In this document: positions 1-64,000 of the stretch, one piece after another
Position numbering within the stretch: position 1 is the first letter of the stretch
Layout of the letters: each line of letters starts with the position of its first letter
Assembly (NCBI RefSeq): GCF_003287285.1
Contig: NZ_QMIG01000022.1
Span: 1 to 64,000, forward strand
Origin: Phytoactinopolyspora halophila
GTDB lineage: Bacteria > Actinomycetota > Actinomycetes > Jiangellales > Jiangellaceae
Direction of reading: 5' to 3'
Length of the DNA: 64,000 bases
Position numbers and translations under genes: made by a program
Notes under the pieces: generated by a model
The model's database searches: none
The model's input: only the letters and a program-made list of their open reading frames with translations
What the model was told of the DNA's origin: nothing

Positions 1-570
1 GATGGTGAGTAGCAGCAGGGTGAGGCGAACCGGCGGGGTCAGCGGCCGGGTGCGCAGTGCGTGGTCGTCGAGGTGGGCCAGGTCGTCGAGCAGGAATTGG
101 AATCGGGGCAGGTAGGGCTGGGCCGCGTGGGTGGTGTCGCGGTCGAGGTCGAGCAGGTCGAGCACGTTTGTGGGCCCGGCCCATGGGCGGCGGTTGTGGT
201 GCACGACCAGCGGGATGATCGCAGGCAAGCGGGTGGCCCGGGGATGTTCGCTGAGGTGGCTGTCCCAGATGCGCACCACGTAGCGCAGCATCCGAAACGG
301 CATCAGCGGACCCGCACCGCTTTGGTGCTCGATGAGCACGTAAATGAACGCTGCGTGCCCGTCCAAGGGTGCGGTGAACAACAGATCGGAGTGTCGCCAG
401 CGCAGCGTGGCATCGACGAAGCTGCCGCAGGCCCGGCTGAGTTGATCGAGATCGAGTCGGTCGACCAGTGCGGCCGGCACGGCCGCGCGGATCTGTGAGG
501 CCGCATTCGCGGGCTCACCAAGAATCCGACGAAACACCGCATCATGGGCCCCACCCGACTGACTCGACAT
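1..570 (-). CDS. Rpn family recombination-promoting nuclease / Transposase_31 (partial)
   Basis: The reverse frame is open from 570 to the window edge (190 codons, no stop), so the C-terminus is missing. The protein starts MSSQSGGAHDAVFRRIL and shows the landmarks of the PD-(D/E)XK Rpn/Transposase_31 family: SDLLFTAPL near residue 55, then YVLIEHQS (catalytic E-x-Q type motif), MPFRMLRYVVRIW, and LPAIIPLVVHHNRRPW. Family members are DNA endonucleases that stimulate RecA-independent recombination. The frame stays open upstream of the chosen ATG, so a longer N-terminus cannot be excluded. No terminal repeats are visible, so this is a stand-alone nuclease gene rather than a mapped IS. Confidence 0.8.
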   Translation of the reverse strand, partial: MSSQSGGAHDAVFRRILGEPANAASQIRAAVPAALVDRLDLDQLSRACGSFVDATLRWRHSDLLFTAPLDGHAAFIYVLIEHQSGAGPLMPFRMLRYVVRIWDSHLSEHPRATRLPAIIPLVVHHNRRPWAGPTNVLDLLDLDRDTTHAAQPYLPRFQFLLDDLAHLDDHALRTRPLTPPVRLTLLLLTI

Positions 571-762
571 GCCCGGAACCGTACAAGCCAGCACCGACAG
601 GTTCGGGGCACGTTCCAGAGCTGGCAGCATGACGGCGACTGGATCCAGCTCCCCGGTCCGCGGTACGAGGTAGATGCCGTGCACGCCGTTCAGGGCCATC
701 TCGTGTGGAGGGGGTCGTACCAGTCGAAGGCGACGGGCTCTGCGGCGCCGCCGGCGGCGGTC

Positions 763-1755
763 CTAGCGGCGGGTACGGCGATACTCACCCGGCGTCTGCC
801 CGTAGTGGTTCCGGAACGCGAGATGAAAGCCGACGCCGGAACGGTACCCGACGCGTTCGGCGATCCGCTCGTGCGGCCGTGCCGTCTCGACGAGGAGGCG
901 AGCGGCCTCCTGCAGCCGGCGTGCCGCGAGGTGTGCCATGGGTGCCTGGCCGACGAGATCCCGGAAGGTGGCGGCGAATGCCGACCGGGAGAGACCGGCT
1001 TCGGCAGCGAGGGACTCCAGCGTCCAGGGTTCGCCGAACCTCGTGTGGATCGCGAGCAGCGCCTTGCTGATTGACGGGTGGCGCAGCGCGCGCAGCACCG
1101 GCTCGTGGCTGCCGAGCGCGCTCAGACCCGTCCGCAACGCGAGCACGAAGGCGAGCTCGAATGCACGCAGCGCGACGAGCTGGGCGCCGGGCTCGTCGTC
1201 GGTCCAGTCGTCGGCGAGCCTCGCGAGCGTGTCGGCCAGCAACGGCTGGCTGCGCAATGCGGCCGCGTCGAGGACGAAGACCGCGGGCAGCGCCTGGTAG
1301 AGCGGAGCGGCTGACGCCGCTTCATAATGCAGGCCGCCACACAGCATCGTGGTCAGCGAACCGGGGCCGTCGACCTGGACGGTGCGGGTGGAGCCGGGTG
1401 GGCGGTGTGGCAGGAGGCTGGCCAGTGGCACGGTGTTCCGCCCGGGACGGTCGCCCAGGCGGTGCGCGGTTCCGTGCGGGAAGACGGCGAGGTCTCCTGC
1501 CCGCAGCTCGACCGGTTCGGCGCCGTCGGGCATCTCGACGACGCAGCGGCCCTGGTGGACGTAGTGGACCAGCGCGCAGTCTTCGCCTTCGCCCGCGATA
1601 CCCCACGGTGCACGCACCGACCAGCGGCTGTGGAAGACCCCCTGCAAGCGCAACGGCGCGAGCAACTCGCTCAGGAGGTCATGGCCGGATTCTGTGGACG
1701 ACTCTTTAAGAGACGAGGACACCGCTTTATAGCTCAGCGTCGACATGGCCGACAA
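763..1755 (-). CDS. AraC family transcriptional regulator with cupin_6 domain
   Basis: A 330-residue protein with an N-terminal cupin-type sensor domain (about 25-200; G-D-x-AVFPHG and a CGGLHYE motif) and a C-terminal double helix-turn-helix of the AraC/XylS class (about 225-328; GYRSGVGFHLAFRNHYGQTPGEYRR). It sits back-to-back with the NmrA-like reductase gene starting at 1801, about 45 bp apart, so it probably controls that promoter. A second regulator of the same build lies on the other side of the reductase/SnoaL pair. Ligand unknown. Confidence 0.9.
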   Translation of the reverse strand: MSAMSTLSYKAVSSSLKESSTESGHDLLSELLAPLRLQGVFHSRWSVRAPWGIAGEGEDCALVHYVHQGRCVVEMPDGAEPVELRAGDLAVFPHGTAHRLGDRPGRNTVPLASLLPHRPPGSTRTVQVDGPGSLTTMLCGGLHYEAASAAPLYQALPAVFVLDAAALRSQPLLADTLARLADDWTDDEPGAQLVALRAFELAFVLALRTGLSALGSHEPVLRALRHPSISKALLAIHTRFGEPWTLESLAAEAGLSRSAFAATFRDLVGQAPMAHLAARRLQEAARLLVETARPHERIAERVGYRSGVGFHLAFRNHYGQTPGEYRRTRR

Positions 1756-1800
1756 GACTAGTTGCCATCACCCCGAACCAACCAGTGACGGAGCGTGCGC

Positions 1801-2733
1801 ATGACATCCACCGACCACCATCGCTACCTCGTCGTCGGCGCTACCGGCGAGCAGGGAGGGGCCGTCGCCCGCCGGCTGCTGAGTGACGGGCATCACGTCC
1901 GTGTCCTGATCCGCGCGGGGACCGATCCCGTTCGCCTTCCCGCCGGTGTCGAGCCGGTCATCGGCGATCTCGCGGATCCCACCCAGATGGCCTCGGCATT
2001 CGCCGGCGTGACACACGCGTCGGTAATGCTTCCCATGGTCTACGAGCCGACCGTGGTGGCCTCGTACGCCGAACATCTCGCCAGGGCTGCTGCCGCCGCA
2101 GGTGTGAACCGCCTGGTGTTTAACACCGGGACCGGCGTTCCAGACGTGCTGACCGGCGTGACGGCCTTCGAGACGCGCCGGGCCGCGGCAGCGACCTTGC
2201 TCGGCTCGGGTGTCCCCACCGTCGTGCTGCATCCGCTGGTGTACCGGGAGAACCTCTGCGCGCCGTGGGTGGCCGGATCCACCGTGCACGAGGGTGTCCT
2301 GCGCTACCCGCTTCCGGCCGACCTGCCGGTCGCGTGGCTCGGCCATGACGACCTGGCCGCGGCGACGGTCGCCGCGCTGACGCGGGACGGAGTGGAGGGG
2401 ACGACGGTGCGCCTTGGCGGCCCGGATGTCGTGACCGGGACCGAACTGGCCGGCCAGATCGGCGCCGCACTCGGGCGGCCAGTGGAGTATGCCGAGCTCG
2501 ACGTCGACGACTTCGAGCGCGGCCTTGCGTACGCCGTGGGCGCGGACGCCGCTGCCGGCGTCGCTGCCACGTATCGCTGGCTTGCCACCGCCGAGGGTGC
2601 TCGATCCTGTGCCCGCTGGGCCGTGGCGGCGTCGTCGAGACACGTGGAGGAGGCGCTGGGCGTCCAGCTCACGCCGCTTCGAACCTGGGCGGGCGCACAG
2701 CCATGGCACAGGATCGCGCAGGCAGCGGCATGA
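1801..2733 (+). CDS. NmrA-like NAD(P)-binding oxidoreductase (atypical SDR)
   Basis: About 310 residues. A Rossmann dinucleotide-binding motif lies at the N-terminus (VVGATGEQGGAVARRLL, i.e. GxxGxxG), followed by features of atypical short-chain dehydrogenases of the NmrA/HSCARG type (acidic residue after beta 2, VNRLVFNTGTG, a YRENL segment). These proteins bind NAD(P)(H) and act as redox sensors or reductases; the substrate here is unknown. ATG at 1801 is chosen; an in-frame GTG two codons upstream (1795) is the alternative. The stop overlaps the start of the SnoaL-like gene (ATGA), so the two are translationally coupled. Confidence 0.85.
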   Translation: MTSTDHHRYLVVGATGEQGGAVARRLLSDGHHVRVLIRAGTDPVRLPAGVEPVIGDLADPTQMASAFAGVTHASVMLPMVYEPTVVASYAEHLARAAAAAGVNRLVFNTGTGVPDVLTGVTAFETRRAAAATLLGSGVPTVVLHPLVYRENLCAPWVAGSTVHEGVLRYPLPADLPVAWLGHDDLAAATVAALTRDGVEGTTVRLGGPDVVTGTELAGQIGAALGRPVEYAELDVDDFERGLAYAVGADAAAGVAATYRWLATAEGARSCARWAVAASSRHVEEALGVQLTPLRTWAGAQPWHRIAQAAA

Positions 2734-3176
2734 GCGCGGGCGACGTGATGGACGGCGGTGCCGTGCCGCATGACGGCCAGACAGTTGAAACGGCGGCCGG
2801 GGAGGAGATCGTCCGCCTGCACCGGATCATCGAGCGATGGTTGCACGGCCCGGCCGGAGAGGACGACTTCGAGCCCTTCAGCGACGCGCTTGCATCCGGG
2901 TTCACCATGGTCGTTCCCGACGGAGCATTGCTGGATCGCGAGCGCGTCGTGGCCGATGTCAGGGCGGTGCGCGGCAGCGAACCCGGGCTTGAGATCCACA
3001 TCCACGACGTCGCCGTCGTCGCAGCCGACGCCTCGGTGGTGGTCGCGACGTACCGGGAGGAACATCGAGGCTCGGCCTCGGACCGGTCCCGGCACGCCAC
3101 GGTGGTGTTCGTCCGCGACGAGCACGCGCTGACGGGACTGCGCTGGCGGCACCTCCACGAGACCTGGGCCTCCTGA
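2730..3176 (+). CDS. SnoaL/NTF2-like protein (nuclear transport factor 2 fold)
   Basis: About 148 residues. The start at 2730 gives a 4-bp ATGA overlap with the upstream NmrA-like gene. The pattern (helical N-terminus with IIERWLHGP, then alternating strands ending VVVATYREEH and GLRWRHLHETW) fits SnoaL-like/DUF4440 small cone-shaped proteins, some of which are isomerases or hydratases while many are uncharacterised. Coupling with the reductase suggests a shared substrate. Catalytic residues cannot be assigned from sequence alone. Confidence 0.75.
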   Translation: MSAGDVMDGGAVPHDGQTVETAAGEEIVRLHRIIERWLHGPAGEDDFEPFSDALASGFTMVVPDGALLDRERVVADVRAVRGSEPGLEIHIHDVAVVAADASVVVATYREEHRGSASDRSRHATVVFVRDEHALTGLRWRHLHETWAS

Positions 3177-3280
3177 CCCGTGCGCATGGGCCTGGGCCAA
3201 GCTGGAAGACGGAGTATGCGCAAATGACGTAGTGCTATAAGCGATCGTATTGATACAGGTGTGACAGGTAGACTCTGCGT

Positions 3281-4222
3281 GTGGACATCCTCAGTGACGT
3301 GATCTCCGCGATGCGTGCGGGGCGTCCCGGTATCGTGCGCGCGGAGTGGCACTCGCCGTGGGGCCGGCGTTTTCCTGACGATCCAGGCACTGCCGGGTTT
3401 ATCGTGATCCTGCAAGGTTCGTGCTGGTTGCTCAGCGATGACGCGGACCCCGTACCGATAAGCCCGGGCGACGTGCTCTTTTTTCCGCACGGTGACGGCT
3501 GCATGCTCGCCGATTCTCCGGGCACTCCGCTGGATGATTCACCGACCGGCGATCTTCTGGCGGACACCGAAGTGTTCACGACGATCTCGTTTGGCGAGGA
3601 CACCGGCGTCGCGCCGACCGTCATGCTCTGTGGCGGATACACGCTGAATCCCAGCTGGACGCATCCGCTACTGCGGTCTCTTCCCGCCACGATCCACATC
3701 CCGGCGCGCGTCGGACGCCACCCGGGACTGCGGGCGGCGGTCGACATCCTGGGCACGGAGATCGACGGCGGCAACATTGGTGCGGACGCCATCGTTTCGG
3801 TCGCCCTGGACATGTTGCTCCTGTACATCCTCCGGGCCTGGTTCGAGGAGGTTCCGGCACACCAGACCGGGTCGGGCTGGGCGGCAGCACTCGCAGATCC
3901 TGCCGTCAACGCTGCCCTGAACGCGATCCACCAGGATCCCGCCCGATCATGGACGGTGCAGGACCTTGCTGGCGTGGCCCGGCTCTCTCGCGCCGCCTTC
4001 TCTCGCCGGTTCAGTTCCCTCACCGGCCAACCGCCCATGGCGTACCTCACCTGGTGGCGGCTCACGGTCGCTGCCGACATGCTGCGCACCTCGGATGCTT
4101 CGCTCGATTCCGTAGCCGCGCGCGTCGGTTACGGCTCGGAGTTTGCGTTTGCCAACGCGTTCAAGCGCCAATACGGAGTGGCGCCGGGCAGGTACCGGCG
4201 CCGCAGCCGGGGGACCGGCTAG
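3281..4222 (+). CDS. AraC family transcriptional regulator with cupin_6 domain (second copy)
   Basis: A 313-residue protein starting at GTG 3281. It has the same architecture as the regulator at 763-1755: cupin-like sensor domain (about 1-195, with DVLFFPHGDG and MLCGGYTLNPSW) and AraC DNA-binding domain (about 205-310, ending GYGSEFAFANAFKRQYGVAP). With the first copy it brackets the NmrA/SnoaL pair. It is transcribed toward the convergent aminotransferase gene. Target and ligand are unknown. Confidence 0.9.
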   Translation: MDILSDVISAMRAGRPGIVRAEWHSPWGRRFPDDPGTAGFIVILQGSCWLLSDDADPVPISPGDVLFFPHGDGCMLADSPGTPLDDSPTGDLLADTEVFTTISFGEDTGVAPTVMLCGGYTLNPSWTHPLLRSLPATIHIPARVGRHPGLRAAVDILGTEIDGGNIGADAIVSVALDMLLLYILRAWFEEVPAHQTGSGWAAALADPAVNAALNAIHQDPARSWTVQDLAGVARLSRAAFSRRFSSLTGQPPMAYLTWWRLTVAADMLRTSDASLDSVAARVGYGSEFAFANAFKRQYGVAPGRYRRRSRGTG

Positions 4223-4276
4223 GTGGAGTGCGGGCAGAGTGGTGCGGGGGAAGACTCGACATGACCCGGAGATCGC

Positions 4277-5506
4277 TCATACCGGGCGAGCAGTTTCGAC
4301 CGCCTGTCCGACCGCGTCGACACACTGGTCGATCTGTTCGTCGGTGATGACCAGCGGTGGGCAGAACGCGATCGTGTCGGCGCCGATGGGACGCGCGATC
4401 ACACCGCGAGAGAGCATGGCGTCACGCACGGCAGAGGCATCCGCTCCCTGATGCAGCCCCACGGCCCAGACGGCGCCGTCGCCGCGGACGTCGGCGACGG
4501 CGCCGCGAGCCTCCAGCGAACGCAATCCCGTGGCCAGCCGTTCTCCCAGCGATGGGGCCCGCTCGATCAGCTTCTCGTCGCGGAGGATGGCGAGATTGGC
4601 CAAGGCAGCCGCACACGCGGTGGGGTGTCCGCTGTAGGTGTGCCCGTGACGAAGAATGAAGTCGGGTTCATGATTGAAGGCGGCAAGTACCGCGTCGCCG
4701 ACGACGACCCCGCCGAGCGGGAGATATCCGGAGGTGATGCCCTTCGCGAACGTGATCAGGTCTGGCCGGACGCCGTAGTACTGGGCGCCGAACCAGTGAC
4801 CGAGCCGGCCGAATCCGGTGATGACTTCGTCGAGGATCAGCCATGCGCCGTACGTGTCGCACAGTTCGCGCAGGCCGCTCAGATATCCCGGGCGGGGCGG
4901 GTACACGCCGGCAGCCCCGACGACCGGCTCGGCGATCACCGCGGCCACGCGTTCGCCGTGCTCCGCGAAGACCGCGGCAACCGCGTCGAGATCGTCTTTC
5001 TGGGTGTGCACGACGTCGGGGAGCATCGACCCGAAGCGGGCCTGGTTCGCCGGTAGCCCGGTGGCGGCGAGTCCACCGAACGTGACGCCGTGGTAGCTGG
5101 GCTCGCGGCTGATCACCACGGAGCGCTGTGACGAGCCGGCCGTCGCGTGTGCGGCCCGGGCTATCTTGATGGCACTGTCTACCGCTTCCGATCCGCTCGA
5201 GGTGAGGAATACCCGCGCGTCGTTCATCGGCGCCACGCCGGCCACCTCGTGGCAGAGCTGGTCCGCTGCCGGGTTGGTGAACTTGTCGAACGTGTGGAAC
5301 GCTTCGAGCCGGTGCATCTGGGCGGCCACCGCGTCGGCAATCTCGCGCCGGCCGTGTCCGACATTGCAATACCACAAGCTGGCCAGCGCATCGACGTACG
5401 CGTGGCCGTTCCGATCGCGGACGAGTGCTCCCTCACCCGCAACGATCTCGATGAATTCCTCCGATGCCGGCTTGGCGAACGGATGAAGGAAGCTCGGGCG
5501 GCCCAC
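4277..5506 (-). CDS. class III (omega) PLP-dependent aminotransferase
   Basis: A 409-residue enzyme with the typical fold-type I landmarks: SGSEAVDSAIKIAR, SYHGVTFGG, the acidic PLP contact LILDEVITGFGR, and the Schiff-base lysine in TFAKGITSGYLPLGG. Class III members transfer amino groups from omega-amines, diamines or beta-alanine to pyruvate or 2-oxoglutarate. A GTG start at 5506 is preceded by GGAGG. It is codirectional with the spermidine-synthase-like gene, but a long palindrome (5558-5670) lies between them, so they are probably separate transcription units. Exact substrate not inferable. Confidence 0.9.
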   Translation of the reverse strand: MGRPSFLHPFAKPASEEFIEIVAGEGALVRDRNGHAYVDALASLWYCNVGHGRREIADAVAAQMHRLEAFHTFDKFTNPAADQLCHEVAGVAPMNDARVFLTSSGSEAVDSAIKIARAAHATAGSSQRSVVISREPSYHGVTFGGLAATGLPANQARFGSMLPDVVHTQKDDLDAVAAVFAEHGERVAAVIAEPVVGAAGVYPPRPGYLSGLRELCDTYGAWLILDEVITGFGRLGHWFGAQYYGVRPDLITFAKGITSGYLPLGGVVVGDAVLAAFNHEPDFILRHGHTYSGHPTACAAALANLAILRDEKLIERAPSLGERLATGLRSLEARGAVADVRGDGAVWAVGLHQGADASAVRDAMLSRGVIARPIGADTIAFCPPLVITDEQIDQCVDAVGQAVETARPV

Positions 5507-5557
5507 GGTACCTCCGTCTGTGGTGGCTGTGGTGGAGATGCTTCCATGTTCTCAAAC

Positions 5558-5670
5558 GCAGCCTACCGGGCTACGGCGCACTTGTTGGGTCTGCGGAACG
5601 TCCAGCGCCCATCAGAAGCTCCTGGACGTTCCACAAACCCAACAAGTGCAGCGTAAGCCCGGTAGGCTGC
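5558..5670. repeat. Long palindromic element, probable bidirectional terminator
   Basis: The two arms are near-perfect complements over about 47 bp (from GCAGCCTACCGGG to CCCGGTAGGCTGC), with a short central loop. The core TCTGCGGAACGTCCAG also occurs in the palindrome at 33,492-33,557, so this looks like a dispersed repeat family of this chromosome used as an intergenic terminator or extragenic palindrome. Confidence 0.75.
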
Positions 5671-5702
5671 GGGAGCGCGATGTACTCGGCACTCGCACGG
5701 TG

Positions 5703-7280
5703 CTAGAAGGTGCGCCACTCGCGTCGCGTGTATTCCAGGATGACCGGATCGACCAGGGTGGAGACCTCGACGTCGGAGACCACCTTGTCGGGCGGTATCA
5801 CGGTTGCCGCATCCAGCACGCTGGGGGACAGGTAGCGCAGCTCGGGGGCGTCGTCCGGCAGCCGCAGCTCCGGTTCGGCTCCCGCCGGGCCGGCGAGGAC
5901 GAAGCCCCAGTCACCGAAGCTGGGTACCGACACCATGTAGCGCTGGATCCCGAAGCCTGCCGCCTGGACGGTCTCCTGGATGCAGGCGAACGAGCGTGGC
6001 GCGAAGAACGGCGAGCCGGCCTGCAACACCATCCGCCCGTCATCGGCGACGAGATCGTGGACCATGCCGTAGAACTCCAGGGAGTACAGCTTCGACGTGG
6101 CCGTCGAGTCGGGGTCGGGCATGTCGACGATGACGGCGTCGTACGGTTCCGCCCCGACGTCGACCTGCTCCCGTACCCACCCGAAGGCATCCGCTGCCAC
6201 CGTACGCACCCGCTCGTCGGCGAGCGCGTCGTCGTTGAGATCGCGGAGGCTCTCGTTCTCGCGGGCCAGCTCGAGTACGGCCGGGTCGAGCTCGACCAGC
6301 GTGACCTCCTCGACGTCGGGGTACCGCAGGACCTCGCGCAGGGCCAGGCCCTCGCCCCCGCCGAGGATCAGCACGCGTTCCCGGCTCTCTGCCAGGGCCG
6401 GATGGACCAGGGACTCGTGGTAGCGGTACTCGTCCGGCGATGCGAACTGCAGATCGCCGTTGAGAAACAGCCGCAGGTCGTCCACCCCCGAGATGCGGTT
6501 CCGCTCGGTGAGCACGATCTCCTGATAATCCGACCGCTCCGCGTGCGTGATGGGGTCGCGGAAAAGCTGCTGCCGCGCATCCACCTCGATCTCGTCCGCC
6601 TGCCAGAACAGGCCGCCGAGGGCGATCGCGACGCCGCCGACGATGGTGCTGATCGCCACCCATGCACGTCGTGCCAATGAGCGGCGGAACAGCCACAGCA
6701 CGACAACGGTGCCGGCCACGAGGTTCAGAGCTGCTGTCGCGATGGTTCCCGTGACCAGCCCCAGGGTCGGCAGGAGCAGGAACGGGAACGCCAGGCCACC
6801 CACCAGTGCACCGAGGTAGTCGGCGGCGAACATGTCGGCAACCGCGCTGCCGGCTTCCTGCGCGCGGATGCGTTGGAGCAGCGTCATCAGCAGCGGGATC
6901 TCCGCGCCGATCAAGGTGCCGATGATCGTTGCGAAGACGATCATGACAGGCATGTACGTATCGGTGACGGCAAACGCGTTGTACAGGGTCAGCACGGCGT
7001 AGCCGCCGACCAGGGCAAGCGCCGCCTCGACAGCGGCAAACGAGAACGCCGGGAAACGCTGCAACGGCTTGGCCACCAGCGACCCGATGCCCATGGCAAA
7101 GACCATGACAGAGACGACGATCGACGCGTGCACGATCGTGTCGCCGATGAGGTAGCTGCCCAGTGCGATCAGGGCGAGCTCGTAAACCAGCCCGCAGGCG
7201 GCGCACAGCAGCGCCGCCCCGAGAATTACCACCCGCGCCGGGCGAGACCGATGAGCGGGCGGTGCCGCCGGCGCGACCAC
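5703..7280 (-). CDS. Membrane-anchored spermidine synthase-like protein (polyamine aminopropyltransferase family)
   Basis: 525 residues. The first about 215 residues contain seven hydrophobic segments (from LGAALLCAACGLVYELAL to NLVAGTVVVLWLF). The rest is a spermidine-synthase/SAM-binding fold with LILGGGEGLALREVLRY, VELDPAV, AVIVDMPDPDS and YSLEFYG. Such TM-fused SpeE-like proteins are common in actinobacteria next to DUF350 genes; whether they make polyamines is unproven. The GTG start directly abuts the DUF350 stop, so the two are coupled. The protein would sit in the cytoplasmic membrane with the catalytic domain inside. Confidence 0.9.
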   Translation of the reverse strand: MVAPAAPPAHRSRPARVVILGAALLCAACGLVYELALIALGSYLIGDTIVHASIVVSVMVFAMGIGSLVAKPLQRFPAFSFAAVEAALALVGGYAVLTLYNAFAVTDTYMPVMIVFATIIGTLIGAEIPLLMTLLQRIRAQEAGSAVADMFAADYLGALVGGLAFPFLLLPTLGLVTGTIATAALNLVAGTVVVLWLFRRSLARRAWVAISTIVGGVAIALGGLFWQADEIEVDARQQLFRDPITHAERSDYQEIVLTERNRISGVDDLRLFLNGDLQFASPDEYRYHESLVHPALAESRERVLILGGGEGLALREVLRYPDVEEVTLVELDPAVLELARENESLRDLNDDALADERVRTVAADAFGWVREQVDVGAEPYDAVIVDMPDPDSTATSKLYSLEFYGMVHDLVADDGRMVLQAGSPFFAPRSFACIQETVQAAGFGIQRYMVSVPSFGDWGFVLAGPAGAEPELRLPDDAPELRYLSPSVLDAATVIPPDKVVSDVEVSTLVDPVILEYTRREWRTF

Positions 7281-7739
7281 CTAGAGTATGGCCAGGGCGA
7301 TGATGCCGGACACGACGATGCGCAGCGTCCCGACCACCCAGCTGCCCGGATGCGGCTCGTCGTGCACCAGATCGCGGCGCAAGTTACTGGGCGTGAAGAG
7401 GTCGACCAGCAGGAAGACCACCGTGCTGACCACCAGCCCGACGATGCTGTAGGCGGTCGTCGTGATCAGGCCCTCGCCGAAGTCGTCGGCGCTTGCCCAG
7501 ATGGCCGCGATGACGATGAGCCCTTGCGCGACGAAGCCCGTCCCGACGAGCACCGCCGCGTTGTGATTGCGCTCGGTCCAGATCAGATCGCGCAGCCGTC
7601 CCGGGGTCAGCAGGTCCACCAGGATGAAGCCGAGAAGTATCATGAGCAGGCCCACGCCACAGTAGGCCAGGACGATACCGACCTCCTCCAGCAGGTCCGC
7701 GGCGGTCAGATCGCCGTCGATTCCGAGGGTCGTTACCAT
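7281..7739 (-). CDS. DUF350 family membrane protein
   Basis: 152 residues with four predicted membrane helices arranged as two similar halves (GVGLLMILLGFILVDLLTPG and SIVGLVVSTVVFLLVDLFTP), each ending in the D-L-x-T/F-P signature that marks DUF350 repeats. Function unknown; the family co-occurs with the adjacent membrane SpeE-like protein. No gap separates it from that downstream gene. Confidence 0.88.
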   Translation of the reverse strand: MVTTLGIDGDLTAADLLEEVGIVLAYCGVGLLMILLGFILVDLLTPGRLRDLIWTERNHNAAVLVGTGFVAQGLIVIAAIWASADDFGEGLITTTAYSIVGLVVSTVVFLLVDLFTPSNLRRDLVHDEPHPGSWVVGTLRIVVSGIIALAIL

Positions 7740-7819
7740 GCCCGTCCTCTCGTTCGCCGTGTTCGTCGTCGATGTTCACGCCGTCGACACGGGTGTCGTC
7801 GATGCGTTCGTCAGATGTG

Positions 7820-8260
7820 TCATTTACCGAAACCGGGGCCACCGCCGGAGAACGCGCTGCTGTAGCCTCCGCCGAACGTGCCCCAGATGGGGATGATGGT
7901 GGGTCCCCAGCGGCTGTAGCCGTCCCTGGCGTTGGTGACCTCGATCTCCGAGCCGCCCGTGGCAGGCTTTTGCTGGATGCGTACCATGAGCTTCTCGTAG
8001 CCCATGTAGAGTTCGTCGCCCTCTCGGTGGTTACGTCCGGGGCGCGCGACGGATGATAAGCGGGCGCCGACGTGCTCCGGAGGATCGTCCGAGCGGTACG
8101 TGGCGTAGGAGTCGCTTTTGTCGACCAGCTCGTAGTTCTCGTCGAGGTGGTCGCGGATGTCCTGTTCGGTGCTGCCGCACGCGGCCACTGCGAGCACCGC
8201 CACGAGCGCGACGGCGGCGACGCAACGTCGCCCCTTCTCTCCCCGGGCGAAGCCTCTCAT
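7820..8260 (-). CDS. DUF4247 family lipoprotein
   Basis: About 146 residues. The N-terminus is a lipoprotein signal peptide (positive MRGFARGEKGRR, hydrophobic core, lipobox VAAC), placing it on the outer face of the membrane. The remainder matches the DUF4247 layout, including a Gly/Ser-rich tail. The start at 8260 shares its first base with the stop of the upstream DUF2617 gene (TGATG), so the two are translationally coupled. Function unknown. Confidence 0.83.
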   Translation of the reverse strand: MRGFARGEKGRRCVAAVALVAVLAVAACGSTEQDIRDHLDENYELVDKSDSYATYRSDDPPEHVGARLSSVARPGRNHREGDELYMGYEKLMVRIQQKPATGGSEIEVTNARDGYSRWGPTIIPIWGTFGGGYSSAFSGGGPGFGK

Positions 8261-8775
8261 CAGCGCACCTCCGTGCTGGTCGTCACGATCTGTCCACTGT
8301 TCGGGTATAGGTGCCAGGTGTTCCACGAGACCCCGGGAGTGACACCGTCCAAGCTCAGTGCGGTGACGGCGTCCGGCTCGGAGGGGAACACGGCGAGTAC
8401 CGTCGTGTCGCGCGTCCCGTCCTGCGTCGCTAGCTGGCGCAGCGTGTCGGCCCGCGAACGGAGCTCGGCGACGGATACGGTCTCCACTCGCGCCCGGAAC
8501 CGGTAGCGTCGGCCGTCAACCCTGCGTTCCATCGTCGATGGCAGGTGCGGCTGCTCGTTTGGCAGGCAGGCGACGGTCTCGATGAGCTCCCCGCCCGGCC
8601 AGCACAGTGCCGCCTGATGCGAGGCTCCGAGTACGCGCAGCTCCAGTCTCGATTCGTCGTCGTGGCCCAGCCGTATCGCGGTGGTGCTCAGCGCGGGTGC
8701 GAGCGGGTAACCCAGCGTCCAGACCAGCTCGGCCGCGTCCGTGTCGATGTAGGGCACGTCCAGAGTGGAAAGCAT
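8260..8775 (-). CDS. DUF2617 family protein
   Basis: 171 residues, soluble and mixed alpha/beta. Neighbourhood and content (DLVWTLG-like start, LELRVLGASHQ, ETVACLP, RRVDGRRYRFRARVE) fit DUF2617, a family found between DUF4178 and DUF4247 in actinobacterial genomes. Function unknown. It is coupled at TGATG to the DUF4247 lipoprotein gene. Confidence 0.82.
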   Translation of the reverse strand: MLSTLDVPYIDTDAAELVWTLGYPLAPALSTTAIRLGHDDESRLELRVLGASHQAALCWPGGELIETVACLPNEQPHLPSTMERRVDGRRYRFRARVETVSVAELRSRADTLRQLATQDGTRDTTVLAVFPSEPDAVTALSLDGVTPGVSWNTWHLYPNSGQIVTTSTEVR

Positions 8776-8791
8776 GGCAGCGATCAGCCCT

Positions 8792-9415
8792 TCACCGGTC
8801 GCTGCCCGGGTAGACCGTCAACGTGCCCGACGGGATCCGTTCGCCCAGGCCGATCTCCCACTCTCCGCCGTCGAACCGCTCGAACGAGAGGTAGTGGCCG
8901 TCGCGCCCTTCGAAGTCCACGTACTCCACCCTGCCGGACGTTCCCAATCCGGTGGTGCCCTCGGAGGTGAACTGCGCGGTGCCGTGCTCGTCGCGGCGGT
9001 ACTCGATGCCCTCGTGCGTGAGGACCTTCGCGCTCGGCTGCAGGTCGGAACCCTTGAGCTCGGTCCACATGACGACTTCGAGATCCGGATCCTCCTCGAC
9101 CGACAGCCACCTGCGGGTACCCGAGACGTCGTCGAGGAAGTGCTCGCTCCACTGGTATCCGCCCTCGCGCAGGCGCAGGGAGCCGCGGACGAAGAGGCGT
9201 TCGCCGAGGTACTCGACCATGTCGCCGGCTCGGAGCGTGCGCGGATCGCCGAACGTGCTCTGTCCCGGATCGAACGGATCCTGTGGTGGAGGAGGCGCCG
9301 GCTCCGCGCGGTTCCGCGACCGGACGGCACGCACGATCACGACCACCGCCACAACGATCGCGGCGATGACGAGGATGGCCACGATGGCTTCCACGGTTCC
9401 CCTCGCGTTTCTCAC
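8792..9415 (-). CDS. DUF4178 domain protein with N-terminal membrane anchor
   Basis: 207 residues: one membrane helix near the start (VEAIVAILVIAAIVVAVVVIV), a basic/Pro-rich linker, then a DUF4178 domain (LRAGDMVEYLGERLFVRGSL, WSEHFLDD, YRRDEHGTAQF). First gene of the leftward DUF4178-DUF2617-DUF4247-DUF350-SpeE-like series, with only short gaps, so probably one operon. Function unknown. Confidence 0.85.
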   Translation of the reverse strand: MRNARGTVEAIVAILVIAAIVVAVVVIVRAVRSRNRAEPAPPPPQDPFDPGQSTFGDPRTLRAGDMVEYLGERLFVRGSLRLREGGYQWSEHFLDDVSGTRRWLSVEEDPDLEVVMWTELKGSDLQPSAKVLTHEGIEYRRDEHGTAQFTSEGTTGLGTSGRVEYVDFEGRDGHYLSFERFDGGEWEIGLGERIPSGTLTVYPGSDR

Positions 9416-9585
9416 GCATCGACGCGCTTGACGCTACACAACGAAAGTCCGCCCACACTCTACACGTGCGGGTGGGTCGCACACGCGTGCCCGTGCGGCA
9501 GCGGGCGTGCGGCTTCGCTAAGGTCCCACGCGGGGAGCCGTACCGTAAGCCATGCCAGGCACCGCGAGCGAAGGGGAGGTAACGC

Positions 9586-10632
9586 GTGCTGATCATCCTG
9601 ACGCGCCTGCGGCGCCAGTTGGCGCGAGTGCGCACTGGTGTGCCCGCGGCGGTGGTCATGGCATTCGTCTTCGTCACCAGCTGGCCGTTGATGGTCCTCT
9701 TCGAGCCGGCCGGCAGCCCGATCGTCGAGCCGGAGAACTACTGGTGGTGGTTCATCGTCACCGGATCCACGGTGGGGTACGGCGATTTCTACCCGGAGAC
9801 GGTCGGGGGGCACGTGGTCGGTGTCTACGTGATCGTCGGTGGTATTGCCGCCCTGACTACCCTGTTCACCCAGCTGGCGAACGTCATCGAGAGAGCGAGA
9901 GGACGGCGCATGCAAGGTGCCATCACGGTCGATGTGGCCGATCACGTGGTCGTGCTGGGGTACACCCCAGGCCGTACCGAGCGCATCGTGCACGGTATGC
10001 CCACCGAGGGGGGAAGGACGGTGGTGCTGTGCGCGTGGGACGACGTGGAGGCTCACCCGATGCCGGACCGGGATGTCGAGTTCGTCCGCGGTGACCTGAC
10101 CGATGTGGACGTGCTGCGCCGGGCGGGAGTCCACCGTGCGTACAGCGTCCTGGTGGATGCTCGCGACGACAACGAGGCACTGGCCATGGCCGTGTCGGTC
10201 CAGCACCTCAACCCGGAGGCGCACCTGGTGGTGGCGTTGCGCGACATGAGCCGGGCAGACCACCTGAAATACGTGAGCGAGTCGATCCGGTGCGTGCAGT
10301 GGCACATGCCCCGGATGGCGACCGAGGAGCTGCAGGATCCAGGCGTCACCCAGGTGTACATGGAACTCATGCGGTACGGCGGCGGCAATGCTTACTCGAT
10401 GCGGCTGCCGGACTCGATGGGAGGTGTGACGTTCGGCGCGTGCCAGACCGCGTTCGGCCAGGGCCACGACGCCACGGTGCTGGCCGTCCGGACGAGTGAG
10501 GGCTTGCAGGTGAGTCCCAGCTGGAGCACCGAGCTGCCCGCCGGTTCAGTGTTGTACTACGTCGGCCGCGAACGCCTGGAACCGGGACAGATCGCGGGGA
10601 CCGTGCGGAAAGCGGCCGTCCCGGGAGCGTGA
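9586..10632 (+). CDS. Two-TM potassium channel with RCK/TrkA-N domain
   Basis: 348 residues. The N-terminus has two membrane helices (about 20-40 and 80-105) around a pore loop with the K+ selectivity filter in STVGYGDFYP. A cytoplasmic RCK (TrkA-N, Rossmann) domain follows (VVVLGYTPGRTERIVH, then FVRGDLTDVDVLRRAGV). Such channels are gated by ligand binding to the RCK ring. It is divergent from the DUF4178 operon and belongs to the same conserved neighbourhood in many actinobacteria. Confidence 0.93.
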   Translation: MLIILTRLRRQLARVRTGVPAAVVMAFVFVTSWPLMVLFEPAGSPIVEPENYWWWFIVTGSTVGYGDFYPETVGGHVVGVYVIVGGIAALTTLFTQLANVIERARGRRMQGAITVDVADHVVVLGYTPGRTERIVHGMPTEGGRTVVLCAWDDVEAHPMPDRDVEFVRGDLTDVDVLRRAGVHRAYSVLVDARDDNEALAMAVSVQHLNPEAHLVVALRDMSRADHLKYVSESIRCVQWHMPRMATEELQDPGVTQVYMELMRYGGGNAYSMRLPDSMGGVTFGACQTAFGQGHDATVLAVRTSEGLQVSPSWSTELPAGSVLYYVGRERLEPGQIAGTVRKAAVPGA

Positions 10633-10754
10633 GGTTTCGAGATTGCTCGTCGGGGGAGGCGGGCGCCGGTGGTGATTCCCCACCCTCGCCTCACTGACTT
10701 CCGGGCTGCCGGCGGCATACTCGGCTCGCTCTGCGACGAGGGTGGGGATGGCCT

Positions 10755-11429
10755 TCAGGCGGCGGCCGGCCAGCGAGGTGAGCGGCCGAGGAAGGCGACG
10801 AGACCGTCCAGCGTCGGTTCGTCCGACCACGGCACCGGGGGACCGAAAGGCGCGCCAGGAGCGACACGGGTCTGCCCGTCCGGCACCATACGGGCGATTT
10901 CCCAGGCCCTGTCGAGCAGCGGCCCCTCGACCTGCAGTGGCCGGTCGAGTGTGCGGGCGAGATCCCAGGAATGGACGACGTAATCGACGAGATGCATTCC
11001 GATTGCCTGGTGAGCGGGGATGGTCAGGTCGGCCCCGAACTCCGGCATCGGCATCATCCGGTCCAGCTCTCTCGTCGCGAAGGCGGCCAGCACCCGCTCT
11101 GCCGACGAGCGGTGTGCCGCGACGGGGTCGGTGTTCGTCACCACCCACTTCCACCGGTCCAGGTCGCCGTCGCCGTGGTATGCCGCGGCGAAGCCCTCGT
11201 TCTGGGCCGTCATGTGAGCCAGCAAGCCGTACAGCGTCCATCCCACGCACGGCGTCGGCCTGTCCAGGTCTTCGGGACGGATCGTCTCCGCCAGGTCGAG
11301 GCTGAGCCCGACCGCCTGCGCATCCAGCTCGACGACGTCCGGGTCGGTTGTTCGGTCGGCATCGCTGTTGGCGCCCGTGCCGGGAGTGTTGCCGGCGCCG
11401 TTGTCGGCACCGTTGTCATTAGTAAGCAT
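10755..11429 (-). CDS. TIGR03086 family metal-binding protein (DinB/maleylpyruvate-isomerase-like)
   Basis: 224 residues. The four-helix DinB-like fold is indicated by TPCVGWTLYGLLAHMTAQNEGF and GMHLVDYVVHSWDLAR, whose histidines and aspartate form the usual metal site of TIGR03086/MDMPI-type proteins. These enzymes are often linked to mycothiol chemistry. It is divergent from a MarR regulator; the shared intergenic region carries a palindrome overlapping this gene's start. Confidence 0.82.
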   Translation of the reverse strand: MLTNDNGADNGAGNTPGTGANSDADRTTDPDVVELDAQAVGLSLDLAETIRPEDLDRPTPCVGWTLYGLLAHMTAQNEGFAAAYHGDGDLDRWKWVVTNTDPVAAHRSSAERVLAAFATRELDRMMPMPEFGADLTIPAHQAIGMHLVDYVVHSWDLARTLDRPLQVEGPLLDRAWEIARMVPDGQTRVAPGAPFGPPVPWSDEPTLDGLVAFLGRSPRWPAAA

Positions 11430-11453
11430 GTGCCTATCATATGCGCCTGCTTA
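11423..11453. promoter_or_regulatory. Probable MarR operator palindrome
   Basis: Inverted repeat with arms TAAGCATGTGCC and TGCGCCTGCTTA around TATCATA. It overlaps the start codon of the TIGR03086 gene and lies about 28 bp before the MarR start, the usual place for an autoregulatory MarR site. Confidence 0.55.
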
Positions 11454-11480
11454 TGAATTGTCGAAGGGTATCTTGCTCGT

Positions 11481-11930
11481 ATGCCTGACCAGTCAGAACG
11501 GCGTGCCGACCTGGCCGCCATGCTGCACCCGCTGTTTCAAGCACTGCTCGCAGCGGAGCGCCGTATACTGGCCCGCCACGAGATCTCGATGTGGGGGTAC
11601 TCCGTCCTCTCCGCGCTCGACGGTCAGCCGGCTCGCAGCCAGGCCGCACTCGCGCAGTCCATCGGCGCGGACAAGACCCGGATCATCGGCACCCTCGACG
11701 AACTTCAGGACGCTGGCTATATCATCCGCGAACCCGACCCCGCCGACCGCCGGGTTCACTTGCTGTCCGTCACCGACGCCGGCCAGCGGAAGTGCCGCGC
11801 AGCTCAGGCCGATATCCGGGCGGCAGAGGAGGCCCTGCTCGCCGAACTCACCCCGGCCCAGCGCAGAACGTTCCTCGACGTCCTCACCACCTTCGCGGAT
11901 TTACCCCTGGACGACATCCTGCGTGCCTGA
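11481..11930 (+). CDS. MarR family transcriptional regulator
   Basis: 149 residues with the winged helix-turn-helix of MarR proteins (SQAALAQSIGADKTRIIGTLDELQ recognition region and the RRVHLLSVTDAG wing). Such regulators are dimeric repressors released by small phenolic or oxidising ligands. Divergent from the TIGR03086 gene, which is its likely target. Confidence 0.9.
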   Translation: MPDQSERRADLAAMLHPLFQALLAAERRILARHEISMWGYSVLSALDGQPARSQAALAQSIGADKTRIIGTLDELQDAGYIIREPDPADRRVHLLSVTDAGQRKCRAAQADIRAAEEALLAELTPAQRRTFLDVLTTFADLPLDDILRA

Positions 11931-12139
11931 GCCGCTACACCCCGCGGATCACGGACAGGCCCGGGGCGGCGCCGCGTGTCGACCTCGGCGTAACCGACGT
12001 AGGGAGGTGTGATTATCACGAGTGGTGCCGCTTCTGTTGTTCCCGCGGGCGGTGGTCTGCGCTCTTCCTCTCGACGATCTCCAGTGGCACGATATCGACA
12101 ATTGCGCTTTAGGCGCGGCTACGCGAGAGAGGGAAGGAC

Positions 12140-12847
12140 ATGGATCACCATGAGCTCCGTGACCGGTTCGCGACACTGACGACGGCTCACCTGGCGGACG
12201 CCTGCATCCGCGCCGATGTTCCCGTGCGCTGTGCGCCCCCGTCACTGCGCCCAATGAATCCGGGCGACAGGGTGGTCGGTCCGGTGCGTCCCGCTCGGCA
12301 TGCCGGTAGCGTGGACGTGTTCCTGGAGGCGTGCACCGGCGCCGCCGAGGGCGATGTGCTAGTGGTTGACAACGCGGGACGCGTGGATGAGTCATGTGTT
12401 GGCGACCTCATCGTTCTGGAAGCGCAAGCGGCCGGGTTGACCGGCATCGTGATCTGGGGGCTGCATCGGGATTCGGCCGACATCGAAGCGATCGGACTTC
12501 CCCTGTTCAGCCTCGGGAGGACGCCGACCGGCCCGCTTCGCCTCGATCCGCAGCCCTCGGACGCGCTGACGTGGGCCGCGGTCGGCGAATGGACGATCGA
12601 GCTCGACGATGTGGTGGTCGGAGACGACGACGGCGTGCTGTTCATTCCAGCAGAGCAGGCGGGCGAACTGTTTGCGCTGGCCGAGAAGATTCGCGATACG
12701 GAGCGGCGTCAAACGGAGCTCATCCGCGCCGGCACCTCTTTACGGGATCAGCTCCAGTTCGACGCCTACCTCGCCAGGCGCCAGGAAAACCCGGCCCTGA
12801 CGTTTCGGGAGCACCTGCGAGCCCTGGGTGGCGCAATCGAGGAATGA
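12140..12847 (+). CDS. RraA-like / HMG-aldolase family protein
   Basis: 235 residues. The RraA/demethylmenaquinone-methyltransferase-like fold is seen in LTTAHLADAC near the start, then EGDVLVVDNAGR, a Gly-rich turn and GIVIWGLHRDSADI, where family enzymes keep R-D for substrate and metal binding. Members cleave 4-hydroxy-4-methyl-2-oxoglutarate-like acids or bind RNase E. Good RBS (GGGAAGG). It stands alone here, so the physiological substrate is unknown. Confidence 0.82.
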   Translation: MDHHELRDRFATLTTAHLADACIRADVPVRCAPPSLRPMNPGDRVVGPVRPARHAGSVDVFLEACTGAAEGDVLVVDNAGRVDESCVGDLIVLEAQAAGLTGIVIWGLHRDSADIEAIGLPLFSLGRTPTGPLRLDPQPSDALTWAAVGEWTIELDDVVVGDDDGVLFIPAEQAGELFALAEKIRDTERRQTELIRAGTSLRDQLQFDAYLARRQENPALTFREHLRALGGAIEE

Positions 12848-12936
12848 ATCCGACCGGTCGCCACGATCTCCAGAATCGCGTGCATCATGATGCCGGACAT
12901 CGTCAACGATCAAGGTCGCGGAAAGCACCGGCGATC

Positions 12937-12991
12937 GTCACCTTCCGCACCGCATGGACCAGCGACCGGTTCATGCGGTGCGGAAGGTGAC
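12937..12991. terminator. 20-bp perfect inverted repeat between convergent genes
   Basis: Perfect 20-bp arms (starting GTCACCTTCCGC, ending GCGGAAGGTGAC) around a 15-nt loop. It lies between the convergent RraA-like and PhoX genes and probably stops transcription from both sides. Confidence 0.7.
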
Positions 12992-13017
12992 CAGACCACG
13001 GTATGTAGGGCGAGTGG

Positions 13018-15141
13018 TCAGTCGCCGATGAAGGGCCTGTCGTTGCCGGGGGTCTTGCGCCACACCGTCACGACCGACGGCCGGGGCTGGTTCCCGTAGG
13101 GGAACGTCGACATGCGGTTCTCCGTCGTCGCGCCGCTCAATTCACCGGGGTGCTGGATGGCCATCAGAGCCGTACGGCCATCCGGTGTGATCGTCGGCCC
13201 GCAGCACTCGGCACCGGCCGGGACCGACGAGAACCGGCGCAGGTGGCCCTTGTCGTCGCCCTCGATCGGCATGACGAACATGCCGTCGTGCACGCCGGCG
13301 GAACCCGGCATGCCGTCGGTGGCGAGCCAGAGCCGCCCGGCCGGGTCGAAGGCGACGTTGTCCGGGCACGAGATCATGCTGACCTGCGACTTGTCGAACC
13401 CGTCATAGTAGGTTTCCGGGTCCTCCGGGTCACCACAGAGGATCACGATCGACCAGGTGAAGGACGTGGCAGCGGCATCGCCGTTGTCCTCGTCGATGCT
13501 GATGACATGGCCGAACCGGTTGTCCGGACGCGGGTTGGCCTCGTCCACCTCGGCGGGCGTGCGACGGTTGTTGTTGGTCAACGCGACGTAGACGGTTCCG
13601 GTGATCGGGTGCGGCTCGATGTCTTCGGGCCGGTCCATCTTGGTCGGCCCGACCTTGTCTGCGGCCAACCGGGTGAAGACGAGGACCTCCTCGACGCTCA
13701 TGCCGTCGACCTTGCTCTCGCCGTCCTCGATCAGCGGCAGCCACTCGCCGGTGCCGTCGAACAGGCCGTCATCTGGCGGGCTGTCCGGGAACTCGGGACT
13801 GTTGCCGGTGAACCTGGCGACGTAGAGGTCGCCGTCCTCCAACAGCGTCTTGTTGTGATCGCGGTGACGCTTGTTGTTGCCCGGCTTGTACTTCTTCTTC
13901 GAGACGAACTTGTAGATGTAGTCGAAGCGCTCGTCGTCGCCCATGTAGGCGACCACCCGGCCGTCGCGGGCGATGGTGACCGTGGCGCCCTCGTGTTTGA
14001 ATCGGCCCAGCGCGGTGAGCTTGCGTGGCGTCGACGTCCGGTCATACGGGTCGATCTCGACGACCCAGCCGTATCGGTTGGGTTCGTTCGGCTCGCTGGC
14101 GACGTCGAAGCGGTCCTCGACGCGTTCCCAGCCACGCCGGGTGCCGGGGCTGGTGCGGATGCCGTACCGGCCGAAACGTTCGCGGGTGGTGGCGTCGGTG
14201 ATGTCGTCGGTGGCGCCGAAATACTGGTGGAAGTTCTCCTCACCGGACAGGATCGTGCCCCACGGGGTGACACCGCCCGCGCAGTTGTTCAGCGTGCCCA
14301 GCACGGTGGTGCCGCTGGGATCGTCGCTGGTCTTCAGCAGGTCGCTACCGGCGGCGGGGCCGACGAGCTTGAACTCGCTCCAGGTGTGCAGGCGGCGGTT
14401 GTTCCGGCGACGCTTGGTGGGCCTCCACTCGCCGGTGTCGCCGACCCGTTCGATCTCGACGACGGAGAACCCGTGCGCGGCCATGGCGATGCGCAGCTGC
14501 TCCTCGGTGGCCGACTCCGCATCGGTCCAGCCGTGGAACATCAGGTTCTCGTTGGTGTACTCGTGGTTGACGCACAACAGTGCCCGGTTGAGGTTGCGGT
14601 CCAGCGGCAGGACGGCGACGAAGTCGCAGTTGTAGCCGAACTGGCCCTGCTGAGCCTCGACGCTCTGGTTGTCGAAGTCGAAGTCGGGTGCGCCCTGCTC
14701 CACCGGATCGCCCCAGGACATGGTGACCGACCAGTCGTAGCCGTTGGGCACCACCACGCTGTCGACGGTGTTGCCGGTGACGGCCTGGAATCCGATCGGG
14801 CGACCGTACTCTGGCGCGTCGATCCGCAGCTCGTCACCGGCGGGTGGGCGGCGTCCGGCGGTGGCCACCGGCGCCGTGGTCCGGGTGGTGGCGGCCGCCG
14901 GACCGGCCACGGCGCCGGTGCCGACGACGAGCGCGGCGGCTGCACCGCCGAGCAGGCCCCGGCGCGAGATGGCCTTCTGGACCATGTCGCCGAAGTACTC
15001 GTTGTCGCTGGTGTTGGGTGCCGGGTGCGCGCACTGGTCGGCGCACCGGTACATGCAGGTCATGGCGCTGCGTCCGCCGTGACCGTTGTTGAGCAGCGGC
15101 AGCAGGCGGTGGCGGCCGGTGCCGTTCGTGGTGTCGGGCAT
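13018..15141 (-). CDS. phoX: PhoX family alkaline phosphatase (DUF839)
   Basis: About 707 residues from the ATG at 15,141, which has an AAGGGA ribosome site. A Tat signal begins about residue 60 (ISRRGLLGG plus hydrophobic stretch to AGPAAA), unusually far from the N-terminus, as is typical of PhoX. The rest is the six-bladed propeller-like DUF839 domain (LCVNHEYTNENLM, NNCAGGVTPWGTILSGEEN, DRPEDIEPHPITGTVYVALT). PhoX enzymes are Ca/Fe-dependent phosphomonoesterases exported folded. A Pho box was not recognised upstream. Confidence 0.92.
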   Translation of the reverse strand: MPDTTNGTGRHRLLPLLNNGHGGRSAMTCMYRCADQCAHPAPNTSDNEYFGDMVQKAISRRGLLGGAAAALVVGTGAVAGPAAATTRTTAPVATAGRRPPAGDELRIDAPEYGRPIGFQAVTGNTVDSVVVPNGYDWSVTMSWGDPVEQGAPDFDFDNQSVEAQQGQFGYNCDFVAVLPLDRNLNRALLCVNHEYTNENLMFHGWTDAESATEEQLRIAMAAHGFSVVEIERVGDTGEWRPTKRRRNNRRLHTWSEFKLVGPAAGSDLLKTSDDPSGTTVLGTLNNCAGGVTPWGTILSGEENFHQYFGATDDITDATTRERFGRYGIRTSPGTRRGWERVEDRFDVASEPNEPNRYGWVVEIDPYDRTSTPRKLTALGRFKHEGATVTIARDGRVVAYMGDDERFDYIYKFVSKKKYKPGNNKRHRDHNKTLLEDGDLYVARFTGNSPEFPDSPPDDGLFDGTGEWLPLIEDGESKVDGMSVEEVLVFTRLAADKVGPTKMDRPEDIEPHPITGTVYVALTNNNRRTPAEVDEANPRPDNRFGHVISIDEDNGDAAATSFTWSIVILCGDPEDPETYYDGFDKSQVSMISCPDNVAFDPAGRLWLATDGMPGSAGVHDGMFVMPIEGDDKGHLRRFSSVPAGAECCGPTITPDGRTALMAIQHPGELSGATTENRMSTFPYGNQPRPSVVTVWRKTPGNDRPFIGD

Positions 15142-15317
15142 GGGGGTCCCTTCGTGACAGTCCAGCACGTCTGTGTTTCGAAACATAGAAATCAGCCGAT
15201 GCAAGAACCACCACGGAGGGGCGAACACTGAGTAAAGGGCTGATGAGTTAGGTAAGCCTGTGTTCACGCACGATCCAAGATCGCCGCGCCCCTGACCTTC
15301 ACGCGCTCCCCGCCCAC

Positions 15318-15379
15318 CTCCCATGATCATGAAGAGTTCGCGAGCCATGAGGCCCCCAAATCGTTCATGATCATGGGAG
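15318..15379. repeat. Inverted repeat with 16-bp arms around TGATCATG
   Basis: Arms CTCCCATGATCATGAA and TTCATGATCATGGGAG are perfect complements, separated by 30 bp. The element lies between the PhoX start and the end of the VOC gene, so it may terminate leftward transcription of the VOC unit. Confidence 0.6.
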
Positions 15380-15411
15380 TTTGCGAGGGAGGTGGGGAGG
15401 TGGGGTAGAGG

Positions 15412-15780
15412 TCAGCCGGCGGTGTCGTCGGGTTGATAGATGCCGAACGTGTTGCCCTCCGTGTCGAGGAAGTAACCCTGCCAGCACCGGCCGGGCACGG
15501 CAAACTTCGGCAGCGCGACCTGCCCGCCCAGCTCGGCGATCCGATCGTGGGTCCGATCGAAATCGGCTACCTCGAACGAGACGACGAAGGCGTTGCAGCC
15601 GCGCTCCGAGTCCGGTGCTGGCTCGGGCCGGGGAAGCAGGCCGCCGGCCAGCTGGTCGCCGTGCACGCGCCAGTACTCGACCGGCAGGTTCTCGTCCGCC
15701 TTCTCGACCGACCAGCCGAAGAGCCGGCGGTAGAAGTCGGCGGCGCGAGCGGGGTCGTCGGCGTGGATCTCGAAGTACAT
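15412..15780 (-). CDS. VOC (glyoxalase/bleomycin resistance) family protein
   Basis: About 122 residues from ATG 15,780, preceded by a perfect AGGAGG. Typical VOC features: MYFEIHADDPARAADFYRRLFGW at the start and GCWQGYFLDTEGNTFGIYQ at the end, carrying metal-ligand positions of the beta-alpha-beta-beta-beta fold. Single-domain, so it would act as a dimer. It is codirectional with and downstream of a MerR regulator; substrate unknown. Confidence 0.85.
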   Translation of the reverse strand: MYFEIHADDPARAADFYRRLFGWSVEKADENLPVEYWRVHGDQLAGGLLPRPEPAPDSERGCNAFVVSFEVADFDRTHDRIAELGGQVALPKFAVPGRCWQGYFLDTEGNTFGIYQPDDTAG

Positions 15781-15906
15781 GATTGTCCTCCTGGAGGTGT
15801 GTCGTGGATGCCTCCTGCGCACCACTGGGCAGGAGGTGAAGCTGTTGATCAGGATCTGTGGTCGGGTGAACGAATGAGTGGACGAGGCCGAGGGCGAGTG
15901 GACGGG

Positions 15907-16719
15907 TCAGCGGGTGACGGGTTCCTGCAGTTCGGTCACCGCCGGCAGGCAATCGTCGGTGGCCTCGAGGGTGACCTCCCGCTGATATCCCGCGGAACGG
16001 TAACCGTTGGCGTCGATCCACCGGGCCAGCATTTGCACGGTGGGCATCACGTCGTTCATGGAACCGTGATGCACGACGGTGGCCGCCTGCTCGATCTCCG
16101 GCAGGTCCACGATGGCGAAGTCCCCGGATCCCGGCTCCGCGTTCACCGGAATCGCGGCGTGCACGAGCACCGAACCGTTGTCGGCGTCGTCGTAATAGGC
16201 GATGGCTGGTCCGGCGGGGGAGAGGTTGGCGGCGGCCAGGCGCTCCCCGAGCTCGGCATACAGCGGCCCGATCACCGGGCTGATCGCCTGTGGCTCGAAG
16301 TCCTCGGCGGTGCCGGTCAGCTCGGCCACCCGGACCGCCGGGATCCGTTTGATCTGGATGTCAGTGGTGGGCATGTGTCCCTCCGCGTCGATCACGGAGA
16401 GCCTCGCCTCGACCTGCGCGAGCCGCGCCGTGTCGGCCGCGATCTGTTCGCGCAGCTCGGCCTGGCGCAGCCGCAGCATCCCGCGTAGCTCGGTCACGTC
16501 GACGTTGTCGTGCAGGATGTCGGCCACCTGCTGCAGGGTGAAACCGAGATCTTTCAACACGACGATGCGGTTGAGCGTGGCGAGCTGGGACGCCTCGTAG
16601 TACCGGTAGCCGGTGCACTCGTCGACCCGGGCGGGGCGCAGCAGCCCCACGGCGTCGTAGTGCCGCAACATCCGCACCGATACCCGGCCGTGCCTGGCGA
16701 AGTCTCCGATGGTGAACAT
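15907..16719 (-). CDS. MerR family regulator with GyrI-like effector domain
   Basis: About 270 residues from ATG 16,719. N-terminal MerR winged HTH (FTIGDFARHGRVSVRMLRHYDAVGLL; YRYYEASQLATLNRI), a long dimerisation helix (about 75-115), and a C-terminal GyrI-like small-molecule domain (about 120-270), as in BmrR/TipA-type regulators. Its own promoter has the long 19-bp spacer typical of MerR targets. The divergent-looking LLM gene promoter further upstream has the same spacing. Confidence 0.88.
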   Translation of the reverse strand: MFTIGDFARHGRVSVRMLRHYDAVGLLRPARVDECTGYRYYEASQLATLNRIVVLKDLGFTLQQVADILHDNVDVTELRGMLRLRQAELREQIAADTARLAQVEARLSVIDAEGHMPTTDIQIKRIPAVRVAELTGTAEDFEPQAISPVIGPLYAELGERLAAANLSPAGPAIAYYDDADNGSVLVHAAIPVNAEPGSGDFAIVDLPEIEQAATVVHHGSMNDVMPTVQMLARWIDANGYRSAGYQREVTLEATDDCLPAVTELQEPVTR

Positions 16720-16729
16720 GACGACTCCA

Positions 16730-16766
16730 GACGTACGGCCTGACACGATGTGAGGGTCAAGTGACC
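16730..16766 (-). promoter_or_regulatory. MerR-type promoter (TTGACC, 19-bp spacer, TACGTC)
   Basis: On the reverse strand, TTGACC (16,760-16,755) is followed after exactly 19 bp by TACGTC (16,735-16,730), with the start codon about 11 bp further. GGTCAAGTGACC overlaps the -35 as a perfect dyad. The overlong spacer is the hallmark of promoters twisted into activity by MerR proteins. Confidence 0.55.
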
Positions 16767-16901
16767 AGGTGGGCGGTCAACATTGGTGCACCAGAGTGCG
16801 ATCACGCTGGTGACGACGCCCGTGGTAAACATAGCTGATGAGCCGGCACGCCGGCCTGCCGGCTCAGTTCTCCGTTCCGCCGGCCGGGAACGGCTCGCGA
16901 T

Positions 16902-17735
16902 TCAGTGGATCAGTTTGTGGGCGAGTTCCCGCTCGACGGCGAGGCGGTCCGGCCCGTCGTGATCGTTCAAGACGCTGAGAACGACGTGGTCGGCGCCGGC
17001 GTCCAGGTGGGCCTGAACTCTGGCGGCGATGGCGTCGGCGTCACCCCAGGCGGTGACGGCGTCGACGAGCCGGTCGCTCAGGTCGCTCACGTCGGTGTCG
17101 TTGAAGCCCATCCGCCTGAAATTTGCGGCGTATCCGCTGACGCTGGCCAGGAAACTCAATGGCTGTCTGGCGATGTCGCGGGCGCGAGACGAGTCGGACT
17201 CCAAGACGACGAGTTCGTCGACGATCAGCGTGGAGTCCGGCCCGAGGATCCGGCGTGCGTCGGCTGTGTACTCCGGGGTCACCAGGAGAGGAATGGTGCC
17301 GGCGGACTGCTCGCGGGCCAGGGCGAGCTTGCGGGGCCCGATAGCGGCGACGATCCGGCGATCGACGGGAACGGGCCGTTCGGCCGCGTCCAGCTGGTCG
17401 AGGAACTGGCTGAGCGCGGCGAGCGGTTTGGCTGCGCGTTGTGGTCCGCCGAGCCCGACGATGAATCGGCCCGGGTGCCGGGTCTCCAGGTCGGCGTAGG
17501 TGGCAAGTACGGTGTCCGGGCCGTACAGATCGAGTGGGATGATCGCCGGCGCCACCGAGATGGTCGAGGTGGCGTCGAGAATGTCGGCGAGCGGCGTGAG
17601 CGTGGTCAGTTGCCCGCCCGGCACCCAGATCGTCGAGTACCCCAGTTTCTCCAGTTCGGCGGCGTCGTGCAGATACGTGTCGTCCGCCGACACGTTCAAC
17701 GACACGCCGATCTGTCCCAATTCGATCCGGGTCAT
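16902..17735 (-). CDS. LLM class F420-dependent oxidoreductase (TIGR03620-like)
   Basis: About 277 residues with a luciferase-like TIM barrel (GYSTIWVPGG, DATSTISVAPAIIPLDLYGP, GRFIVGLGGPQRAA, AIAARVQAHLDAGADHVVLSVL). The layout matches the TIGR03620 group of coenzyme-F420-linked oxidoreductases; hydride acceptor unknown. ATG 17,735 has GGAG at the right distance; a GTG four codons upstream is less likely. A SoxR-box-like promoter lies upstream. Confidence 0.85.
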   Translation of the reverse strand: MTRIELGQIGVSLNVSADDTYLHDAAELEKLGYSTIWVPGGQLTTLTPLADILDATSTISVAPAIIPLDLYGPDTVLATYADLETRHPGRFIVGLGGPQRAAKPLAALSQFLDQLDAAERPVPVDRRIVAAIGPRKLALAREQSAGTIPLLVTPEYTADARRILGPDSTLIVDELVVLESDSSRARDIARQPLSFLASVSGYAANFRRMGFNDTDVSDLSDRLVDAVTAWGDADAIAARVQAHLDAGADHVVLSVLNDHDGPDRLAVERELAHKLIH

Positions 17736-17785
17736 GTCTCGCTCCACTTCAATCGCTGGTCATTGGTGCGCTGTGCACGTGCCAA

Positions 17786-17819
17786 TGCACGCTAGGACCT
17801 CAACTAAGCTTGAGGTCAA
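17786..17819 (-). promoter_or_regulatory. SoxR-box-like promoter with 19-bp spacer
   Basis: Reverse strand TTGACC, 19-bp spacer, TAGCGT. The spacer holds CCTCAAGCTTAGTTGAGG, a dyad with the same outer CCTCAA/TTGAGG as the canonical SoxR box. It points at the LLM oxidoreductase gene, implying control by a MerR/SoxR-type regulator. Confidence 0.6.
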
Positions 17820-17841
17820 GCGACATCTCTGGAGCCGCTCC

Positions 17842-18486
17842 CTAGCTCGGCCGTGACGGTGGCCGGGACATGCCGATGTAGCTGGGTCCGCCGTCGAACG
17901 TGGCGATGGCGGGTTGAGTGAGCTCGAATCCGAAACGCTGGTAGTAGTCGACGTTGGCCGGGTCTGAGGTTTGCAGGTAGCACGCGTGGCCCGCCTCGTC
18001 GGCCAGGGCAATCGCAGGTTCGATCAGCCGGGTGCCGACGCCGCGGCGTTGGGCACGTGGGTGAACGCTCATGGCCTGCAGATACCACGACGGTCCTGGC
18101 GGGTGAGCTTTCTCGAGAGATGAGCCGACGCTGGCCAGCCTGCCGACTGCGCGCCGGGTGACCACCGCCACGCGGATCAACGCGGGTGTCATCCGGAACT
18201 TCCGGAGACCGGAAGGCGGAAAGGTCCCGGGCGGCATCCATAGCGCGACCCCGAGCACGTCGTCGCCGTCGCGGGCGACGAGTCCGTGACCATGCGCAGC
18301 GGCATCGCGGGCCGTGGCCGTCATAAACGGCAGCAGGGCACGCCGTCGCATGATGGGGTCGGGAAAGATCTGCCGGAATGCCGGGTAGTCAGCATGGCTG
18401 GCTGCAATGACGGCGCCGGCCGCGCGGGCCTGGCGTGAGGCGAGCCGGTCGATCGTGATTCCGCTCTCGTGCTGCCCCGCGGCCAT
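17842..18486 (-). CDS. GNAT family N-acetyltransferase
   Basis: 214 residues. The acetyl-CoA-binding GNAT core lies in the C-terminal half (LQAMSVHPRAQRRGVGTRLIEPAIALADEAG; R-R-G-V-G-T is motif A), followed by YLQTSDPANVDYYQRFGFEL. The N-terminus is longer than in minimal GNATs. Substrate unknown; it sits between a TetR and the LLM gene without obvious coupling. Confidence 0.9.
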   Translation of the reverse strand: MAAGQHESGITIDRLASRQARAAGAVIAASHADYPAFRQIFPDPIMRRRALLPFMTATARDAAAHGHGLVARDGDDVLGVALWMPPGTFPPSGLRKFRMTPALIRVAVVTRRAVGRLASVGSSLEKAHPPGPSWYLQAMSVHPRAQRRGVGTRLIEPAIALADEAGHACYLQTSDPANVDYYQRFGFELTQPAIATFDGGPSYIGMSRPPSRPS

Positions 18487-18544
18487 GAGGCGATCATAGA
18501 CGTCACCGCATGTACTGACCGCCCAGGGGCCGAACCGGGCGCGG

Positions 18545-19369
18545 TCACGCGGACGTCCGGGTTCTCTCGTCGATGAGTGCCTCGACGCCTTGGAGGAGCC
18601 GCTCCAGGCCGAACGTGTAGGCGTGTTCGGGGCTGTGGGGTGCCTGGTGCGCCTGCCCGGTGGCCTGGCCGACGCGTGCCGCGAGGGGGAACTGGGAAGG
18701 ATCGAAAACCTCCGCGATGGCGGGCTGGACGGTCTCCCACCACTGTTGATCGGTGATGCCGGTGCGGCGGACGGCCAGGTCGGCTTCGAGCCGCCGGCGG
18801 GCGACCCCTTCGACGTGGGTGTGGACGAGTGTGATGACCGCGTCCATCTCGACGTCGGTGAGGCCGATGCCGTCGATCACGCTGAGCTCGCGCTCGTACT
18901 TGGCGATTTCGTGTGGCCCCAGCGGTGGCCGGCCCGTGAACACTTGCAGCACCCAGGGGTGGCGCATGTAGAGGTCCCAGTTCACGTGTGCGACCTCGCG
19001 GAGCCCGTCCCGCCAGTCGGCGCCCTCACGGGTTCCGGACCGGTGGATCGCTTCACCATACTGCGGTATCGCTTCACCATACTGCTGGATCGACTCGCCG
19101 TAGACCGTGTCGAGCATGGCGTCGACCAGCTCGTCGCGGGATGCGACGTAAGTGTAGAGCGACATGGTGCCGACGCCCAGCGATTCGGCGACGCGTCGCA
19201 TGGACAGGGTGGCCAGGTCCTGGTCGGCGTCCGCGATCTCGATGGCGGCGCCGATTAGCTGCGCGATGGTCAGGGTGTGTTTGGGACCGCGCTGCGGTAA
19301 CTGCCGGGTACGCCACAAGGTCGCGATGGTGCGTGCTGGATCGCTGGTGCCCCTGATTTCCGTCGCCAT
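18545..19369 (-). CDS. TetR family regulator with TetR_C domain
   Basis: About 274 residues from ATG 19,369. N-terminal TetR HTH (about 30-80; LSMRRVAESLGVGTMSLYTYVASRDELVDAML), then a TetR_C-type ligand domain (DLYMRHPWVLQVF, ITLVHTHVEGVARR). Between the domains is a threefold seven-residue repeat YGESIQQ / YGEAIPQ / YGEAIHR. Divergent from the ABC exporter pair, with palindromes in the shared promoter, so it is likely the exporter's repressor. Confidence 0.88.
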   Translation of the reverse strand: MATEIRGTSDPARTIATLWRTRQLPQRGPKHTLTIAQLIGAAIEIADADQDLATLSMRRVAESLGVGTMSLYTYVASRDELVDAMLDTVYGESIQQYGEAIPQYGEAIHRSGTREGADWRDGLREVAHVNWDLYMRHPWVLQVFTGRPPLGPHEIAKYERELSVIDGIGLTDVEMDAVITLVHTHVEGVARRRLEADLAVRRTGITDQQWWETVQPAIAEVFDPSQFPLAARVGQATGQAHQAPHSPEHAYTFGLERLLQGVEALIDERTRTSA

Positions 19370-19388
19370 GACTCTCAATCTTAGAAGA

Positions 19389-19441
19389 CGTACTTGGTAC
19401 GGCATACGTAGTTTTTGCTATTCTTCTCCGTATGGCATACG
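19389..19441. promoter_or_regulatory. Divergent TetR/ABC promoter with palindromic operators
   Basis: CGTATGGCATACG (19,429-19,441) is a perfect odd palindrome overlapping the ABC start codon, and GTACTTGGTAC (19,390-19,400) is a second one. TGCTATTCT (extended -10, hexamer 19,419-19,424) ends only 7 bp before the ATG at 19,432, predicting a leaderless ABC transcript covered by the operator. Confidence 0.55.
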
Positions 19442-20262
19442 AAGAAGTGGGTGTGCGGCCGGACTCCCCAGATGATCTGGGCATCCGGGCCATCGACGTG
19501 CACAAGCGATACAAGGACACGGTGGCGCTGGACGGATTCACCCTCTCCGTCGCGGCGGGTACGGTGTGTGGCCTGCTGGGGCCGAACGGGGCCGGGAAGA
19601 CCACGGCCGTGCGGATCCTGACGACTCTCCTGCGTGCAGACGCCGGTCAAATCCACGTGGCCGGATGCGATGTGCGCGCCGACGCGCGGACGGTGCGCTA
19701 CCGGATCGGCCTCGTCGGCCAGAACGCGTCGGTGGACGAGACCCTGAGCGGCCGCCAGAACCTCGTCATGTTCGGCAAGCTGTACCACCTGTCCGGTTCC
19801 ACGGCTCGTCAGCGGGCGGACGAGCTCCTCGACCAGTTCAACCTGACGGAGGTGGCGGAGCGATCGGTCGCCCAATACTCCGGCGGGATGCGCCGCAGGC
19901 TCGACTTGGCGACCAGCCTGATCTTGGCCCCGCCCGTGCTGTTTCTCGACGAACCGACCACCGGCCTGGACCCGGGGGCCCGCATCGATGTCTGGGGATC
20001 GATCACATCACTTGTCGGGTCCGGGACAACGGTCCTGTTGACGACCCAGTACCTGGAGGAGGCGGATCAACTCGCCGACCAGATCGCCGTGATCGATGCC
20101 GGCAGGGTCGTCGCCGAGGGCACACCCGATGAGCTCAAGGCGAAGGTGGGGCCCGATCGGGTCGAGACCGTGACCCGCAAACCCACCCTCGACGAGGTCT
20201 TCCTCCATCTCACCGGACACCCCACCAGCACCACCGAGCAGATCACGGAGCCGGCGTCATGA
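19432..20262 (+). CDS. ABC transporter ATP-binding protein (DrrA-like)
   Basis: 276 residues with the full ABC set: Walker A GPNGAGKTT, Q-loop LVGQNASVDE, signature YSGGMRRRLDLA, Walker B VLFLDEPTTGLDP and H-loop region. The closest class is the daunorubicin-resistance DrrA type, which energises a separate DrrB permease for drug or lipid export. The stop overlaps the permease start (ATGA). Likely repressed by the divergent TetR. Confidence 0.93.
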   Translation: MAYEEVGVRPDSPDDLGIRAIDVHKRYKDTVALDGFTLSVAAGTVCGLLGPNGAGKTTAVRILTTLLRADAGQIHVAGCDVRADARTVRYRIGLVGQNASVDETLSGRQNLVMFGKLYHLSGSTARQRADELLDQFNLTEVAERSVAQYSGGMRRRLDLATSLILAPPVLFLDEPTTGLDPGARIDVWGSITSLVGSGTTVLLTTQYLEEADQLADQIAVIDAGRVVAEGTPDELKAKVGPDRVETVTRKPTLDEVFLHLTGHPTSTTEQITEPAS

Positions 20263-21080
20263 CCGCTACCGCCACAGTTACCACCCGGCCGAGCACGTCG
20301 GCGGCGGGCAGCCTTCGAGATGCCATCACCTTGACGGGGCGGGTCCTGCAGCACTGGAAACGCCGGCCCGGGTCGATCCTGATCGGCCTCCTGTTCCCCG
20401 TCTTGATGGTGCTGATGTTCGGTTACCTCTTCGGCGGCGCCATGGCCGTGCCGGACGGGAAGTACATGGATTTCCTGGTTCCCGGCATGCTGACGATGAC
20501 GATGCTATTCGGGCTGGAGTCCATGGTCCTGGCCGTCACTGCCGACACCGCCAAGGGCGTCACCGAACGCATCCGCGCCATGCCCGTCACGACGCCCGCT
20601 ATCCTCGCCGGTCGCAGCATCGCCGACCTGCTGAATGCCGCCGTCGGCCTGGCCGTCATGGTTCTCGCGGGGCTGCTGGTCGGCTGGACCAGCCATCGCG
20701 ATCTCCTGCTGACCCTGGCCGGCTTCGGGCTCCTGATATGGCTGCGGTTCGCGTTCACATGGGTCGGCATCTACCTCGGGCTCGTGCTGAAAACACCGGA
20801 GTCGGCGACCGGCGTGCAGCTCCTCGTCTGGCCGGTTGGATTCCTTTCCAGCGCCTTCGTGTCGCCCGAAACGATGCCGGGCTGGCTTGGCGCCGCCAGT
20901 ACCTGGAACCCCCTGTCGGCGACCGCTACCGCGATCCGGGAACTGTTCGGTAACCCCAACTGGCACGCGCAGAACTGGGCCACCGAGCACTCGATCACCC
21001 TCGCGCTAATCTGGCCCGCCGTGCTCACGGTGATCTTCTTGCCGCTCGCCGCGCGGCAATACCGGGTCCTGGGCCGGTGA
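20259..21080 (+). CDS. ABC-2 type transporter permease (DrrB-like)
   Basis: 273 residues with about six membrane helices (ILIGLLFPVLMVLMFGYLFGG; AVGLAVMVLAGLLVGW; VQLLVWPVGFLSSAFV; ITLALIWPAVLTVIFLPLAA) and the ABC-2 motif SSAFVSPETMPGWLG. It is the membrane partner of the preceding ATPase, translationally coupled by a 4-bp overlap. Exported compound unknown. Confidence 0.92.
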   Translation: MTATATVTTRPSTSAAGSLRDAITLTGRVLQHWKRRPGSILIGLLFPVLMVLMFGYLFGGAMAVPDGKYMDFLVPGMLTMTMLFGLESMVLAVTADTAKGVTERIRAMPVTTPAILAGRSIADLLNAAVGLAVMVLAGLLVGWTSHRDLLLTLAGFGLLIWLRFAFTWVGIYLGLVLKTPESATGVQLLVWPVGFLSSAFVSPETMPGWLGAASTWNPLSATATAIRELFGNPNWHAQNWATEHSITLALIWPAVLTVIFLPLAARQYRVLGR

Positions 21081-21145
21081 ACGGCTGGACATCGGTGGCC
21101 GGAGCGCGTCCAGGACCCCTGCGCCGGATGGCCTGGACGTGTGAT

Positions 21146-21190
21146 CGTCGTGCCGGGCCGTCGGTGATCGGCCGACGGCCCGGCACGACG
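21146..21190. terminator. Strong hairpin between convergent genes
   Basis: Nineteen-bp perfect arms (CGTCGTGCCGGGCC... and ...GGCCCGGCACGACG) with a 7-nt loop, located between the convergent permease and PhoD genes. Probably a bidirectional terminator, though it has no clear T-run. Confidence 0.7.
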
Positions 21191-21194
21191 CCGT

Positions 21195-22778
21195 TTACTC
21201 CTCGACGTGCTGAATGCCGGGCTGGCCGGCCTCGACGTAGACGCTCGCCCGCGTCGAGATCGGCGCCCCTGGTTCGCTGACGTAGGGCACCACCCGGTAG
21301 TCCGTACGCCACTCGTTGGGTGTCAGCTCGCAGCGGGCATAGCCACGCTGAACGTTGTGGAACTTCATGTGCGGGTTTTCGTCCAGCCACCGGCGTCCCC
21401 AGGCGTCCATGTCCTGCCCGTCCCCGCCAGAACTGATGGACGTGCCGAGGAACTCGGTGCCGACGATGTCCGAATCCGGGTCGTCGAAATCGACCTTGAG
21501 GTTCGCAGCCACGCTGCGATGGGCGTCGCCGGTCACGACGACGAAGTTCTCCACCCCGCGGTCGCGCACCCCGTCGAACAGGCGTTGGCGGGCCGCGGCG
21601 TAACCGTCCCAGGTGTCCATGCCGAACGCTTGTTCCGGACCGTATGCCGAATCGCCCTGCATCATGAAGATCTGGTTGGCCAGCACCTTCCATGTCGCGG
21701 TCGCGTTTCCGAGCCCGTCCAGCAGCCAGCTTTCCTGAGCATCGCCGAGCATGGTGCGCGACGGGTCGAGCCGCTCGTCGCAGTCGAACTTCCGGCCGTC
21801 ACCGCACGCTTGATTGTCGCGATACTGCCGGGTATCGACCATGTCGAACTGGGCGAGGTCGCCGAACACGAGCCGGCGATACAACTGCATGTCCGGGCCC
21901 GCTGGCAGCGCTGCCTGCCGTAGCGGCATGTGCTCGTAGTACGCCTGGAACGCCGCGGCCCTGCGATCCAGGAACTCTGCACCACCGTTATCGTGGCCGT
22001 CGAGGTCGGCGGCCCAGTTGTTGTCGACGTCGTGATCGTCCATGATCACCATCCACGGGAATGCGGCGTGGCAGGCACGCAGATCGACGTCGCTCTTGTA
22101 CTGGCCGTACCGGACCCGGTAGTCGGCCAGGGAGAAACACTCCGTGGCCGGCAGGTGCCCACGGCCGATGCTGCCCTGCGCGGTCCCCTCGTAGATGTAG
22201 TCTCCGAGATGTATCACCAGGTCCAGATCTTCTTCGGACATGTGCCGAAGGGCGGTGTAGTAGCCCTGGGGATAGTTTTGGCAGCTCGCGAACGCGAAGG
22301 CGAGTGAGGACAGTGCCGCTCCAGGTTCCGGAGCGGTCCGGGTGCGGCCCACCTCGCTGAGCTCCGGGCCCGCCCGGAAGCGATACCAGTATTGGCGATC
22401 TGCCCGAAGCCCGCTCACCTCGACATGGACGGAGTGCCCGAGCTCGGGTGTCGCCCGGTGCACGCCCGAGCGCACCACGTGACGGAATTTGGGATCCTCC
22501 GCGACCTGCCACTGCACGGATATGGTCCGATCCGGCATGCCGCCACGCCCATCGGGCGCCAGGGGGTCCGGCGCGAGCCGGGTCCACAAGACGACGCCGT
22601 CGGGAAGCGGATCACCGGAGGCGACGCCGAGCGAGAACGGGTTCTCCCCGAACCGCGGGTTCGCCCAAGCTGGCGCGGCCGAGAAGCCCGCTACCGCCGA
22701 GGCGACAGCCAACGTGCCGCCACCGGCGAGAGCCAGGAAATTGCGACGATCGATGGGCCTGCGTCGGTAACTGGACAT
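21195..22778 (-). CDS. phoD: PhoD family alkaline phosphatase/phosphodiesterase
   Basis: 527 residues. A twin-arginine signal at the start (RRPIDRRNFLALAGGG, then AAPAWA) exports it folded. PhoD_N (about 45-140) is followed by the metallophosphatase domain with FASCQNYPQGYY, HLGDYIYEG, IMDDHDVDNNW and VVTGDAHRS, which carry the Ca/Fe ligands. PhoD enzymes cleave phosphodiesters and phosphomonoesters outside the cell. Together with PhoX it gives the window two phosphate-scavenging enzymes. Confidence 0.94.
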   Translation of the reverse strand: MSSYRRRPIDRRNFLALAGGGTLAVASAVAGFSAAPAWANPRFGENPFSLGVASGDPLPDGVVLWTRLAPDPLAPDGRGGMPDRTISVQWQVAEDPKFRHVVRSGVHRATPELGHSVHVEVSGLRADRQYWYRFRAGPELSEVGRTRTAPEPGAALSSLAFAFASCQNYPQGYYTALRHMSEEDLDLVIHLGDYIYEGTAQGSIGRGHLPATECFSLADYRVRYGQYKSDVDLRACHAAFPWMVIMDDHDVDNNWAADLDGHDNGGAEFLDRRAAAFQAYYEHMPLRQAALPAGPDMQLYRRLVFGDLAQFDMVDTRQYRDNQACGDGRKFDCDERLDPSRTMLGDAQESWLLDGLGNATATWKVLANQIFMMQGDSAYGPEQAFGMDTWDGYAAARQRLFDGVRDRGVENFVVVTGDAHRSVAANLKVDFDDPDSDIVGTEFLGTSISSGGDGQDMDAWGRRWLDENPHMKFHNVQRGYARCELTPNEWRTDYRVVPYVSEPGAPISTRASVYVEAGQPGIQHVEE

Positions 22779-23162
22779 GAGACCTCCTGAGGCGGGCAGC
22801 GCTGATCACACTGGCTGCGATGATTGTGTGGTCGAGCTCGCCTGACAAGGGGTCAAGCCGGCATTCGAGCACGTCAAGGGCGCCTTCCGGCGGCGGCCGC
22901 TTACAGCCGTGCGTAACGTTCGGCAGGGCGCGGCTCGGCGCCCGGGTGCGCCGGCTCCAGTGGCTTCGGCCCGCTTCCGTTCCGGATGCTTAACAGGGCG
23001 GTCCATGCTCGAGCAAGCAATGAACGTGACGCACCTCACATGGACCGCCCACCTGCACGCCAGTCAGCGGGCAGGTTGAGGAGCTCGTCAGCGACGCGAG
23101 CCAGCCGATGAATCGTCGGTCCCGATACGGTGTGCGGCACCTGGGTTTCGTAGTCTGGACCG
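22779..23162. other. Intergenic region between divergent phoD and AfsR-type gene
   Basis: No convincing gene. Contains an inverted repeat with 12-bp arms GGGCGGTCCATG / CATGGACCGCCC (22,996-23,050) with a 31-nt loop. I saw no Pho box and no clear promoter hexamers. Confidence 0.5.
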
Positions 23163-26100
23163 ATGCGATTCGGGGTGCTGGGGCCACTGGCCGTGTGGAC
23201 CGACAACGGCGAGCCGGTTCCTGTTCCCGGACGCTTGGTACGCACGCTGCTGGCCGACCTGCTGATCCACGAGGGGCGTGCGGTGTCGATCGATCGCCTG
23301 GTCGACGATCTGTGGGGGGATGCGGCGCCAGCCGACCCGCCAAGCGCGCTGCACGTGCGCGTCTCACAGCTACGCCGGGTACTGGCCGGCGCGGAGGCGG
23401 GCGGCCGGGAGCTGGTGGTGTCCCAGTCCCCGGGCTACGCCCTGCTGGCCGGCCTGGACGCGGTGGATGCGGCGCGGTTCGACGCCCTCCTCGGGCAGGC
23501 ATGGGCGGTCGACGACCCGCGCACTCGGGCCAAGCTGCTCGCCGACGCGCTGGATCTGTGGCGCGGACCGTTCCTGGCGGACTTCGCCGACGAGGAGTTC
23601 GCCCGCTCGGCCGCGGCCCGGTGGGAGGAGCAGCGGCTGGCCGCCGTCGAAGCCCACGCGGAAGCCCGGCTGGAGCTCGGTGAGCACCGCGAGCTGGTCG
23701 GGGATCTCGGCGAGCAGGTGGCCGGGCAGCCGTACCGGGAACGGCTGCGGGCGGCCCACATGCGGGCGCTGTATCGGGCCGGCCGGGCGAGCGAAGCCCT
23801 GGAGAGTTTTCAGGATCTGCGCCATCAGCTCGCTGACGAGCTGGGCCTGGACCCGAGCGCCGAACTGACCGCGTTACACCAGGCCATCCTGGCCGGCGAC
23901 CCGTCGGAGGACGCGCCGGCGCCGGCCCCGCGGCCGGTGAAGCCCACCACCAACCTGCCAGCGCCGGTGACCGAGCTGGTGGGACGGGACCAGACGATGC
24001 AGCGTGTGCGAGAGCTGCTGTCCACGGGGCGCCTGGTCACGCTCACCGGCCCGGGTGGCGTCGGCAAGACCAGCGTGGCCATCGCGGCGGCGCGATCCCT
24101 GGTGGAGATGTACCCGGACGGTGTATGGCTGATCGATCTGACTGCCTGGGACGGCTCGGGCGATCCGGCCGAGCCGATCCTGTCCGCGCTGTCCATCCCG
24201 GATGCGCCCGGGGATCCGGAACCGGGGAATCAGCGGCTGGCAACCGCCTTGCGGGAACGGCAGATGCTGCTGGTGCTCGACAACTGCGAGCACGTGATCG
24301 AACCGGTGGCCACGCTGGTCGCCTGGTTGCTGGGGGAAGCCGCTGGCGTGCGGATCCTGGCGACCAGCCGGGAACCCCTGCGCGTGCGTGGCGAGGCCCG
24401 CTGGGATCTGCCGCCGTTGGACATTCCCGATACGGACAACCCGGCCCGGCTGGTCCAATCTCCCGCCATCCGGCTGTTCCTGTCCCGAGCCGGGCTGGTT
24501 CCGGAGCTGGATTCGGTGGTCGGGGTGGCGGAGGTGTGCCGGCGGCTCGACGGCATCCCGCTGGCGTTGGAGCTGGCCGCCACCAGGGTCCCGACGCTGG
24601 GCATAGGCGGGCTGGCGTCCCGGCTGCAGGTGCCGCAGGATCGGTTCGGCCTGCTGGGCGCCGGCCCGCGCGACGCGCCGGCCCGGCAGCGCACCCTGTC
24701 CGCGGTGATCGACTGGAGCTGGCAACTGCTGACCGGGCGCGAGCAGGCCGTGCTGCGCCGCCTGGCTGTCCACTCGGGCGGGTGCACGCTGGACGCGGCC
24801 GAGTCCGTGTGCACGGGGGAGGACGTCCCCGCCGGCGACGTGCTGGACGTGTTGTCCGGGCTGGTTGACCGCTCCCTGGTGGTGCGTGACGACGGGCCCC
24901 GGTTCCGGCTGCTGGAGTCGGTCTCCGCCTACTGCCTGGACCGGTTGCGGGAAGCCGGGGAAGAGGCGGCGGTGCGGCGGCGGCACGCCGACTACTACCT
25001 GAGCCTGGCCGAACGGGCCGAGCCGCAGCTGCGTGGTCACGGCCAGCGGGAATGGCTGAGCAAGCTGGATGCCGAGGCGGCGAACCTGCGGACAGCCCTG
25101 GACGCGTTCCGCCACGAGTGCGCAGCCGGGTCGGCGTTGCGCCTGGCCAAGGCCCTGTCGTGGTACTGGTTCCTGCGCGGCCGGCTGACCGAGGCGCGTC
25201 GGGCTCTGACCGGCGCATTGGACGTCGAGGGCGATGCGCCGCCCGACCTCCGGGCCAGTGCCCGTGCATGGCAGGCGGGTCTGGCGATCCGGCAGGGCGA
25301 GGCGGGGCCGGAGCAGGCGGCAGACGTGCTGCGCGAGTACGGTCACGTGGGCGGACCCCTCGATCGGGCTCGCGTCGAGTGGTTCCTCGCCGCGGCGATC
25401 ATCGACGTCGGGGACCAGAAAGCCGCTGGAGAGCTGCTGGAGCGGGCGATCGACGCCTTCCGGGCAGCCGGCGATCGCTGGGGTGAGGCAGCCGCCTTGA
25501 GCACGCGGGCCATGCTGGCGCACATCCGCGGTGATCTGGCCGCGCTGGAGGACGACGCCCGGCGCAGCGCCGAGCTGTTCGGGGAGCTGGGCGACGATTG
25601 GGGCGTGCTGCAGGCCACCGACTGGCTGATCGGGCTGGCGGACCTGACCGGCGATCACGCGGAGGCGTTCCGGCTGAGCCGGGAAGGCCTGCAGATTGCC
25701 GAAGATCTGGGGCTCTGGGCCGATGTGGCCGGCCGGCTCGGCTGGCTGGCCTGGCTCTCGGTCCAGGCCGGCGATTACGCCAACGCCCTGGAAAGTGCCG
25801 AACAGGCGCGGCGGCTGGCTGCCGAGCAGGGGCAGCGACCGGGTGAGGTGTTCGCCACCATCAGCCTGGCATTCGCCGCCCGCCGCAGTGGCAAGCTCGA
25901 TCTGGCCGAGGAGCACCTGCGCTGGCTACTCGCGGCGGCCCGGCGACAACACGCGGGTGACGGCCATCCGCCCTACCTCTCGATGGTGCTGGTCGAGCTG
26001 GGGCTTCTGGTCGCGGAGCGGGGTGATCCGGCGGGGGCGCTGGACGCGCTCCGGGAGGGCCTCGACGTGTTCCGGGACCAGGGTTCGGTGAGCGGCATGG

Positions 26101-26372
26101 CGTGGGCGCTGACGGGGGTCGCCGCCGCACTCGTCGGGGACGGGAGGCCCGGTCTGGCGGCGCAGTTGCTAGGTGCGGCCGATGCCGCCCGGCAGCAGAG
26201 CGGGCAGCCGCTGTCCGCGTCGGATCGCGACGAGCTGGACCGGGTGACGGATGCGATTCGCGCCGCCGAGCCGGACTTCGACACCCTGTTCGCCCGGGGT
26301 GCCGAGCTAACGCCCGACGAGGCGCGGTCTCTGGTGGGTGGGGGAGCAGGCCCGATGAGCGGCGTCGAATAG
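23163..26372 (+). CDS. AfsR/SARP-type regulator: BTAD + NB-ARC ATPase + TPR
   Basis: 1069 residues. Order: OmpR-like DNA-binding domain (about 1-90; VSIDRLVDDLWG), bacterial transcriptional activator domain (about 95-245; PYRERLRAAHMRALYRAGRASEAL), NB-ARC/STAND ATPase with Walker A GPGGVGKTS (about 295) and Walker B MLLVLDNCEH, then a winged region and long TPR-like helical repeats to the end. Such proteins activate secondary-metabolism or stress genes in actinomycetes when the STAND module is switched. No biosynthetic cluster is adjacent, so the target is unclear. Confidence 0.92.
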   Translation: MRFGVLGPLAVWTDNGEPVPVPGRLVRTLLADLLIHEGRAVSIDRLVDDLWGDAAPADPPSALHVRVSQLRRVLAGAEAGGRELVVSQSPGYALLAGLDAVDAARFDALLGQAWAVDDPRTRAKLLADALDLWRGPFLADFADEEFARSAAARWEEQRLAAVEAHAEARLELGEHRELVGDLGEQVAGQPYRERLRAAHMRALYRAGRASEALESFQDLRHQLADELGLDPSAELTALHQAILAGDPSEDAPAPAPRPVKPTTNLPAPVTELVGRDQTMQRVRELLSTGRLVTLTGPGGVGKTSVAIAAARSLVEMYPDGVWLIDLTAWDGSGDPAEPILSALSIPDAPGDPEPGNQRLATALRERQMLLVLDNCEHVIEPVATLVAWLLGEAAGVRILATSREPLRVRGEARWDLPPLDIPDTDNPARLVQSPAIRLFLSRAGLVPELDSVVGVAEVCRRLDGIPLALELAATRVPTLGIGGLASRLQVPQDRFGLLGAGPRDAPARQRTLSAVIDWSWQLLTGREQAVLRRLAVHSGGCTLDAAESVCTGEDVPAGDVLDVLSGLVDRSLVVRDDGPRFRLLESVSAYCLDRLREAGEEAAVRRRHADYYLSLAERAEPQLRGHGQREWLSKLDAEAANLRTALDAFRHECAAGSALRLAKALSWYWFLRGRLTEARRALTGALDVEGDAPPDLRASARAWQAGLAIRQGEAGPEQAADVLREYGHVGGPLDRARVEWFLAAAIIDVGDQKAAGELLERAIDAFRAAGDRWGEAAALSTRAMLAHIRGDLAALEDDARRSAELFGELGDDWGVLQATDWLIGLADLTGDHAEAFRLSREGLQIAEDLGLWADVAGRLGWLAWLSVQAGDYANALESAEQARRLAAEQGQRPGEVFATISLAFAARRSGKLDLAEEHLRWLLAAARRQHAGDGHPPYLSMVLVELGLLVAERGDPAGALDALREGLDVFRDQGSVSGMAWALTGVAAALVGDGRPGLAAQLLGAADAARQQSGQPLSASDRDELDRVTDAIRAAEPDFDTLFARGAELTPDEARSLVGGGAGPMSGVE

Positions 26373-26390
26373 CTACCCTCCGTACGGCCA

Positions 26391-26855
26391 TCAGGCACCG
26401 TTCCTGGGCAGGACGCGGAATACGGGAAACTCCGGTGACACGCGCTCGAACTCGGCCAGCGGTGCGTCTTTGGCCACGGGCACGTGCACTCTCGCGTTGG
26501 GTGCTCGGCTCAGATAGGCCTTGAGCACCGGTGCCCGGCGTTCCGGTGCCACCTCTTCGAGGCAGACCTCCTCGCGGCGGCCGTGGCGGATGGCGGCCGC
26601 GCCGTTCGCGGCTCGCACGTTGCGCACCCAGTTCGTCGTCTCGCCGAGCATGGAAACGAGATAGCGCTCGTCCTCGACGACGGTCATGACCAGCGGCAAT
26701 GTGACGGTCGCGCCGGATCGCCGCCCCGGCACCTCGAGTTCGACGAGGCGGTCCGGGGCGATCCCGCGAGCATAGAGCGCAGCTGTCCATCGGTCGAGGA
26801 CGCGCGCCACCCGGTTGGGACGCCCGTCGCGGTAGAACCACTTCTTCAGGCTCAT
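26391..26855 (-). CDS. Deazaflavin-dependent nitroreductase-family protein (DUF385/Ddn-like)
   Basis: About 154 residues from ATG 26,855, with GGAGGAAGGG upstream. Ddn/F420H2-binding split-barrel features: LVELEVPGRRSGATVTLPLV and WVRNVRAANGAAAIRHGRREEV, where the R-x-S-G and nearby positions contact F420. Family members reduce quinones or nitroimidazoles. Divergent from a TetR gene with clear operators between them, so it is the probable target of that repressor. Confidence 0.88.
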   Translation of the reverse strand: MSLKKWFYRDGRPNRVARVLDRWTAALYARGIAPDRLVELEVPGRRSGATVTLPLVMTVVEDERYLVSMLGETTNWVRNVRAANGAAAIRHGRREEVCLEEVAPERRAPVLKAYLSRAPNARVHVPVAKDAPLAEFERVSPEFPVFRVLPRNGA

Positions 26856-26882
26856 TGTCACCCTTCCTCCTATACAACGTAC

Positions 26883-26916
26883 ATGTACACTGTACATGAA
26901 TCCTGTACGGCGTACA
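26883..26916. promoter_or_regulatory. Two perfect TetR operator palindromes
   Basis: ATGTACACTGTACAT (26,883-26,897) and TGTACGGCGTACA (26,904-26,916) are perfect odd palindromes with shared TGTAC/GTACA half-sites, between the divergent Ddn-like and TetR genes. Tandem binding of TetR dimers is likely. Confidence 0.65.
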
Positions 26917-26927
26917 ATCACGAGGCG

Positions 26928-27605
26928 ATGGAGCGACGAGAACGCATGGCAGACACCGGCAAGACGTCCCTCACCCCGCGCACGGTGATCGAGGCCGCGC
27001 TCTCGCTCGCGGACTCGGAGGGGCTGGGAGCGGTCACGATCCGGCGATTGGCCACGGACCTGGGCGTGACGCCCATGGCTCTCTACTGGCATTTCCGCAA
27101 CAAGGACGACCTGCTGGACGGCATGGTCGACCGGATCTTCGAGAAGATCGACCCGACCGTGCGGACGTCCGACCCGTGGCCCGAGCAATTAAGGACGCTC
27201 CTGGGTTCGATGCTCGACGTGCTGCGCTCGCACCCCTCGACCGCGCCGCTGCTCTCGACCCGCAGCGCGACCTCGGAGAGCAGCCTTCGCATTACCGAAA
27301 CGCTGCTCGACATCCTGCGGCGCGGCGGATTCTCGCCGACAGAGGCGACCCAGGTCGCCCGGCACGCGCTGAGCACTCTCACCAACCTCGTCAGCGCGAT
27401 GCCCGGATCGGCTCTGGGGGAGGAATCGGAGGACGCCCAGCGGCGCGCGCGGGTCTTCCTGGAGTCCTTGCCCCCGGAGCGCTACCCGCGGCTCGTGGAA
27501 GCGGCGGTACCCCTGAGCGAGTGCGAAGACCCCGAAGGTTATTTCGCGTTCGGCCTCGACCTGCTCCTCGCGGGCATCGAGGCGACCGCTCGGCGCACGG
27601 GCTGA
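26928..27605 (+). CDS. TetR family regulator with TetR_C domain
   Basis: About 225 residues from ATG 26,928 (26,946 is an alternative). N-terminal HTH LGAVTIRRLATDLGVTPMALYWHFRNKDDLLDGMV and a helical ligand domain ending YFAFGLDLLLAGIEA. The adjacent operators and divergent Ddn-like gene suggest a local repressor controlling itself and the oxidoreductase. Confidence 0.88.
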   Translation: MERRERMADTGKTSLTPRTVIEAALSLADSEGLGAVTIRRLATDLGVTPMALYWHFRNKDDLLDGMVDRIFEKIDPTVRTSDPWPEQLRTLLGSMLDVLRSHPSTAPLLSTRSATSESSLRITETLLDILRRGGFSPTEATQVARHALSTLTNLVSAMPGSALGEESEDAQRRARVFLESLPPERYPRLVEAAVPLSECEDPEGYFAFGLDLLLAGIEATARRTG

Positions 27606-27672
27606 TACTCCCCGCCTGCCCGGCGCGACCGGGTCCCGTTCGTGCGAGATGAGCCGGTGGAGCATACCGGCA

Positions 27673-27703
27673 GGCCCGATCCCTGGTGAGCGGGGACCGG
27701 GCC
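27673..27703. terminator. GC-rich hairpin between convergent genes
   Basis: Imperfect palindrome GGCCCGATCCC ... GGGGACCGGGCC between the convergent TetR and RibD-C/DHFR-like genes. No T-run. Confidence 0.4.
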
Positions 27704-27716
27704 TGAGGGGGTCGGT

Positions 27717-28283
27717 CTATTTCGGGGTATACACGTGGACGGCGATGCCGGAGTCGAATCGGTTGATATCGGCCAGCTGGAGATGGGTGGTGTCGAGTCC
27801 GGTGTTTTCGAACAGGTGCTTGCCGGCTCCGACGATCACGGGGAAGTACCAGAAGTGGAACTCGTCGATGAGCCCGTGGTCGATAAGAGTGCGGTCGAGC
27901 TCGCCGGTACCCCACTTGAGGATGTTCTTGCCGGGTTGTTCCTTGAGCCGGGCGACTTCTTCGGCGACGTCGCCCTGGATGAGGGTGGCGTTCCAGGTGG
28001 TTTCGGTCAGCGTGCGGGAGGCGACGTACTTGGGCATGGTGTTGAACATGTCCGCCTCGGGCCCGGAGCGCGTGGACCATGCCTCGGCGAATCCCTCGTA
28101 AGTCACCCGGCCGAGCAGGAAGGCGTCGGCGGAGTGTACGAGGTTGGTGGCGTAGTTGCCGTGGTCCTCGTCCCAGTAGGGGTGACCCCAGTGGTGTGGT
28201 TCGGCGCGGGACGCGGTGGAGGGACGGGTGTCGTCGATGATGCCGTCCAGCGACACGAAGGTGGATTCGATGAGCTTGCGCAT
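27717..28283 (-). CDS. Dihydrofolate reductase-family protein (RibD C-terminal fold)
   Basis: 188 residues: MRKLIESTFVSLDGIIDD start, FLLGRVTYEGFAEAW, and LIDEFHFWYFPVIVGAGKHLFE near the end, the pattern of the stand-alone RibD_C/YyaP-type DHFR-fold proteins of actinobacteria. They bind NADPH; true substrates are mostly unknown. Isolated gene. Confidence 0.88.
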   Translation of the reverse strand: MRKLIESTFVSLDGIIDDTRPSTASRAEPHHWGHPYWDEDHGNYATNLVHSADAFLLGRVTYEGFAEAWSTRSGPEADMFNTMPKYVASRTLTETTWNATLIQGDVAEEVARLKEQPGKNILKWGTGELDRTLIDHGLIDEFHFWYFPVIVGAGKHLFENTGLDTTHLQLADINRFDSGIAVHVYTPK

Positions 28284-28356
28284 GATCGGTGCTCCCTGTG
28301 GTCCGTGCTGGCGGCCCCGTGCCGCCGGCGTGTGATTCCACAGTGCCGGGCGGGCC

Positions 28357-28848
28357 TTACCGTTTCCTTACGGTCGCCCTACGGGAGCCATCGTCCCCGT
28401 CGAGGTCCATCGCGTCGCGTAGATCGTCGAGTGCCTCGTTGAGGTCATCGACCTCGTCCGACAGCTCCGCGCTCGCAGCGTTCAGGGCTTCAGCCTCTCC
28501 CTCGGCCTCGGCGTCGCGCATCTCGGTGATGAGTTCGAGGATGCGCGCGTCCCGGTCGCGCAGCTCCTCGGCGAGGGGCACGACATCGCGCGCTTGCGAG
28601 ATCGTGGGCATGGCAAGATCGACGGCAATCCCGAGCTCGAAGGCGGCGGCGCGCCGGTCGGTGACCGCGTATTCGAGATCGGTCCGCGCCGCATCTAGCC
28701 GCTCCTCGGCCGCGGCTCGTTCCTCGTCCGCTGCGCGGAACCCGAGGAGGAGTACCACGGCCCCGACGACGAGCATGGCGACAGCTGCGAGGAGGGCGCG
28801 GCGACGCGTCAGCAGGACGGCGCGCCGATCACTGGCCACGGGCGTCAT
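28357..28848 (-). CDS. Small membrane protein with coiled coil
   Basis: 163 residues: one membrane helix (ALLAAVAMLVVGAVVLLLGF, about 19-40) and a long acidic/Ala-rich coiled coil (about 45-155). Unrecognised family. Its start overlaps the end of the upstream coiled-coil membrane gene by 20 bp, so the two form a pair and may form a complex. Confidence 0.65.
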   Translation of the reverse strand: MTPVASDRRAVLLTRRRALLAAVAMLVVGAVVLLLGFRAADEERAAAEERLDAARTDLEYAVTDRRAAAFELGIAVDLAMPTISQARDVVPLAEELRDRDARILELITEMRDAEAEGEAEALNAASAELSDEVDDLNEALDDLRDAMDLDGDDGSRRATVRKR

Positions 28849-29371
28849 CGGCCACCTCCACGGCTTCCTCTGCCTGGTCGAGTCCGTCCCGCAGCCGCTC
28901 GACGGCTCCTGTCTCCGCGCGCGTACCGGCCTCGAAAGCGTCGAGATGTTCCTCGAAGCAGGCCGCCAGCTCGGGATCGGGAACGACGTCGGGCGCCGAC
29001 GTCAGGCAGTCGCCCAGGGAGTTCCACAGCTGCGCCTGGCTCTCGACGGCCGCGAGAAAGTCAGCGGTACCGCGGTCCAGTTCCGTCATCACGTCCGGCA
29101 GCGTCGTGATCCGGCCCCGCAGCTCCGCTGCTTCGTTCCGGAGGTCGGCCGTTCTCTCTTCGACGTCGGCGGCTTCGGCGTCGATGGCGGACACGTCGTC
29201 GCGGGTACCAGAGTGCCCGGACAGCATCACGACACCGATCACCAGCGAGACCAGGCCAGCGGTGGCGGCCAGCGCAGCCGCGAGCGGGACGCCAGCGCGG
29301 GAATACCACGGCTGGCCCTCCCGGCGCCGTTTCCGGGTCGGCGTCGCGGACACCCCGCTCGCAGAGCCCAT
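28829..29371 (-). CDS. Small membrane protein with coiled coil
   Basis: 180 residues: basic N-terminal tail, one membrane helix (PLAAALAATAGLVSLVIGVVML), then a coiled-coil region and a segment with two cysteines (GDCLTSAPDVVPDPELAACFEEH) that could form a disulfide outside. Same design as the downstream neighbour with which it overlaps; unrecognised. Both lie just downstream of a Ser/Thr kinase gene. Confidence 0.65.
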   Translation of the reverse strand: MGSASGVSATPTRKRRREGQPWYSRAGVPLAAALAATAGLVSLVIGVVMLSGHSGTRDDVSAIDAEAADVEERTADLRNEAAELRGRITTLPDVMTELDRGTADFLAAVESQAQLWNSLGDCLTSAPDVVPDPELAACFEEHLDAFEAGTRAETGAVERLRDGLDQAEEAVEVADDARGQ

Positions 29372-29492
29372 CAGATCCCCCGCTCGTTTCAGACCACGCG
29401 TGTGAGTTCAGCGTGACGCATCGGGCGCACGAATCGCCACTTTTGCCCGGTCTGGTGACCGGGCTCACGCCTCGATGTCCTGGGTGGGCGCG

Positions 29493-31169
29493 CTAGCGGC
29501 GGCGAGTTGCGATGTAGTCGTTGACCGGCCGTGTCGCCAGGAGAACCAGTGCGACGAGGAGCACGATCATCGTAATGATCCCGGCGACCAGCACGTTCTG
29601 TATCGCGGACGACGGGACAGCGTCGAGCAACGCGCCCCAGAAGCCGGAACCGGGTTCGAGCCGGTTGAACTGGATCGCGGCGACGACGCCCAGGGGAGCG
29701 GCGCCGAGCAACGTGATGAGGCCGAACCTGTAGGCCCACCGGCGGGCCTCCCGGCTACCTATCCCGACCGGCACCGCGAGCAGCAGGAGCATCAGTGCCA
29801 GGAACCCGTACAGCGCCGTGACCAGCCATGCGGCTACCGGCACGGCGTTCAAGACGATCTCGTAGTCGAGATCCAGCCGATCACGAACGACGTCGACGAC
29901 GTCCGCCCGTACGGATGACAGCACGCCGACGTAGAGCAGGAGACCGAGCGAGGCCACGGCGAGCAGCACGCAGGCGACGATCAAGCTTCGCGGCCGGCGC
30001 TGTCGCCGCGGCTCGTCCGGGGATCGGGTCGCTGCCGGCTCGTGCCGGGGAGGAGCGGCGTGCTCCGAGGCCGGCTGGACCGTGGTCGGTGGCTGGCGGC
30101 GAGAAGGGCGCACCGGCTGCGGATCCGGCTGGACCCGCATCGTCGCCGCGGTGGGCGGAGGAGGATACTCCTGCCTGGTGGCGGGCCTGGTCGCGCGAGC
30201 CGTCGGGGCGTTGGGCGGGACCTGAGGTGGGGCAGCGGGTGGATAGCCTCCAGGTGGCCGCACGTGCTGGGTGGGCATGGCATCCGGACCCGCGATGGTG
30301 ACCGCCGTGGCGTTCTGCGGCAACGCGTTTTGCGGCAGCGCGTTCTGCGGCTGCATCTGGGCGGCCGGTGCCCGAGCGGCTTCGGCGAGATCGCGAGCGG
30401 AGCGCCACCGGTGATCTGGCTCTGCCGCCAGTGCCCGCTGCACGACGGTGGCGACGTCGGGTGGCACATCGGGATCGAGCGGCTCCGGAGGCTCGTTCAG
30501 CCGTTGGGTGGCGACCGCGAACGAGTTCTCGCCGCTGAACGGCAATCTGCCGGTCAGGCACTCGTAGGCGACGACGCCCAGCGCGTAGACGTCGGAGCTG
30601 GGGGTGGCCTGGCGGCCGAGCACCTGCTCCGGTGCCAGGTAGGACGGCGTGCCCATGACCTGGCCGGTGACTGTCAGGTGCGTGGCCGTATCCGTGCGGG
30701 CGATGCCGAAGTCGGTCAGCACGACGTGATCGTCGTCGGTCACCAGCAAGTTGGCGGGCTTGACGTCGCGATGCACGATGCCCTTCTCGTGCGCCGCATG
30801 CAGTGCCTCGGCAGCGCGTGCGATCAGATTCATGGCAGAAGCCGGGTCTATCCGCCCGACTCGCCGTATCCGCTGTGCCAGCGACTCGCCCTCGATCAGT
30901 TCCATCACCAGAAACGCTTCGGACGAATCTCCATGGAAGTCGTAGATGTCGACCACCGCGGGATGTTTGACCGTGGCCATGGAGCGTGCCTCGGCGAGGA
31001 ACCGTTGTGCGAATCCGGACTGGGCGACCAGATCGGGACGCATGACCTTGACCGCGACGGTGCGGCCGAGTATCTGGTCCGTGGCGCGCCACACCTCGCC
31101 CATGCCGCCGCGACCGAGCTGTTCGTCCAGCTGATACCGGTCGGCCAACAGGACGCCGGAGCCGTACAT
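29493..31169 (-). CDS. Membrane Ser/Thr protein kinase (PknB-type catalytic domain)
   Basis: 558 residues. Hanks-type kinase domain about 10-270: Gly loop LGRGGMGEVW, VAVKVM lysine, catalytic HRDVKPANLLV, DFGIART and GTPSYLAPEQ. A Pro/Ala-rich linker (about 275-390) follows, then four membrane helices (SLIVACVLLAVASLGLLLY to IITMIVLLVALVLL) instead of the usual single helix with PASTA repeats. Likely senses membrane state; substrates unknown. Confidence 0.93.
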   Translation of the reverse strand: MYGSGVLLADRYQLDEQLGRGGMGEVWRATDQILGRTVAVKVMRPDLVAQSGFAQRFLAEARSMATVKHPAVVDIYDFHGDSSEAFLVMELIEGESLAQRIRRVGRIDPASAMNLIARAAEALHAAHEKGIVHRDVKPANLLVTDDDHVVLTDFGIARTDTATHLTVTGQVMGTPSYLAPEQVLGRQATPSSDVYALGVVAYECLTGRLPFSGENSFAVATQRLNEPPEPLDPDVPPDVATVVQRALAAEPDHRWRSARDLAEAARAPAAQMQPQNALPQNALPQNATAVTIAGPDAMPTQHVRPPGGYPPAAPPQVPPNAPTARATRPATRQEYPPPPTAATMRVQPDPQPVRPSRRQPPTTVQPASEHAAPPRHEPAATRSPDEPRRQRRPRSLIVACVLLAVASLGLLLYVGVLSSVRADVVDVVRDRLDLDYEIVLNAVPVAAWLVTALYGFLALMLLLLAVPVGIGSREARRWAYRFGLITLLGAAPLGVVAAIQFNRLEPGSGFWGALLDAVPSSAIQNVLVAGIITMIVLLVALVLLATRPVNDYIATRRR

Positions 31170-31306
31170 GACGATGTTCCTCCTCGGTCAGCAGGTGCTG
31201 ACATGCGCTTGGCCTCTGCTCAGCTACGATACCCAGTGGCGGATCCGCCGCATCGAACACCCGTGCCGAAGGCGGTTTGGCCGGATCGAGGAGCCGGCGA
31301 TCGCGA

Positions 31307-32161
31307 TCAGCGCAGAGCTGCTTCAGCTATGCGGTTCACCTGCTGGGCATGAGCCGAGGTGGGCCAGAGACAGAGCTCTTCGACGCCGACTTCTTCCAGG
31401 GCGCTGATGGTGTCGGCCACGTCGGAAGGCGAGCGCAGGACGCTGTTCTTGACGGTATCGACGAGATCTGGCCCGCCGAAGCCATAGTAGCTCGCGACGT
31501 TGTGATCAGCCTCGGCGGCGACGTCTTCGCCCAGCGCGACGTAGCGGGCAGCATACAACGTCGGAGGGGTGCGTCCAGCTGCGCTGGCGCCCTCTTTCAC
31601 GATCTCGTATGCGTGGGCGACGGCTTCCGGTGGCATCGGACCGGCGAGGAACGCGTCGGCCATGCGGCCGGCTCGCCGCCATGCCTGCTCGGAATAGCCA
31701 CCCAAGACGATGGGCAGGTCGATGGGCGCCGGCCCGACAGGCGCGGTGCCGTCAGGGGGAGCGCCGGACCAGACCGTCCGGCACAGGTGAATGGTTCTCT
31801 CCAGTTGGGTGCCTCGCTCCCGTGGCTCCACGCCGAGGACCTGCCAGTCGTCATCGCGGCCGCCGATACCGAGTCCCAGCCGGAAGCGCCCGCCGGATAT
31901 CGCGTCGAGAGTCGCGGCCTGCTTGGCGAGCAGGACGGATTGCCGAGGTGGCGCGACCAGCACGGTGGTCATGAGGCCGATCCGCGACGTGGCCCCGGCT
32001 GCGGCGGCGAGGGCGATCAGTTCCTCGTGCGAGGGATACACGACCCGGCCGATCGTGCCGAGCACGGAGAAGCCGGCCTGTTCGGAGCGTTCCGCCCATG
32101 TCACGAGTTCCGGGCCTCGTACGTCGAGCAACGCGTTGGGGAGTCCGATGCCGATGTCCAT
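31307..32161 (-). CDS. LLM class flavin-dependent oxidoreductase
   Basis: 284 residues, luciferase-like barrel: MDIGIGLPNALLDV start, LVTWAERSEQAGFSVLGTI, SRIGLMTTVLVAPPRQSVLLAKQAATLDAISGGRFRLGLGIGGR, ending with an AEEVGVEELCLWP-type helix. The cofactor may be FMN or F420; the strong SGGRFRLGLGIGG motif fits either. No coupled neighbour. Confidence 0.9.
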   Translation of the reverse strand: MDIGIGLPNALLDVRGPELVTWAERSEQAGFSVLGTIGRVVYPSHEELIALAAAAGATSRIGLMTTVLVAPPRQSVLLAKQAATLDAISGGRFRLGLGIGGRDDDWQVLGVEPRERGTQLERTIHLCRTVWSGAPPDGTAPVGPAPIDLPIVLGGYSEQAWRRAGRMADAFLAGPMPPEAVAHAYEIVKEGASAAGRTPPTLYAARYVALGEDVAAEADHNVASYYGFGGPDLVDTVKNSVLRSPSDVADTISALEEVGVEELCLWPTSAHAQQVNRIAEAALR

Positions 32162-32313
32162 GAGGCCTCCACGGATTCTGAAACTGTGGGTACGTGCCAG
32201 GGTAAGACGCTGAGCACCACGCCGTCGCGCCGGAAACTTTCCACCTGTGAAGGACTACATACGAAGCCGCCGGTGTTGTACGACAGACCGAGATAGCCGT
32301 GTGGGAGGCTTCG

Positions 32314-32616
32314 ATGACCTCTGGTGACGACATCATCCGCGATAACCCGCGAGAGTCCCGATACGACATGATCCGTGACGGTGAGCGGCTCGGCGAGATC
32401 CGCTATCGCACCGAACCGGGATTGATCGTGTTGACGCATACCGAGGTGATGCACTCGGCCACAGGGCAGGGGATCGGAAGTCGTCTCGTCTCCGGCGTGC
32501 TCGCTGACATCCGCTCGCGTGGCCTGCACGTCGTTCCCGAATGCACGTTCGTGGCGGACTACATGCGACGGCATCCCGAACAGCGCGACGTGCTCGCTCC
32601 CGACGCCACGCACTGA
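32314..32616 (+). CDS. Small GNAT-like N-acetyltransferase (NATD1/YjdJ type)
   Basis: 100 residues, the minimal acetyltransferase class: N-P-x-x-S-R-Y-D start, GLIVLTHTEVMHSATGQGIGSRLVSGVLADIRSRGLHVVPECTFVADYMRRHPE-type layout with G-Q-G-I-G as the acetyl-CoA loop. ATG 32,314 follows GGGAGG. Substrate unknown. Confidence 0.88.
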   Translation: MTSGDDIIRDNPRESRYDMIRDGERLGEIRYRTEPGLIVLTHTEVMHSATGQGIGSRLVSGVLADIRSRGLHVVPECTFVADYMRRHPEQRDVLAPDATH

Positions 32617-32749
32617 ACGATCTGGCCCGGGCGACCTTCCACCGAAACGGCACGGCGGCGCCACCCGGCAGCATTCCGCCGGTCCGTCGATGGTGGTCTA
32701 CATCGTCACGTTCCGGGCACAAGATTACTCACAGTGGCAAGATGAGGGT

Positions 32750-33484
32750 ATGGGGCGTATGCCGAGACCGGCCGGCGTTCTCGGGGGCGCGTTTCGCCGG
32801 TTCGGTGTAGACGGAGCCGATGCCAGCCTGCGGCAGGCCGCGTGGGCAGCGCGGTGTGTCGGCCGGGGCGAGGGCACGCCACTGCGTCACACTGACGTCG
32901 CTGCCCTGGCCGATGCCCTGGACACCTGCACGGTGGATCGCGACACGGTCATCTTCGAGCGTGGTGAGCAGGGCGGTGGGGTGTGGCTCGTGCGTGCGGG
33001 GCGAGTGGAGCTGTCCCTGGGCTCCAGGCGGCGCCGGTCGGTGGTGTGCACGTTGGGTTCCGGCGATGTCGACGGCGACATCCAGCTGCTCCTGGACATC
33101 GCCATGCCGTACACCGCGCGGGCATTGACCGAGGTCACGTACCTTCACATGAGTGCTGCGAGCTTCGACCTGCTGATGCGGGCGAACCCGGAGCTCGCGC
33201 GGTACTGGATGTCGAGTGTCGCGTTTCGGCTGACGACCAGTCAGGACCGCATCCTCGCGTTGCTGGGGCGCTCGTTGCCGGAACAGGTTGCCCGGCTGCT
33301 GCTGGACGAGGCGGAGGGAGGCCGGGTCACGCTGAGCCAGCGCACCATGGCCGCGATGCTCGGTGCCCGCCGCCGGTCGCTGAAAGCGGTCCTGGAGGAG
33401 CTGGAGAATGACAACGTGATCGAGATCAATAACGGCGTGATCGCTATCTACGACTACGATCAGCTTGCCGATCAGGCTGGCTGA
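32750..33484 (+). CDS. Crp/Fnr family transcriptional regulator
   Basis: About 244 residues from ATG 32,750. Cyclic-nucleotide-binding-like beta barrel (about 40-150; RDTVIFERGEQGGGVWLVRAGRVELS) and a C-terminal Crp HTH (GRVTLSQRTMAAMLGARRRSLKAVLEELENDNVIEI). No cysteine cluster for Fe-S, so not an Fnr-type oxygen sensor; ligand unclear. Confidence 0.87.
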   Translation: MGRMPRPAGVLGGAFRRFGVDGADASLRQAAWAARCVGRGEGTPLRHTDVAALADALDTCTVDRDTVIFERGEQGGGVWLVRAGRVELSLGSRRRRSVVCTLGSGDVDGDIQLLLDIAMPYTARALTEVTYLHMSAASFDLLMRANPELARYWMSSVAFRLTTSQDRILALLGRSLPEQVARLLLDEAEGGRVTLSQRTMAAMLGARRRSLKAVLEELENDNVIEINNGVIAIYDYDQLADQAG

Positions 33485-33491
33485 GATGCGT

Positions 33492-33557
33492 CTTCTTGGC
33501 TCTGCGGAACGTCCAGAGGCCGGGACGTCGGCCTGGACGTTCCGCAGAGCCAAGAAG
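33492..33557. repeat. Long palindrome, second member of the CGGAACGTCCAG repeat family
   Basis: Arms of at least 23 bp, CTTCTTGGCTCTGCGGAACG... and its complement, around a short loop. Closely related to the palindrome at 5558-5670 (22 of 25 arm positions). It sits just after the Crp-like gene, so it probably terminates its transcript. Confidence 0.75.
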
Positions 33558-33697
33558 TGAGGCTCCGGGGACCGGGGACCTGAACGCAATGTCGATTTCG
33601 TGCCCGACGGTTGCCCAATCGTGGGAGTAATGGTAAGACCTCAGACACCAGTCCTTCGATCACGAGGAGTCGCCATGCACGAGATCGGAGCAACACC

Positions 33698-34549
33698 ATG
33701 AGCGCCGCGACCGAAGCGGACGGCTTGACGATCGAGGCCCCCGAATCGGTGGATGCGCCGTTGACGGTGTGGGACATCGCGTTCGAGTCGGCCCGGTCCG
33801 CGCCCGGGGAGTCCATTCCGGACTTCGTGAACGAGGTCAGCGTCACCTTCCAGGTGCCGCGCTCCGGTGACGTGGTGCTCGCCATCGCCGGCCCGGGCAT
33901 CTTCGCGCCGGTCACCGGCACCCGGTTCGACAACGTCAGCCGGGGCAGCTCAGTCACGTCGCGCTGGCGGTGGGCAGCACCATTACGCGCCCAGCCGCCG
34001 CCGTACGACATGAACGTGGCCGCCACGGCAACGTTCGGCCCGCCCGGAGATCGCCGATCCGTCACCGCGAGCCGAGCGGTGACGGTCGAACCTCCACCCG
34101 CACCAGAAGACGATGTGTACGTCAGCGACATGGAGTTCTCCTGGGCCACGAACGGATACGGGCCGCTGGAGCGCGATGCGGCAAACGGCGAGCTCGACCC
34201 CGGCGACGGCGGGCCGATCCGGCTTGACGGCGACACCTACGAGAAGGGAATCGGAACGAACGCGCGCAGCCTGGTCGGGGTCTATCTCGGCGGGAACTGC
34301 ACGCGGTTCTCCGCGGTCGTGGGTATCGACGACGTTCGAGGCGGCGCGGGAAGCGCGCAGTTCCGGGTCGTCGGAGACGGCGATGTGCTCTACGAAAGCC
34401 CGGTGATCACCGGCTCGTCTCCTGCGGAGCGCGTGTCGGTCAACGTCACCGGAATTCAACAGCTCGATCTCATCGCCGATCCGACCCCGGATGGTCAGGG
34501 CAACGACGGCGCGAACTGGGCCGATGCGCGGCTGGAGTGTGGGCAATGA
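33698..34549 (+). CDS. NPCBM domain carbohydrate-binding protein
   Basis: About 283 residues. C-terminal NPCBM module (about 145-283): VSDMEFSWATNGYGPLERD, YEKGIGTNARSLVGVYLGGNCTRFSAVVGIDD, then VSVNVTGIQQLDLIAD. The N-terminal half is a beta-sandwich-like NEW3-type region. No signal peptide is visible from ATG 33,698, which is odd for a secreted sugar-binding protein; it may be the remnant of a larger glycosidase or have a different start. Coupled by ATGA to the GH2 gene. Confidence 0.72.
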   Translation: MSAATEADGLTIEAPESVDAPLTVWDIAFESARSAPGESIPDFVNEVSVTFQVPRSGDVVLAIAGPGIFAPVTGTRFDNVSRGSSVTSRWRWAAPLRAQPPPYDMNVAATATFGPPGDRRSVTASRAVTVEPPPAPEDDVYVSDMEFSWATNGYGPLERDAANGELDPGDGGPIRLDGDTYEKGIGTNARSLVGVYLGGNCTRFSAVVGIDDVRGGAGSAQFRVVGDGDVLYESPVITGSSPAERVSVNVTGIQQLDLIADPTPDGQGNDGANWADARLECGQ

Positions 34550-36009
34550 GCAGAAACCGAATCTCGCGGCGGCAATTGTTCGAAGGTGGCGCCGGTCTGG
34601 CGGCCACGGCTGTGCTCGCACGCCCCTGGGCAGGCACATCGGGCCGGCCTCGGGGCCAAGCGGCCCGGCGCGTTCCCCTGACCACCGACTGGTTGTTCGG
34701 CGGGACGTACATCGACGGCAGTACCGCTCCCGAGTTCGACGACTCGGGATTCGAACGGGTCACGTTGCCGCACACGGTGACAGACCTCTCGTGGCGCAAC
34801 TGGGATGTCGCGAGCTGGGAAGACCGGTGGATCTATCGCAGGCATATCGACCTGACCAGTGACATGGTGGACGGGCGCATCTTCGTCGACTTCGAGGGCG
34901 CGCTCACGGCGGCCACGCCGACGATCAACGGCACCGAGCTCGAGCAACACCTCGGCGGATACTTGCCGTTCAGCTACGAGCTCACCGACGCGGTACGCGA
35001 AGGGGACAACCTGCTGGCGGTGGTCGTCGATGCGCGATGGCTCGACGTGCCGCCGTCGGGACACGGCGACGGCGCCATCACGGTTGACTACTTGCAGCCG
35101 GGTGGCCTCTATCGCGACGTGACCCTCCGGGTGGTCCCGCGCGTATTCATCGACGACATGTTCGCCAAGCCCGTGGACGTCCTCTCCGCAGAACGACGCG
35201 TCGAGATCGAGGGCACGCTGGACGGCTCGGTACCCCTCACCGAACCCGCGCGGCTCGACATCCGGCTCATGGACGGAGATGACGAGCTCGCCCGCACGTC
35301 CACCGATGTCGAGCTGCCCGAACCGGGCCGGGCCACCGTCTCCGCCACACTCGATGATCTCCCGGACATCCGGCTGTGGGACGTCGACGACCCGCAGCTT
35401 TACGACGTGGTCGCGACCCTGGTGGTGGGCGACGAGCCGGTGCACGAGTACGACACCCGGATCGGGTTCCGCGAGGCGCGCTTCGAGGTGGACGGCTTCT
35501 ACCTCAACGGCCGGCGCGTGAAGCTCTTCGGTCTGAATCGCCACCAGACCTACCCGTATGCCGGGATGGCCATGCCGGCTCGGGTGCAGCGCCGCGACGC
35601 CGAACTGCTCCGCAACGAGCTCAATTGCAACGCGGTCCGCTGTGCCCACTATCCCCAGTCGGCTGCCTTCATGGACGCGTGCGACGAGCTGGGCATGCTC
35701 GTATTCGAGGAGATACCCGGATGGCAATACGTCGGTGACGAGGCATGGCGGGATCTGGCAGTCCGGGATGTCGAGGTGATGGTCCGCCGTAACCGCAACC
35801 GGCCGTCGGTGATCCTCTGGGGTGTGCGGATCAACGAGTCGGGCAATTTCCCGGATTTCTACGCCCGCGCCGAGGAGGCGGCAAAGACGCTGGACGATTC
35901 CCGGCAGACATCCGGGGCGATGGTCGGGTGGCTGTACTCGCTCAACGACTTCCAGCACGATGTGTTCGCCTACAACAACCGCATGCTTTGCGAACAGCTA
36001 CGATGTTAG
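34546..36009 (+). CDS. GH2 family glycoside hydrolase, 3' end replaced by phage DNA
   Basis: Starts with a Tat signal (SRRQLFEGGAGLAATAVLA), then a GH2 sugar-binding domain (about 40-200; PHTVTDLSWRNWD, WIYRRHIDL), an Ig-like domain (about 205-310) and the start of the TIM barrel (FYLNGRRVKLFGLNRHQTYPYAG, NAVRCAHYPQSAAFMDACDELGMLVFEE, PSVILWGVRINESGN with the acid/base Glu). The frame should run on for hundreds of residues but after HDVFAYNNRM it continues only eleven codons into low-GC phage sequence and stops. The gene is therefore interrupted at the prophage junction. Confidence 0.88.
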   Translation: MSRNRISRRQLFEGGAGLAATAVLARPWAGTSGRPRGQAARRVPLTTDWLFGGTYIDGSTAPEFDDSGFERVTLPHTVTDLSWRNWDVASWEDRWIYRRHIDLTSDMVDGRIFVDFEGALTAATPTINGTELEQHLGGYLPFSYELTDAVREGDNLLAVVVDARWLDVPPSGHGDGAITVDYLQPGGLYRDVTLRVVPRVFIDDMFAKPVDVLSAERRVEIEGTLDGSVPLTEPARLDIRLMDGDDELARTSTDVELPEPGRATVSATLDDLPDIRLWDVDDPQLYDVVATLVVGDEPVHEYDTRIGFREARFEVDGFYLNGRRVKLFGLNRHQTYPYAGMAMPARVQRRDAELLRNELNCNAVRCAHYPQSAAFMDACDELGMLVFEEIPGWQYVGDEAWRDLAVRDVEVMVRRNRNRPSVILWGVRINESGNFPDFYARAEEAAKTLDDSRQTSGAMVGWLYSLNDFQHDVFAYNNRMLCEQLRC

Positions 36010-36010
36010 A
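35965..36010. other. Chromosome-prophage junction (putative attL or attR)
   Basis: GH2 reading ends and composition drops sharply within this stretch. The exact crossover core cannot be fixed without the other junction. Insertion inside a protein gene rather than a tRNA fits a serine integrase, but no integrase is in the window. Confidence 0.5.
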
Positions 36011-36038
36011 CCCTATGGTGTTTTGTCAGCCGTGTCAA
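36010..36038 (-). promoter_or_regulatory. Outward-pointing promoter at prophage end
   Basis: Reverse strand TTGACA (36,038-36,033), 17 bp, TAGGGT (36,015-36,010). It would transcribe out of the prophage across the junction, antisense to the GH2 gene. Confidence 0.45.
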
Positions 36039-36047
36039 CGCCTGCCC

Positions 36048-36076
36048 TTGCCATGCATCGCACGGTGCGCAACAAT
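36048..36076 (+). promoter_or_regulatory. Phage promoter with operator half-site
   Basis: TTGCCA, 17-bp spacer, AACAAT. The spacer contains GCATCGCACGGT, 12 bp identical to the operator at 37,109-37,125. It lies 32 bp before the HTH gene start. Confidence 0.5.
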
Positions 36077-36107
36077 GGTTGCAGACTCACCACGAAGGGG
36101 AGGAAAA

Positions 36108-36536
36108 ATGCGCGAACGCACGGTCCCGGAAGATTGGGTGCTACAACAGTGGCACGCCGAGGGCCTGTCGGTAGCTGAGATGGTTGACCGCATTGAAACT
36201 GAAACCGGCGAGAAGGTCACCAGCGAGGCGGTGCGGTGGCATCTGCGTCGTTTAGGTCTGCTCAAGCGTGCGCGTACGCTGCCTTGGGAGATGTCTGCCG
36301 ACGACCGTCGGCGATACAAGGCTCAGCTCATCAAGTGGGCGTTTGATCGAGAAGCAGGCGTCAAGCTCAGCGAGCGCCATGAACGTTTGGTTGACAAATT
36401 CTTAGATGAATGCCGTCAAGAGCAAGTGGTTTGGGCGTACTCGGCAAGCTTGGGACTCAAGAAACTTCAAAGGTCTACGGTTCCACAGTCCAAGATCCAT
36501 CCAACCCTGCCAATAGTGACGGTGGGGTTTAACTAG
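36108..36536 (+). CDS. Phage helix-turn-helix protein
   Basis: 142 residues from ATG 36,108, with GGGGAGG upstream. N-terminal HTH (VLQQWHAEGLSVAEMVDRIETETGEKVTSEAVRWHLRRLGL), basic middle and helical C-terminus. First gene inside the prophage end and under a promoter with operator-like sequence, so it could be an early regulator or the repressor itself; a recombination accessory role is also possible. Family not recognised. Confidence 0.75.
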   Translation: MRERTVPEDWVLQQWHAEGLSVAEMVDRIETETGEKVTSEAVRWHLRRLGLLKRARTLPWEMSADDRRRYKAQLIKWAFDREAGVKLSERHERLVDKFLDECRQEQVVWAYSASLGLKKLQRSTVPQSKIHPTLPIVTVGFN

Positions 36537-36552
36537 AAACTAGGAACATAGA

Positions 36553-36586
36553 GACCCACGCCCCCCTACGGGGGCGTGGGTCTTTT
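36553..36586 (+). terminator. Rho-independent terminator
   Basis: Perfect 13-bp stem GACCCACGCCCCC / GGGGGCGTGGGTC, 4-nt loop, followed by TTTT, just after the HTH gene. Confidence 0.88.
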
Positions 36587-36590
36587 GTGT

Positions 36591-36660
36591 TTAGAACTAA
36601 GAATAAATTTCTAGAAACTAAGAACTTAGTTTATAAACATAGTTCTTGGTTCATGAACCA
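36591..36660. repeat. A/T-rich cluster of CTAAGAAC-like motifs
   Basis: AGAACTAAGAA, AAACTAAGAACTTAG and ATAGTTCTTGG crowd this stretch in both orientations; ACTAGGAAC also flanks the HTH stop. Related motifs recur at 59,620-59,705. Confidence 0.4.
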
Positions 36661-36662
36661 CG

Positions 36663-36692
36663 TTGCGTCTCGGCCTGGCGGCCGAGACGCAA
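36663..36692. terminator. Bidirectional hairpin
   Basis: Perfect 13-bp stem TTGCGTCTCGGCC / GGCCGAGACGCAA with a TGGC loop, followed by AAAATAAC. Between 36,693 and 36,923 I see no gene, only a bulged inverted repeat AACGTTTATTG...CAATAACGTT at about 36,747-36,776. Confidence 0.6.
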
Positions 36693-36862
36693 AATAACAT
36701 ATCTTCGCCCGTTGTGCAACTTCATCCTCGTCGAAAATTGTTTGAACGTTTATTGCATGATCAACAATAACGTTTAGGTACCAAGAGGTTTGAACGTCCG
36801 ACCTGGGCCTTTTGCCCTTGAATCGTCACAGATAGAGTTTGTAACCGTGAGATGTTGTTGCG

Positions 36863-36891
36863 TTGTGTTGTGTGGCCTGATACCGTTCGCG
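36863..36891 (+). promoter_or_regulatory. Probable phage promoter
   Basis: TTGCGT, 17-bp spacer, TACCGT, upstream of the small gene at 36,924. The -35 is identical to that of the promoter at 37,103. Coordinates are accurate to a few bases. Confidence 0.35.
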
Positions 36892-36923
36892 GCAACGCAA
36901 ATAAGGGTGGAAGGAGATGCAGG

Positions 36924-37046
36924 GTGGCTGCTAATGAATCGCGGGGGAGCCAGGCGGAGCCGTTCGATGAAGTGTTCGATGAGGAGCCCATGACGTGGGA
37001 TGAGTATTGCGAATGGTTCTTTCATGATTACGGGGTCTATCCCTGA
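36924..37046 (+). CDS. Small acidic phage protein
   Basis: 40 residues from GTG 36,924, with AAGGAGATGC as ribosome site. Sequence is rich in D/E and aromatics (FDEVFDEEPMTWDEYCEWFFHDYG). Followed directly by a strong terminator, so it is a one-gene unit. Unrecognised; small acidic early proteins are often host-takeover or DNA-mimic factors, but that is only a guess. Confidence 0.6.
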   Translation: MAANESRGSQAEPFDEVFDEEPMTWDEYCEWFFHDYGVYP

Positions 37047-37058
37047 CTTGACCCCGGT

Positions 37059-37092
37059 AAGAATCCCCGGCGAGCCGCCGGGGATTCTTTTT
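37059..37092 (+). terminator. Rho-independent terminator
   Basis: 14-bp perfect stem AAGAATCCCCGGCG / CGCCGGGGATTCTT, 3-nt loop, T-run. It isolates the small acidic gene from the main early operon. Confidence 0.92.
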
Positions 37093-37102
37093 GGCTAGAT
37101 AC

Positions 37103-37131
37103 TTGCGTACCGTGCATCGCACGGTTACATT
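37103..37131 (+). promoter_or_regulatory. Main early promoter with palindrome filling the spacer
   Basis: TTGCGT (37,103-37,108), then a perfect 17-bp palindrome ACCGTGC-ATC-GCACGGT exactly filling the spacer, then TACATT (37,126-37,131). The ATG at 37,138 is 7 bp from the -10, so the mRNA would be leaderless. A repressor bound here would block polymerase completely. Confidence 0.75.
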
Positions 37132-37137
37132 AGGAAC

Positions 37138-37338
37138 ATGGCCAACAGCACAGAGCGCGATTACGTGTCGTCGTCGTCGCTGAAGACATACCGAGAGTGC
37201 CCGCGCAAATACCAGTTGCGCTACGTCGAACGGGCACAGCAGCGCCCGATGATCGCGGGAGCTGCTGGCTCTGCGGTCCATTCAGCCACAGAGGTCATTG
37301 ACCGCAAGGAGCTGTGGTGTGAAGAGGTCAACTCGTGA
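37138..37338 (+). CDS. Cas4/RecB-like PD-(D/E)XK nuclease, N-terminal part of a split gene
   Basis: 66 residues: DYVSSSSLKTYRECPRKYQL followed by RYVE and IAGAAGSAVHSATEVI. This is the conserved beginning of phage Cas4-type exonucleases, including the first Fe-S cysteine (R-E-C-P-R-K). The nuclease core and the other three cysteines are absent here but present in the gene at 39,273-39,914. The stop overlaps the next gene's GTG. Leaderless start under the operator-bearing early promoter. Confidence 0.75.
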   Translation: MANSTERDYVSSSSLKTYRECPRKYQLRYVERAQQRPMIAGAAGSAVHSATEVIDRKELWCEEVNS

Positions 37339-37481
37339 CGGCGGCGGAAATGCCGCCACCTCAGGGGTTTGCTTCTGAGGATTGGTGTGAGCACTGGGAG
37401 CTTCCAAGTTATGCCTGCGCCCACTGCACAGGGCGGTGGGGGCCTAAGCGATTGGAGATCTTGTGGCCGTGGGAAAGCTAG
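37335..37481 (+). CDS. Small phage protein with Cys/His cluster
   Basis: 48 residues, GTG start overlapping the previous stop (GTGA). Contains W-C-E-H...Y-A-C-A-H-C, possibly a zinc knuckle. Lies inside the insertion that separates the two Cas4-like halves. Unrecognised. Confidence 0.6.
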   Translation: MTAAEMPPPQGFASEDWCEHWELPSYACAHCTGRWGPKRLEILWPWES

Positions 37482-37762
37482 CTACTCGGCTTGGACCTGG
37501 TTATTGGGTTCTGCTTCGTGGTGATCGAGTACGTCACCCACACATGTTCGCCGACGCGCGTGATGTTTGGGGTGAAGTGGTCGAAAAGGAGGACGGTGAG
37601 CCGGTCATTCTGTGGGACGGGTTACCGGATGGCCGGACATCATTGTTTATCCAGCGAGGTGCTCCGTGGGAGTACGCCGAGGATTTCGAGAACGCTATGG
37701 AAGCTAATGGCTTGAAGTGGGAGATTGAGCGGAGGGTGGAGGATGATCACGCTACAAGCTGA
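37463..37762 (+). CDS. Phage protein of unknown function (paralogue of next-but-one gene)
   Basis: 99 residues from GTG 37,463, with TTGGAG upstream. C-terminal half (WGEVVEKEDGEPVILWDG ... WEYAEDFENAMEANGLKWEI) resembles the protein at 37,743-37,955, suggesting tandem duplication. Unrecognised. Confidence 0.65.
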   Translation: MAVGKLATRLGPGYWVLLRGDRVRHPHMFADARDVWGEVVEKEDGEPVILWDGLPDGRTSLFIQRGAPWEYAEDFENAMEANGLKWEIERRVEDDHATS

Positions 37763-37955
37763 TTTTCACGAGCTTCGTGAAGGTGACAACGTGGAGAATC
37801 CGCTTTTGGGGTTTCCGAACACCTGGGGAAGCGTCCACGAGTCTGATGGTCAGTTGTTGATTCTGTGGCCGCGTGGTGTCTGGGCAATGGCTGACGATTT
37901 TCGCCGCGAAGCTCAGCGAGCGGGAGCACCGTATCGAATTCAGCGAGTTGAGTGA
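37743..37955 (+). CDS. Phage protein of unknown function
   Basis: 70 residues. WGSVHESDGQLLILWPRG and ADDFRREAQRAGAPYRIQRV line up with the C-terminal half of the preceding protein. Overlaps its neighbours on both sides, so coupled. Confidence 0.65.
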   Translation: MITLQADFHELREGDNVENPLLGFPNTWGSVHESDGQLLILWPRGVWAMADDFRREAQRAGAPYRIQRVE

Positions 37956-38125
37956 TGAGCAGCAATCCGGATGAAGAAATTATCCATATCTATCTTGGGG
38001 GCCATTATTTGGGTCCGGTATCGAAGATCCACCTCGAACAAGAGCAAGCAACTGGCAAGTCGTTAGGTTACGCGGTGGTTTCGGCTCTTCAGAGATCATG
38101 GGAGGTAAGCGATGAGCGACCTTGA
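37955..38125 (+). CDS. Small phage protein of unknown function
   Basis: 56 residues; starts on the last base of the previous stop (TGATG) and overlaps the next gene by 14 bp. Sequence HIYLGGHYLGPVSKI then a helix. Unrecognised. Confidence 0.5.
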   Translation: MSSNPDEEIIHIYLGGHYLGPVSKIHLEQEQATGKSLGYAVVSALQRSWEVSDERP

Positions 38126-38363
38126 TGAGCTGGCTGAGGCCATTCTCGCTAGTGAGTGGCTCCGCCGGGACCGCGCCCGCGAGCGTGCCAAGGCCCTGGA
38201 AGAAGCGGCTAAAGGTATGCGTGCACACAAGAGTCCGGGTCATTGGAACCTCAGAGACCCGGAAGACCCGGAAACCTCTTACTCGCCTGACCGGTGGCTA
38301 GACGTTAAGGCAGCCCGCATCCGCAGTTACGCCGTGGGATTGGGTGGCAGCCGTGAAGTGTGA
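38112..38363 (+). CDS. Small phage protein of unknown function
   Basis: 83 residues, charged and helical (ASEWLRRDRARERAKALEEA). Preceded by GGAGG. Unrecognised. The frame overlaps the small zinc-finger gene at its end. Confidence 0.65.
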   Translation: MSDLDELAEAILASEWLRRDRARERAKALEEAAKGMRAHKSPGHWNLRDPEDPETSYSPDRWLDVKAARIRSYAVGLGGSREV

Positions 38364-38487
38364 TATCTGCGGGCGCTTCACCTTCGCTCTCCGCGAGTGG
38401 TGGGGGCTAGTGGCCAGGGCAACATGCGGCGGCCCTGACGGTGAGGCGTGTTGGCGATGCAAGCCAGAGCTTTTTGAGGAGGCCTGA
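38353..38487 (+). CDS. Small phage zinc-finger-like protein
   Basis: 44 residues from GTG 38,353: M-K-C-D-I-C-G-R ... T-C-G ... C-W-R-C, four cysteines suited to one zinc site. Ends on the A of the next ATG (TGATG). Not in most automatic calls because of its size. Confidence 0.6.
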   Translation: MKCDICGRFTFALREWWGLVARATCGGPDGEACWRCKPELFEEA

Positions 38488-38795
38488 TGACCACGCCAAC
38501 TGAAGGTGCGATCGAGGCGGCTTACCAGCGCCTGGACCCGATCGGCGATGGCTGGGCGATGGGCGACGGTCTCACGATCGAGGAGGTCGTCCGGGCGCTC
38601 GCCGACGCTGGCCTGTTGTGGCCAGAGATGCGCGAGGAGTGGGTGACCACAGATTTGATGGGCGAGCCCGAGGAATGGCGGGGAACATTTAGCTCGCGGG
38701 AAGAGGCTGAATTGTTTTCGGATGCATGTTGCAGTCAGGCTCCAATGCGCCGCTATGTGACCAACTGGGGAAAGGTCGATGATGACACCAACTGA
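38487..38795 (+). CDS. Phage protein of unknown function
   Basis: 102 residues; begins TTPTEGAIEAAYQRLDPI and has a TIEEVVRALADAGLL helix typical of many actinophage orphan proteins. Coupled at both ends. Confidence 0.65.
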   Translation: MTTPTEGAIEAAYQRLDPIGDGWAMGDGLTIEEVVRALADAGLLWPEMREEWVTTDLMGEPEEWRGTFSSREEAELFSDACCSQAPMRRYVTNWGKVDDDTN

Positions 38796-39273
38796 ACGTA
38801 ATTGGGAAATTAGGCATGACGGCGTTGTTCAGGTGCACGGCCGTTATGGATTCTACGATTTGTTCTTGGGGTCAACTCAAAACAATGAACTTCGCGTGGC
38901 CCTCGGCCCGATGGGGTACGGCGATGCCAGGACTGTGGGGTTTTTCAACCAGGATGACTTGATGGAGGCTGTGCAGGCAGCGCGACCGGATGCTGATTTG
39001 CTCACTGCACCGATTGTTCAGGGTGAGCTGCGAGAGGCGCTGGCAAGGCGTTTGCTTGATACTCCTGGTGACTATCCGGGAGACGAGGAGGCGCATAAGT
39101 GGGCGTTGCATATGATCGACGCCCTCCTCCCTACCATCAACGCTTATGTGGCTGAGAAGAGTGCAGATATGGCCGAGAAGGCGTGGGGTGAGGGCTTTAA
39201 GAGTGGGTATCGGTTTTGCGAAAGTGACGGTTTTGATGACAACGTAATTCGAAATCCGTATTCGGGGTTGTGA
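38779..39273 (+). CDS. Phage protein of unknown function
   Basis: 164 residues, alpha/beta N-terminus then helical region with MIDALLPTINAYVAEKSADMAEKAWGEGFKSG. Two consecutive ATGs (38,779 and 38,782). The stop overlaps the start of the Cas4-like C-terminal gene. Last gene of the insertion that splits the nuclease. Confidence 0.65.
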   Translation: MMTPTERNWEIRHDGVVQVHGRYGFYDLFLGSTQNNELRVALGPMGYGDARTVGFFNQDDLMEAVQAARPDADLLTAPIVQGELREALARRLLDTPGDYPGDEEAHKWALHMIDALLPTINAYVAEKSADMAEKAWGEGFKSGYRFCESDGFDDNVIRNPYSGL

Positions 39274-39914
39274 TGCAGGAGACGGAAACTCAAGAGCTTT
39301 TCGGTGAGTGGTTCGACCGTCATTTGCAAGAGGAACTGAAAAAGACCGACTTCCCGCTCGAAGAATGGATCCACACCGGGAAGGCCACTAAGGAGTGGCC
39401 TGACAAGGAAAGCATTGATTGGTGGACCACGCATGGTCCGGCAATGCTTCAGCGTTTCGCGGAGTGGAGAAAGGCCAAAGGATGGCCCATCTGGGTCACC
39501 CCAGATGGGCAGAGGGCTATCGAGTTGGAGTACAAGGTTCCGTGGATTGAAGACAAAGCATTTTATGGATTTATCGACCGGATATATGTTCATCCTTACA
39601 CCGGTGAGTTGATTGTTGTCGACATCAAGAGTGGCTCAAGTTACCCAAACGAACGCCAGCTCGGCGAGTATGCGTGCGCCATTGAGGAAGAGTACGGCGT
39701 TCGGCCGCGCTGGGGCATGTACCTGATGTTACGCAGGGATCCAGAAAAGCAGGTGATGGTTGACCTAAGCGAGGAACGGTTTTCGGTCGAATACTTGAAG
39801 CGTGAAAGCCAAGAAATTCAAAAGGGTATCGACAATCAGGTGTTTTTCACCGTGCCATCAAGCCTGTGTAACACGTGCACGGTGGCTAAGCATTGTGTGG
39901 AAGGAAAGAAGTAG
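39273..39914 (+). CDS. Cas4/RecB-like PD-(D/E)XK nuclease, C-terminal part of a split gene
   Basis: 213 residues. Nuclease core: IELEYKVPW (Glu), GFIDRIYVHP (Asp), ELIVVDIKSG (D-x-K), and the C-terminal iron-sulfur motif SLCNTCTVAKHC with three cysteines. The fourth cysteine and the N-terminal helices of the family are in the gene at 37,138. The two products would have to associate to make a complete 5'-3' exonuclease for phage recombination. ATG 39,273 shares a base with the previous stop; GTG 39,270 is also possible. Confidence 0.8.
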   Translation: MQETETQELFGEWFDRHLQEELKKTDFPLEEWIHTGKATKEWPDKESIDWWTTHGPAMLQRFAEWRKAKGWPIWVTPDGQRAIELEYKVPWIEDKAFYGFIDRIYVHPYTGELIVVDIKSGSSYPNERQLGEYACAIEEEYGVRPRWGMYLMLRRDPEKQVMVDLSEERFSVEYLKRESQEIQKGIDNQVFFTVPSSLCNTCTVAKHCVEGKK

Positions 39915-40132
39915 AGATAGCACGACATCACAGCGTTGAGGCAATCGAGCAGTTCTTTGAATATTCACATCTTTCGCCAGACCTAAAAGATGTGTCGGAG
40001 GTCATGTGGACTGCCAAGACCGAAATCTTGGATTGAATTGTGGATGACATCCCAGAGCTTACAGCGGGACTGCGGAAGTTGTTGGAGGCGAAGGATTGTT
40101 TTGTGCGAGCAAAGCTTTTGGAGCGTGAGTAA
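39911..40132 (+). pseudogene. Broken small phage gene (helical-hairpin family) with in-frame TGA
   Basis: The frame encodes IEQFFEYSHLSPDLKDVSEV..., then TGA at 40,034-40,036, then continues in the same frame as VDDIPELTAGLRKLLEAKDC, ending TAA at 40,130. The two parts together look like the short actinophage proteins ending in LRKLLEAKDAAVRA, which resemble the helical hairpin of Acb2/Tad1-type proteins. There is also no good start codon (GTA where a GTG would fit). One G-to-A change at TGG would explain the stop. Confidence 0.6.
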
Positions 40133-40317
40133 TGACCGAAAACGAACTTATGGAGTATGCGCGATTTGTGATTCGCGACCATGGTAAGGATGTTGAGTAT
40201 ATCAGCTTGTTCGAGTTGTTTGATGAGTACGCTCCTGACGGTGTGGAGCTAGGGGAAGAAGACGCGGAGCGTGTTCTGGACCTGATCAATCAAGCAGTGG
40301 TGGAGGTTTCATGGTGA
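40132..40317 (+). CDS. Small phage protein of unknown function
   Basis: 61 residues, acidic and helical (MTENELMEYARFVIRDHGKD). Its ATG overlaps the TAA of the broken gene upstream. Unrecognised. Confidence 0.6.
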   Translation: MTENELMEYARFVIRDHGKDVEYISLFELFDEYAPDGVELGEEDAERVLDLINQAVVEVSW

Positions 40318-40529
40318 GCAAAGAGCAGGAACGAAATTCAAAGGTATTTCGCCTGGAAGTGCCTGTCATGGATTCGGAAGACGCGGCGGCGCTGCTAAGC
40401 GTACTAATTGGCGAGGGTTTCGCGCCAAATTATTTTACGCTGGATGTGAGCGATGAGGAGTATCAGGCCAAGATTCGCGAAGGCATGAGTGGCGTGGCGC
40501 TTACCTACAACCCCAGGGCGGCAGCATGA
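40311..40529 (+). CDS. Small phage protein of unknown function
   Basis: 72 residues; FRLEVPVMDSEDAAALLSVL then a short strand region. Overlaps neighbours on both sides. Unrecognised. Confidence 0.6.
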   Translation: MVSKEQERNSKVFRLEVPVMDSEDAAALLSVLIGEGFAPNYFTLDVSDEEYQAKIREGMSGVALTYNPRAAA

Positions 40530-41020
40530 GTGATCACAAGGTGAATGTCACCCTCAAGGCGGGAACCGGTTATGACGCCCCGTGGATCGTGATTGGTGGC
40601 GAAAGCGCAGAAGAAGTGAACGAGCTTTTGCGTGAGGCACGATCCGGCCCTCAGGGCGGATCGCTGCTAGAGCTAGTGGTGGAAACATCGCGAGGATATC
40701 GCGGACTGTTCGCTGCCGCTGAGGAATTGACCGATCCTCCGGAGTTTGTCCAGAAGGACAACTCGGAGCCAAAGGCCGAGAAGCCCAAGAGCACCAAGCC
40801 TGCGAAGAAGGCGCCACCCAAGAAGACCGCTCCGAAAAAGGCTTTTGAAGAAACGGAGGTCCAGGAGCCCTCTGAGGTGTCGAATTCTCTTGAAGCGAAG
40901 ATCGCATCTGCCGCTGATGGCGATGCGCTTAAGACCCTGTACAGGCTGAATAAGGCTCGCTGGACAAACGAGCACACAGAGCTGGCGCGTAAGCGCCGTG
41001 AGGAGCTGGAGATCGCATGA
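40526..41020 (+). CDS. Phage protein with Lys/Pro-rich linker, possible DNA-binding accessory
   Basis: 164 residues: alpha/beta N-terminal domain (about 1-75; NVTLKAGTGYDAPWIVIGG), a KPKSTKPAKKAPPKKTAPKK linker, and a C-terminal helical segment (LEAKIASAADGDALKTLYR). Directly upstream of the SSB-like gene with a 4-bp overlap, so it may work with it on single-stranded DNA. Function inferred from position only. Confidence 0.7.
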   Translation: MSDHKVNVTLKAGTGYDAPWIVIGGESAEEVNELLREARSGPQGGSLLELVVETSRGYRGLFAAAEELTDPPEFVQKDNSEPKAEKPKSTKPAKKAPPKKTAPKKAFEETEVQEPSEVSNSLEAKIASAADGDALKTLYRLNKARWTNEHTELARKRREELEIA

Positions 41021-41409
41021 ACTGGAAGAAGCCAGGATCGGCAGCGCCCACGTCGTTCTTTAAGAATGACGAGCATCGAGGTGAGCTTTTGGGTGTTGAG
41101 GTGCTTGAGGTGACCAAGGAAGATGGAAAGTACGGCGAGAAGCCTGTCACGTATGGGAACGTGACTGTGTTTGAAACCGGCGAAACGTTCACTCGTGCCA
41201 AATTAATGGGCAGCGCTTTGGCCCGCCAGCTTCGCTCTAAGGTGGGCGAACAAGTGCTCGGTCGCCTGGTCAAGGAGCGGGCTTCTGAGGGTAGCCCCGA
41301 GTCGTGGTGGTTGAAGGACCCCACTGACCAGGACATCGAGATCGCCAACGGCGGTGCGGTCGCGTCATCTGACGATGACGACGACGATATTCCGCCGTGG
41401 GAGCAGTAA
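41017..41409 (+). CDS. SSB-like single-stranded DNA-binding protein
   Basis: 130 residues with an OB-fold-like strand pattern (ELLGVEVLEVTKEDGKYGEKPVTYGNVTVFETGETFTRAKL style) and an acidic tail of six aspartates ending IPPWEQ, very like the protein-docking tip of bacterial SSB (DDDIPF). Expected to coat ssDNA at the phage fork and recruit partners. Confidence 0.75.
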   Translation: MNWKKPGSAAPTSFFKNDEHRGELLGVEVLEVTKEDGKYGEKPVTYGNVTVFETGETFTRAKLMGSALARQLRSKVGEQVLGRLVKERASEGSPESWWLKDPTDQDIEIANGGAVASSDDDDDDIPPWEQ

Positions 41410-41681
41410 TGCGACGCAAGCGTGCAGCAGAAGTCCGATATGTGGGCTGTTCCCACGGGGGCGACCTGCGGGAAAGGTTGAAGACGATTGAAGGTGAGCT
41501 TTCGCGCCTTCGGACAACGGCGCGCGCTGCCGTAGGGCTTCTTGAGCCGGAAGATCGAGAGCGAGTAAGGGGAGCCCGGGACCAAAAGCGCGAGTTGGAG
41601 TTGATGGCATTCGAGCGCATGTCTGTTCGTGATCGCCAGCGGTATGTGATTGAGCAGATTCAGGAACTGAGGGATCGATAA
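41409..41681 (+). CDS. Small coiled-coil phage protein
   Basis: 90 residues, basic and strongly helical (LRERLKTIEGELSRLRTTAR; DRQRYVIEQIQELRDR). Overlaps its neighbours by single bases. Unrecognised. Confidence 0.65.
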   Translation: MRRKRAAEVRYVGCSHGGDLRERLKTIEGELSRLRTTARAAVGLLEPEDRERVRGARDQKRELELMAFERMSVRDRQRYVIEQIQELRDR

Positions 41682-41764
41682 TGGATCCGGTTGTTTGGCT
41701 CGGCCTTGTCGTTTTCGGGTTGCTGATCGTGGCTCTGGTTCTCACCCCTCCACCCAGGAGGTAG
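41681..41764 (+). CDS. Tiny phage membrane protein
   Basis: 27 residues, a single hydrophobic helix (VVWLGLVVFGLLIVALVL) ending PPPRR. TAATG coupling to the previous gene and AGGAGG inside its end serving the next gene. Confidence 0.5.
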   Translation: MDPVVWLGLVVFGLLIVALVLTPPPRR

Positions 41765-41767
41765 GTG

Positions 41768-42274
41768 ATGGTCCGGCGTGGCCTGCTGGCTACTGCGGAT
41801 CTGGAGTTGGAGCGGACACAGAGGGAACGGAAAGGAAAAGCGGGGCGCTACTACGCCCCGCTTGACCCACCCTCTGAGGCCCCAGCCCTGCCAGAGCTGA
41901 GTTTTCGAGAGGCTCTCCGTCAGGAAAGGGAGATGCTCGGATTCTACATCACTGGCCATCCGCTTGACTACCTGAGCAGAGACATAGAGCAGGGTGCCAG
42001 TACTTCGGCAGATGTGCGCGACGGGGTCGACGGACGCAAGCTCACGCTAGTGGGACTAGTCCTGGACGTCGAGAAGAAGTCCATTCGCAACAACAACACC
42101 ATGGCCAAGTTTTCCGTTGAGGATTCGTCAGGTCGGTGCTTGGCGCATGCGTTTGGTCAGGTGGCGGAGGGCGCCTTTGACGGCGCCCTCGCCAGGCTCT
42201 TCGGTCAAATTGTCGTTCGTGACGAACAGCCGGAGTTTCGTGTCAAGAAGGCCGACTTACTGGAGGAATGGTGA
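41768..42274 (+). CDS. Stand-alone DnaE-like C-terminal/OB-fold protein
   Basis: 168 residues. REALRQEREMLGFYITGHPL then DYLSR matches the helix-hairpin region of bacterial Pol III alpha, and LTLVGLVLDVEKKSIRNNNT plus MAKFSVEDSSGRCLAHAFG matches its OB-fold (ssDNA-binding) domain. No polymerase palm is present, so this is a detached accessory domain that may guide the host replicase to the phage fork. A GTG one codon upstream (41,765) is an alternative start. Confidence 0.75.
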   Translation: MVRRGLLATADLELERTQRERKGKAGRYYAPLDPPSEAPALPELSFREALRQEREMLGFYITGHPLDYLSRDIEQGASTSADVRDGVDGRKLTLVGLVLDVEKKSIRNNNTMAKFSVEDSSGRCLAHAFGQVAEGAFDGALARLFGQIVVRDEQPEFRVKKADLLEEW

Positions 42275-42414
42275 CTTGGCCCGCAACTTACGACGGAGAG
42301 ACAGATAATGCTGACGCTTTCTGGGGCGATGAAGAGGAAAGACGGTGGTGGCGAACCCTTGCCGCAGGTTTTTCCCCAGCTGGAGCATCCGTGGAAAGCG
42401 CGGATCCGGCGTAA
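42271..42414 (+). CDS. Overlapping small ORF, possible true N-terminus of the ATPase
   Basis: 47 codons from a GTG that overlaps the previous stop (GTGA), the joining style used throughout this operon. Translation is acidic and aromatic (TDNADAFWGDEEERRWW). It runs in a different frame over the first 100 bp of the RecA/DnaB-like gene. Either a small gene or the original N-terminus joined by a +1 frameshift. Confidence 0.3.
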   Translation: MTWPATYDGETDNADAFWGDEEERRWWRTLAAGFSPAGASVESADPA

Positions 42415-43093
42415 AGAGTTCACGCAGGTTTCGGCTCAGTCGGGCGTTGGCAAGTCGAAGTTGGCTTTGTGGATGGCAGTGCGTTGGGTCGTTGACCATA
42501 ACCTGGTGGGGCTGTATTTCAGCGCTGACTCGCCCGAACGTGTGCAAACGGTTCGGGCGTTGTCAATGCTGAATGGCCAGAGCACGGAGAAGAGCGAGGC
42601 TCAGTATCGTGCGACCGAGTTTGACGACCTTGAGCGGCTACAGGGTTTGGAGTGGAGCTTCGAACCAGACATCACTTTTGATGCTATCGAAGAGGAGATT
42701 GCTGCGTTTGATGAGAAGTGGGGTGCTACGCCGGATTTTATCATCATGGACAACCTCTTCGACGTCGAGACTGATGCCGCCGATGAGTGGGCTGCCGTGC
42801 GTGAAGCCAGCCGGACCCTCGCGGGGGTCGGCTGGCGCACCAATTCGGCCGTGATTGGCCTGCACCACGTGTCTGATGGCGAGTACAAGAGCGTTTGCCC
42901 GTCGCGTGACCGGGTACTCGGCAAGGCCTCCGTGAAGCAGAGCCTGATGCTAACTATGGGCGATCACGATCCGCAGAGGGGGCAACCCGTGGCGGTCGTG
43001 AAGCACCGCCACGGGCCTTCTGACAGAAGTGGCAATTCTGCTGTATGGATTCCACACAACCCACAGACGATGACGTTCGGAGATATCTCGTGA
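42308..43093 (+). CDS. RecA/DnaB-like phage ATPase (replicative helicase-like)
   Basis: 261 residues. RecA-fold with Walker A AQSGVGKSKLA (about 45), GLYFSADS, Walker B DFIIMDNLFD and a terminal VVKHRHGPSDRSG sensor-like loop. The set resembles DnaB-type/RepA-like helicase domains of actinophages rather than RecA recombinases. Sits with primase and SSB-like genes, so a replication role is likely. Confidence 0.82.
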   Translation: MLTLSGAMKRKDGGGEPLPQVFPQLEHPWKARIRRKEFTQVSAQSGVGKSKLALWMAVRWVVDHNLVGLYFSADSPERVQTVRALSMLNGQSTEKSEAQYRATEFDDLERLQGLEWSFEPDITFDAIEEEIAAFDEKWGATPDFIIMDNLFDVETDAADEWAAVREASRTLAGVGWRTNSAVIGLHHVSDGEYKSVCPSRDRVLGKASVKQSLMLTMGDHDPQRGQPVAVVKHRHGPSDRSGNSAVWIPHNPQTMTFGDIS

Positions 43094-43248
43094 TTACCAC
43101 CACGGATCCGCAATGTCCGAAGTGTAGACGTGTTGGCGATGGCGTGCGTTTTCACTGTGCTGGCAGCGGAATGTGTACGTGGATCAACTGTGATTATTGT
43201 CGATTGACATCTTGCACGCGCACCAGTCGCCAAAAAACACTGGAGTAG
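43090..43248 (+). CDS. Small phage zinc-finger protein
   Basis: 52 residues from GTG 43,090 overlapping the ATPase stop (GTGA). Cysteine pattern C-P-K-C ... H-C ... M-C ... N-C-D-Y-C suits one or two zinc ions. Unrecognised. Confidence 0.65.
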   Translation: MITTTDPQCPKCRRVGDGVRFHCAGSGMCTWINCDYCRLTSCTRTSRQKTLE

Positions 43249-43250
43249 AT

Positions 43251-43370
43251 ATGTGCAACGAACCGTTCGTTGAAGATATGTGCAACGACTGTGTGCACGA
43301 AGTTTCTCTTGCCGAGGAGGACGGCAGGCTCGCCATTCAACTACAGGAAGCGATGGATCGCCGTGACTGA
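43251..43370 (+). CDS. Tiny phage protein
   Basis: 39 residues (MCNEPFVEDMCNDCVHEVSL then an acidic helix). Starts 2 bp after the zinc-finger gene and overlaps the next by 8 bp. Unrecognised. Confidence 0.5.
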   Translation: MCNEPFVEDMCNDCVHEVSLAEEDGRLAIQLQEAMDRRD

Positions 43371-43545
43371 AAAAAAGAAACTTTCTGTTGAGCGCCGCAT
43401 AATGGGTGCTTCGCTTTTTCTTGAAGTCTACGCCGATGAAGATGATTTGCGTTACGACACATGGCGGATTCTTGAGGAAGCAGAGCGGCTGGTCCTGGAC
43501 TTAGAGGAAAAAATAGCTGACGAGGTGTTCGATGGCCAGACGTAA
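43363..43545 (+). CDS. Small phage protein of unknown function
   Basis: 60 residues from GTG 43,363; basic start (TEKKKLSVERR) and an acidic helical end. Unrecognised. Confidence 0.6.
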   Translation: MTEKKKLSVERRIMGASLFLEVYADEDDLRYDTWRILEEAERLVLDLEEKIADEVFDGQT

Positions 43546-43738
43546 GAACGTTGGTCGCGTGCAGCGCAAACAAGTTGATGGCGGCAAAGAGCCGAATCGA
43601 TATGTTGATGAGATCACGATAGATGTGCGCGTAGCATACCCGCCGCATGCGGATCCGGAAGACGTTAAGGATGTGCTTCGTGACACATATTCAGATGTCT
43701 TCAACGAATTGTGTGTGGAGTTCACGGATGGCGACTAG
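43532..43738 (+). CDS. Small phage protein of unknown function
   Basis: 68 residues; basic N-terminus (ARRKNVGRVQRKQ) and a VAYPPHADPEDVKDVLRDTY segment. Overlaps neighbours. Unrecognised. Confidence 0.6.
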   Translation: MARRKNVGRVQRKQVDGGKEPNRYVDEITIDVRVAYPPHADPEDVKDVLRDTYSDVFNELCVEFTDGD

Positions 43739-44069
43739 TCGTGTAAGAAGAGGTCGCAAAACGCAGGAGTTGCTCGCCGAATGGTTCAATAATCGTGGCT
43801 GGTTTCAGGCCCGCTCGCGACCGGCATCATTGCCTGGCATGGACATTGAGGGCATGCCAGGCTGGGCACCTGAAGTAAAGGCTACGCGAGATGGTTCTCT
43901 GACGGCTGCCGTAAGGCAGGCCGTCAAGAACGCTGAAAACGATACGCCATTTGTGGTGTGGCGCCCTGACGGCTATGGCCCAGAAAAGATTGACCAGTGG
44001 CTTGTGGTGCTGCCACTGGGCGTTTTCACACCGATGATGCGAGAACTAGAGGGCTGGGCTGGTGAGTAA
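43728..44069 (+). CDS. Holliday-junction-resolvase-like PD-(D/E)XK nuclease
   Basis: 113 residues. RRGRKTQELLAEWFNNRG near the start, then GMDIEGMPGWAPEVKATRDG with the D...E-V-K catalytic core, as in archaeal Hjc-like and actinophage resolvase families. It would resolve recombination or replication branches before packaging. Four-gene overlap style continues into primase. Confidence 0.75.
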   Translation: MATSRVRRGRKTQELLAEWFNNRGWFQARSRPASLPGMDIEGMPGWAPEVKATRDGSLTAAVRQAVKNAENDTPFVVWRPDGYGPEKIDQWLVVLPLGVFTPMMRELEGWAGE

Positions 44070-44496
44070 ATTCGTCCACAGAAAGAAAGGCAAGACGGCC
44101 ACCCAGGAGGGTGGCCGTTCTGCTCAGTTGGTCAACCTGCTAGCCGAATATGACGTCGACGTCATCCCCGAACACGGCAATCAGCAAGTCCGTTGCCCCT
44201 GGCACGGGGAAGACCGGACGCCCTCGGCGTCCGTACATTACGAGCGAGGGCTGTTTCACTGCTTCACGTGCGGGATGGCTGGTGACGTGTTTGAGCTACT
44301 GATGAAAACGAGAGGAATGAGCTTTGGCGAGGCCGTCGAGTACGCAAAAAAGAGCCTTGGAGGAGGCGGCCCGGACGTATCACGAGAGCCTACTGGAGAA
44401 CGAGCGGGCCGCTTTGTATCTAGATCGCAGGGGGCTGTGGACGGACGAGGCGGTCGATGGGTTCCGTCTCGGATACGTCGAGGAGCCGATTCTTGA
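44062..44496 (+). CDS. DNA primase, zinc-binding N-terminal part
   Basis: 144 codons. CHC2-type zinc finger: QVRCPWHGEDRTPSASV and LFHCFTCGMAGDVFELLM. After VEYAKKSL the translation turns into a Gly/Arg-rich tail unlike any primase; the true continuation (ALEEAARTYHESLLEN) is in the +1 frame. So this gene and the next are two halves of one primase, in overlapping frames. Confidence 0.75.
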   Translation: MSKFVHRKKGKTATQEGGRSAQLVNLLAEYDVDVIPEHGNQQVRCPWHGEDRTPSASVHYERGLFHCFTCGMAGDVFELLMKTRGMSFGEAVEYAKKSLGGGGPDVSREPTGERAGRFVSRSQGAVDGRGGRWVPSRIRRGADS

Positions 44497-44965
44497 TGAA
44501 CATGAACATTATCGGGGCCGGATTTCGATACCATACCTGACCCCAGCGGGAGTCTCGACAATTAAGTTCCGCTGCATCAAAGACCACGACTGCAAGGGCA
44601 TTGACAGGCATGCCAAATACCTCCCGGGCAATGACCTGTTGTACAACGTGCAGGCGCTTCATGATGCCGATGAGCGCATTTATGTTCTGGAAGGCGAGTT
44701 CAACGCGATTGTCATGGAGCTGATTGGTTGCCCCACATTGGCGACTGGTAGCGCAGCCAAATGGTATCCGCACTGGACTCGTCTGCTGGAATCGTATCCG
44801 GAAGTCGTTGTTGTGCGTGATCCTGATGATGCTGGCAAAGCATTCGCAAAGAAGGTTAGGGACCAAGTGAGCTGGGCTCGTGTCATTGAGATGCCAGAGG
44901 GTGAGGATCCTAACAGCATTTACGTTAATTATGGTCCGGATGAACTTGAAAATCGTTTGACTTAA
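44324..44965 (+). CDS. DNA primase, TOPRIM/catalytic part (+1 frame)
   Basis: About 213 codons from TTG 44,324 (weak start). Contains YLDRRGLWTDEAVDGFRLGY, SIPYLTPAG, IYVLEGEFNAIVMELIG (TOPRIM Glu) and VVVRDPDDAGKAFA (D-x-D), the catalytic region of DnaG-like primases. Overlaps the zinc part by about 170 bp in the next frame. Expression may need +1 frameshifting near the A-rich AAAAAAG at about 44,345, or internal initiation. Confidence 0.75.
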   Translation: MARPSSTQKRALEEAARTYHESLLENERAALYLDRRGLWTDEAVDGFRLGYVEEPILDEHEHYRGRISIPYLTPAGVSTIKFRCIKDHDCKGIDRHAKYLPGNDLLYNVQALHDADERIYVLEGEFNAIVMELIGCPTLATGSAAKWYPHWTRLLESYPEVVVVRDPDDAGKAFAKKVRDQVSWARVIEMPEGEDPNSIYVNYGPDELENRLT

Positions 44966-45068
44966 AGTCATAATCAAAGTAGTGAAGGTAGTCGGTAATG
45001 CCTGACCCAGGCTAACCCCGGCCGAGGATTGAGTTGGGCGAAACGAGCGCCTGAGAGACGAGGGAAAA

Positions 45069-45824
45069 TTGCGGGTTTTGTATCTCGATATCGAGACGTC
45101 GCCGCATCTGGCGCATGTGTGGGGCTTGTGGCAGCAAAACATCTCTCTTGCACAGCTTCAGCAGGCAACAGAGATGCTGTCATTTGCGGCCAAGTGGCGT
45201 GGCGAGAAGAAAATTCACTTCTATTCGGGGGGCTACAACCCTGATGGCGTGGGCAATGAGCAAATGGTCGAGGCAGCGCACAGCCTACTCGACCAGGCTG
45301 ATGTGGTGGTCCACTTCAACGGCAAGAAATTCGACGTTCCGCACCTAAATCGCGAATTCAAGGCTGCGGGGCTGGCCCCGCCAGCCCCTTACAAGCAACT
45401 TGACATTCTGGAGACGGTACGACGTCGGTTCAAGTTGGCCAGCAACAAGCTTGCCTATGTGGCTCATTGGCTTGGACTTGAGAATAAGGCGCCGCATGAA
45501 GGACACGAGCTGTGGGTGAAGTGCCTGGCGGGGGACCAGAAAGCTTGGCGCACCATGCGCACATACAACAAGCGCGACGTCACGCTGCTGGAAGAGGTCC
45601 ACAACGAGTTGAAGCCGTGGCTGGTCAACTCCCCGAATGTAGCGCTACATGACGGCCTGGAGGGGGACCATTGCCGCGAATGTGGCAGCGGAAACCTTCG
45701 TCGTGAAGGCTACGCCTTCACCAAACAGGGCAAGTTTCAGCAATACCAGTGCCGCGTGTGCGGCTCGTGGTCGCGTGGCGGTAAGGCGATTAATCGGGTG
45801 GATCTGCGTGAGGTGGCGGCGTGA
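45069..45824 (+). CDS. DnaQ-like 3'-5' exonuclease with C-terminal zinc ribbon
   Basis: 251 residues from TTG 45,069. RNase H-like exonuclease motifs: LYLDIETSP (D-x-E), VVHFNGKKFDVPHL, and TYNKRDVTLLEEV. C-terminal C-R-E-C ... C-R-V-C zinc ribbon (about 210-240). Similar to actinophage YprB-like exonucleases. The 100 bp before it are non-coding. Confidence 0.8.
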   Translation: MRVLYLDIETSPHLAHVWGLWQQNISLAQLQQATEMLSFAAKWRGEKKIHFYSGGYNPDGVGNEQMVEAAHSLLDQADVVVHFNGKKFDVPHLNREFKAAGLAPPAPYKQLDILETVRRRFKLASNKLAYVAHWLGLENKAPHEGHELWVKCLAGDQKAWRTMRTYNKRDVTLLEEVHNELKPWLVNSPNVALHDGLEGDHCRECGSGNLRREGYAFTKQGKFQQYQCRVCGSWSRGGKAINRVDLREVAA

Positions 45825-46081
45825 GTTACACAATAGAAGACCAGATTATCAAAATCATAATAACCCACGACCCCTGGGATGGAAACGCGGAGTTGGTCAA
45901 GAAGATTGCCAACGCGGTGCGCGAGCGAGTGCGCGTACAGGTTTCTGACGAGTTGTGGTTGATGGTTGATGAGTGGAACGACCATCACGTGGGGGTCTTC
46001 GGGGAAGACGACCCGCCAGTGTATGCGCGCGGTGTGCGTAACGGTCTCGTGCTAGCAGCTCGGGCGGTTGGTAATGACTGA
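45821..46081 (+). CDS. Small phage protein of unknown function
   Basis: 86 residues, GTG start overlapping the exonuclease stop (GTGA); helical, ending VRNGLVLAARAVG. Unrecognised. Confidence 0.6.
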   Translation: MSYTIEDQIIKIIITHDPWDGNAELVKKIANAVRERVRVQVSDELWLMVDEWNDHHVGVFGEDDPPVYARGVRNGLVLAARAVGND

Positions 46082-46766
46082 GCTGACCAAGTACGAGTGG
46101 GACACCGCCATTAAAGTAGCAGAATATTCGGGTCAACGCTATCCAGGCGTTGACCCGGACGAAGTGCTCAGTGAAATCGGTGAGTGGATTGCCCTGAACT
46201 GGAACAAAATTGAAGCGTGGCGTGAAGAAAAGTATGGTCATGACACTTACTATGGCTACATTCGCAATGTAGCCATAGATGCTTGCGAGCGCATTATAGC
46301 CCTAGAGCGTGGCGGTGACCCTGAGGACACTTACCGTTATTCCTTTGCGGAGCTGCGAGCGTACTTGCCATACGCCATTGATGACGAGTGGTATTTGGGC
46401 AAGCAGGACGGTGTTGACGTCGAGGTGCGCGGTGGTTCGGATCCGTCCAAGGTCAACAACTGGCAAGAGACCATGATGGACGTTCGAGACGCGTACTTTT
46501 CGTTGTCGTCACAGGACCAGCAAGTGCTACAGCATGGCATGGCGGTCGCCTGGGACTGGGAGAAGTTGGCGATTCGATGCTCGGCGCCCGGACCTGAGGC
46601 AGCACGCAAGGTTGTGCAGCGCACACTAGAGAAGATGCGAGAATTCTTGGGCAACTCTGCGGTACGCATCTATGGCGAGTTCACTGGAACTCGCAACAAT
46701 CCAGAATGCAGTTATGACGCGCATGCCGAAGAGACTGCGCGTGTGAACGATCGGGTGTTTAGCTGA
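46074..46766 (+). CDS. Phage sigma-factor-like protein
   Basis: 230 residues from ATG 46,074. N-terminal helical region like sigma-70 region 2 (DEVLSEIGEWIALNWNKI; YGYIRNVAIDACERII) and a C-terminal region 4-like HTH (FSLSSQDQQVLQHGMAVAWDWEKLA; AARKVVQRTLEKMREFL). May direct host RNA polymerase to later phage promoters. Similarity is by pattern only. Confidence 0.65.
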   Translation: MTELTKYEWDTAIKVAEYSGQRYPGVDPDEVLSEIGEWIALNWNKIEAWREEKYGHDTYYGYIRNVAIDACERIIALERGGDPEDTYRYSFAELRAYLPYAIDDEWYLGKQDGVDVEVRGGSDPSKVNNWQETMMDVRDAYFSLSSQDQQVLQHGMAVAWDWEKLAIRCSAPGPEAARKVVQRTLEKMREFLGNSAVRIYGEFTGTRNNPECSYDAHAEETARVNDRVFS

Positions 46767-47173
46767 TGCGAGTGATGTTTCCGGACGGTGGCTACGTTGA
46801 TGTCGAGGAGGATTGGCTGTCTCCGTTAACTCGCGAAGATCTACAGCGTCTACTGCAAAAGGACCAAAGTGAGATGGTAGAGAAGTTTCACGAAGACCGG
46901 CTCGAAAACGACACCTTCAAAACATTCGAAGAGGCGCGCCAGCTTTTGCTTCGCAAGCACCAGGATTATGGTGCGAAGAATATCAGCGAATCACCCGGAG
47001 GGCCGCTCAACGGCCTCCGGGTGCGGATGTGGGACAAGCAGGCGCGAATCAATAATCTGGTCGACTCGAATGCAGGACCGACCAATGAGAGTTTGCGCGA
47101 CTCGTTTCTGGACATGCTCAACTACTCGGCGATCGCGCTCATGGTGCTAGATGGACGGTGGCCCGATGAGTGA
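46766..47173 (+). CDS. Nmad1/DUF1599-like nucleotide-modification-associated protein
   Basis: 135 residues with LRKHQDYGAKNISES, GLRVRMWDKQARINNLVD and DSFLDMLNYSAIALMVLDG, the pattern of the Nmad1 (DUF1599) family found with hypermodified phage DNA systems. MazG-like all-helical fold; may act on dNTPs. No modifying enzyme is seen nearby. Confidence 0.75.
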   Translation: MRVMFPDGGYVDVEEDWLSPLTREDLQRLLQKDQSEMVEKFHEDRLENDTFKTFEEARQLLLRKHQDYGAKNISESPGGPLNGLRVRMWDKQARINNLVDSNAGPTNESLRDSFLDMLNYSAIALMVLDGRWPDE

Positions 47174-47417
47174 TCCGGGAGTGGGTGAGCCGGGAGCCGG
47201 GCTCCCCAGGGAGTTTGGGAACTTCATGCCGTTGCCCTGTTCGCCAGACGAGCTGCGCGAGTTTCTGTCGGGGATCGAAGAGACCCAGGAGCAGGTGAAG
47301 CTTGGCCGAGTGTCTGTGGGTGTGGTTTCAGGGAAGTTCCCGGAGCAGCCGCTTCTTCTTTACTGGCATGGGCGTGAGGTGAAAGAAGGCAGTGAACGAG
47401 GGGGGGGGTTGACCTGA
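47166..47417 (+). CDS. Small phage protein of unknown function
   Basis: 83 residues; SPDELREFLSGIEETQEQVKL helix. Coupled to both neighbours. Unrecognised. Confidence 0.6.
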   Translation: MSDPGVGEPGAGLPREFGNFMPLPCSPDELREFLSGIEETQEQVKLGRVSVGVVSGKFPEQPLLLYWHGREVKEGSERGGGLT

Positions 47418-47608
47418 TGGGCAGTACGTCTCGGCTCTTCGCTCGTATCTGGGAAGACAGGCTTCGATGGGAGTTGTGGCTTCACCCTCGCCGCGATCAT
47501 GTGGTCAATGCGATTATTGCCAACCAGCTCACAACTCGCGAGATTGATTTGGTCTTTCTCGAAGCCGAGTATGAAGGCTGGCGCTGGTTGCTTGGCGAAA
47601 AGTCATGA
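47417..47608 (+). CDS. Small phage protein of unknown function
   Basis: 63 residues, aromatic and charged (RIWEDRLRWELWLHPRRDH). Last gene of the rightward early operon, just before a bidirectional terminator. Unrecognised. Confidence 0.6.
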   Translation: MGSTSRLFARIWEDRLRWELWLHPRRDHVVNAIIANQLTTREIDLVFLEAEYEGWRWLLGEKS

Positions 47609-47611
47609 AAC

Positions 47612-47645
47612 AAAAAAGGCCCTGCCAGAAGGCGGGGCCTTTTTC
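47612..47645. terminator. Bidirectional rho-independent terminator
   Basis: AAAAAAGGCCCTGCC, AGAA loop, GGCGGGGCCTTTTT: A-run and T-run on both sides of a strong stem. It ends the rightward operon and the convergent glycosyltransferase gene. Confidence 0.92.
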
Positions 47646-49050
47646 ATGCAGCGTCTTCTAGGATGCCGATTTTTCCGCCTCGATAGCGTCCACGTGGTCG
47701 TGAAAAATGTGTGGATTCATTTGTGACGGCCGAATGAACCTCGACCTTGTTCCTGGTACCCCACGCAGCCATACGTAGCGTGAAAAGCGAATAGAAACGT
47801 AGAGGCAACAGAACGAAGAGGCTGAGGTATCCGTATAGCGGAGCGACGCTAAAAGATGTAAGCCGGGACCAAATGCTCTGATCTCGCCTACGCAGGTCAA
47901 AATACCTGACCGCTCGTGTGGCGGCCATGAGGCCGACAAAGATCAGGTACTGGAGTGCGAGAATCTGGCCGGTAACAATCGGATGGATCAACACCACGTA
48001 GACGAGAATGGTCGAAAAGATCGCCCATTGTGCCATCTCCATTAGCGTCAACCACCAGGCGCATCGCCCAGGTCCAAGATTACGTAACGCCCAGATGGAC
48101 TCGCGAAAAAAGGAGCGGCCCCAGCGCGCTTGTTGGCGCACGAAATGCCCGAGCTTCTCAGGTACCGCTGTGTGGCTGATGGAGCCTTCCACCAGCACTA
48201 CGCGGCCCTCGGTGAGCAACCTGTTGGTCATGTGTCGGTCGTCTCCGACGACCGCTGGTCGACCAAAAAATGTTTGGTCTAGAAAGTCGTCCAGGTGACG
48301 CATGACCATGTTGGCCCGGTAGAAGGCCAGTGCGCCGCACACGCACAGCACCGACCCAAACTTAGAGTACGCGGCGCGTTCGCCAAGGAACGAGTTAATG
48401 TAGCGCACATCCTGAAGGCGTGTGATGATGTTCTTGTTATAGTTGCTTGGCAGCACGATTCCCGTGGCTGCCGCCGTCTTGCGAGACCGGAACGGACGCA
48501 TGCCCTCGTAAATAGCGTTGGGCTCCAGGTATGAGTCTGAGTCCACGCATAGGAACACGTCCACACGTCCAGCTAGCGCCCGGAAGCCCTCCCCGAGGGC
48601 TTCTCGCTTACCCAAGTTGGACTGTTGACGAATGACGCTGATGTGATCATACCAAGCCGCGTATTCTTGTGCGGCATCATGGCCATCGAGGCTCCTCGAA
48701 TGATCATCAATGATCACGATGTGTGTTGGCTGAAAGGTTTGATTCAGGATCGAACCCAGGCATTGCCGCAGCAGCTCTGGGTCCTCGTTGTACAAAGTGA
48801 CGATGACGCCCACCCGCATGCGCGGGTTGGGCGCTGGCCAGCGCTTGGCTGGCAACAGAGACAGGAGCAGTTTGGTGCCCAGGATGGTGAAAACGGCTAC
48901 GCCGTACAGGCTGGCCGCACCATACGTGGACCATCGCGTGACGACCAGGGAGGCGGCGGCGCCGAACAGCGCGATTGACACAATGGGCAAACGCTTGACT
49001 ATGGCTGATGGCACCACCCCCACGTGATGATCGTTGATCTTGCGTAGCAT
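47644..49050 (-). CDS. Processive GT2 membrane glycosyltransferase (hyaluronan/chitin-synthase-like)
   Basis: 468 residues from ATG 49,050. Two membrane helices near the start, a GT-A domain (VGVIVTLYNEDPELLRQCLG; IDDHS; VFLCVDSDSYLEP; VVGDDRHMTNRLL) with the processive Q-Q-A-R-W motif (FVRQQARWGRSFF), then about four more membrane helices. This layout is that of HasA/NodC/chitin synthases, which polymerise and export a glycan. It has its own terminators on both sides and opposite orientation to the early operon, so it is likely a lysogen-expressed moron that alters the host surface. Confidence 0.85.
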   Translation of the reverse strand: MLRKINDHHVGVVPSAIVKRLPIVSIALFGAAASLVVTRWSTYGAASLYGVAVFTILGTKLLLSLLPAKRWPAPNPRMRVGVIVTLYNEDPELLRQCLGSILNQTFQPTHIVIIDDHSRSLDGHDAAQEYAAWYDHISVIRQQSNLGKREALGEGFRALAGRVDVFLCVDSDSYLEPNAIYEGMRPFRSRKTAAATGIVLPSNYNKNIITRLQDVRYINSFLGERAAYSKFGSVLCVCGALAFYRANMVMRHLDDFLDQTFFGRPAVVGDDRHMTNRLLTEGRVVLVEGSISHTAVPEKLGHFVRQQARWGRSFFRESIWALRNLGPGRCAWWLTLMEMAQWAIFSTILVYVVLIHPIVTGQILALQYLIFVGLMAATRAVRYFDLRRRDQSIWSRLTSFSVAPLYGYLSLFVLLPLRFYSLFTLRMAAWGTRNKVEVHSAVTNESTHFSRPRGRYRGGKIGILEDAA

Positions 49051-49118
49051 AAAACCCCCCAAACATCCCCGACTGGACGATACCGCCCAAGTCGGATGTG
49101 TCAAGCTTGGACATAAGA

Positions 49119-49147
49119 GAGGCCCACCCTTCAAGAGGGTGGGCCTC
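49119..49147. terminator. Hairpin terminator upstream of GT2 gene
   Basis: Perfect 12-bp stem GAGGCCCACCCT / AGGGTGGGCCTC with TCAAG loop. It separates the small leftward genes from the glycosyltransferase, implying the latter has its own promoter. Confidence 0.75.
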
Positions 49148-49161
49148 ATACGTGATTTTGG

Positions 49162-49497
49162 CTACTTCTTGCTGTTGTTGTTTTGTTTTTCTTCTTCTTC
49201 CTCGAGCTTTCCTCCCCAGGAATTGTCTTGATTGGCCTCGTTCATGCGTACTGCCTCCTTTCTGGCCGTACTCCGTAGTCTGTAACGACGTCCCTTGACT
49301 GCCGCCAGCAGGTGCCGAAGCACCGGCCACTTGAACTCGCCAGCGTTAATTCGTTCACACCAGCAATCAAACAACGTGTCGTATCCAAGAGGCTTCCATG
49401 CCTCTTGGGCGATGAGGTCTTTGATCGCAGCCTCAAGATTTCCTAATGCGTTATTGAGGTTTTCAAGTAGTTGTTCAGCTTGAATTCTGTCAATCAT
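49162..49497 (-). CDS. Small phage protein of unknown function
   Basis: 111 residues: N-terminal helices (IQAEQLLENLNNALGNLEAAIKDL), then a basic region and a low-complexity tail (EEEEEKQNNNSKK). Last gene of the leftward small-gene operon. Unrecognised. Confidence 0.65.
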   Translation of the reverse strand: MIDRIQAEQLLENLNNALGNLEAAIKDLIAQEAWKPLGYDTLFDCWCERINAGEFKWPVLRHLLAAVKGRRYRLRSTARKEAVRMNEANQDNSWGGKLEEEEEKQNNNSKK

Positions 49498-49509
49498 TTT
49501 GCTCTTCTT

Positions 49510-49653
49510 TCACACTCCGTCTCGTTTTCCCAGCAATATTAAGATCTGCTCACGTTCAGCTACATCGGCCAAAATGCGTTCACACAGTTCATCATGACGC
49601 TGCCAAAGCGCCTGCTCGTGCAAATCATCAACTGTCTTCTGTGGAGTCATCAT
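49510..49653 (-). CDS. Small phage protein of unknown function
   Basis: 47 residues from ATG 49,653 (or 49,650), helical (HEQALWQRHDELCERILADV). Overlaps the upstream gene by 26 bp. Unrecognised. Confidence 0.6.
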   Translation of the reverse strand: MMTPQKTVDDLHEQALWQRHDELCERILADVAEREQILILLGKRDGV

Positions 49654-50032
49654 CCACCTCCTCGACAATAACTTGCACGAAGGCTTTTTTGGCATCAAGC
49701 AAGGCTTCGCCCCAGCGACCGCGTACATCCTGTCGCACTTGCGCGGCGTAAAAGACTTTAAGCGCACCTTCGGTAACGTACACATTGTGTATAGCCAAAA
49801 TCCTGCGAATAGAATGGGCAACAATTACCCCCCAACCGTTCATATCTTCAAGCACGTCAACAGGAACACCAGCTTGATACAGGGCGCGCCCAATCAAACA
49901 ACTTGGCTGGCCTTCATGCGCATAATGACATGTAAAATCAACGGGGTTGTATATATACTCTTCGTTCCCTTCAACTTCCCGCTCAAGCAGGTCGAGGGCG
50001 CGAACAGCATCAATCTCGATTGGCACACTCAT
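49628..50032 (-). CDS. Phage protein, paralogue of upstream neighbour
   Basis: 134 residues. ALDLLEREVEGNEEYIYN and PSCLIGRALYQAGVPVDVLED are near-repeats of the neighbour at 50,029-50,418, so the two arose by duplication. Conserved C-H-Y...S-C-L-I-G pattern. Unrecognised function. Confidence 0.7.
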   Translation of the reverse strand: MSVPIEIDAVRALDLLEREVEGNEEYIYNPVDFTCHYAHEGQPSCLIGRALYQAGVPVDVLEDMNGWGVIVAHSIRRILAIHNVYVTEGALKVFYAAQVRQDVRGRWGEALLDAKKAFVQVIVEEVDDDSTEDS

Positions 50033-50418
50033 GCAGACACCGCCTCCTCGTTCTCGCACAAACGTGCGTATGTGTTGTGGGCGGCAGCTAAGGCATTTCC
50101 CCAGGGCCGGTCGGCGTCTTGGAGATCCTGCGCAACAGAAAAAACACGTTGCGCCTCCGCAGTCATGTGCACATGATTAACGGCAAGATGTTCAACGGTG
50201 GAAGCTTGGCTGATGGCGCCAAGTTCATCTAGCTTAGTCAGGACATAAATCGGCACACCTGCTTGATGCAAAGCACGTCCGATAAGGCAGCTTGGCCGAT
50301 CATCTTTTATGTAATGACAGAAACTATTTTCTTTTTCATCATATACGTAATCTTCGTGACCCCTGACCTCCTGTCGGAGCAGGTCGAGAGCGTAGTGCGA
50401 ATCGATGTTAATTGTCAT
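50029..50418 (-). CDS. Phage protein, paralogue of downstream neighbour
   Basis: 129 residues from ATG 50,418, preceded by AGGAGA. ALDLLRQEVRGHEDYVYD and PSCLIGRALHQAGVPIYVL parallel the downstream gene. Coupled by a 4-bp overlap to it. Unrecognised. Confidence 0.7.
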   Translation of the reverse strand: MTINIDSHYALDLLRQEVRGHEDYVYDEKENSFCHYIKDDRPSCLIGRALHQAGVPIYVLTKLDELGAISQASTVEHLAVNHVHMTAEAQRVFSVAQDLQDADRPWGNALAAAHNTYARLCENEEAVSA

Positions 50419-50678
50419 GGTAGTGTCTCCTTTGTGTGTAGGGCAGCGACTGTTGCTTGTCCTGGCTCCAGGCCGAGCTTCTCCGCCCATTTCTCGGCCT
50501 GTAGGGTCGTGGGGAATCCCCACACCACAATGTGACGGTCGCCCTCTTGGAAAAGGAGGGCGACCGTTGCTCTGTCTGCGAGCATTTCGTAGACCATGGT
50601 GTACGCCTCTTTTGCGGTGGCGGTATCCATGCCGAAATGCTCGGTTAAAGTGTTCAGTTCAGTTTTCGTAGGATTCAT
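50415..50678 (-). CDS. Small phage protein of unknown function
   Basis: 87 residues, helical start then VALLFQEGDRHIVVWGFP strands. ATGA overlaps on both sides. Unrecognised. Confidence 0.65.
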   Translation of the reverse strand: MNPTKTELNTLTEHFGMDTATAKEAYTMVYEMLADRATVALLFQEGDRHIVVWGFPTTLQAEKWAEKLGLEPGQATVAALHTKETLP

Positions 50679-51070
50679 ACCATTGATCCCACTGCCGCCT
50701 CCATTGTCTTCTTAATCTCGTGCCTGGTGGCGCCCTCAAGAAAGGCATGTACGCCAGCTTCAATCTGCGGCACGGTGGCATCGTGTGCGAAAGGTGGGAA
50801 TCTGACTAGATGAGGGGCAATCCAGCCAATCTTTCGACTTGCCCACTCTTCAACATGTTGCATGTGGCTGTTTTCATCCTTTAGCAAAGGGAGGAGGTGA
50901 GCTGGTGATGTGTCTAGCGGGTATACCCACGTAACATCCTCAGCTACTTCCGCCATCCAGCCCGCCAAACACATTCCTGTCTTGCAGCGGTATTCATCTT
51001 GTTTATGGCGATCAGGGTTGGCCTTAATCGCTTCTAGTGCATCCAGCAATAGCTGGCCTGGATCACTCAC
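50675..51070 (-). CDS. Phage protein of unknown function
   Basis: 131 residues from GTG 51,070. Contains CKTGMCLAGWMAEVAEDVTW, similar in style to the paralogous pair downstream and to actinophage orphans. Overlaps WhiB by 8 bp. Unrecognised. Confidence 0.65.
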   Translation of the reverse strand: MSDPGQLLLDALEAIKANPDRHKQDEYRCKTGMCLAGWMAEVAEDVTWVYPLDTSPAHLLPLLKDENSHMQHVEEWASRKIGWIAPHLVRFPPFAHDATVPQIEAGVHAFLEGATRHEIKKTMEAAVGSMV

Positions 51071-51353
51071 GTGTGTTGCTCCTTTCTTTTCGCAGCTTCC
51101 GTCGTTCTCGTTCCGTCGTGCCGCCCCATACGCCATATCGTTCGTCATTTTCCAAGGCATATTCGAGGCATTCAGGCACGACTTCACATTGTTGGCAGAT
51201 TGATTTGGCAGGTCGATTGCTCTCGCCTTTTTCGACAAACCACAACTCAGGATCCACTTGCGCGCACAAAGCCCGCTCCGTCCATTCTGGCGGAGCGGGC
51301 AATAGCGACTTTCCACTCACCCCGGCCACCCGGGGCGCTCGCTTAATCAGCAT
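51063..51353 (-). CDS. Phage WhiB family Fe-S transcription factor
   Basis: 96 residues from ATG 51,353. WhiB signature: RALCAQVDPELWF, C-Q-Q-C-E-V-V-P-E-C, GVWGGTTERERR. The four cysteines bind a 4Fe-4S cluster and the G-V-W-G-G turn contacts sigma factor region 4. Phage WhiBs (e.g. TM4 WhiB) can block host WhiB2 and exclude superinfection, so a lysogen or takeover role is plausible. Confidence 0.93.
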   Translation of the reverse strand: MLIKRAPRVAGVSGKSLLPAPPEWTERALCAQVDPELWFVEKGESNRPAKSICQQCEVVPECLEYALENDERYGVWGGTTERERRKLRKERSNTRE

Positions 51354-51747
51354 ATGCCTCCGATTGTTCCTTAATGATGCGGATAGCATGATCCAAAATG
51401 GTGTCGTATGTAGGACATCCGCAACAGTCGTATCCCCCGGACATGCCACTTGTTTTGATAAGTGGCCGGATTTCCGCCTCAACCTGAGCTGCGATCTCCT
51501 CACACTTGCGGACCTCGTCGAGCTGCTCGATGCGAGCAAGTCTTTTGTTCAGGTCGACGAGGCGGGGCACTAGTTCGAGCTGACTTCGCAATCTGCGAAC
51601 CTCGGCCAGTAAGCGGGGGGCAAGTTCGACCGCAAGGTTCGTAAGTTGAGATTTAGTTGGCTCGCCTGCCTCAAATGGCTCGGGGCCAGCGTTAGCGATA
51701 AGCTGCTCCAGCTCGGTCAGGCGCTCGTCGCTCATGGGCTCGCTCAT
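51343..51747 (-). CDS. Phage protein with coiled coil and Cys cluster
   Basis: 134 residues from ATG 51,747. Helical body (LLAEVRRLRSQLELVPRLVD) and a C-terminal GYDCCGCPTYD motif. Overlaps WhiB by 11 bp. Unrecognised. Confidence 0.65.
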   Translation of the reverse strand: MSEPMSDERLTELEQLIANAGPEPFEAGEPTKSQLTNLAVELAPRLLAEVRRLRSQLELVPRLVDLNKRLARIEQLDEVRKCEEIAAQVEAEIRPLIKTSGMSGGYDCCGCPTYDTILDHAIRIIKEQSEAYAD

Positions 51748-52268
51748 CTCGCGCCTTCCCGCAGCCAGCGCGCAAGACGGGCGCATCCAGAGGCGTCTAG
51801 AAGCACTCCCGCCCTTCTCGTGATGTCTCGCTCGACCAGATCAGCAATTCGCTCGCGTTCTTCGGCCCGGATCTTCTTGGCAGCCTCCTCGGTGAGGAGG
51901 GGGTCTGGTTGGAAGTCGACAATTTCCTCATGGGACACCTGGCAAAAATAACCCGCTTCGTCGACGTACACGACGTCCTCCACACCGACGATCGCCGGTC
52001 GCCCCCTCTCATCGATGCCCAGCAGCGTCACGGTTCCCTTGGTCCCTGGAGGGGGTGGTTCGGGAGGGCGACTGTCAACGTCAACATAAATGTAGGAGCT
52101 GTCCCATCGAGCCACAACGAGGCCCTTCTCGCTATACCACAGAACGTTGCTTTTTTTGCGAGCAACCCCTTTCGTCCAAATGTCCGCCACCCTGGCCCGG
52201 ACAAGGTCGCCTTTGCGTATTTCGCTGAAATCAACCGGCTTCCAGTTCTCCCAATTATCGTTTCGCAC
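51744..52268 (-). CDS. Phage protein of unknown function
   Basis: 174 residues: SH3-like strand-rich first half (KGDLVRARVADIWTKGVARK), Pro-rich centre, VTLLGIDERGRPAIVGVEDVVYVDEAGYFCQ, then a helical C-terminus (RIADLVERDITRRAGVLLD). Unrecognised. Confidence 0.65.
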   Translation of the reverse strand: MRNDNWENWKPVDFSEIRKGDLVRARVADIWTKGVARKKSNVLWYSEKGLVVARWDSSYIYVDVDSRPPEPPPPGTKGTVTLLGIDERGRPAIVGVEDVVYVDEAGYFCQVSHEEIVDFQPDPLLTEEAAKKIRAEERERIADLVERDITRRAGVLLDASGCARLARWLREGAR

Positions 52269-52479
52269 GTCTGCTCCTTTTCATTACTTGTGTGCATGTC
52301 CGCTTGCGCGGAAATGTCATTTGAACCGGGCGCCGCCCAGGCGGCGCCCATTCCTTGATTACAGGTTGCGGATGCTGTGTCAGCTCATCGTCGTACGACT
52401 TGCGCAGAAAATAACCCACGATCACGCACCCGACAGCCACGATCAGCAACACAGCGACTTCTAGGGCAACGAGATTCAT
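52255..52479 (-). CDS. Small phage membrane protein
   Basis: 74 residues with one membrane helix at the N-terminus (LVALEVAVLLIVAVGCVIVGY) and a basic cytoplasmic tail. Overlaps neighbours. Unrecognised. Confidence 0.65.
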   Translation of the reverse strand: MNLVALEVAVLLIVAVGCVIVGYFLRKSYDDELTQHPQPVIKEWAPPGRRPVQMTFPRKRTCTQVMKRSRRAKR

Positions 52480-52631
52480 TCCTGCCCTCGCGCCCGTCTA
52501 GCCAGAATCCTCTTGGCTTCACGAAGCGCACCATCAGCTTCCTTGGTGGCGCTTCGTGCTTTTTCGAGTAGTTGGACAACTGGATCTTTCAGGTGGATAT
52601 AGTCGTCACTCTGACCCCACTGATTCGCCAT
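52476..52631 (-). CDS. Small phage protein of unknown function
   Basis: 51 residues from ATG 52,631, with GAGGAAG upstream. Helical (VVQLLEKARSATKEADGALR). Unrecognised. Confidence 0.55.
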   Translation of the reverse strand: MANQWGQSDDYIHLKDPVVQLLEKARSATKEADGALREAKRILARRARGQE

Positions 52632-52641
52632 TCTTCCTCTC

Positions 52642-52737
52642 CTACCCGGCCCACCATGGGCCGATTGGCAACATATAACCAACAAAAAACGCCGCCCCCG
52701 AAAGGGCGGCGGTCCAGATTTTCTCTCGTTCAGTCAT
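52642..52737 (-). CDS. Tiny membrane ORF overlapping a terminator-like hairpin
   Basis: 31 codons (REKIWTAALSGAAFFVGYML core), ATG coupled to the previous stop (TGATG). The AALSGAAFF codons form a perfect CGCCGCCC / GGGCGGCG hairpin followed by T6 at 52,690-52,711, a classic intrinsic terminator inside the ORF. Confidence 0.45.
   Translation of the reverse strand: MTEREKIWTAALSGAAFFVGYMLPIGPWWAG
52684..52711 (-). terminator. Intrinsic terminator/attenuator inside small ORF
   Basis: Reverse-strand stem CGCCGCCC, TTTCGG loop, GGGCGGCG, followed by TTTTTT. It could attenuate the leftward operon depending on translation of the overlapping ORF. Confidence 0.6.
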
Positions 52738-52838
52738 CACCATCCTTCTTTTCGTTCCTCTGGTATTGAAAGATCTGGTTTGTGGTTGTGAGTTTCGTCG
52801 TGGCAATAGTCGACGTGCCACGTCTCCGGGTCACACAT
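52737..52838 (-). CDS. Tiny His-rich phage protein
   Basis: 33 codons from ATG 52,838 (AAGGGG upstream): MCDPETWHVDYCHDETHNHK then an acidic tail. Clustered His/Cys could bind metal. Ends TGATG on the next ORF. Unrecognised. Confidence 0.45.
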   Translation of the reverse strand: MCDPETWHVDYCHDETHNHKPDLSIPEERKEGW

Positions 52839-52965
52839 ACAGAACCCCTTGTGAAAGGTGTGTGGGTACATTCAGAATCGAGTGGAATGCCTCCCCCGGG
52901 GGTCGCCACCAGGGAAGGGGGTTGGGGGATGCCTGCACCCCTCGCACACGCCCTTTGGCGCGGCA

Positions 52966-53119
52966 TAAAAAACGGCAACCGAAGAAGGAACCTCGGTTGC
53001 CGTTTAATGAAGGGCTCCCCGCCCGAGGGCGGGGAGCGGCATTTTCTGGAGGCACGAACGGCCAGAGTACCTTGACCATGCCTCAATGAAGGGGCATCGC
53101 CACCAATGACGATGCCGAC
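52966..53119 (-). ncRNA. Candidate phage small RNA with own promoter and terminator
   Basis: From the promoter at 53,126-53,154 a transcript of about 150 nt would start near 53,119 and end at an intrinsic terminator (stem AACGGCAACCGA / TCGGTTGCCGTT plus T-run, 52,971-53,004). It has two further hairpins: GGCATCG/CGATGCC (53,093-53,116) and an 11-bp GCTCCCCGCCC/GGGCGGGGAGC (53,014-53,037). No ORF with an RBS fits inside it. Confidence 0.55.
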
Positions 53120-53125
53120 ATAGCT

Positions 53126-53154
53126 AAAATACGACAGTTTCGTGGCGTTGTCAA
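53126..53154 (-). promoter_or_regulatory. Strong leftward promoter
   Basis: Reverse strand TTGACA (53,154-53,149), 17 bp, TATTTT (53,131-53,126): near-consensus. It drives the candidate small RNA and possibly, by readthrough, the WhiB-containing operon. Confidence 0.6.
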
Positions 53155-53182
53155 CGCTTGGCAACCGGGGCAAATGCACTTA
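53155..53182 (+). promoter_or_regulatory. Rightward promoter
   Basis: TTGGCA, 17-bp spacer, TAAGCT, in front of the rightward gene at 53,243. Divergent from the TTGACA promoter. Coordinates accurate to a few bases. Confidence 0.4.
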
Positions 53183-53242
53183 AGCTATCATCAGCCCAGG
53201 TGAAGCCCCACTCGTCTCAGGCCGCATATTTTCGGAGGCAGG

Positions 53243-53635
53243 ATGCCACCACAGCCCCCCGCACAACATGGCACACCGTCTCGGTGGAGGAGGGGGTGTG
53301 CCTGCTCCGCCTGCCGCCAGGCGCACATCGATGACGTCCGACAATGGCGTCGCCAGATCTCAATCGCCGCTATCGCCGAATGGGACAACCATATCATCGA
53401 GAACTTGCGGGCTGGCCAATCTATGAGCGACGCGACTCCTCCCCACATCACGCCAGCGGCGGTTTATGGCCGCATGAGGTGGGATGAGTCATTCGGCGTT
53501 CTCATTGACGCGGCCATGATGGAGGGCCGTCGCAAAGACATCTTACACGGCACGTCAATGGCGTACAGGTGGTTTCGATGTCGTTGCCCAGAATGCAGGG
53601 CAAGTAAACGTCGCAATCGATCACTGCGAAAATAG
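53243..53635 (+). CDS. Phage protein with duplicated HGT-x-x-R-C-x-C-x-x-C motif
   Basis: 130 residues. HGTPSRWRRGCACSACRQAH near the start and HGTSMAYRWFRCRCPECRAS near the end are two copies of the Cys motif widespread in actinobacterial and actinophage small proteins; a helical region lies between. Only rightward gene in this block. Possibly zinc- and DNA-binding. Confidence 0.65.
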   Translation: MPPQPPAQHGTPSRWRRGCACSACRQAHIDDVRQWRRQISIAAIAEWDNHIIENLRAGQSMSDATPPHITPAAVYGRMRWDESFGVLIDAAMMEGRRKDILHGTSMAYRWFRCRCPECRASKRRNRSLRK

Positions 53636-53714
53636 CCGCAGCCGGAAGAAGGGGGTCAAAAACCGGCTGCGGCCTAGGTGGCACTGTCCGGGGGGTGGGA
53701 TTCCGGATAGTGCC
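53636..53714. terminator. Two adjacent hairpins between convergent genes
   Basis: Stem CCGCAGCCGG / CCGGCTGCGG (53,636-53,672) and stem GGCACTGTCCGG / CCGGATAGTGCC (53,680-53,714, one mismatch). They close the rightward gene and the leftward operon. Confidence 0.6.
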
Positions 53715-53752
53715 GGAACAAGGGGAAACCTTGCTGACGCGATTCTAGCCGA

Positions 53753-54076
53753 TCAGTCTTCCAGAAACCAGGGGTCGTCTGGTTGAACCACGAACACCGG
53801 CATATCGCTACGAGCGACGTCAACGATTACACCGTATCCACGTGCATAAGTGCGGCTAGTAAACCCAGCAGGGTCGCCATAGCCGCCCCCGGTAGGCCCG
53901 ATATCGATTAGGTGCTCAGGGACATCGACGTAGTAAAGACATTTGGTGCCAGTGTGGTCCACTTCTTCAATCTCCCAGATTGACACGCGATCACCAGGAT
54001 TGAAATCAGGTACTGACCACTTGGGACCGGAGGTGCGATCCATGTTCTGCGGCATTGCGGTCAGGGTTGCTTCCAT
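53753..54076 (-). CDS. Small phage protein of unknown function
   Basis: 107 residues from ATG 54,076 (AGGAGG upstream): beta-rich, VPDFNPGDRVSIWEIEEVDHTGTKCLYYVDVP. Last gene of the stem-loop-separated leftward operon. Unrecognised. Confidence 0.65.
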   Translation of the reverse strand: MEATLTAMPQNMDRTSGPKWSVPDFNPGDRVSIWEIEEVDHTGTKCLYYVDVPEHLIDIGPTGGGYGDPAGFTSRTYARGYGVIVDVARSDMPVFVVQPDDPWFLED

Positions 54077-54101
54077 AGAAGCCTCCTTTCTTTTGTCTGA
54101 C

Positions 54102-54147
54102 GTTCGGGGCAACGGTCGTCCTTCGATGGACGACCGTTGCCCCGAAC
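54102..54147. repeat. Intercistronic 20-bp perfect hairpin
   Basis: Arms of 20 bp (GTTCGGGGCAACGG...) with a 6-nt loop, 1 bp from the stop of the upstream gene and before the next RBS. No T-run. Same position in the operon as elements A-G. Confidence 0.75.
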
Positions 54148-54148
54148 A

Positions 54149-54715
54149 TTAGGAGATGCGCGCCAGGCTGCGCGCACCGACGACGTTCCCTTGGTCGTCC
54201 CGAATGAGCTCGGCTGGGACGACGAGATCACGTCGTTCAGGGAGGGCCATAGCGACCGGGCGTGACACGATCAGGTATACGCCCTCAGAGGGGGCCGGGA
54301 GGTTCTGAATTTCTTCGGCCTTCTCCTCTTTCATGTGGGTGAATAGTCCGCCAGAAAAACGGACGTATTCGGATGTTTCCACGACGTCCATGCTGATCCG
54401 GGCCGGGTGAGGCTCGGGATCAATAGTGAACAACGCGATTTCATCGTATGGGTCGACGAGGAACAACTTGACTCCATGCGGCGTCAGGTTGCGCACCTGG
54501 TTCGGTCGAGTCACGGTGACCTTCCACCGTGACAGATCTTCGTCATAGTCCACCCACATGGGCAGACCCGTTATGTCGTACATGACAGGTCTGTCGGCCT
54601 CTTCAGTGCAGATCCAGCCATGCCAATAGCCGATTGGCTGGACCTGGTGTCCCCAACGTCCCTCGGTGTCAAGAGTGTTAGAGACAATGGTCATTCGTTT
54701 CTGTGTAGTCCACAT
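54149..54715 (-). CDS. Phage protein of unknown function
   Basis: 188 residues from ATG 54,715 (AGGAGG upstream). Beta-rich with DRPVMYDITGLPMWVDYDED and SEGVYLIVSRPVAMALPERRDLVVP. Flanked by structured intercistronic elements on both sides. Unrecognised. Confidence 0.65.
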   Translation of the reverse strand: MWTTQKRMTIVSNTLDTEGRWGHQVQPIGYWHGWICTEEADRPVMYDITGLPMWVDYDEDLSRWKVTVTRPNQVRNLTPHGVKLFLVDPYDEIALFTIDPEPHPARISMDVVETSEYVRFSGGLFTHMKEEKAEEIQNLPAPSEGVYLIVSRPVAMALPERRDLVVPAELIRDDQGNVVGARSLARIS

Positions 54716-54744
54716 TTGGACCTCCTTAGATTGGTCTGCTTTAC

Positions 54745-54787
54745 GTGCCCGCCAGGGACTCGCACCCTGGTGTGTGCTGCTCGGGCA
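54745..54787 (-). other. tRNA acceptor/T-arm-like mini-helix in leader
   Basis: Reverse strand: TGCCCGA ... CAGGG-TGCGAGT-CCCTG-GCGGGCA. T-loop TGCGAGT differs from TTCGAGT by one base, the T-stem is 5 bp, and acceptor-like strands pair over 6 of 7 positions. D and anticodon arms are missing (11-nt linker). Either a truncated tRNA or one more nested hairpin of this operon. Confidence 0.4.
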
Positions 54788-54795
54788 TAGGTGGT

Positions 54796-55071
54796 TCATT
54801 CGGTCTGCTCGGGGAGCCCGCGAAGACCGAATGAATCGCGCAGGTACGCCACCAGATTCTCCACAGCGTATGGCTCTTCGGCCCGTGGATGGGGAACGAT
54901 GAAACGCTCGTCTTCATCGTCGCCACCGACGCCGACGCCGACCGTGACGACGCCATCGGTAACCACGGCCGGCCATGTGGACCAGCCGGGAGTCTCTAGC
55001 CCGTCAGCGATCATGTCGGGATTGATGCCCTCATCGACCAGGGCTGCGCGCACTTGTTGAAATCGAGTCAT
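54796..55071 (-). CDS. Small phage protein of unknown function
   Basis: 91 residues; RFQQVRAALVDEGINPDMIAD helix, Gly/Val-rich VTVGVGVGGDDEDERFIVPH centre. GGAGGA upstream. Unrecognised. Confidence 0.6.
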   Translation of the reverse strand: MTRFQQVRAALVDEGINPDMIADGLETPGWSTWPAVVTDGVVTVGVGVGGDDEDERFIVPHPRAEEPYAVENLVAYLRDSFGLRGLPEQTE

Positions 55072-55107
55072 GGTCCTCCTCCTTCACTTTGCTTATTACG
55101 TCTTGGC

Positions 55108-55152
55108 GAACAGCGTGACGGCCGTCCCAGGCGGACGGCCGTCACGCTGTTC
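55108..55152. repeat. Intercistronic 20-bp perfect hairpin
   Basis: Perfect arms of 20 bp (GAACAGCGTGACGG...), 5-nt loop, directly after the TAA of the upstream gene. No T-run. Confidence 0.75.
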
Positions 55153-55153
55153 G

Positions 55154-55453
55154 TTAGGCGCGCTTATTTGTCACAACTCGGGCATAGACACCCGAGTCCT
55201 GGTCCCAGTCCCAGGCGGATATGCGGCGCCATCCGTGCTCAGCGAGCACTTCGTCGGCGGCGTCCTCCACGAGGTCCGATTTGTCCGGATCATCGATACG
55301 CACTGGCAGTTCGGTCGCGGCCATGGCTGCCGTCAGGCCATATCCGCCGTCAGGGTCATCCTGGGTGACCTGGATGTCGCAGTGCTCGCCATGTACCGTG
55401 TCGGCGAGGAGGCCGATGCTGGCTGTATATGTTGCACCCTCGATTGTTTTCAT
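55154..55453 (-). CDS. Small phage protein of unknown function
   Basis: 99 residues, alpha/beta (TYTASIGLLADTVHGEHCDI; DLVEDAADEVLAEHGWRRIS). Stop adjoins the hairpin. Unrecognised. Confidence 0.6.
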   Translation of the reverse strand: MKTIEGATYTASIGLLADTVHGEHCDIQVTQDDPDGGYGLTAAMAATELPVRIDDPDKSDLVEDAADEVLAEHGWRRISAWDWDQDSGVYARVVTNKRA

Positions 55454-55470
55454 AGAACTTCCTTTGTTTA

Positions 55471-55695
55471 TCAGGGTTCGTTCTTGACGGGTGTAATATG
55501 TACGATTCGTCCACGTCCGTCATATTCGACGTGCAGAGGTACGCCTTGGTACTCAGAGTTGGTGAACCAGTACACTAGCGCCGCGTCCGGCGCCGTGGTG
55601 GCACTTGTGCCGTCTGTAAAACCCACGCGGTAGCGTGGGTTCCCGTTTGTGCTGTTCTTCAACCGTTCCAGATAGTCAATGGTTTTTGTCTCCAT
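55471..55695 (-). CDS. Small phage protein of unknown function
   Basis: 74 residues; RYRVGFTDGTSATTAPDAAL then VEYDGRGRIVHITPV. Only 5 bp from the upstream gene, no hairpin between. Unrecognised. Confidence 0.6.
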   Translation of the reverse strand: METKTIDYLERLKNSTNGNPRYRVGFTDGTSATTAPDAALVYWFTNSEYQGVPLHVEYDGRGRIVHITPVKNEP

Positions 55696-55700
55696 GATGA

Positions 55701-55943
55701 TTACTCCACTTCTGCGGTCGGATCGTTCTCGAACATCTGGCCGTTTTCCTCAAGCTCGGAGAGCCAATCAGCGAAGCCAACGCGATACGCAGTTGGATCC
55801 ACTTCCCGCAAAACGCGAGAGGCGGCATATTCCAGCTCCCCAAGCCTGACGGTTCCGTGGTTCTCGTCGAGCATTTTTTCGTATTGTTCTTCAAGCTTGT
55901 GTTCCTGAATCTCGTTGCCGTCGGCATCGTAGTAGGTTGTCAT
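55701..55943 (-). CDS. Small phage protein of unknown function
   Basis: 80 residues from ATG 55,943: acidic, MTTYYDADGNEIQEHKLEEQ, AYRVGFADWLSELEENGQ. Unrecognised. Confidence 0.6.
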   Translation of the reverse strand: MTTYYDADGNEIQEHKLEEQYEKMLDENHGTVRLGELEYAASRVLREVDPTAYRVGFADWLSELEENGQMFENDPTAEVE

Positions 55944-55992
55944 GGTGCTATCCTTCCATGGAGTACGGACACTTGGTATGCTGTTACAACCT

Positions 55993-56066
55993 GGCACGGG
56001 TGACAAGAGGCCATACGCTCGGGAGGGCGGAGGCCTGGCGATCGTTCCTGCGATGCCACCCGTGCC
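55993..56066 (-). other. Three-way-junction-like structured leader
   Basis: 74-nt element closed by GGCACGGGTG / CACCCGTGCC (10 bp). Inside are two possible stems: GGC-ATCG / CGAT-GCC and AGGCC / GGCCT. It precedes the gene starting at 55,943 in the leftward mRNA. A 41-codon reading frame also crosses it but has no clear RBS. Confidence 0.4.
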
Positions 56067-56133
56067 AGCTTCTGAGGTACAGCCCTCGACATGCCCAGAG
56101 TCTAGTCATGAACGTGCCGAGGGGGAATGGGGA

Positions 56134-56173
56134 GAGACGACACCCTCACCCCCGTTCGAGAGGGTGTCGTCTC
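56134..56173. repeat. Intercistronic 14-bp perfect hairpin
   Basis: Arms GAGACGACACCCTC / GAGGGTGTCGTCTC with a 12-nt loop, just after the stop of the small gene at 56,177. Confidence 0.7.
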
Positions 56174-56176
56174 GGA

Positions 56177-56332
56177 TTAGGCCAGCATGCACCGCGTAGC
56201 AGTGACTATCCAGTAGTCGCCACACGTGCAGCGTGGCTTGCGTCCGACTTTCCAGTCCTGAGTGGTGAGTCGGACCACGGAGAACGTGAAGCCATCTTCT
56301 AGGCGACGACGTACCGCACTAAGTGCGACCAT
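56177..56332 (-). CDS. Small phage protein with C-x-C-G motif
   Basis: 51 codons from ATG 56,332: ALSAVRRRLEDGFTFSVVRL, then KPRCTCGDYWIVTATRC. Fits the style of neighbours, but the RBS is poor; a better RBS lies further upstream before an ATG in another frame, so a frameshift or alternative start is possible. Confidence 0.4.
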   Translation of the reverse strand: MVALSAVRRRLEDGFTFSVVRLTTQDWKVGRKPRCTCGDYWIVTATRCMLA

Positions 56333-56402
56333 GTCGCCACGCCAGGAGGCAAGAGTGTGGGCATGATGTGTCCTTTCGGGGTCTATGTGACGCGCGCCTG
56401 GT

Positions 56403-56690
56403 CTAGCGGACTGTCTCCTGAGTGATCGGGATCGTGAATTCTATGGTTTTAACCACCCCGCTGCCCGTGATAGCGACTCCAGGGGTGGAGTCACTCATGT
56501 AGTCACGCGGGATTCCCGCGTGACGCATGGCGTTGCGCACGCGGATGTTTGCTTTGGGGTCAGTGAGCGCGAGACGCGCCACCGTGTCCCATGAAGGGCG
56601 TGGTGTGACAATGTGGCGCGGCGTGATCTCCGGCACGCGGTATTCGCCGTCGCCGTCACGCTTGACACGAAAGCGAAAAGTGATGTTCAT
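56403..56690 (-). CDS. Small phage protein of unknown function
   Basis: 95 residues from ATG 56,690: NITFRFRVKRDGDGEYRVPE then a helix and GVVKTIEFTIPITQ. Preceded by element G. Unrecognised. Confidence 0.6.
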   Translation of the reverse strand: MNITFRFRVKRDGDGEYRVPEITPRHIVTPRPSWDTVARLALTDPKANIRVRNAMRHAGIPRDYMSDSTPGVAITGSGVVKTIEFTIPITQETVR

Positions 56691-56731
56691 AGTCACATCT
56701 TCCTTTCCTTGATGTGTCCCTTCTGGGTTGG

Positions 56732-56789
56732 CTAGTAGGCCAAGAAAGGCCACGCACTCAAAAGTGCGTGGCCTAACCAAGCTCACTAG
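56732..56789 (-). repeat. Intercistronic stem-loop element G
   Basis: Outer CTAGT/ACTAG, inner perfect 11-bp stem GGCCACGCACT / AGTGCGTGGCC. Contains the stop codon of the upstream gene (56,786-56,788). Confidence 0.8.
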
Positions 56790-57007
56790 TTGTCGCGTCG
56801 GCCGAGCCCTTCACGAGCTATGACGACCATTTGGTGATCGTCGGATAGTGCCGAGTCTGTGTGAGAGTACAGCGCGCCCATTTGTGCGATAATGGCATCT
56901 GCCTTAGCCGCCATATTCCAGCGACCAATTACGGGGTCACCTTCAACGGTGATGCGATAAGCGGGCGTGCCGTCGAACATGGTTGTTATCTCAACGTATG
57001 TGCGCAT
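56786..57007 (-). CDS. Small phage protein of unknown function
   Basis: 73 residues, RTYVEITTMFDGTPAYRITV start, helical centre (WNMAAKADAIIAQMGALY). TAG stop lies in element G. RBS AGGGGAAA. Unrecognised. Confidence 0.6.
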   Translation of the reverse strand: MRTYVEITTMFDGTPAYRITVEGDPVIGRWNMAAKADAIIAQMGALYSHTDSALSDDHQMVVIAREGLGRRDN

Positions 57008-57027
57008 GGTTTCCCCTTTTTGTGCCG

Positions 57028-57258
57028 TTAGCGCAATTCAAAAACTTCCGTCTTCAGTACCTCCCATTTGGAGGCAATATCGGGATTTAGGATGCTTGCA
57101 GGATGAAGGTCGTCGAAATGTTCACTACATGCGTACGCGTCCACGTATTCGGTTTCTGTCATGGGCTGCGTGGGCGTGCTGCCTGGTAGATCACGACCAA
57201 TCGTGATCTGGACGTAGTAATTTGCGCGGTTTGGGATACCGCAAGTGCAAGTGTGCAT
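57028..57258 (-). CDS. Small phage protein with Cys/His sites
   Basis: 76 residues from ATG 57,258: M-H-T-C-T-C-G-I-P start and A-C-S-E-H-F, a possible zinc site. Preceded by element A; no element separates it from the next gene. Unrecognised. Confidence 0.6.
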   Translation of the reverse strand: MHTCTCGIPNRANYYVQITIGRDLPGSTPTQPMTETEYVDAYACSEHFDDLHPASILNPDIASKWEVLKTEVFELR

Positions 57259-57277
57259 GGTTTCCCCTCTCTCGTGC

Positions 57278-57338
57278 CTAGCGGACATGGCAAGGGTCCG
57301 ACCCCCGAAAAGGGTCGGACCCTCACTGCGAGCGCTAG
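57278..57338 (-). repeat. Intercistronic stem-loop element A
   Basis: Outer CTAGCG/CGCTAG, conserved ACATGGCA side, inner perfect 11-bp stem GGGTCCGACCC / GGGTCGGACCC. The TAG of the upstream gene is in the outer stem. Confidence 0.85.
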
Positions 57339-57544
57339 AAACTGGAGCTGGGCACAAGCACGCGATTGACAACGTGCTTTCCGTACTTGTCTTCTCGCAA
57401 AATCATGATCGTGCGGTTGGGTGGGCGGAAGGTTGTATCGTGCTCCACCTGCCAGGTGTTCCCGCCCAGCTGACGCGCCAGACCGGAAAGTGTGCGGAAG
57501 CGAAAGTGTCGAATGTGACCGTGGTTTGTGCGCGCTGTCTTCAT
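57335..57544 (-). CDS. Small basic phage protein
   Basis: 69 residues, basic (KTARTNHGHIRHFRFRTLSG). Stop inside element A, RBS GGAGGA following element B. Unrecognised. Confidence 0.6.
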   Translation of the reverse strand: MKTARTNHGHIRHFRFRTLSGLARQLGGNTWQVEHDTTFRPPNRTIMILREDKYGKHVVNRVLVPSSSF

Positions 57545-57566
57545 GGTTCCTCCTTACTTGGTGCTT

Positions 57567-57618
57567 CTAGCTGGCCACGGCAGCACACACCGAAGGTGTG
57601 CGCCACTGAAACCGCTAA
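57567..57618 (-). repeat. Intercistronic stem-loop element B
   Basis: Outer TAGC/GCTA, conserved CACGGCA / CACTGAA flanks, inner 9-bp stem GCACACACC / GGTGTGCGC with one mismatch. Contains the upstream stop codon. Confidence 0.75.
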
Positions 57619-57926
57619 AAGCGCCAATTCTTGACGGGCAGGACCACGAGTGTGTGGTCGTGCCCGTACACCTGTACATGCTCGTGACAGGCGGGGAGCG
57701 CCTGTCCGTTGTCGATCATGTACCCGGCTCTCTCGGTGCACCATATGCACCGAGAATCTTCCGGCACTGATGCGACATAGTCGGCGCGGTAATCTCGGTA
57801 CGCGCGCCACCGCGCGTCGTTGTGGTTGATCCCACGGACGACAGCGGGTATGCGGCGTCCGTTTCTCGTGATCATGAATCCTGATTCGTACTCGAACTTC
57901 AAGTCGGATAGCGTCACTGTCTTCAT
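57615..57926 (-). CDS. Small phage protein with Cys pair
   Basis: 103 residues from ATG 57,926: KFEYESGFMITRNGRRIPAV, then CIWCTERAGYM and ACHEHVQVYGHDH, a likely zinc-binding C-x-x-C...C-H-x-H set. Stop inside element B. Unrecognised. Confidence 0.65.
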   Translation of the reverse strand: MKTVTLSDLKFEYESGFMITRNGRRIPAVVRGINHNDARWRAYRDYRADYVASVPEDSRCIWCTERAGYMIDNGQALPACHEHVQVYGHDHTLVVLPVKNWRF

Positions 57927-57948
57927 GACTCCTCCTTTGGTGTTGCGC

Positions 57949-58009
57949 CTAGCGGACATGGCAAAGGGTCCAGCTCTGGAAAGAGCTGGACCCTCACTAC
58001 GAGCGCTAG
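57949..58009 (-). repeat. Intercistronic stem-loop element C
   Basis: Outer CTAGCG/CGCTAG, ACATGGCA flank, inner perfect 12-bp stem GGGTCCAGCTCT / AGAGCTGGACCC with GGAA loop. Flanks match element A; the helix differs. Upstream stop in outer stem. Confidence 0.85.
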
Positions 58010-58149
58010 ATTGTCTCACCTTGGTGCAGGTCGTCTCCCCAGCACGTGTCGCAGCATGATTGGCCGTAGGGGTCTAGCCGCGTGTCGCGGCCTTCCTCGT
58101 CGAGTTCCGCCGTGTACTCAGCACGACAACGACGGCATTCTTGTAGCAT
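58006..58149 (-). CDS. Small phage zinc-finger-like protein
   Basis: 47 residues: Q-E-C-R-R-C start and C-C-D-T-C-W, likely one zinc site. ATG 58,149 with AAGGAGAT; TAG stop inside element C. Too short for most gene finders but positioned exactly as its neighbours. Confidence 0.65.
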   Translation of the reverse strand: MLQECRRCRAEYTAELDEEGRDTRLDPYGQSCCDTCWGDDLHQGETI

Positions 58150-58170
58150 GATGATCTCCTTTCTCGTGAC

Positions 58171-58220
58171 CTAGCTGCCCATGGCAGCGGCCACCACGAG
58201 GTGGCCGCCACTAAAGCTAG
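58171..58220 (-). repeat. Intercistronic stem-loop element D
   Basis: Outer CTAGCT/AGCTAG, CCATGGCA and CACTAAAGC flanks, inner perfect 9-bp stem GCGGCCACC / GGTGGCCGC, ACGA loop. Upstream stop in outer stem. Confidence 0.85.
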
Positions 58221-58345
58221 ACGGGCCACCACTCAATCACGTCGCTAGGCTCGCGAGCGTGGAGCGCTACGTGATCTGCACACGCGGGGTCGCCATTAAT
58301 TGTCGCGATGGACTTACGGTCACACCAGCAGCACAAGCAGCACAT
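58217..58345 (-). CDS. Small phage Cys-rich protein
   Basis: 42 residues from ATG 58,345: M-C-C-L-C-C-W-C-D-R start, ACADHVALHARE. Probably zinc-binding. Stop inside element D; RBS AAGGGGAG. Unrecognised. Confidence 0.6.
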   Translation of the reverse strand: MCCLCCWCDRKSIATINGDPACADHVALHAREPSDVIEWWPV

Positions 58346-58370
58346 TGTCTCCCCTTTCTCTTGTGTTGGC

Positions 58371-58425
58371 CTAGTAGGCCATCGCAAGGGAGCGGCTTGA
58401 GCCGCTCCCCACGAAAGCTCACTAG
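58371..58425 (-). repeat. Intercistronic stem-loop element E
   Basis: Outer CTAGT/ACTAG, CCATCGCA and CACGAAAGC flanks, inner perfect 9-bp stem GGGAGCGGC / GCCGCTCCC, TTGA loop. Upstream stop in outer stem. Confidence 0.85.
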
Positions 58426-58679
58426 ATGCGGCAATACACGCAATCGCACCCCATGAGAGATGCGAGCTCGTTGCGACCATGAAAGCGGTAGGTGTTCACG
58501 GGGTCGGAAGGTTGAAGAGTGATCGTGCCAATGTCGCCGCTAGAGTCGAGCGTCTCGACAATGAGACGCCGAGTGGCAACCTGACTACATACGCTTGTGA
58601 CCGACATCAACTCGTCCCAGTTGGCATCTTGCACTAGCAGAGTGTCGCCTGGTTCGATATGCGTAGCGTTGACGATCAT
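58422..58679 (-). CDS. Small phage protein of unknown function
   Basis: 85 residues from ATG 58,679: beta-rich, IEPGDTLLVQDANWDELMSV, ending C-D-C-V-Y-C-R-I. Stop inside element E; preceded by element F and RBS GAGGAGAAAG. Unrecognised. Confidence 0.65.
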   Translation of the reverse strand: MIVNATHIEPGDTLLVQDANWDELMSVTSVCSQVATRRLIVETLDSSGDIGTITLQPSDPVNTYRFHGRNELASLMGCDCVYCRI

Positions 58680-58689
58680 GGCCTTTCTC

Positions 58690-58746
58690 CTCTCAGTCAG
58701 GAAAGCCACGCGAGCATGGCGCTCGCGTGGCCATCGAAAGCGAGAG
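58690..58746 (-). repeat. Intercistronic stem-loop element F
   Basis: Outer CTCTC/GAGAG, inner perfect 11-bp stem GCCACGCGAGC / GCTCGCGTGGC with ATGGC loop. Outer stem differs from A-E but keeps the nested design and the CATCGAAAGC flank. It follows an open frame ending at 58,769 that lacks a normal start. Confidence 0.7.
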
Positions 58747-58957
58747 AGTCAAGGGTGAGCCACCACATTCACACGGGTACTAGCACTGCATATCTGTCAC
58801 GCGTGCTGCCGTCGTCATCACGACGATGCCAGCCTTCGCGACAAGTGAGAGACGGGATGCCTCCACCGTTCTCTCGCGCCCGTTTTAGCGTGGGTGAATA
58901 GTCCGCTATTGAGTTGGCACTTTGAAGTTGTTTTTCTGTGTGCCTTGCGATGTATCC

Positions 58958-58986
58958 ATACTGTCGCACCGTGCACGGCATGTCAA
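58958..58986 (-). promoter_or_regulatory. Leftward arm promoter with palindromic spacer
   Basis: Reverse strand TTGACA (58,986-58,981), 17-bp spacer, CAGTAT (58,963-58,958). The spacer is centred on the perfect palindrome CCGTGCACGG (58,969-58,978), sharing the ACCGTGC half-site with the 37,103 promoter. Likely drives the stem-loop-separated operon under the same repressor. Confidence 0.6.
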
Positions 58987-59304
58987 CACACAACACAAAA
59001 AATCTTGAAAGTCGATTGTACGCTGCGTCGATGGTGCGACGAGTGGCGTGTGCGTGCACGCAACACAAAAACGATCACTGCTGCTGTGCATATTACGACG
59101 GCGTGTAGTACTACGGTAGGTAGTAGGTCAGCGTCCGCTTCACACGGTCACGAATTGGTCAAACCGTTGACCACTTGACCACATTTTCGCGCGTGATCGC
59201 GCATTGCGTGCGCACGTGTGCGCATGTGCCGATATGGATCTTGGGTGACCGCATATGGGCAGGTCAGACGTAGTTTTTCAGTTGAACAACCACCTGCCGT
59301 GACG

Positions 59305-59371
59305 GTTGTCATGACCATCTGTCACAGGCTTGACAAGCATTGTGCGTGTCATGACAGATGGTCATGACAAC
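59305..59371. repeat. Perfect 20-bp inverted repeat
   Basis: GTTGTCATGACCATCTGTCA (59,305-59,324) and its exact complement (59,352-59,371), separated by 27 bp that hold GGCTTGACAAGC. The inner half includes palindromic TGTCATGACA. Possible replication-initiator or repressor site. Confidence 0.7.
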
Positions 59372-59636
59372 TATCTTGACCCCCGGTTGTTAAATCCGCC
59401 GATCATCAAATAACCTGACCACGCTCACGCATCTCGGCTAAACTCCGTGTGTCCCACATCACTCGCGAAGGACTTTGTAAGGCCGTGTGGAGATCGATCA
59501 TCTCACATCATGAGAAATAATACGCAAATTAGGCAGATTTTTGGGCCGAATCAAGTTTGGACGGGTGTTATACCTATGAGGGGCAAGAACAAACACGGAC
59601 ACCAAGCACTAGGAACTAAACACCAGGTTCCCGGTT

Positions 59637-59663
59637 GAGAGCCGCCCTTTAGGGGCGGCTCTC
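59637..59663. terminator. GC-rich hairpin
   Basis: Stem GAGAGCCGCCC / GGGCGGCTCTC, short loop, no T-run. Confidence 0.5.
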
Positions 59664-59684
59664 CCGGGGGTGCTGGAAACGTAA

Positions 59685-59750
59685 ATTAAGCACTTAGTTC
59701 TTAAGGAGAGACGGCCCCTGAGGGCCGTCTCTCACAAGTGCTTAATTTTT
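59685..59750. terminator. Nested hairpin with T-run
   Basis: Outer ATTAAGCACTT / AAGTGCTTAAT (11 bp), inner GAGAGACGGCCC / GGGCCGTCTCTC (12 bp), then TTTTT. Same outer-plus-inner design as the leftward intercistronic elements. Confidence 0.6.
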
Positions 59751-59877
59751 AAAAACTGCTCCTTGGTTACCCCAGCTCACCTTCGTCGCTACGGCCGCTG
59801 AGGCGGCCTTCGCTCCTCGGTGAACTACCCCAAACACTTTGCCGAGAAACCACGCCCAACTCTGCCTAGGAGGTCGC

Positions 59878-61851
59878 ATGTCCAAGGCGACCTCGAACAA
59901 CTTCTTTCCGAACGAGGTCCATGGCGAAAAATCGAAGAACTTGAAGGAGATCCGTCAAGGACCTCGTGGGGGCAAGGGAACGGCTGATAGAGCGAAAAAG
60001 GAAGTCCTTCGCCTTCTCGCCGATGGTTACAAAATTAATGACGCCCTCACTGCTGTTGGTCGCTCCCGCAAGGCATACGACTACTGGCGCAAGATTGATC
60101 CCGAGTTTCGCGAAGAAGCGGATCGGATCCGGGGCCGGAGATTCCGCAAGGACGAAGGGCCGAAAGAGGTGCCGGATTTCGAGGAGTTCTGCGAAGAGTA
60201 CTTGGGGCACAAGCTCTTCAGGCATCAGCTTCAGTGGTACGACATTCTGGAAGGTCGCGAACCTCGCGATCTGACCGATGCTCAAACTTACACCCTCGGC
60301 TCCGAGCCAAACCTGCTGATCTGCAACACTCCGCCGAACCACGCCAAATCAACAACCATCACGGTTTTCTACACGCTGTGGCGGATCCTGAAGGATCCGA
60401 ACACGCAGGTGGTCATCATCTCCAAGAAGGAGGCGATGGCCAAGAAGTTTCTGTTCCAGATTAAAGATTTGCTCGTTTCTCGCTCATACCAAAAGCTTCA
60501 GGATGACTTCGGTCCCGCCGAGGGCTTCGAGAAGACGAGTCCGATCTGGTCGTCAACACAGATTTACTTCGGACCAGAGCTTCGTGACGTGAACGCGAAA
60601 GACCCCACGGTCGAGGCCGTGGGGTTGGGCGGGACTATTTACGGTGCCCGTGCTGACCTGATCATCCTCGATGACGTCATCGCCACGGACAACGCTCACG
60701 ACTTCGAGAACCAGATCGACTGGATCACTCGAATGGTGTTGACGCGCCCGACCGAGCACGGACGCGTGCTCGTGGTCGGGACGCGCGTTGCACCGGTGGA
60801 CTTGTACGGCGAACTCATGTCGCCGTCACGCTATGAAGATGAGCGAGCGCCGTGGACGTATTTCGCCCAACCGGCTGTGGAGCGTTTTGCTGAGGACCCA
60901 AAGGACTGGGTGACATTGTGGCCCCGGTCGAACATGTCCAAGCGGGGAGCAGCGACCACACCCGATGAAGATGGGCTGTTCCCGGCGTGGGATGGCCCCG
61001 CTCTCGCGAAGATGCGAGAGCGGTTGAAGACCAACCCGAACGCGTGGAGCCAGGGCTATCAGCAGCTCTCGGTGTCCGAGGATTCGATCTTCAAGCGGGA
61101 GAAGGTTTACGCCGCCGTTAATGGCATGCGTAAGGTTGGCCCGCTGTATGCGGGCCATGTTGGCCACCCGCCAGACGGCATGGACGGTAAGGCCGTCATT
61201 GCTGGCCTGGATCCGGCTTCCAGCGGTTTCACTGCTGCTGTAGTGGTGGCCATGGACCGGCGCACCGGCAAGCGGTGGTTGTTGGACGCGTACAACAAAC
61301 CAAACACCACACCAGACCAAATTCGCGACTTGTTAGTCGGTTGGGCTCGCCGCTATGGCGTCACCGAGTGGCGCGTGGAAAAGGTTCTGCTATCCAACTG
61401 GATCCTCCAGGATCAGCAACTGATTCGTGACCTCGCCAACATGGGGTGCTCGATGCGCGAGCACATCACCAACGCCAGTACCAAGTGGGATGAAGATGGC
61501 GGGATCCTGTCGCTAACGTCGCTCTTTGACGGCGACAGGCCACTGCTTGATATTCCGTCGACGCAGTACGAGGTGATTCGCACGATGTGCGAACAGTTCG
61601 TCACCTACCAGCCGAAGACGAAAAACCCGACTGACCTCATTATGGCGCTGTGGTTTGTCGAAGCACGTCTCCGTCAACTGGTGCTGCAATCCGAAGGCAG
61701 CATGTTTGTCAACTCTGCATGGACGACTCAAGAGCAACTCAACGACCAGATGGTCGTTGATTTCAGTCAGATCGACGGCCAGCTTGAGGAAATCTATATA
61801 CCAAATCGCTGGGGAAGCTCGTGGACATATTCCAAGATTACCGCGACCTAA
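59878..61851 (+). CDS. Phage terminase large subunit
   Basis: 657 residues from ATG 59,878 (AGGAGG upstream). N-terminal HTH-like region (LLADGYKINDALTAVGRSRKAY) fused to the ATPase: variant Walker A TPPNHAKSTT, Walker B LIILDD, coupling VLVVGTRVAP, then the RNase H-like nuclease starting VIAGLDPASSG. The N-terminal HTH may replace a separate small subunit. First gene of the structural module. Confidence 0.93.
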   Translation: MSKATSNNFFPNEVHGEKSKNLKEIRQGPRGGKGTADRAKKEVLRLLADGYKINDALTAVGRSRKAYDYWRKIDPEFREEADRIRGRRFRKDEGPKEVPDFEEFCEEYLGHKLFRHQLQWYDILEGREPRDLTDAQTYTLGSEPNLLICNTPPNHAKSTTITVFYTLWRILKDPNTQVVIISKKEAMAKKFLFQIKDLLVSRSYQKLQDDFGPAEGFEKTSPIWSSTQIYFGPELRDVNAKDPTVEAVGLGGTIYGARADLIILDDVIATDNAHDFENQIDWITRMVLTRPTEHGRVLVVGTRVAPVDLYGELMSPSRYEDERAPWTYFAQPAVERFAEDPKDWVTLWPRSNMSKRGAATTPDEDGLFPAWDGPALAKMRERLKTNPNAWSQGYQQLSVSEDSIFKREKVYAAVNGMRKVGPLYAGHVGHPPDGMDGKAVIAGLDPASSGFTAAVVVAMDRRTGKRWLLDAYNKPNTTPDQIRDLLVGWARRYGVTEWRVEKVLLSNWILQDQQLIRDLANMGCSMREHITNASTKWDEDGGILSLTSLFDGDRPLLDIPSTQYEVIRTMCEQFVTYQPKTKNPTDLIMALWFVEARLRQLVLQSEGSMFVNSAWTTQEQLNDQMVVDFSQIDGQLEEIYIPNRWGSSWTYSKITAT

Positions 61852-63587
61852 AGGCGCAATTCCAAGACCGGGATGAGCGACACCGGCAGGTAACTGCCGT
61901 GCGGCGTGGTGACGTGGAAGAGGTCATGCCGGGAGTTTTCCCGAAGAACTGGCCTCATCCGATTACGGCAAACGTCCTGGAAACGGCGAGCCGTGATTTC
62001 GCCGAAATGCTTGGCTCGTTGCCGCAGGTATCATGCCAGCCGACCAAGTTCACCTCGCATCGCGCGAAGAAAAGCGCTGATGTTCGCACCAAGATAGCGC
62101 TTGGCTATATTGAAGATTCGCGCCTTCAGCCGCAGATGTATTCCGGCGCCGACAGTTTCTTCTTCTACGGCGCCATGGCGTTCATTGTCGATCCCGACTT
62201 CGACATCATGAAGCCAACAATTCGGGTGACGTCAACAGCCAATTGCTATTACCTGCGTAACTTCAAGGGTGACGTTGCCGCGTTTTATCAACGCTGGTAT
62301 GAGACCATCGACTGGCTTGTTGCGAAGTTTCCGGAACACAAACACAAAATTAAAAACCAAGATGCTTTTCACTTTGGTGAGCATGGCTCGACCATGCTCG
62401 AAGTGGTCAAATATTACGGCCCCCAGTCGTGCAAAATTCTGTTGCCAGATCGCAATCTGGTAATCCGGGACAGCCCCAACCCCCTAAACAAGACGAACGT
62501 CTATATTGCTGAACGGTATCGCTGGGACGGGGAGCAGCGTGGGCAGTTCGACGACGTTGCCTGGACGCAGATGGCGAAGGCACGCACCGCCTTGTACGGC
62601 ATGGAGGCCAGCGACCAGGCGCTAAACGCGCCGTGGGCGCTGCCTGAGGATGTCACCACGGTCTCACTGGGGCCGCGCTCGGTGATGCGTTCGCGGGAGC
62701 CGGAAAAGATCGGCAGGGTTCCGATCAATATGCCCCCCGAGGCATATTCGCAGCAAGAGTTTCTGGCCGGTCAAGAACGCATGGGCGCCCGGTATCCCGA
62801 AGGGATGACCGGCAACCTTGATGCTTCCGTCATTACCGGCCAAGGTGTCAATGCTCTCCTGAGCCAAGCCAACCTGCAAGTCAAGGTCGCTCAGGAGCTA
62901 GTGGCGATCGCGTTGCAGGACGCGATCGCGCATGCTTTCGAGATGGATGAGGTCTTTTGGCCTGATTCGCAAAAGACCACCGAAGGCGCCACCGAGGGGG
63001 CGCGATTCGCTGTACGGTACACGCCTGCGAAAGACATCAAGGGTGACTACAGCGTTTCCGCAACCTACGGTTTTGCGTCTGGGCTTGATCCCAACCGAGC
63101 CCTGGTGTTTATGCTTCAGCTTCGGGCAGATGGAAATCTCTCCAAAGATACGCTCATGCGTCACATGGGGCATCTCTTTGGTGTAGGCGCCCAGGAAGAG
63201 CTGGAGCGCGTTGATGCCGAAGAGCTGGAGGCCGCGCTGAAGCAAGGTTTGTTTCAGTTGGCATCATCGATTGGCAATCCCGAGATGGCTGGCATGGGCG
63301 TGGACCCGCGTTCGGTTGTGCGTCAAATGGCGCACGTGATTGAACAGCGCGAAAAGGGCAAGCCGCTGCATGACGCCATTCTCGAAGCGCTGGACTTGCC
63401 TGACGAGGAGTTGAATCCCCAGGCGCCCCAACAGGGTTCGCCTGGAGGCGATGAGGAGCTAATACCTGGAATGCCGCCTCAAGGCGGCTCGCCGGACCTC
63501 AACATGATTATGGCGGGACTCACTCCTGGCGGAAATCCTAATTTGCAATCAACGGTCTCCAGGCAGCAACGAACAACAGGAGGCTAA
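61821..63587 (+). CDS. Phage portal protein
   Basis: 588 residues, GTG start overlapping the terminase by 31 bp. NWPHPITANVLETASRDFAE, then FFYGAMAFIVDPDFD, a long helical stem region (VINALLSQANLQVKVAQELVAIALQDAI type) and a Gly/Pro/Gln-rich C-terminus. Layout of actinophage SPP1-like portal proteins. Forms the dodecameric ring at the capsid vertex. Confidence 0.88.
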   Translation: MDIFQDYRDLKAQFQDRDERHRQVTAVRRGDVEEVMPGVFPKNWPHPITANVLETASRDFAEMLGSLPQVSCQPTKFTSHRAKKSADVRTKIALGYIEDSRLQPQMYSGADSFFFYGAMAFIVDPDFDIMKPTIRVTSTANCYYLRNFKGDVAAFYQRWYETIDWLVAKFPEHKHKIKNQDAFHFGEHGSTMLEVVKYYGPQSCKILLPDRNLVIRDSPNPLNKTNVYIAERYRWDGEQRGQFDDVAWTQMAKARTALYGMEASDQALNAPWALPEDVTTVSLGPRSVMRSREPEKIGRVPINMPPEAYSQQEFLAGQERMGARYPEGMTGNLDASVITGQGVNALLSQANLQVKVAQELVAIALQDAIAHAFEMDEVFWPDSQKTTEGATEGARFAVRYTPAKDIKGDYSVSATYGFASGLDPNRALVFMLQLRADGNLSKDTLMRHMGHLFGVGAQEELERVDAEELEAALKQGLFQLASSIGNPEMAGMGVDPRSVVRQMAHVIEQREKGKPLHDAILEALDLPDEELNPQAPQQGSPGGDEELIPGMPPQGGSPDLNMIMAGLTPGGNPNLQSTVSRQQRTTGG

Positions 63588-63746
63588 GTGGCAATGCGCA
63601 AAGCGGGGTCCGGCTCGGGCCGGTCCCGTAAGAACAATTCGACACATCGCGTTCTTGGGCCAACGCCCTATTTTCGCAACCTGAACAAAAGTGGCCGTGC
63701 GTTGGGCCGAACGCCTGGCGCTCGTTTTAGTCGACGGAGGAAGTAA
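63588..63746 (+). CDS. Small basic phage protein
   Basis: 52 residues, GTG after AGGAGG: very Arg/Ser/Gly-rich (RKAGSGSGRSRKNNS ... GARFSRRRK). Directly follows portal; possibly a DNA- or head-associated protein. Unrecognised. Confidence 0.6.
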   Translation: MAMRKAGSGSGRSRKNNSTHRVLGPTPYFRNLNKSGRALGRTPGARFSRRRK

Positions 63747-63898
63747 TGGCAACTGGCCCTACGTATGTTGGTGGAAAGACTGGGCAGATTGGCCCGGAAG
63801 ATCTTGGCGAACTCGATCTCAGCGCTTCGGATGCTGCGCTTGTCAGCCTCCTGGAGGGCCTGGCTAATCTGGGAATTGTCGAGTACACCACGGTGTAA
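63746..63898 (+). CDS. Small phage protein of unknown function
   Basis: 50 residues; TAATG coupling to the previous gene, GGAGG upstream. DLGELDLSASDAALVSLLEG helix, ending IVEYTTV. A reverse frame open through 63,899-64,000 overlaps it; the right edge is unresolved. Confidence 0.5.
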   Translation: MATGPTYVGGKTGQIGPEDLGELDLSASDAALVSLLEGLANLGIVEYTTV

Positions 63899-64000
63899 TT
63901 TGCTGTAGCGGGCCACCTCCGATGTAGCCGTTGAGGTGATTTGTGCGCCCGCATAGGGCCTGTAGGCGATCGCCGTGACAGGCAAACGCTGGCCGCCCAT

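Follow-up and report, generated by a model that had tools for sequence, protein, structure and literature searches.

Organization of the locus

The last 27 kb of the window (the whole 64-kb stretch of Phytoactinopolyspora halophila DNA that was analysed) correspond to a prophage, as indicated by a drop in GC content from ~0.67 to 0.55 near 36 kb, the presence of a TerL gene (59878–61851) and the occurrence of the same prophage in IMG/VR (L005). To the left of TerL, the prophage contains a leftward run of eight small genes on the minus strand (56403–58679), namely 56403–56690, 56786–57007, 57028–57261, 57335–57544, 57615–57926, 58006–58149, 58217–58345 and 58422–58679. Comparison of the eight genes with Pfam and PHROG gave no match. 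Their order and spacing suggest that the run is co-transcribed, and the resulting leftward polycistronic phage mRNA is probably early. In the low-GC part of the prophage, a gene at 47644–49149 matches glycosyl transferase family 2 (Pfam), an odd cargo for a phage.

Structure of the intercistronic elements

Seven nested hairpins, A to G, are located at 56732–58746 in the sense of the minus strand, in agreement with a sequence-only reading of this DNA that had described them at the same positions. That reading placed them between successive leftward genes; one leftward gap of the run, the 20 nt at 57008–57027, contains no element. Each hairpin adopts a rod shape with an outer stem of 5–6 bp, an inner helix of ~10–14 bp and a loop of 3–5 nt, so that ~18–27 positions are paired or nearly paired and are interrupted by one to three small internal loops. 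The rods extend from the stop codon of the upstream gene to 10–41 nt before the next start codon. The stop codon lies inside the outer stem in six of the seven elements, as had been claimed, and element G is the exception.

Element A (56732–56789, minus strand, as are all others) has the outer stem CUAGU/ACUAG, which includes the UAG (56786–56788) of gene 56786–57007, followed by a GGUU..UUCU motif and a 12-bp inner helix (folding energy z −7.7). The outer stem of element B (57278–57338; z −6.2) is CUAGCG/CGCUAG with the UAG of gene 57335–57544, and that of element C (57568–57617; z −4.3) is UUAGC/GCUAG with the UAG of gene 57615–57926; their inner motifs are GUG..UUGCCAUG and GUGG..CUGCCGUGG, respectively. 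Element D (57949–58009; z −7.7) holds the UAG of gene 58006–58149 in its outer stem and is a paralogue of B, the two being the nearest pair of copies among the seven: the flanks are identical and the distal helix differs, 3 of 14 pairs being changed on both sides in a compensatory manner. Element E (58172–58220; z −3.6) combines the outer stem CUAGCU/AGCUAG, the UAG of gene 58217–58345 and a GUGG..CUGCCAUGG motif, and element F (58373–58426; z −5.2) the outer stem CUAGU/ACUAG, the UAG of gene 58422–58679 and a GUGG..UUGCGAUGG motif. In element G (58690–58746; z −6.4), the outer stem CUCUC/GAGAG lacks a stop codon, and 10 nt separate the element from the start of gene 58422–58679.

For each of the seven elements, none of 300 dinucleotide shuffles reached the observed folding energy, with z values from −3.6 to −7.7. 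In six elements the sense strand folds more stably than its complement, and in D both strands are equal. The inner helix had been described as different in sequence every time yet always paired, and this is borne out by the counts: all 56 cells are paired and all eight positions are changed on both sides, whereas swapped arms pair at 46%. In the outer stem, 35 of 35 cells are paired, with double-sided changes at three of five positions. These counts were taken on hand-made structural registers rather than on a covariance model, because MAFFT alignments misplace the variable helices.

Two perfect hairpins occupy further leftward gaps of the same run, one of ~22 bp at 54097–54152 (minus strand; z −10.4) and one of 21 bp at 55103–55156 (minus strand; z −10.8), neither followed by a T-run. 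They present plain double-stranded RNA at the same position, and fit selection for dsRNA in an intercistronic position.

The inner motif

In elements B to F, a GUG in the 5′ flank of the inner helix faces a UGC in the 3′ flank, which can pair as G-C, U·G and G·U. The variable helix thus rests on a tandem U·G/G·U step, after which comes CAUG or a close variant. Element A carries GGUU..UUCU instead, and element G a third variant, GAUG..UUUC. The flanks had been read as conserved single strands; given these pairings, they are mostly a wobble/mismatch motif inside the helix, at its base, and not free single strands.

Across all elements collected, including those of related phages described below, three types of inner motif are recognised, GUG..UGCC, GGUU..UUCC and GGUGC..GCUCC. 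At one orthologous gap, GGUUG..UUCC, GGUGC..GCUCC and GGUGG..UUGCC interchange, with unrelated helices between similar flanks. A rule-based sorting of 56 non-redundant elements by simple rules assigned 32 to the three types and left 24 unassigned. The sequence-only reading had missed both the motif and its interchange between orthologous sites.

When the helices were extended with G-U and A-C scored alike, 83 G-U and 19 A-C appositions were obtained (binomial p ~1e-10, an optimistic value, as the copies are partly related). Since the two are equivalent on duplex DNA, this excess shows that selection acts on the transcribed, sense-strand RNA. Together with the shuffles and the double-sided changes, it upholds the earlier proposal that RNA structure is under selection.

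The same data bear on a DNA-level reading, in which a regulator would bind the palindromes themselves, as has been suggested for the ESAS of cluster K phages. The repeats are inverted and intergenic, which would suit it, but the helix sequence is different each time, G-U is far above A-C on one strand only, the tandem U·G/G·U step is conserved and every copy has one orientation relative to the genes, which makes a DNA palindrome most improbable. SAS and ESAS resemble the elements in being repeated intergenic features before the starts of small non-structural genes, and ESAS likewise contain imperfect inverted repeats (PMC3203893). ESAS half-sites, however, have a fixed consensus, and the same study saw little evidence that they pair as RNA (PMC3203893). 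The elements show the opposite of these 17-bp repeats, with pairing conserved and sequence variable. A search of the window for the 13-bp SAS GGGATAGGAGCCC, which in cluster K lies 3–7 nt before the start, gave 16 hits when up to three mismatches were allowed, against 20.7 expected, none of them in the elements, so that the earlier statement that the elements do not match the cluster K sequences stands.

Two other readings were set aside. Stop-codon read-through is at odds with gap lengths such as 84, 85, 74 and 76 nt, which are not all multiples of three, and no attC-like core motif of the kind found at integron attC sites was noticed by eye.

Elements in related phages

The same elements are present in phages with a TerL 38–56% identical to that of the prophage, which answers the question of homologous copies raised by the sequence-only reading. 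One of these phages, a prophage from the host's own family (L045; TerL 56% identical), contains the same motifs, including CUUGGUU..UUCUUGG at 10043, GGUGG..CGCCAUG at 10849 and further copies. The motifs also occur in the IMG/VR phages L037, L007 and L038, and elements fill most right-arm gaps of the Streptomyces Beephvirinae. At an orthologous Streptomyces gap, four of six pairs in the stop-codon stem are changed on both sides, and all 30 cells of the hand-set register are paired.

A DNA-level search of the region against phage records gave no match, a protein scan of genome contigs found nothing, and in Rfam no family scored above threshold or even at E 1. Searched with a descriptor of the elements, TM4 and phiC31 gave no convincing element, and phiC31 none at all.

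The right arms of four Beephvirinae (L047, L050, L049 and L048) contain, in addition, a separate gap element that is long and highly conserved, GCUGGC..GCGAGCCC..CUACGAAAGGAGG. It is exemplified by L047 15255–15358 and is distinct from the A–G type; in it, WRightOn and FlowerPower differ by a C-G/G-C swap.

Pairing of the outer stem beside the next RBS

In many relatives, the 3′ arm of the outer stem is also the loop of a small hairpin, S2, located just ahead of the RBS. Examples are UGGUCA-GCUCA-UGACCA in L037 (stop segment UGAGC), CCCC-AGUUCA-GGGG in FlowerPower (UGAAC), CCCC-UGCUA-GGGG in RosePharie (UAGCA) and CCCC-UACUCA-GGGG in Percastrophe (UGAGU). In the window, S2 is strong only in A (56728–56743, minus strand; UUGGC-CUACUA-GCCAA) and F (58367–58381, minus strand; UGGCC-UACUA-GGCCA), each with the outer stem's 3′ arm as its loop. 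It is weak in B and D, and essentially absent in C, E and G. This alternative or pseudoknot pairing had been overlooked in the sequence-only reading.

The first whole-locus descriptor, which required S2, gave 102 hits when both strands of 567 kb were scanned, compared with 18 after each locus had been shuffled once. As this descriptor is noisy, with many hits within genes, statistics were restricted to curated gap elements. The flanks of the 3′ arm pair better with their own partner than with swapped ones (mean pairing score 8.81 versus 5.44, sd 0.57; highest of 1000 swaps 7.27). An S2 score of at least 10 was obtained for 22 of 42 elements, against a mean of 8.9 and a maximum of 16 elements in the swaps. 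The S2 pairs also show compensatory changes. At orthologous gaps, the loop covaries with the stop segment: in hand-set registers, four of six and four of four pairs of the stop-segment stem are changed on both sides, and every cell stays paired.

These pairings would be compatible with either a pseudoknot or two mutually exclusive states. Hairpin loops that pair with an upstream strand near the RBS are likewise found in the H-type pseudoknots and kissing loops upstream of phage genes, of which the T4 gene 32 leader is an example. Unlike those, the present arrangement is repeated at one per gene gap, uses the stop codon as a pairing strand and places a variable hairpin between its halves.

Such an arrangement could act uncut, as an insulator or switch gated by translation. 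The terminating ribosome would open the stop stem and let S2 form, and once the ribosome has gone the outer stem or pseudoknot would close, so that initiation at the next gene would be uncoupled or tuned. The position of the stop codon inside the stem, the compensating S2 pairs, the covarying loop and stop segment, and the advantage of native over swapped flanks in all 1000 trials agree with this. The restriction of strong S2 hairpins in the window to A and F and the fact that the RBS itself is unpaired in both states speak against it, and we regard an uncut switch as rather unlikely, although it comes second in likelihood after the RNase III processing discussed below. A broader description is possible, although we would sooner doubt than accept it: the elements may represent an undescribed RNA architecture, a stop-codon pseudoknot or switch. 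In it, the stop codon of each early gene would pair with the S2 loop beside the following RBS and so enclose a hypervariable hairpin, which rests on one of a few interchangeable motifs. At one gene gap after another, in a group of actinophages, the terminating ribosome would thereby gate how the following cistron is processed or translated.

Alternatively, the rods or pseudoknots might protect mRNA ends, blocking 3′-5′ exonucleases or 5′-3′ RNase J and thereby sparing the flanking cistrons after cleavage elsewhere. Very stable stems right after each stop and before each RBS would suit this role, as would the pseudoknot-compatible pairing of the relatives. Protection leaves unexplained, however, why the inner motif is conserved and interchangeable and why the stem contains the stop codon, and it is decidedly unlikely.

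Comparison with terminators and RNase III sites

Termination of the ordinary kind had been considered unlikely in the sequence-only reading for want of T-runs. No U-run follows the hairpin in any of A to G, and none of the 56 elements has four or more T after the helix. A promoter-like site was not found at 54.0–59.8 kb of the window, and only 10–41 nt separate the stem from the next start, so that full termination would silence the next genes. Lacking both a T-run and a promoter-like site, the elements are not efficient ordinary terminators, in line with that assessment.

Rho-independent terminators without poly-U, or partial attenuators that each lower transcription into the next gene, would be a different matter. 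Terminators of this kind are reported for the early region of phiC31, according to the title of Ingham, Hunter and Smith 1995 as cited in PMC5335608. The phiC31 terminators resemble the elements as GC-rich intergenic hairpins without a long T-run in an actinophage early region, and the GC-rich stems with UCCG or UUCG loops found here would suit such a function. In phiC31, however, the repeat GGGTTGCCGACTCCCTTAC follows or overlaps several hairpins like a promoter, whereas nothing similar, and no promoter of its own for the next gene, follows the hairpins here, where 10–41 nt are too short for one. In addition, the stem begins at the stop codon, and a terminating ribosome would keep it open. 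Terminators of the phiC31 style are thus unlikely.

The closest architectural parallel, also absent from the sequence-only reading, is with the early RNase III sites of T7. In T7 early mRNA, five such sites are cut to yield mono- and dicistronic mRNAs (PMC4858673). The sites R0.3, R0.5, R1, R1.1 and R1.3 share an outer stem, conserved internal-loop flanks ACUCAAGG..CCUUUAUGA, plainest in R0.5 and R1.1, and a variable upper helix. Like the elements, they are nested stems with small internal loops between successive genes, lack a U-run, and are followed by the next RBS without a new promoter. R0.5 encloses the gene 0.4 stop codon in its outer stem and precedes the RBS of gene 0.5, an arrangement like that of the six elements with a stop codon. 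A descriptor built without T7-specific input, run on the T7 early region, gave exactly one match, R0.5.

The T7 signature CUCAAGG..CCUUUAUGA (ACUCAAGG..CCUUUAUGA) has no match in the window, and the elements are therefore not filed as T7-type members. They also differ from the T7 sites in having three interchangeable inner motifs and, in many copies, an additional S2. Host lineage and phage family are unrelated, and the likeness is one read from sequence. The host genome encodes an RNase III (TIGR02191, 245.5 bits, over the curated cut-off), and the S. coelicolor enzyme (AbsB) cleaves mRNA (PMC2936110).

Based on the plan of the T7 sites, the descriptor match at R0.5, the host RNase III and the neighbouring 21–22 bp hairpins, we favour processing by host RNase III, and put the chance that the elements work like the T7 early sites at roughly even. 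Among the functions suggested in the sequence-only reading, a processing site thus appears to have the best support. The leftward, probably early, polycistronic mRNA would carry the elements as intercistronic RNA structures, and a rod would close when the ribosome departs from the stop codon. Host RNase III would then cut the closed rod and split the long message into units with structured ends, each with its own translation and decay. Sited at a fixed place, the inner motif would set or limit cutting, leaving the helix sequence free as long as pairing and motif are kept. Both the cutting and its benefit to translation or stability are deduced from this comparison. Against RNase III processing, cutting does not itself need the S2 pairing of many relatives, and stable rods can also act uncut.

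If RNase III processing is correct, unrelated actinophages would have arrived at the same way as T7 of cutting or insulating an early polycistronic message, and would have added pairing between the upstream stop codon and the downstream initiation region. Being short, numerous and carried by cultured Streptomyces phages, the elements lend themselves to direct functional tests. They also constitute natural, sequence-diverse intercistronic parts for actinobacterial expression.

Other inverted repeats in the prophage

A longer intergenic stretch of the same leftward run contains an 18-nt inverted repeat with a 48-nt loop (55988–56071) and a 14-bp hairpin (56130–56178). In the divergent region before TerL, an imperfect 43-nt inverted repeat at 59282–59394 includes TGTCATGACCATCTGTCA and its reverse complement, and looks like an operator region. 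Directly before TerL, at 59638–59760, are two more hairpins, GAGAGCCGCCC.. and GAGAGACGGCCC..GGGCCGTCTCTC, the second of which lies within AATTAAGCACTT/AAGTGCTTAATT and has a T-run after it; from their sequence and position, a terminator or a feature of the packaging region is possible.
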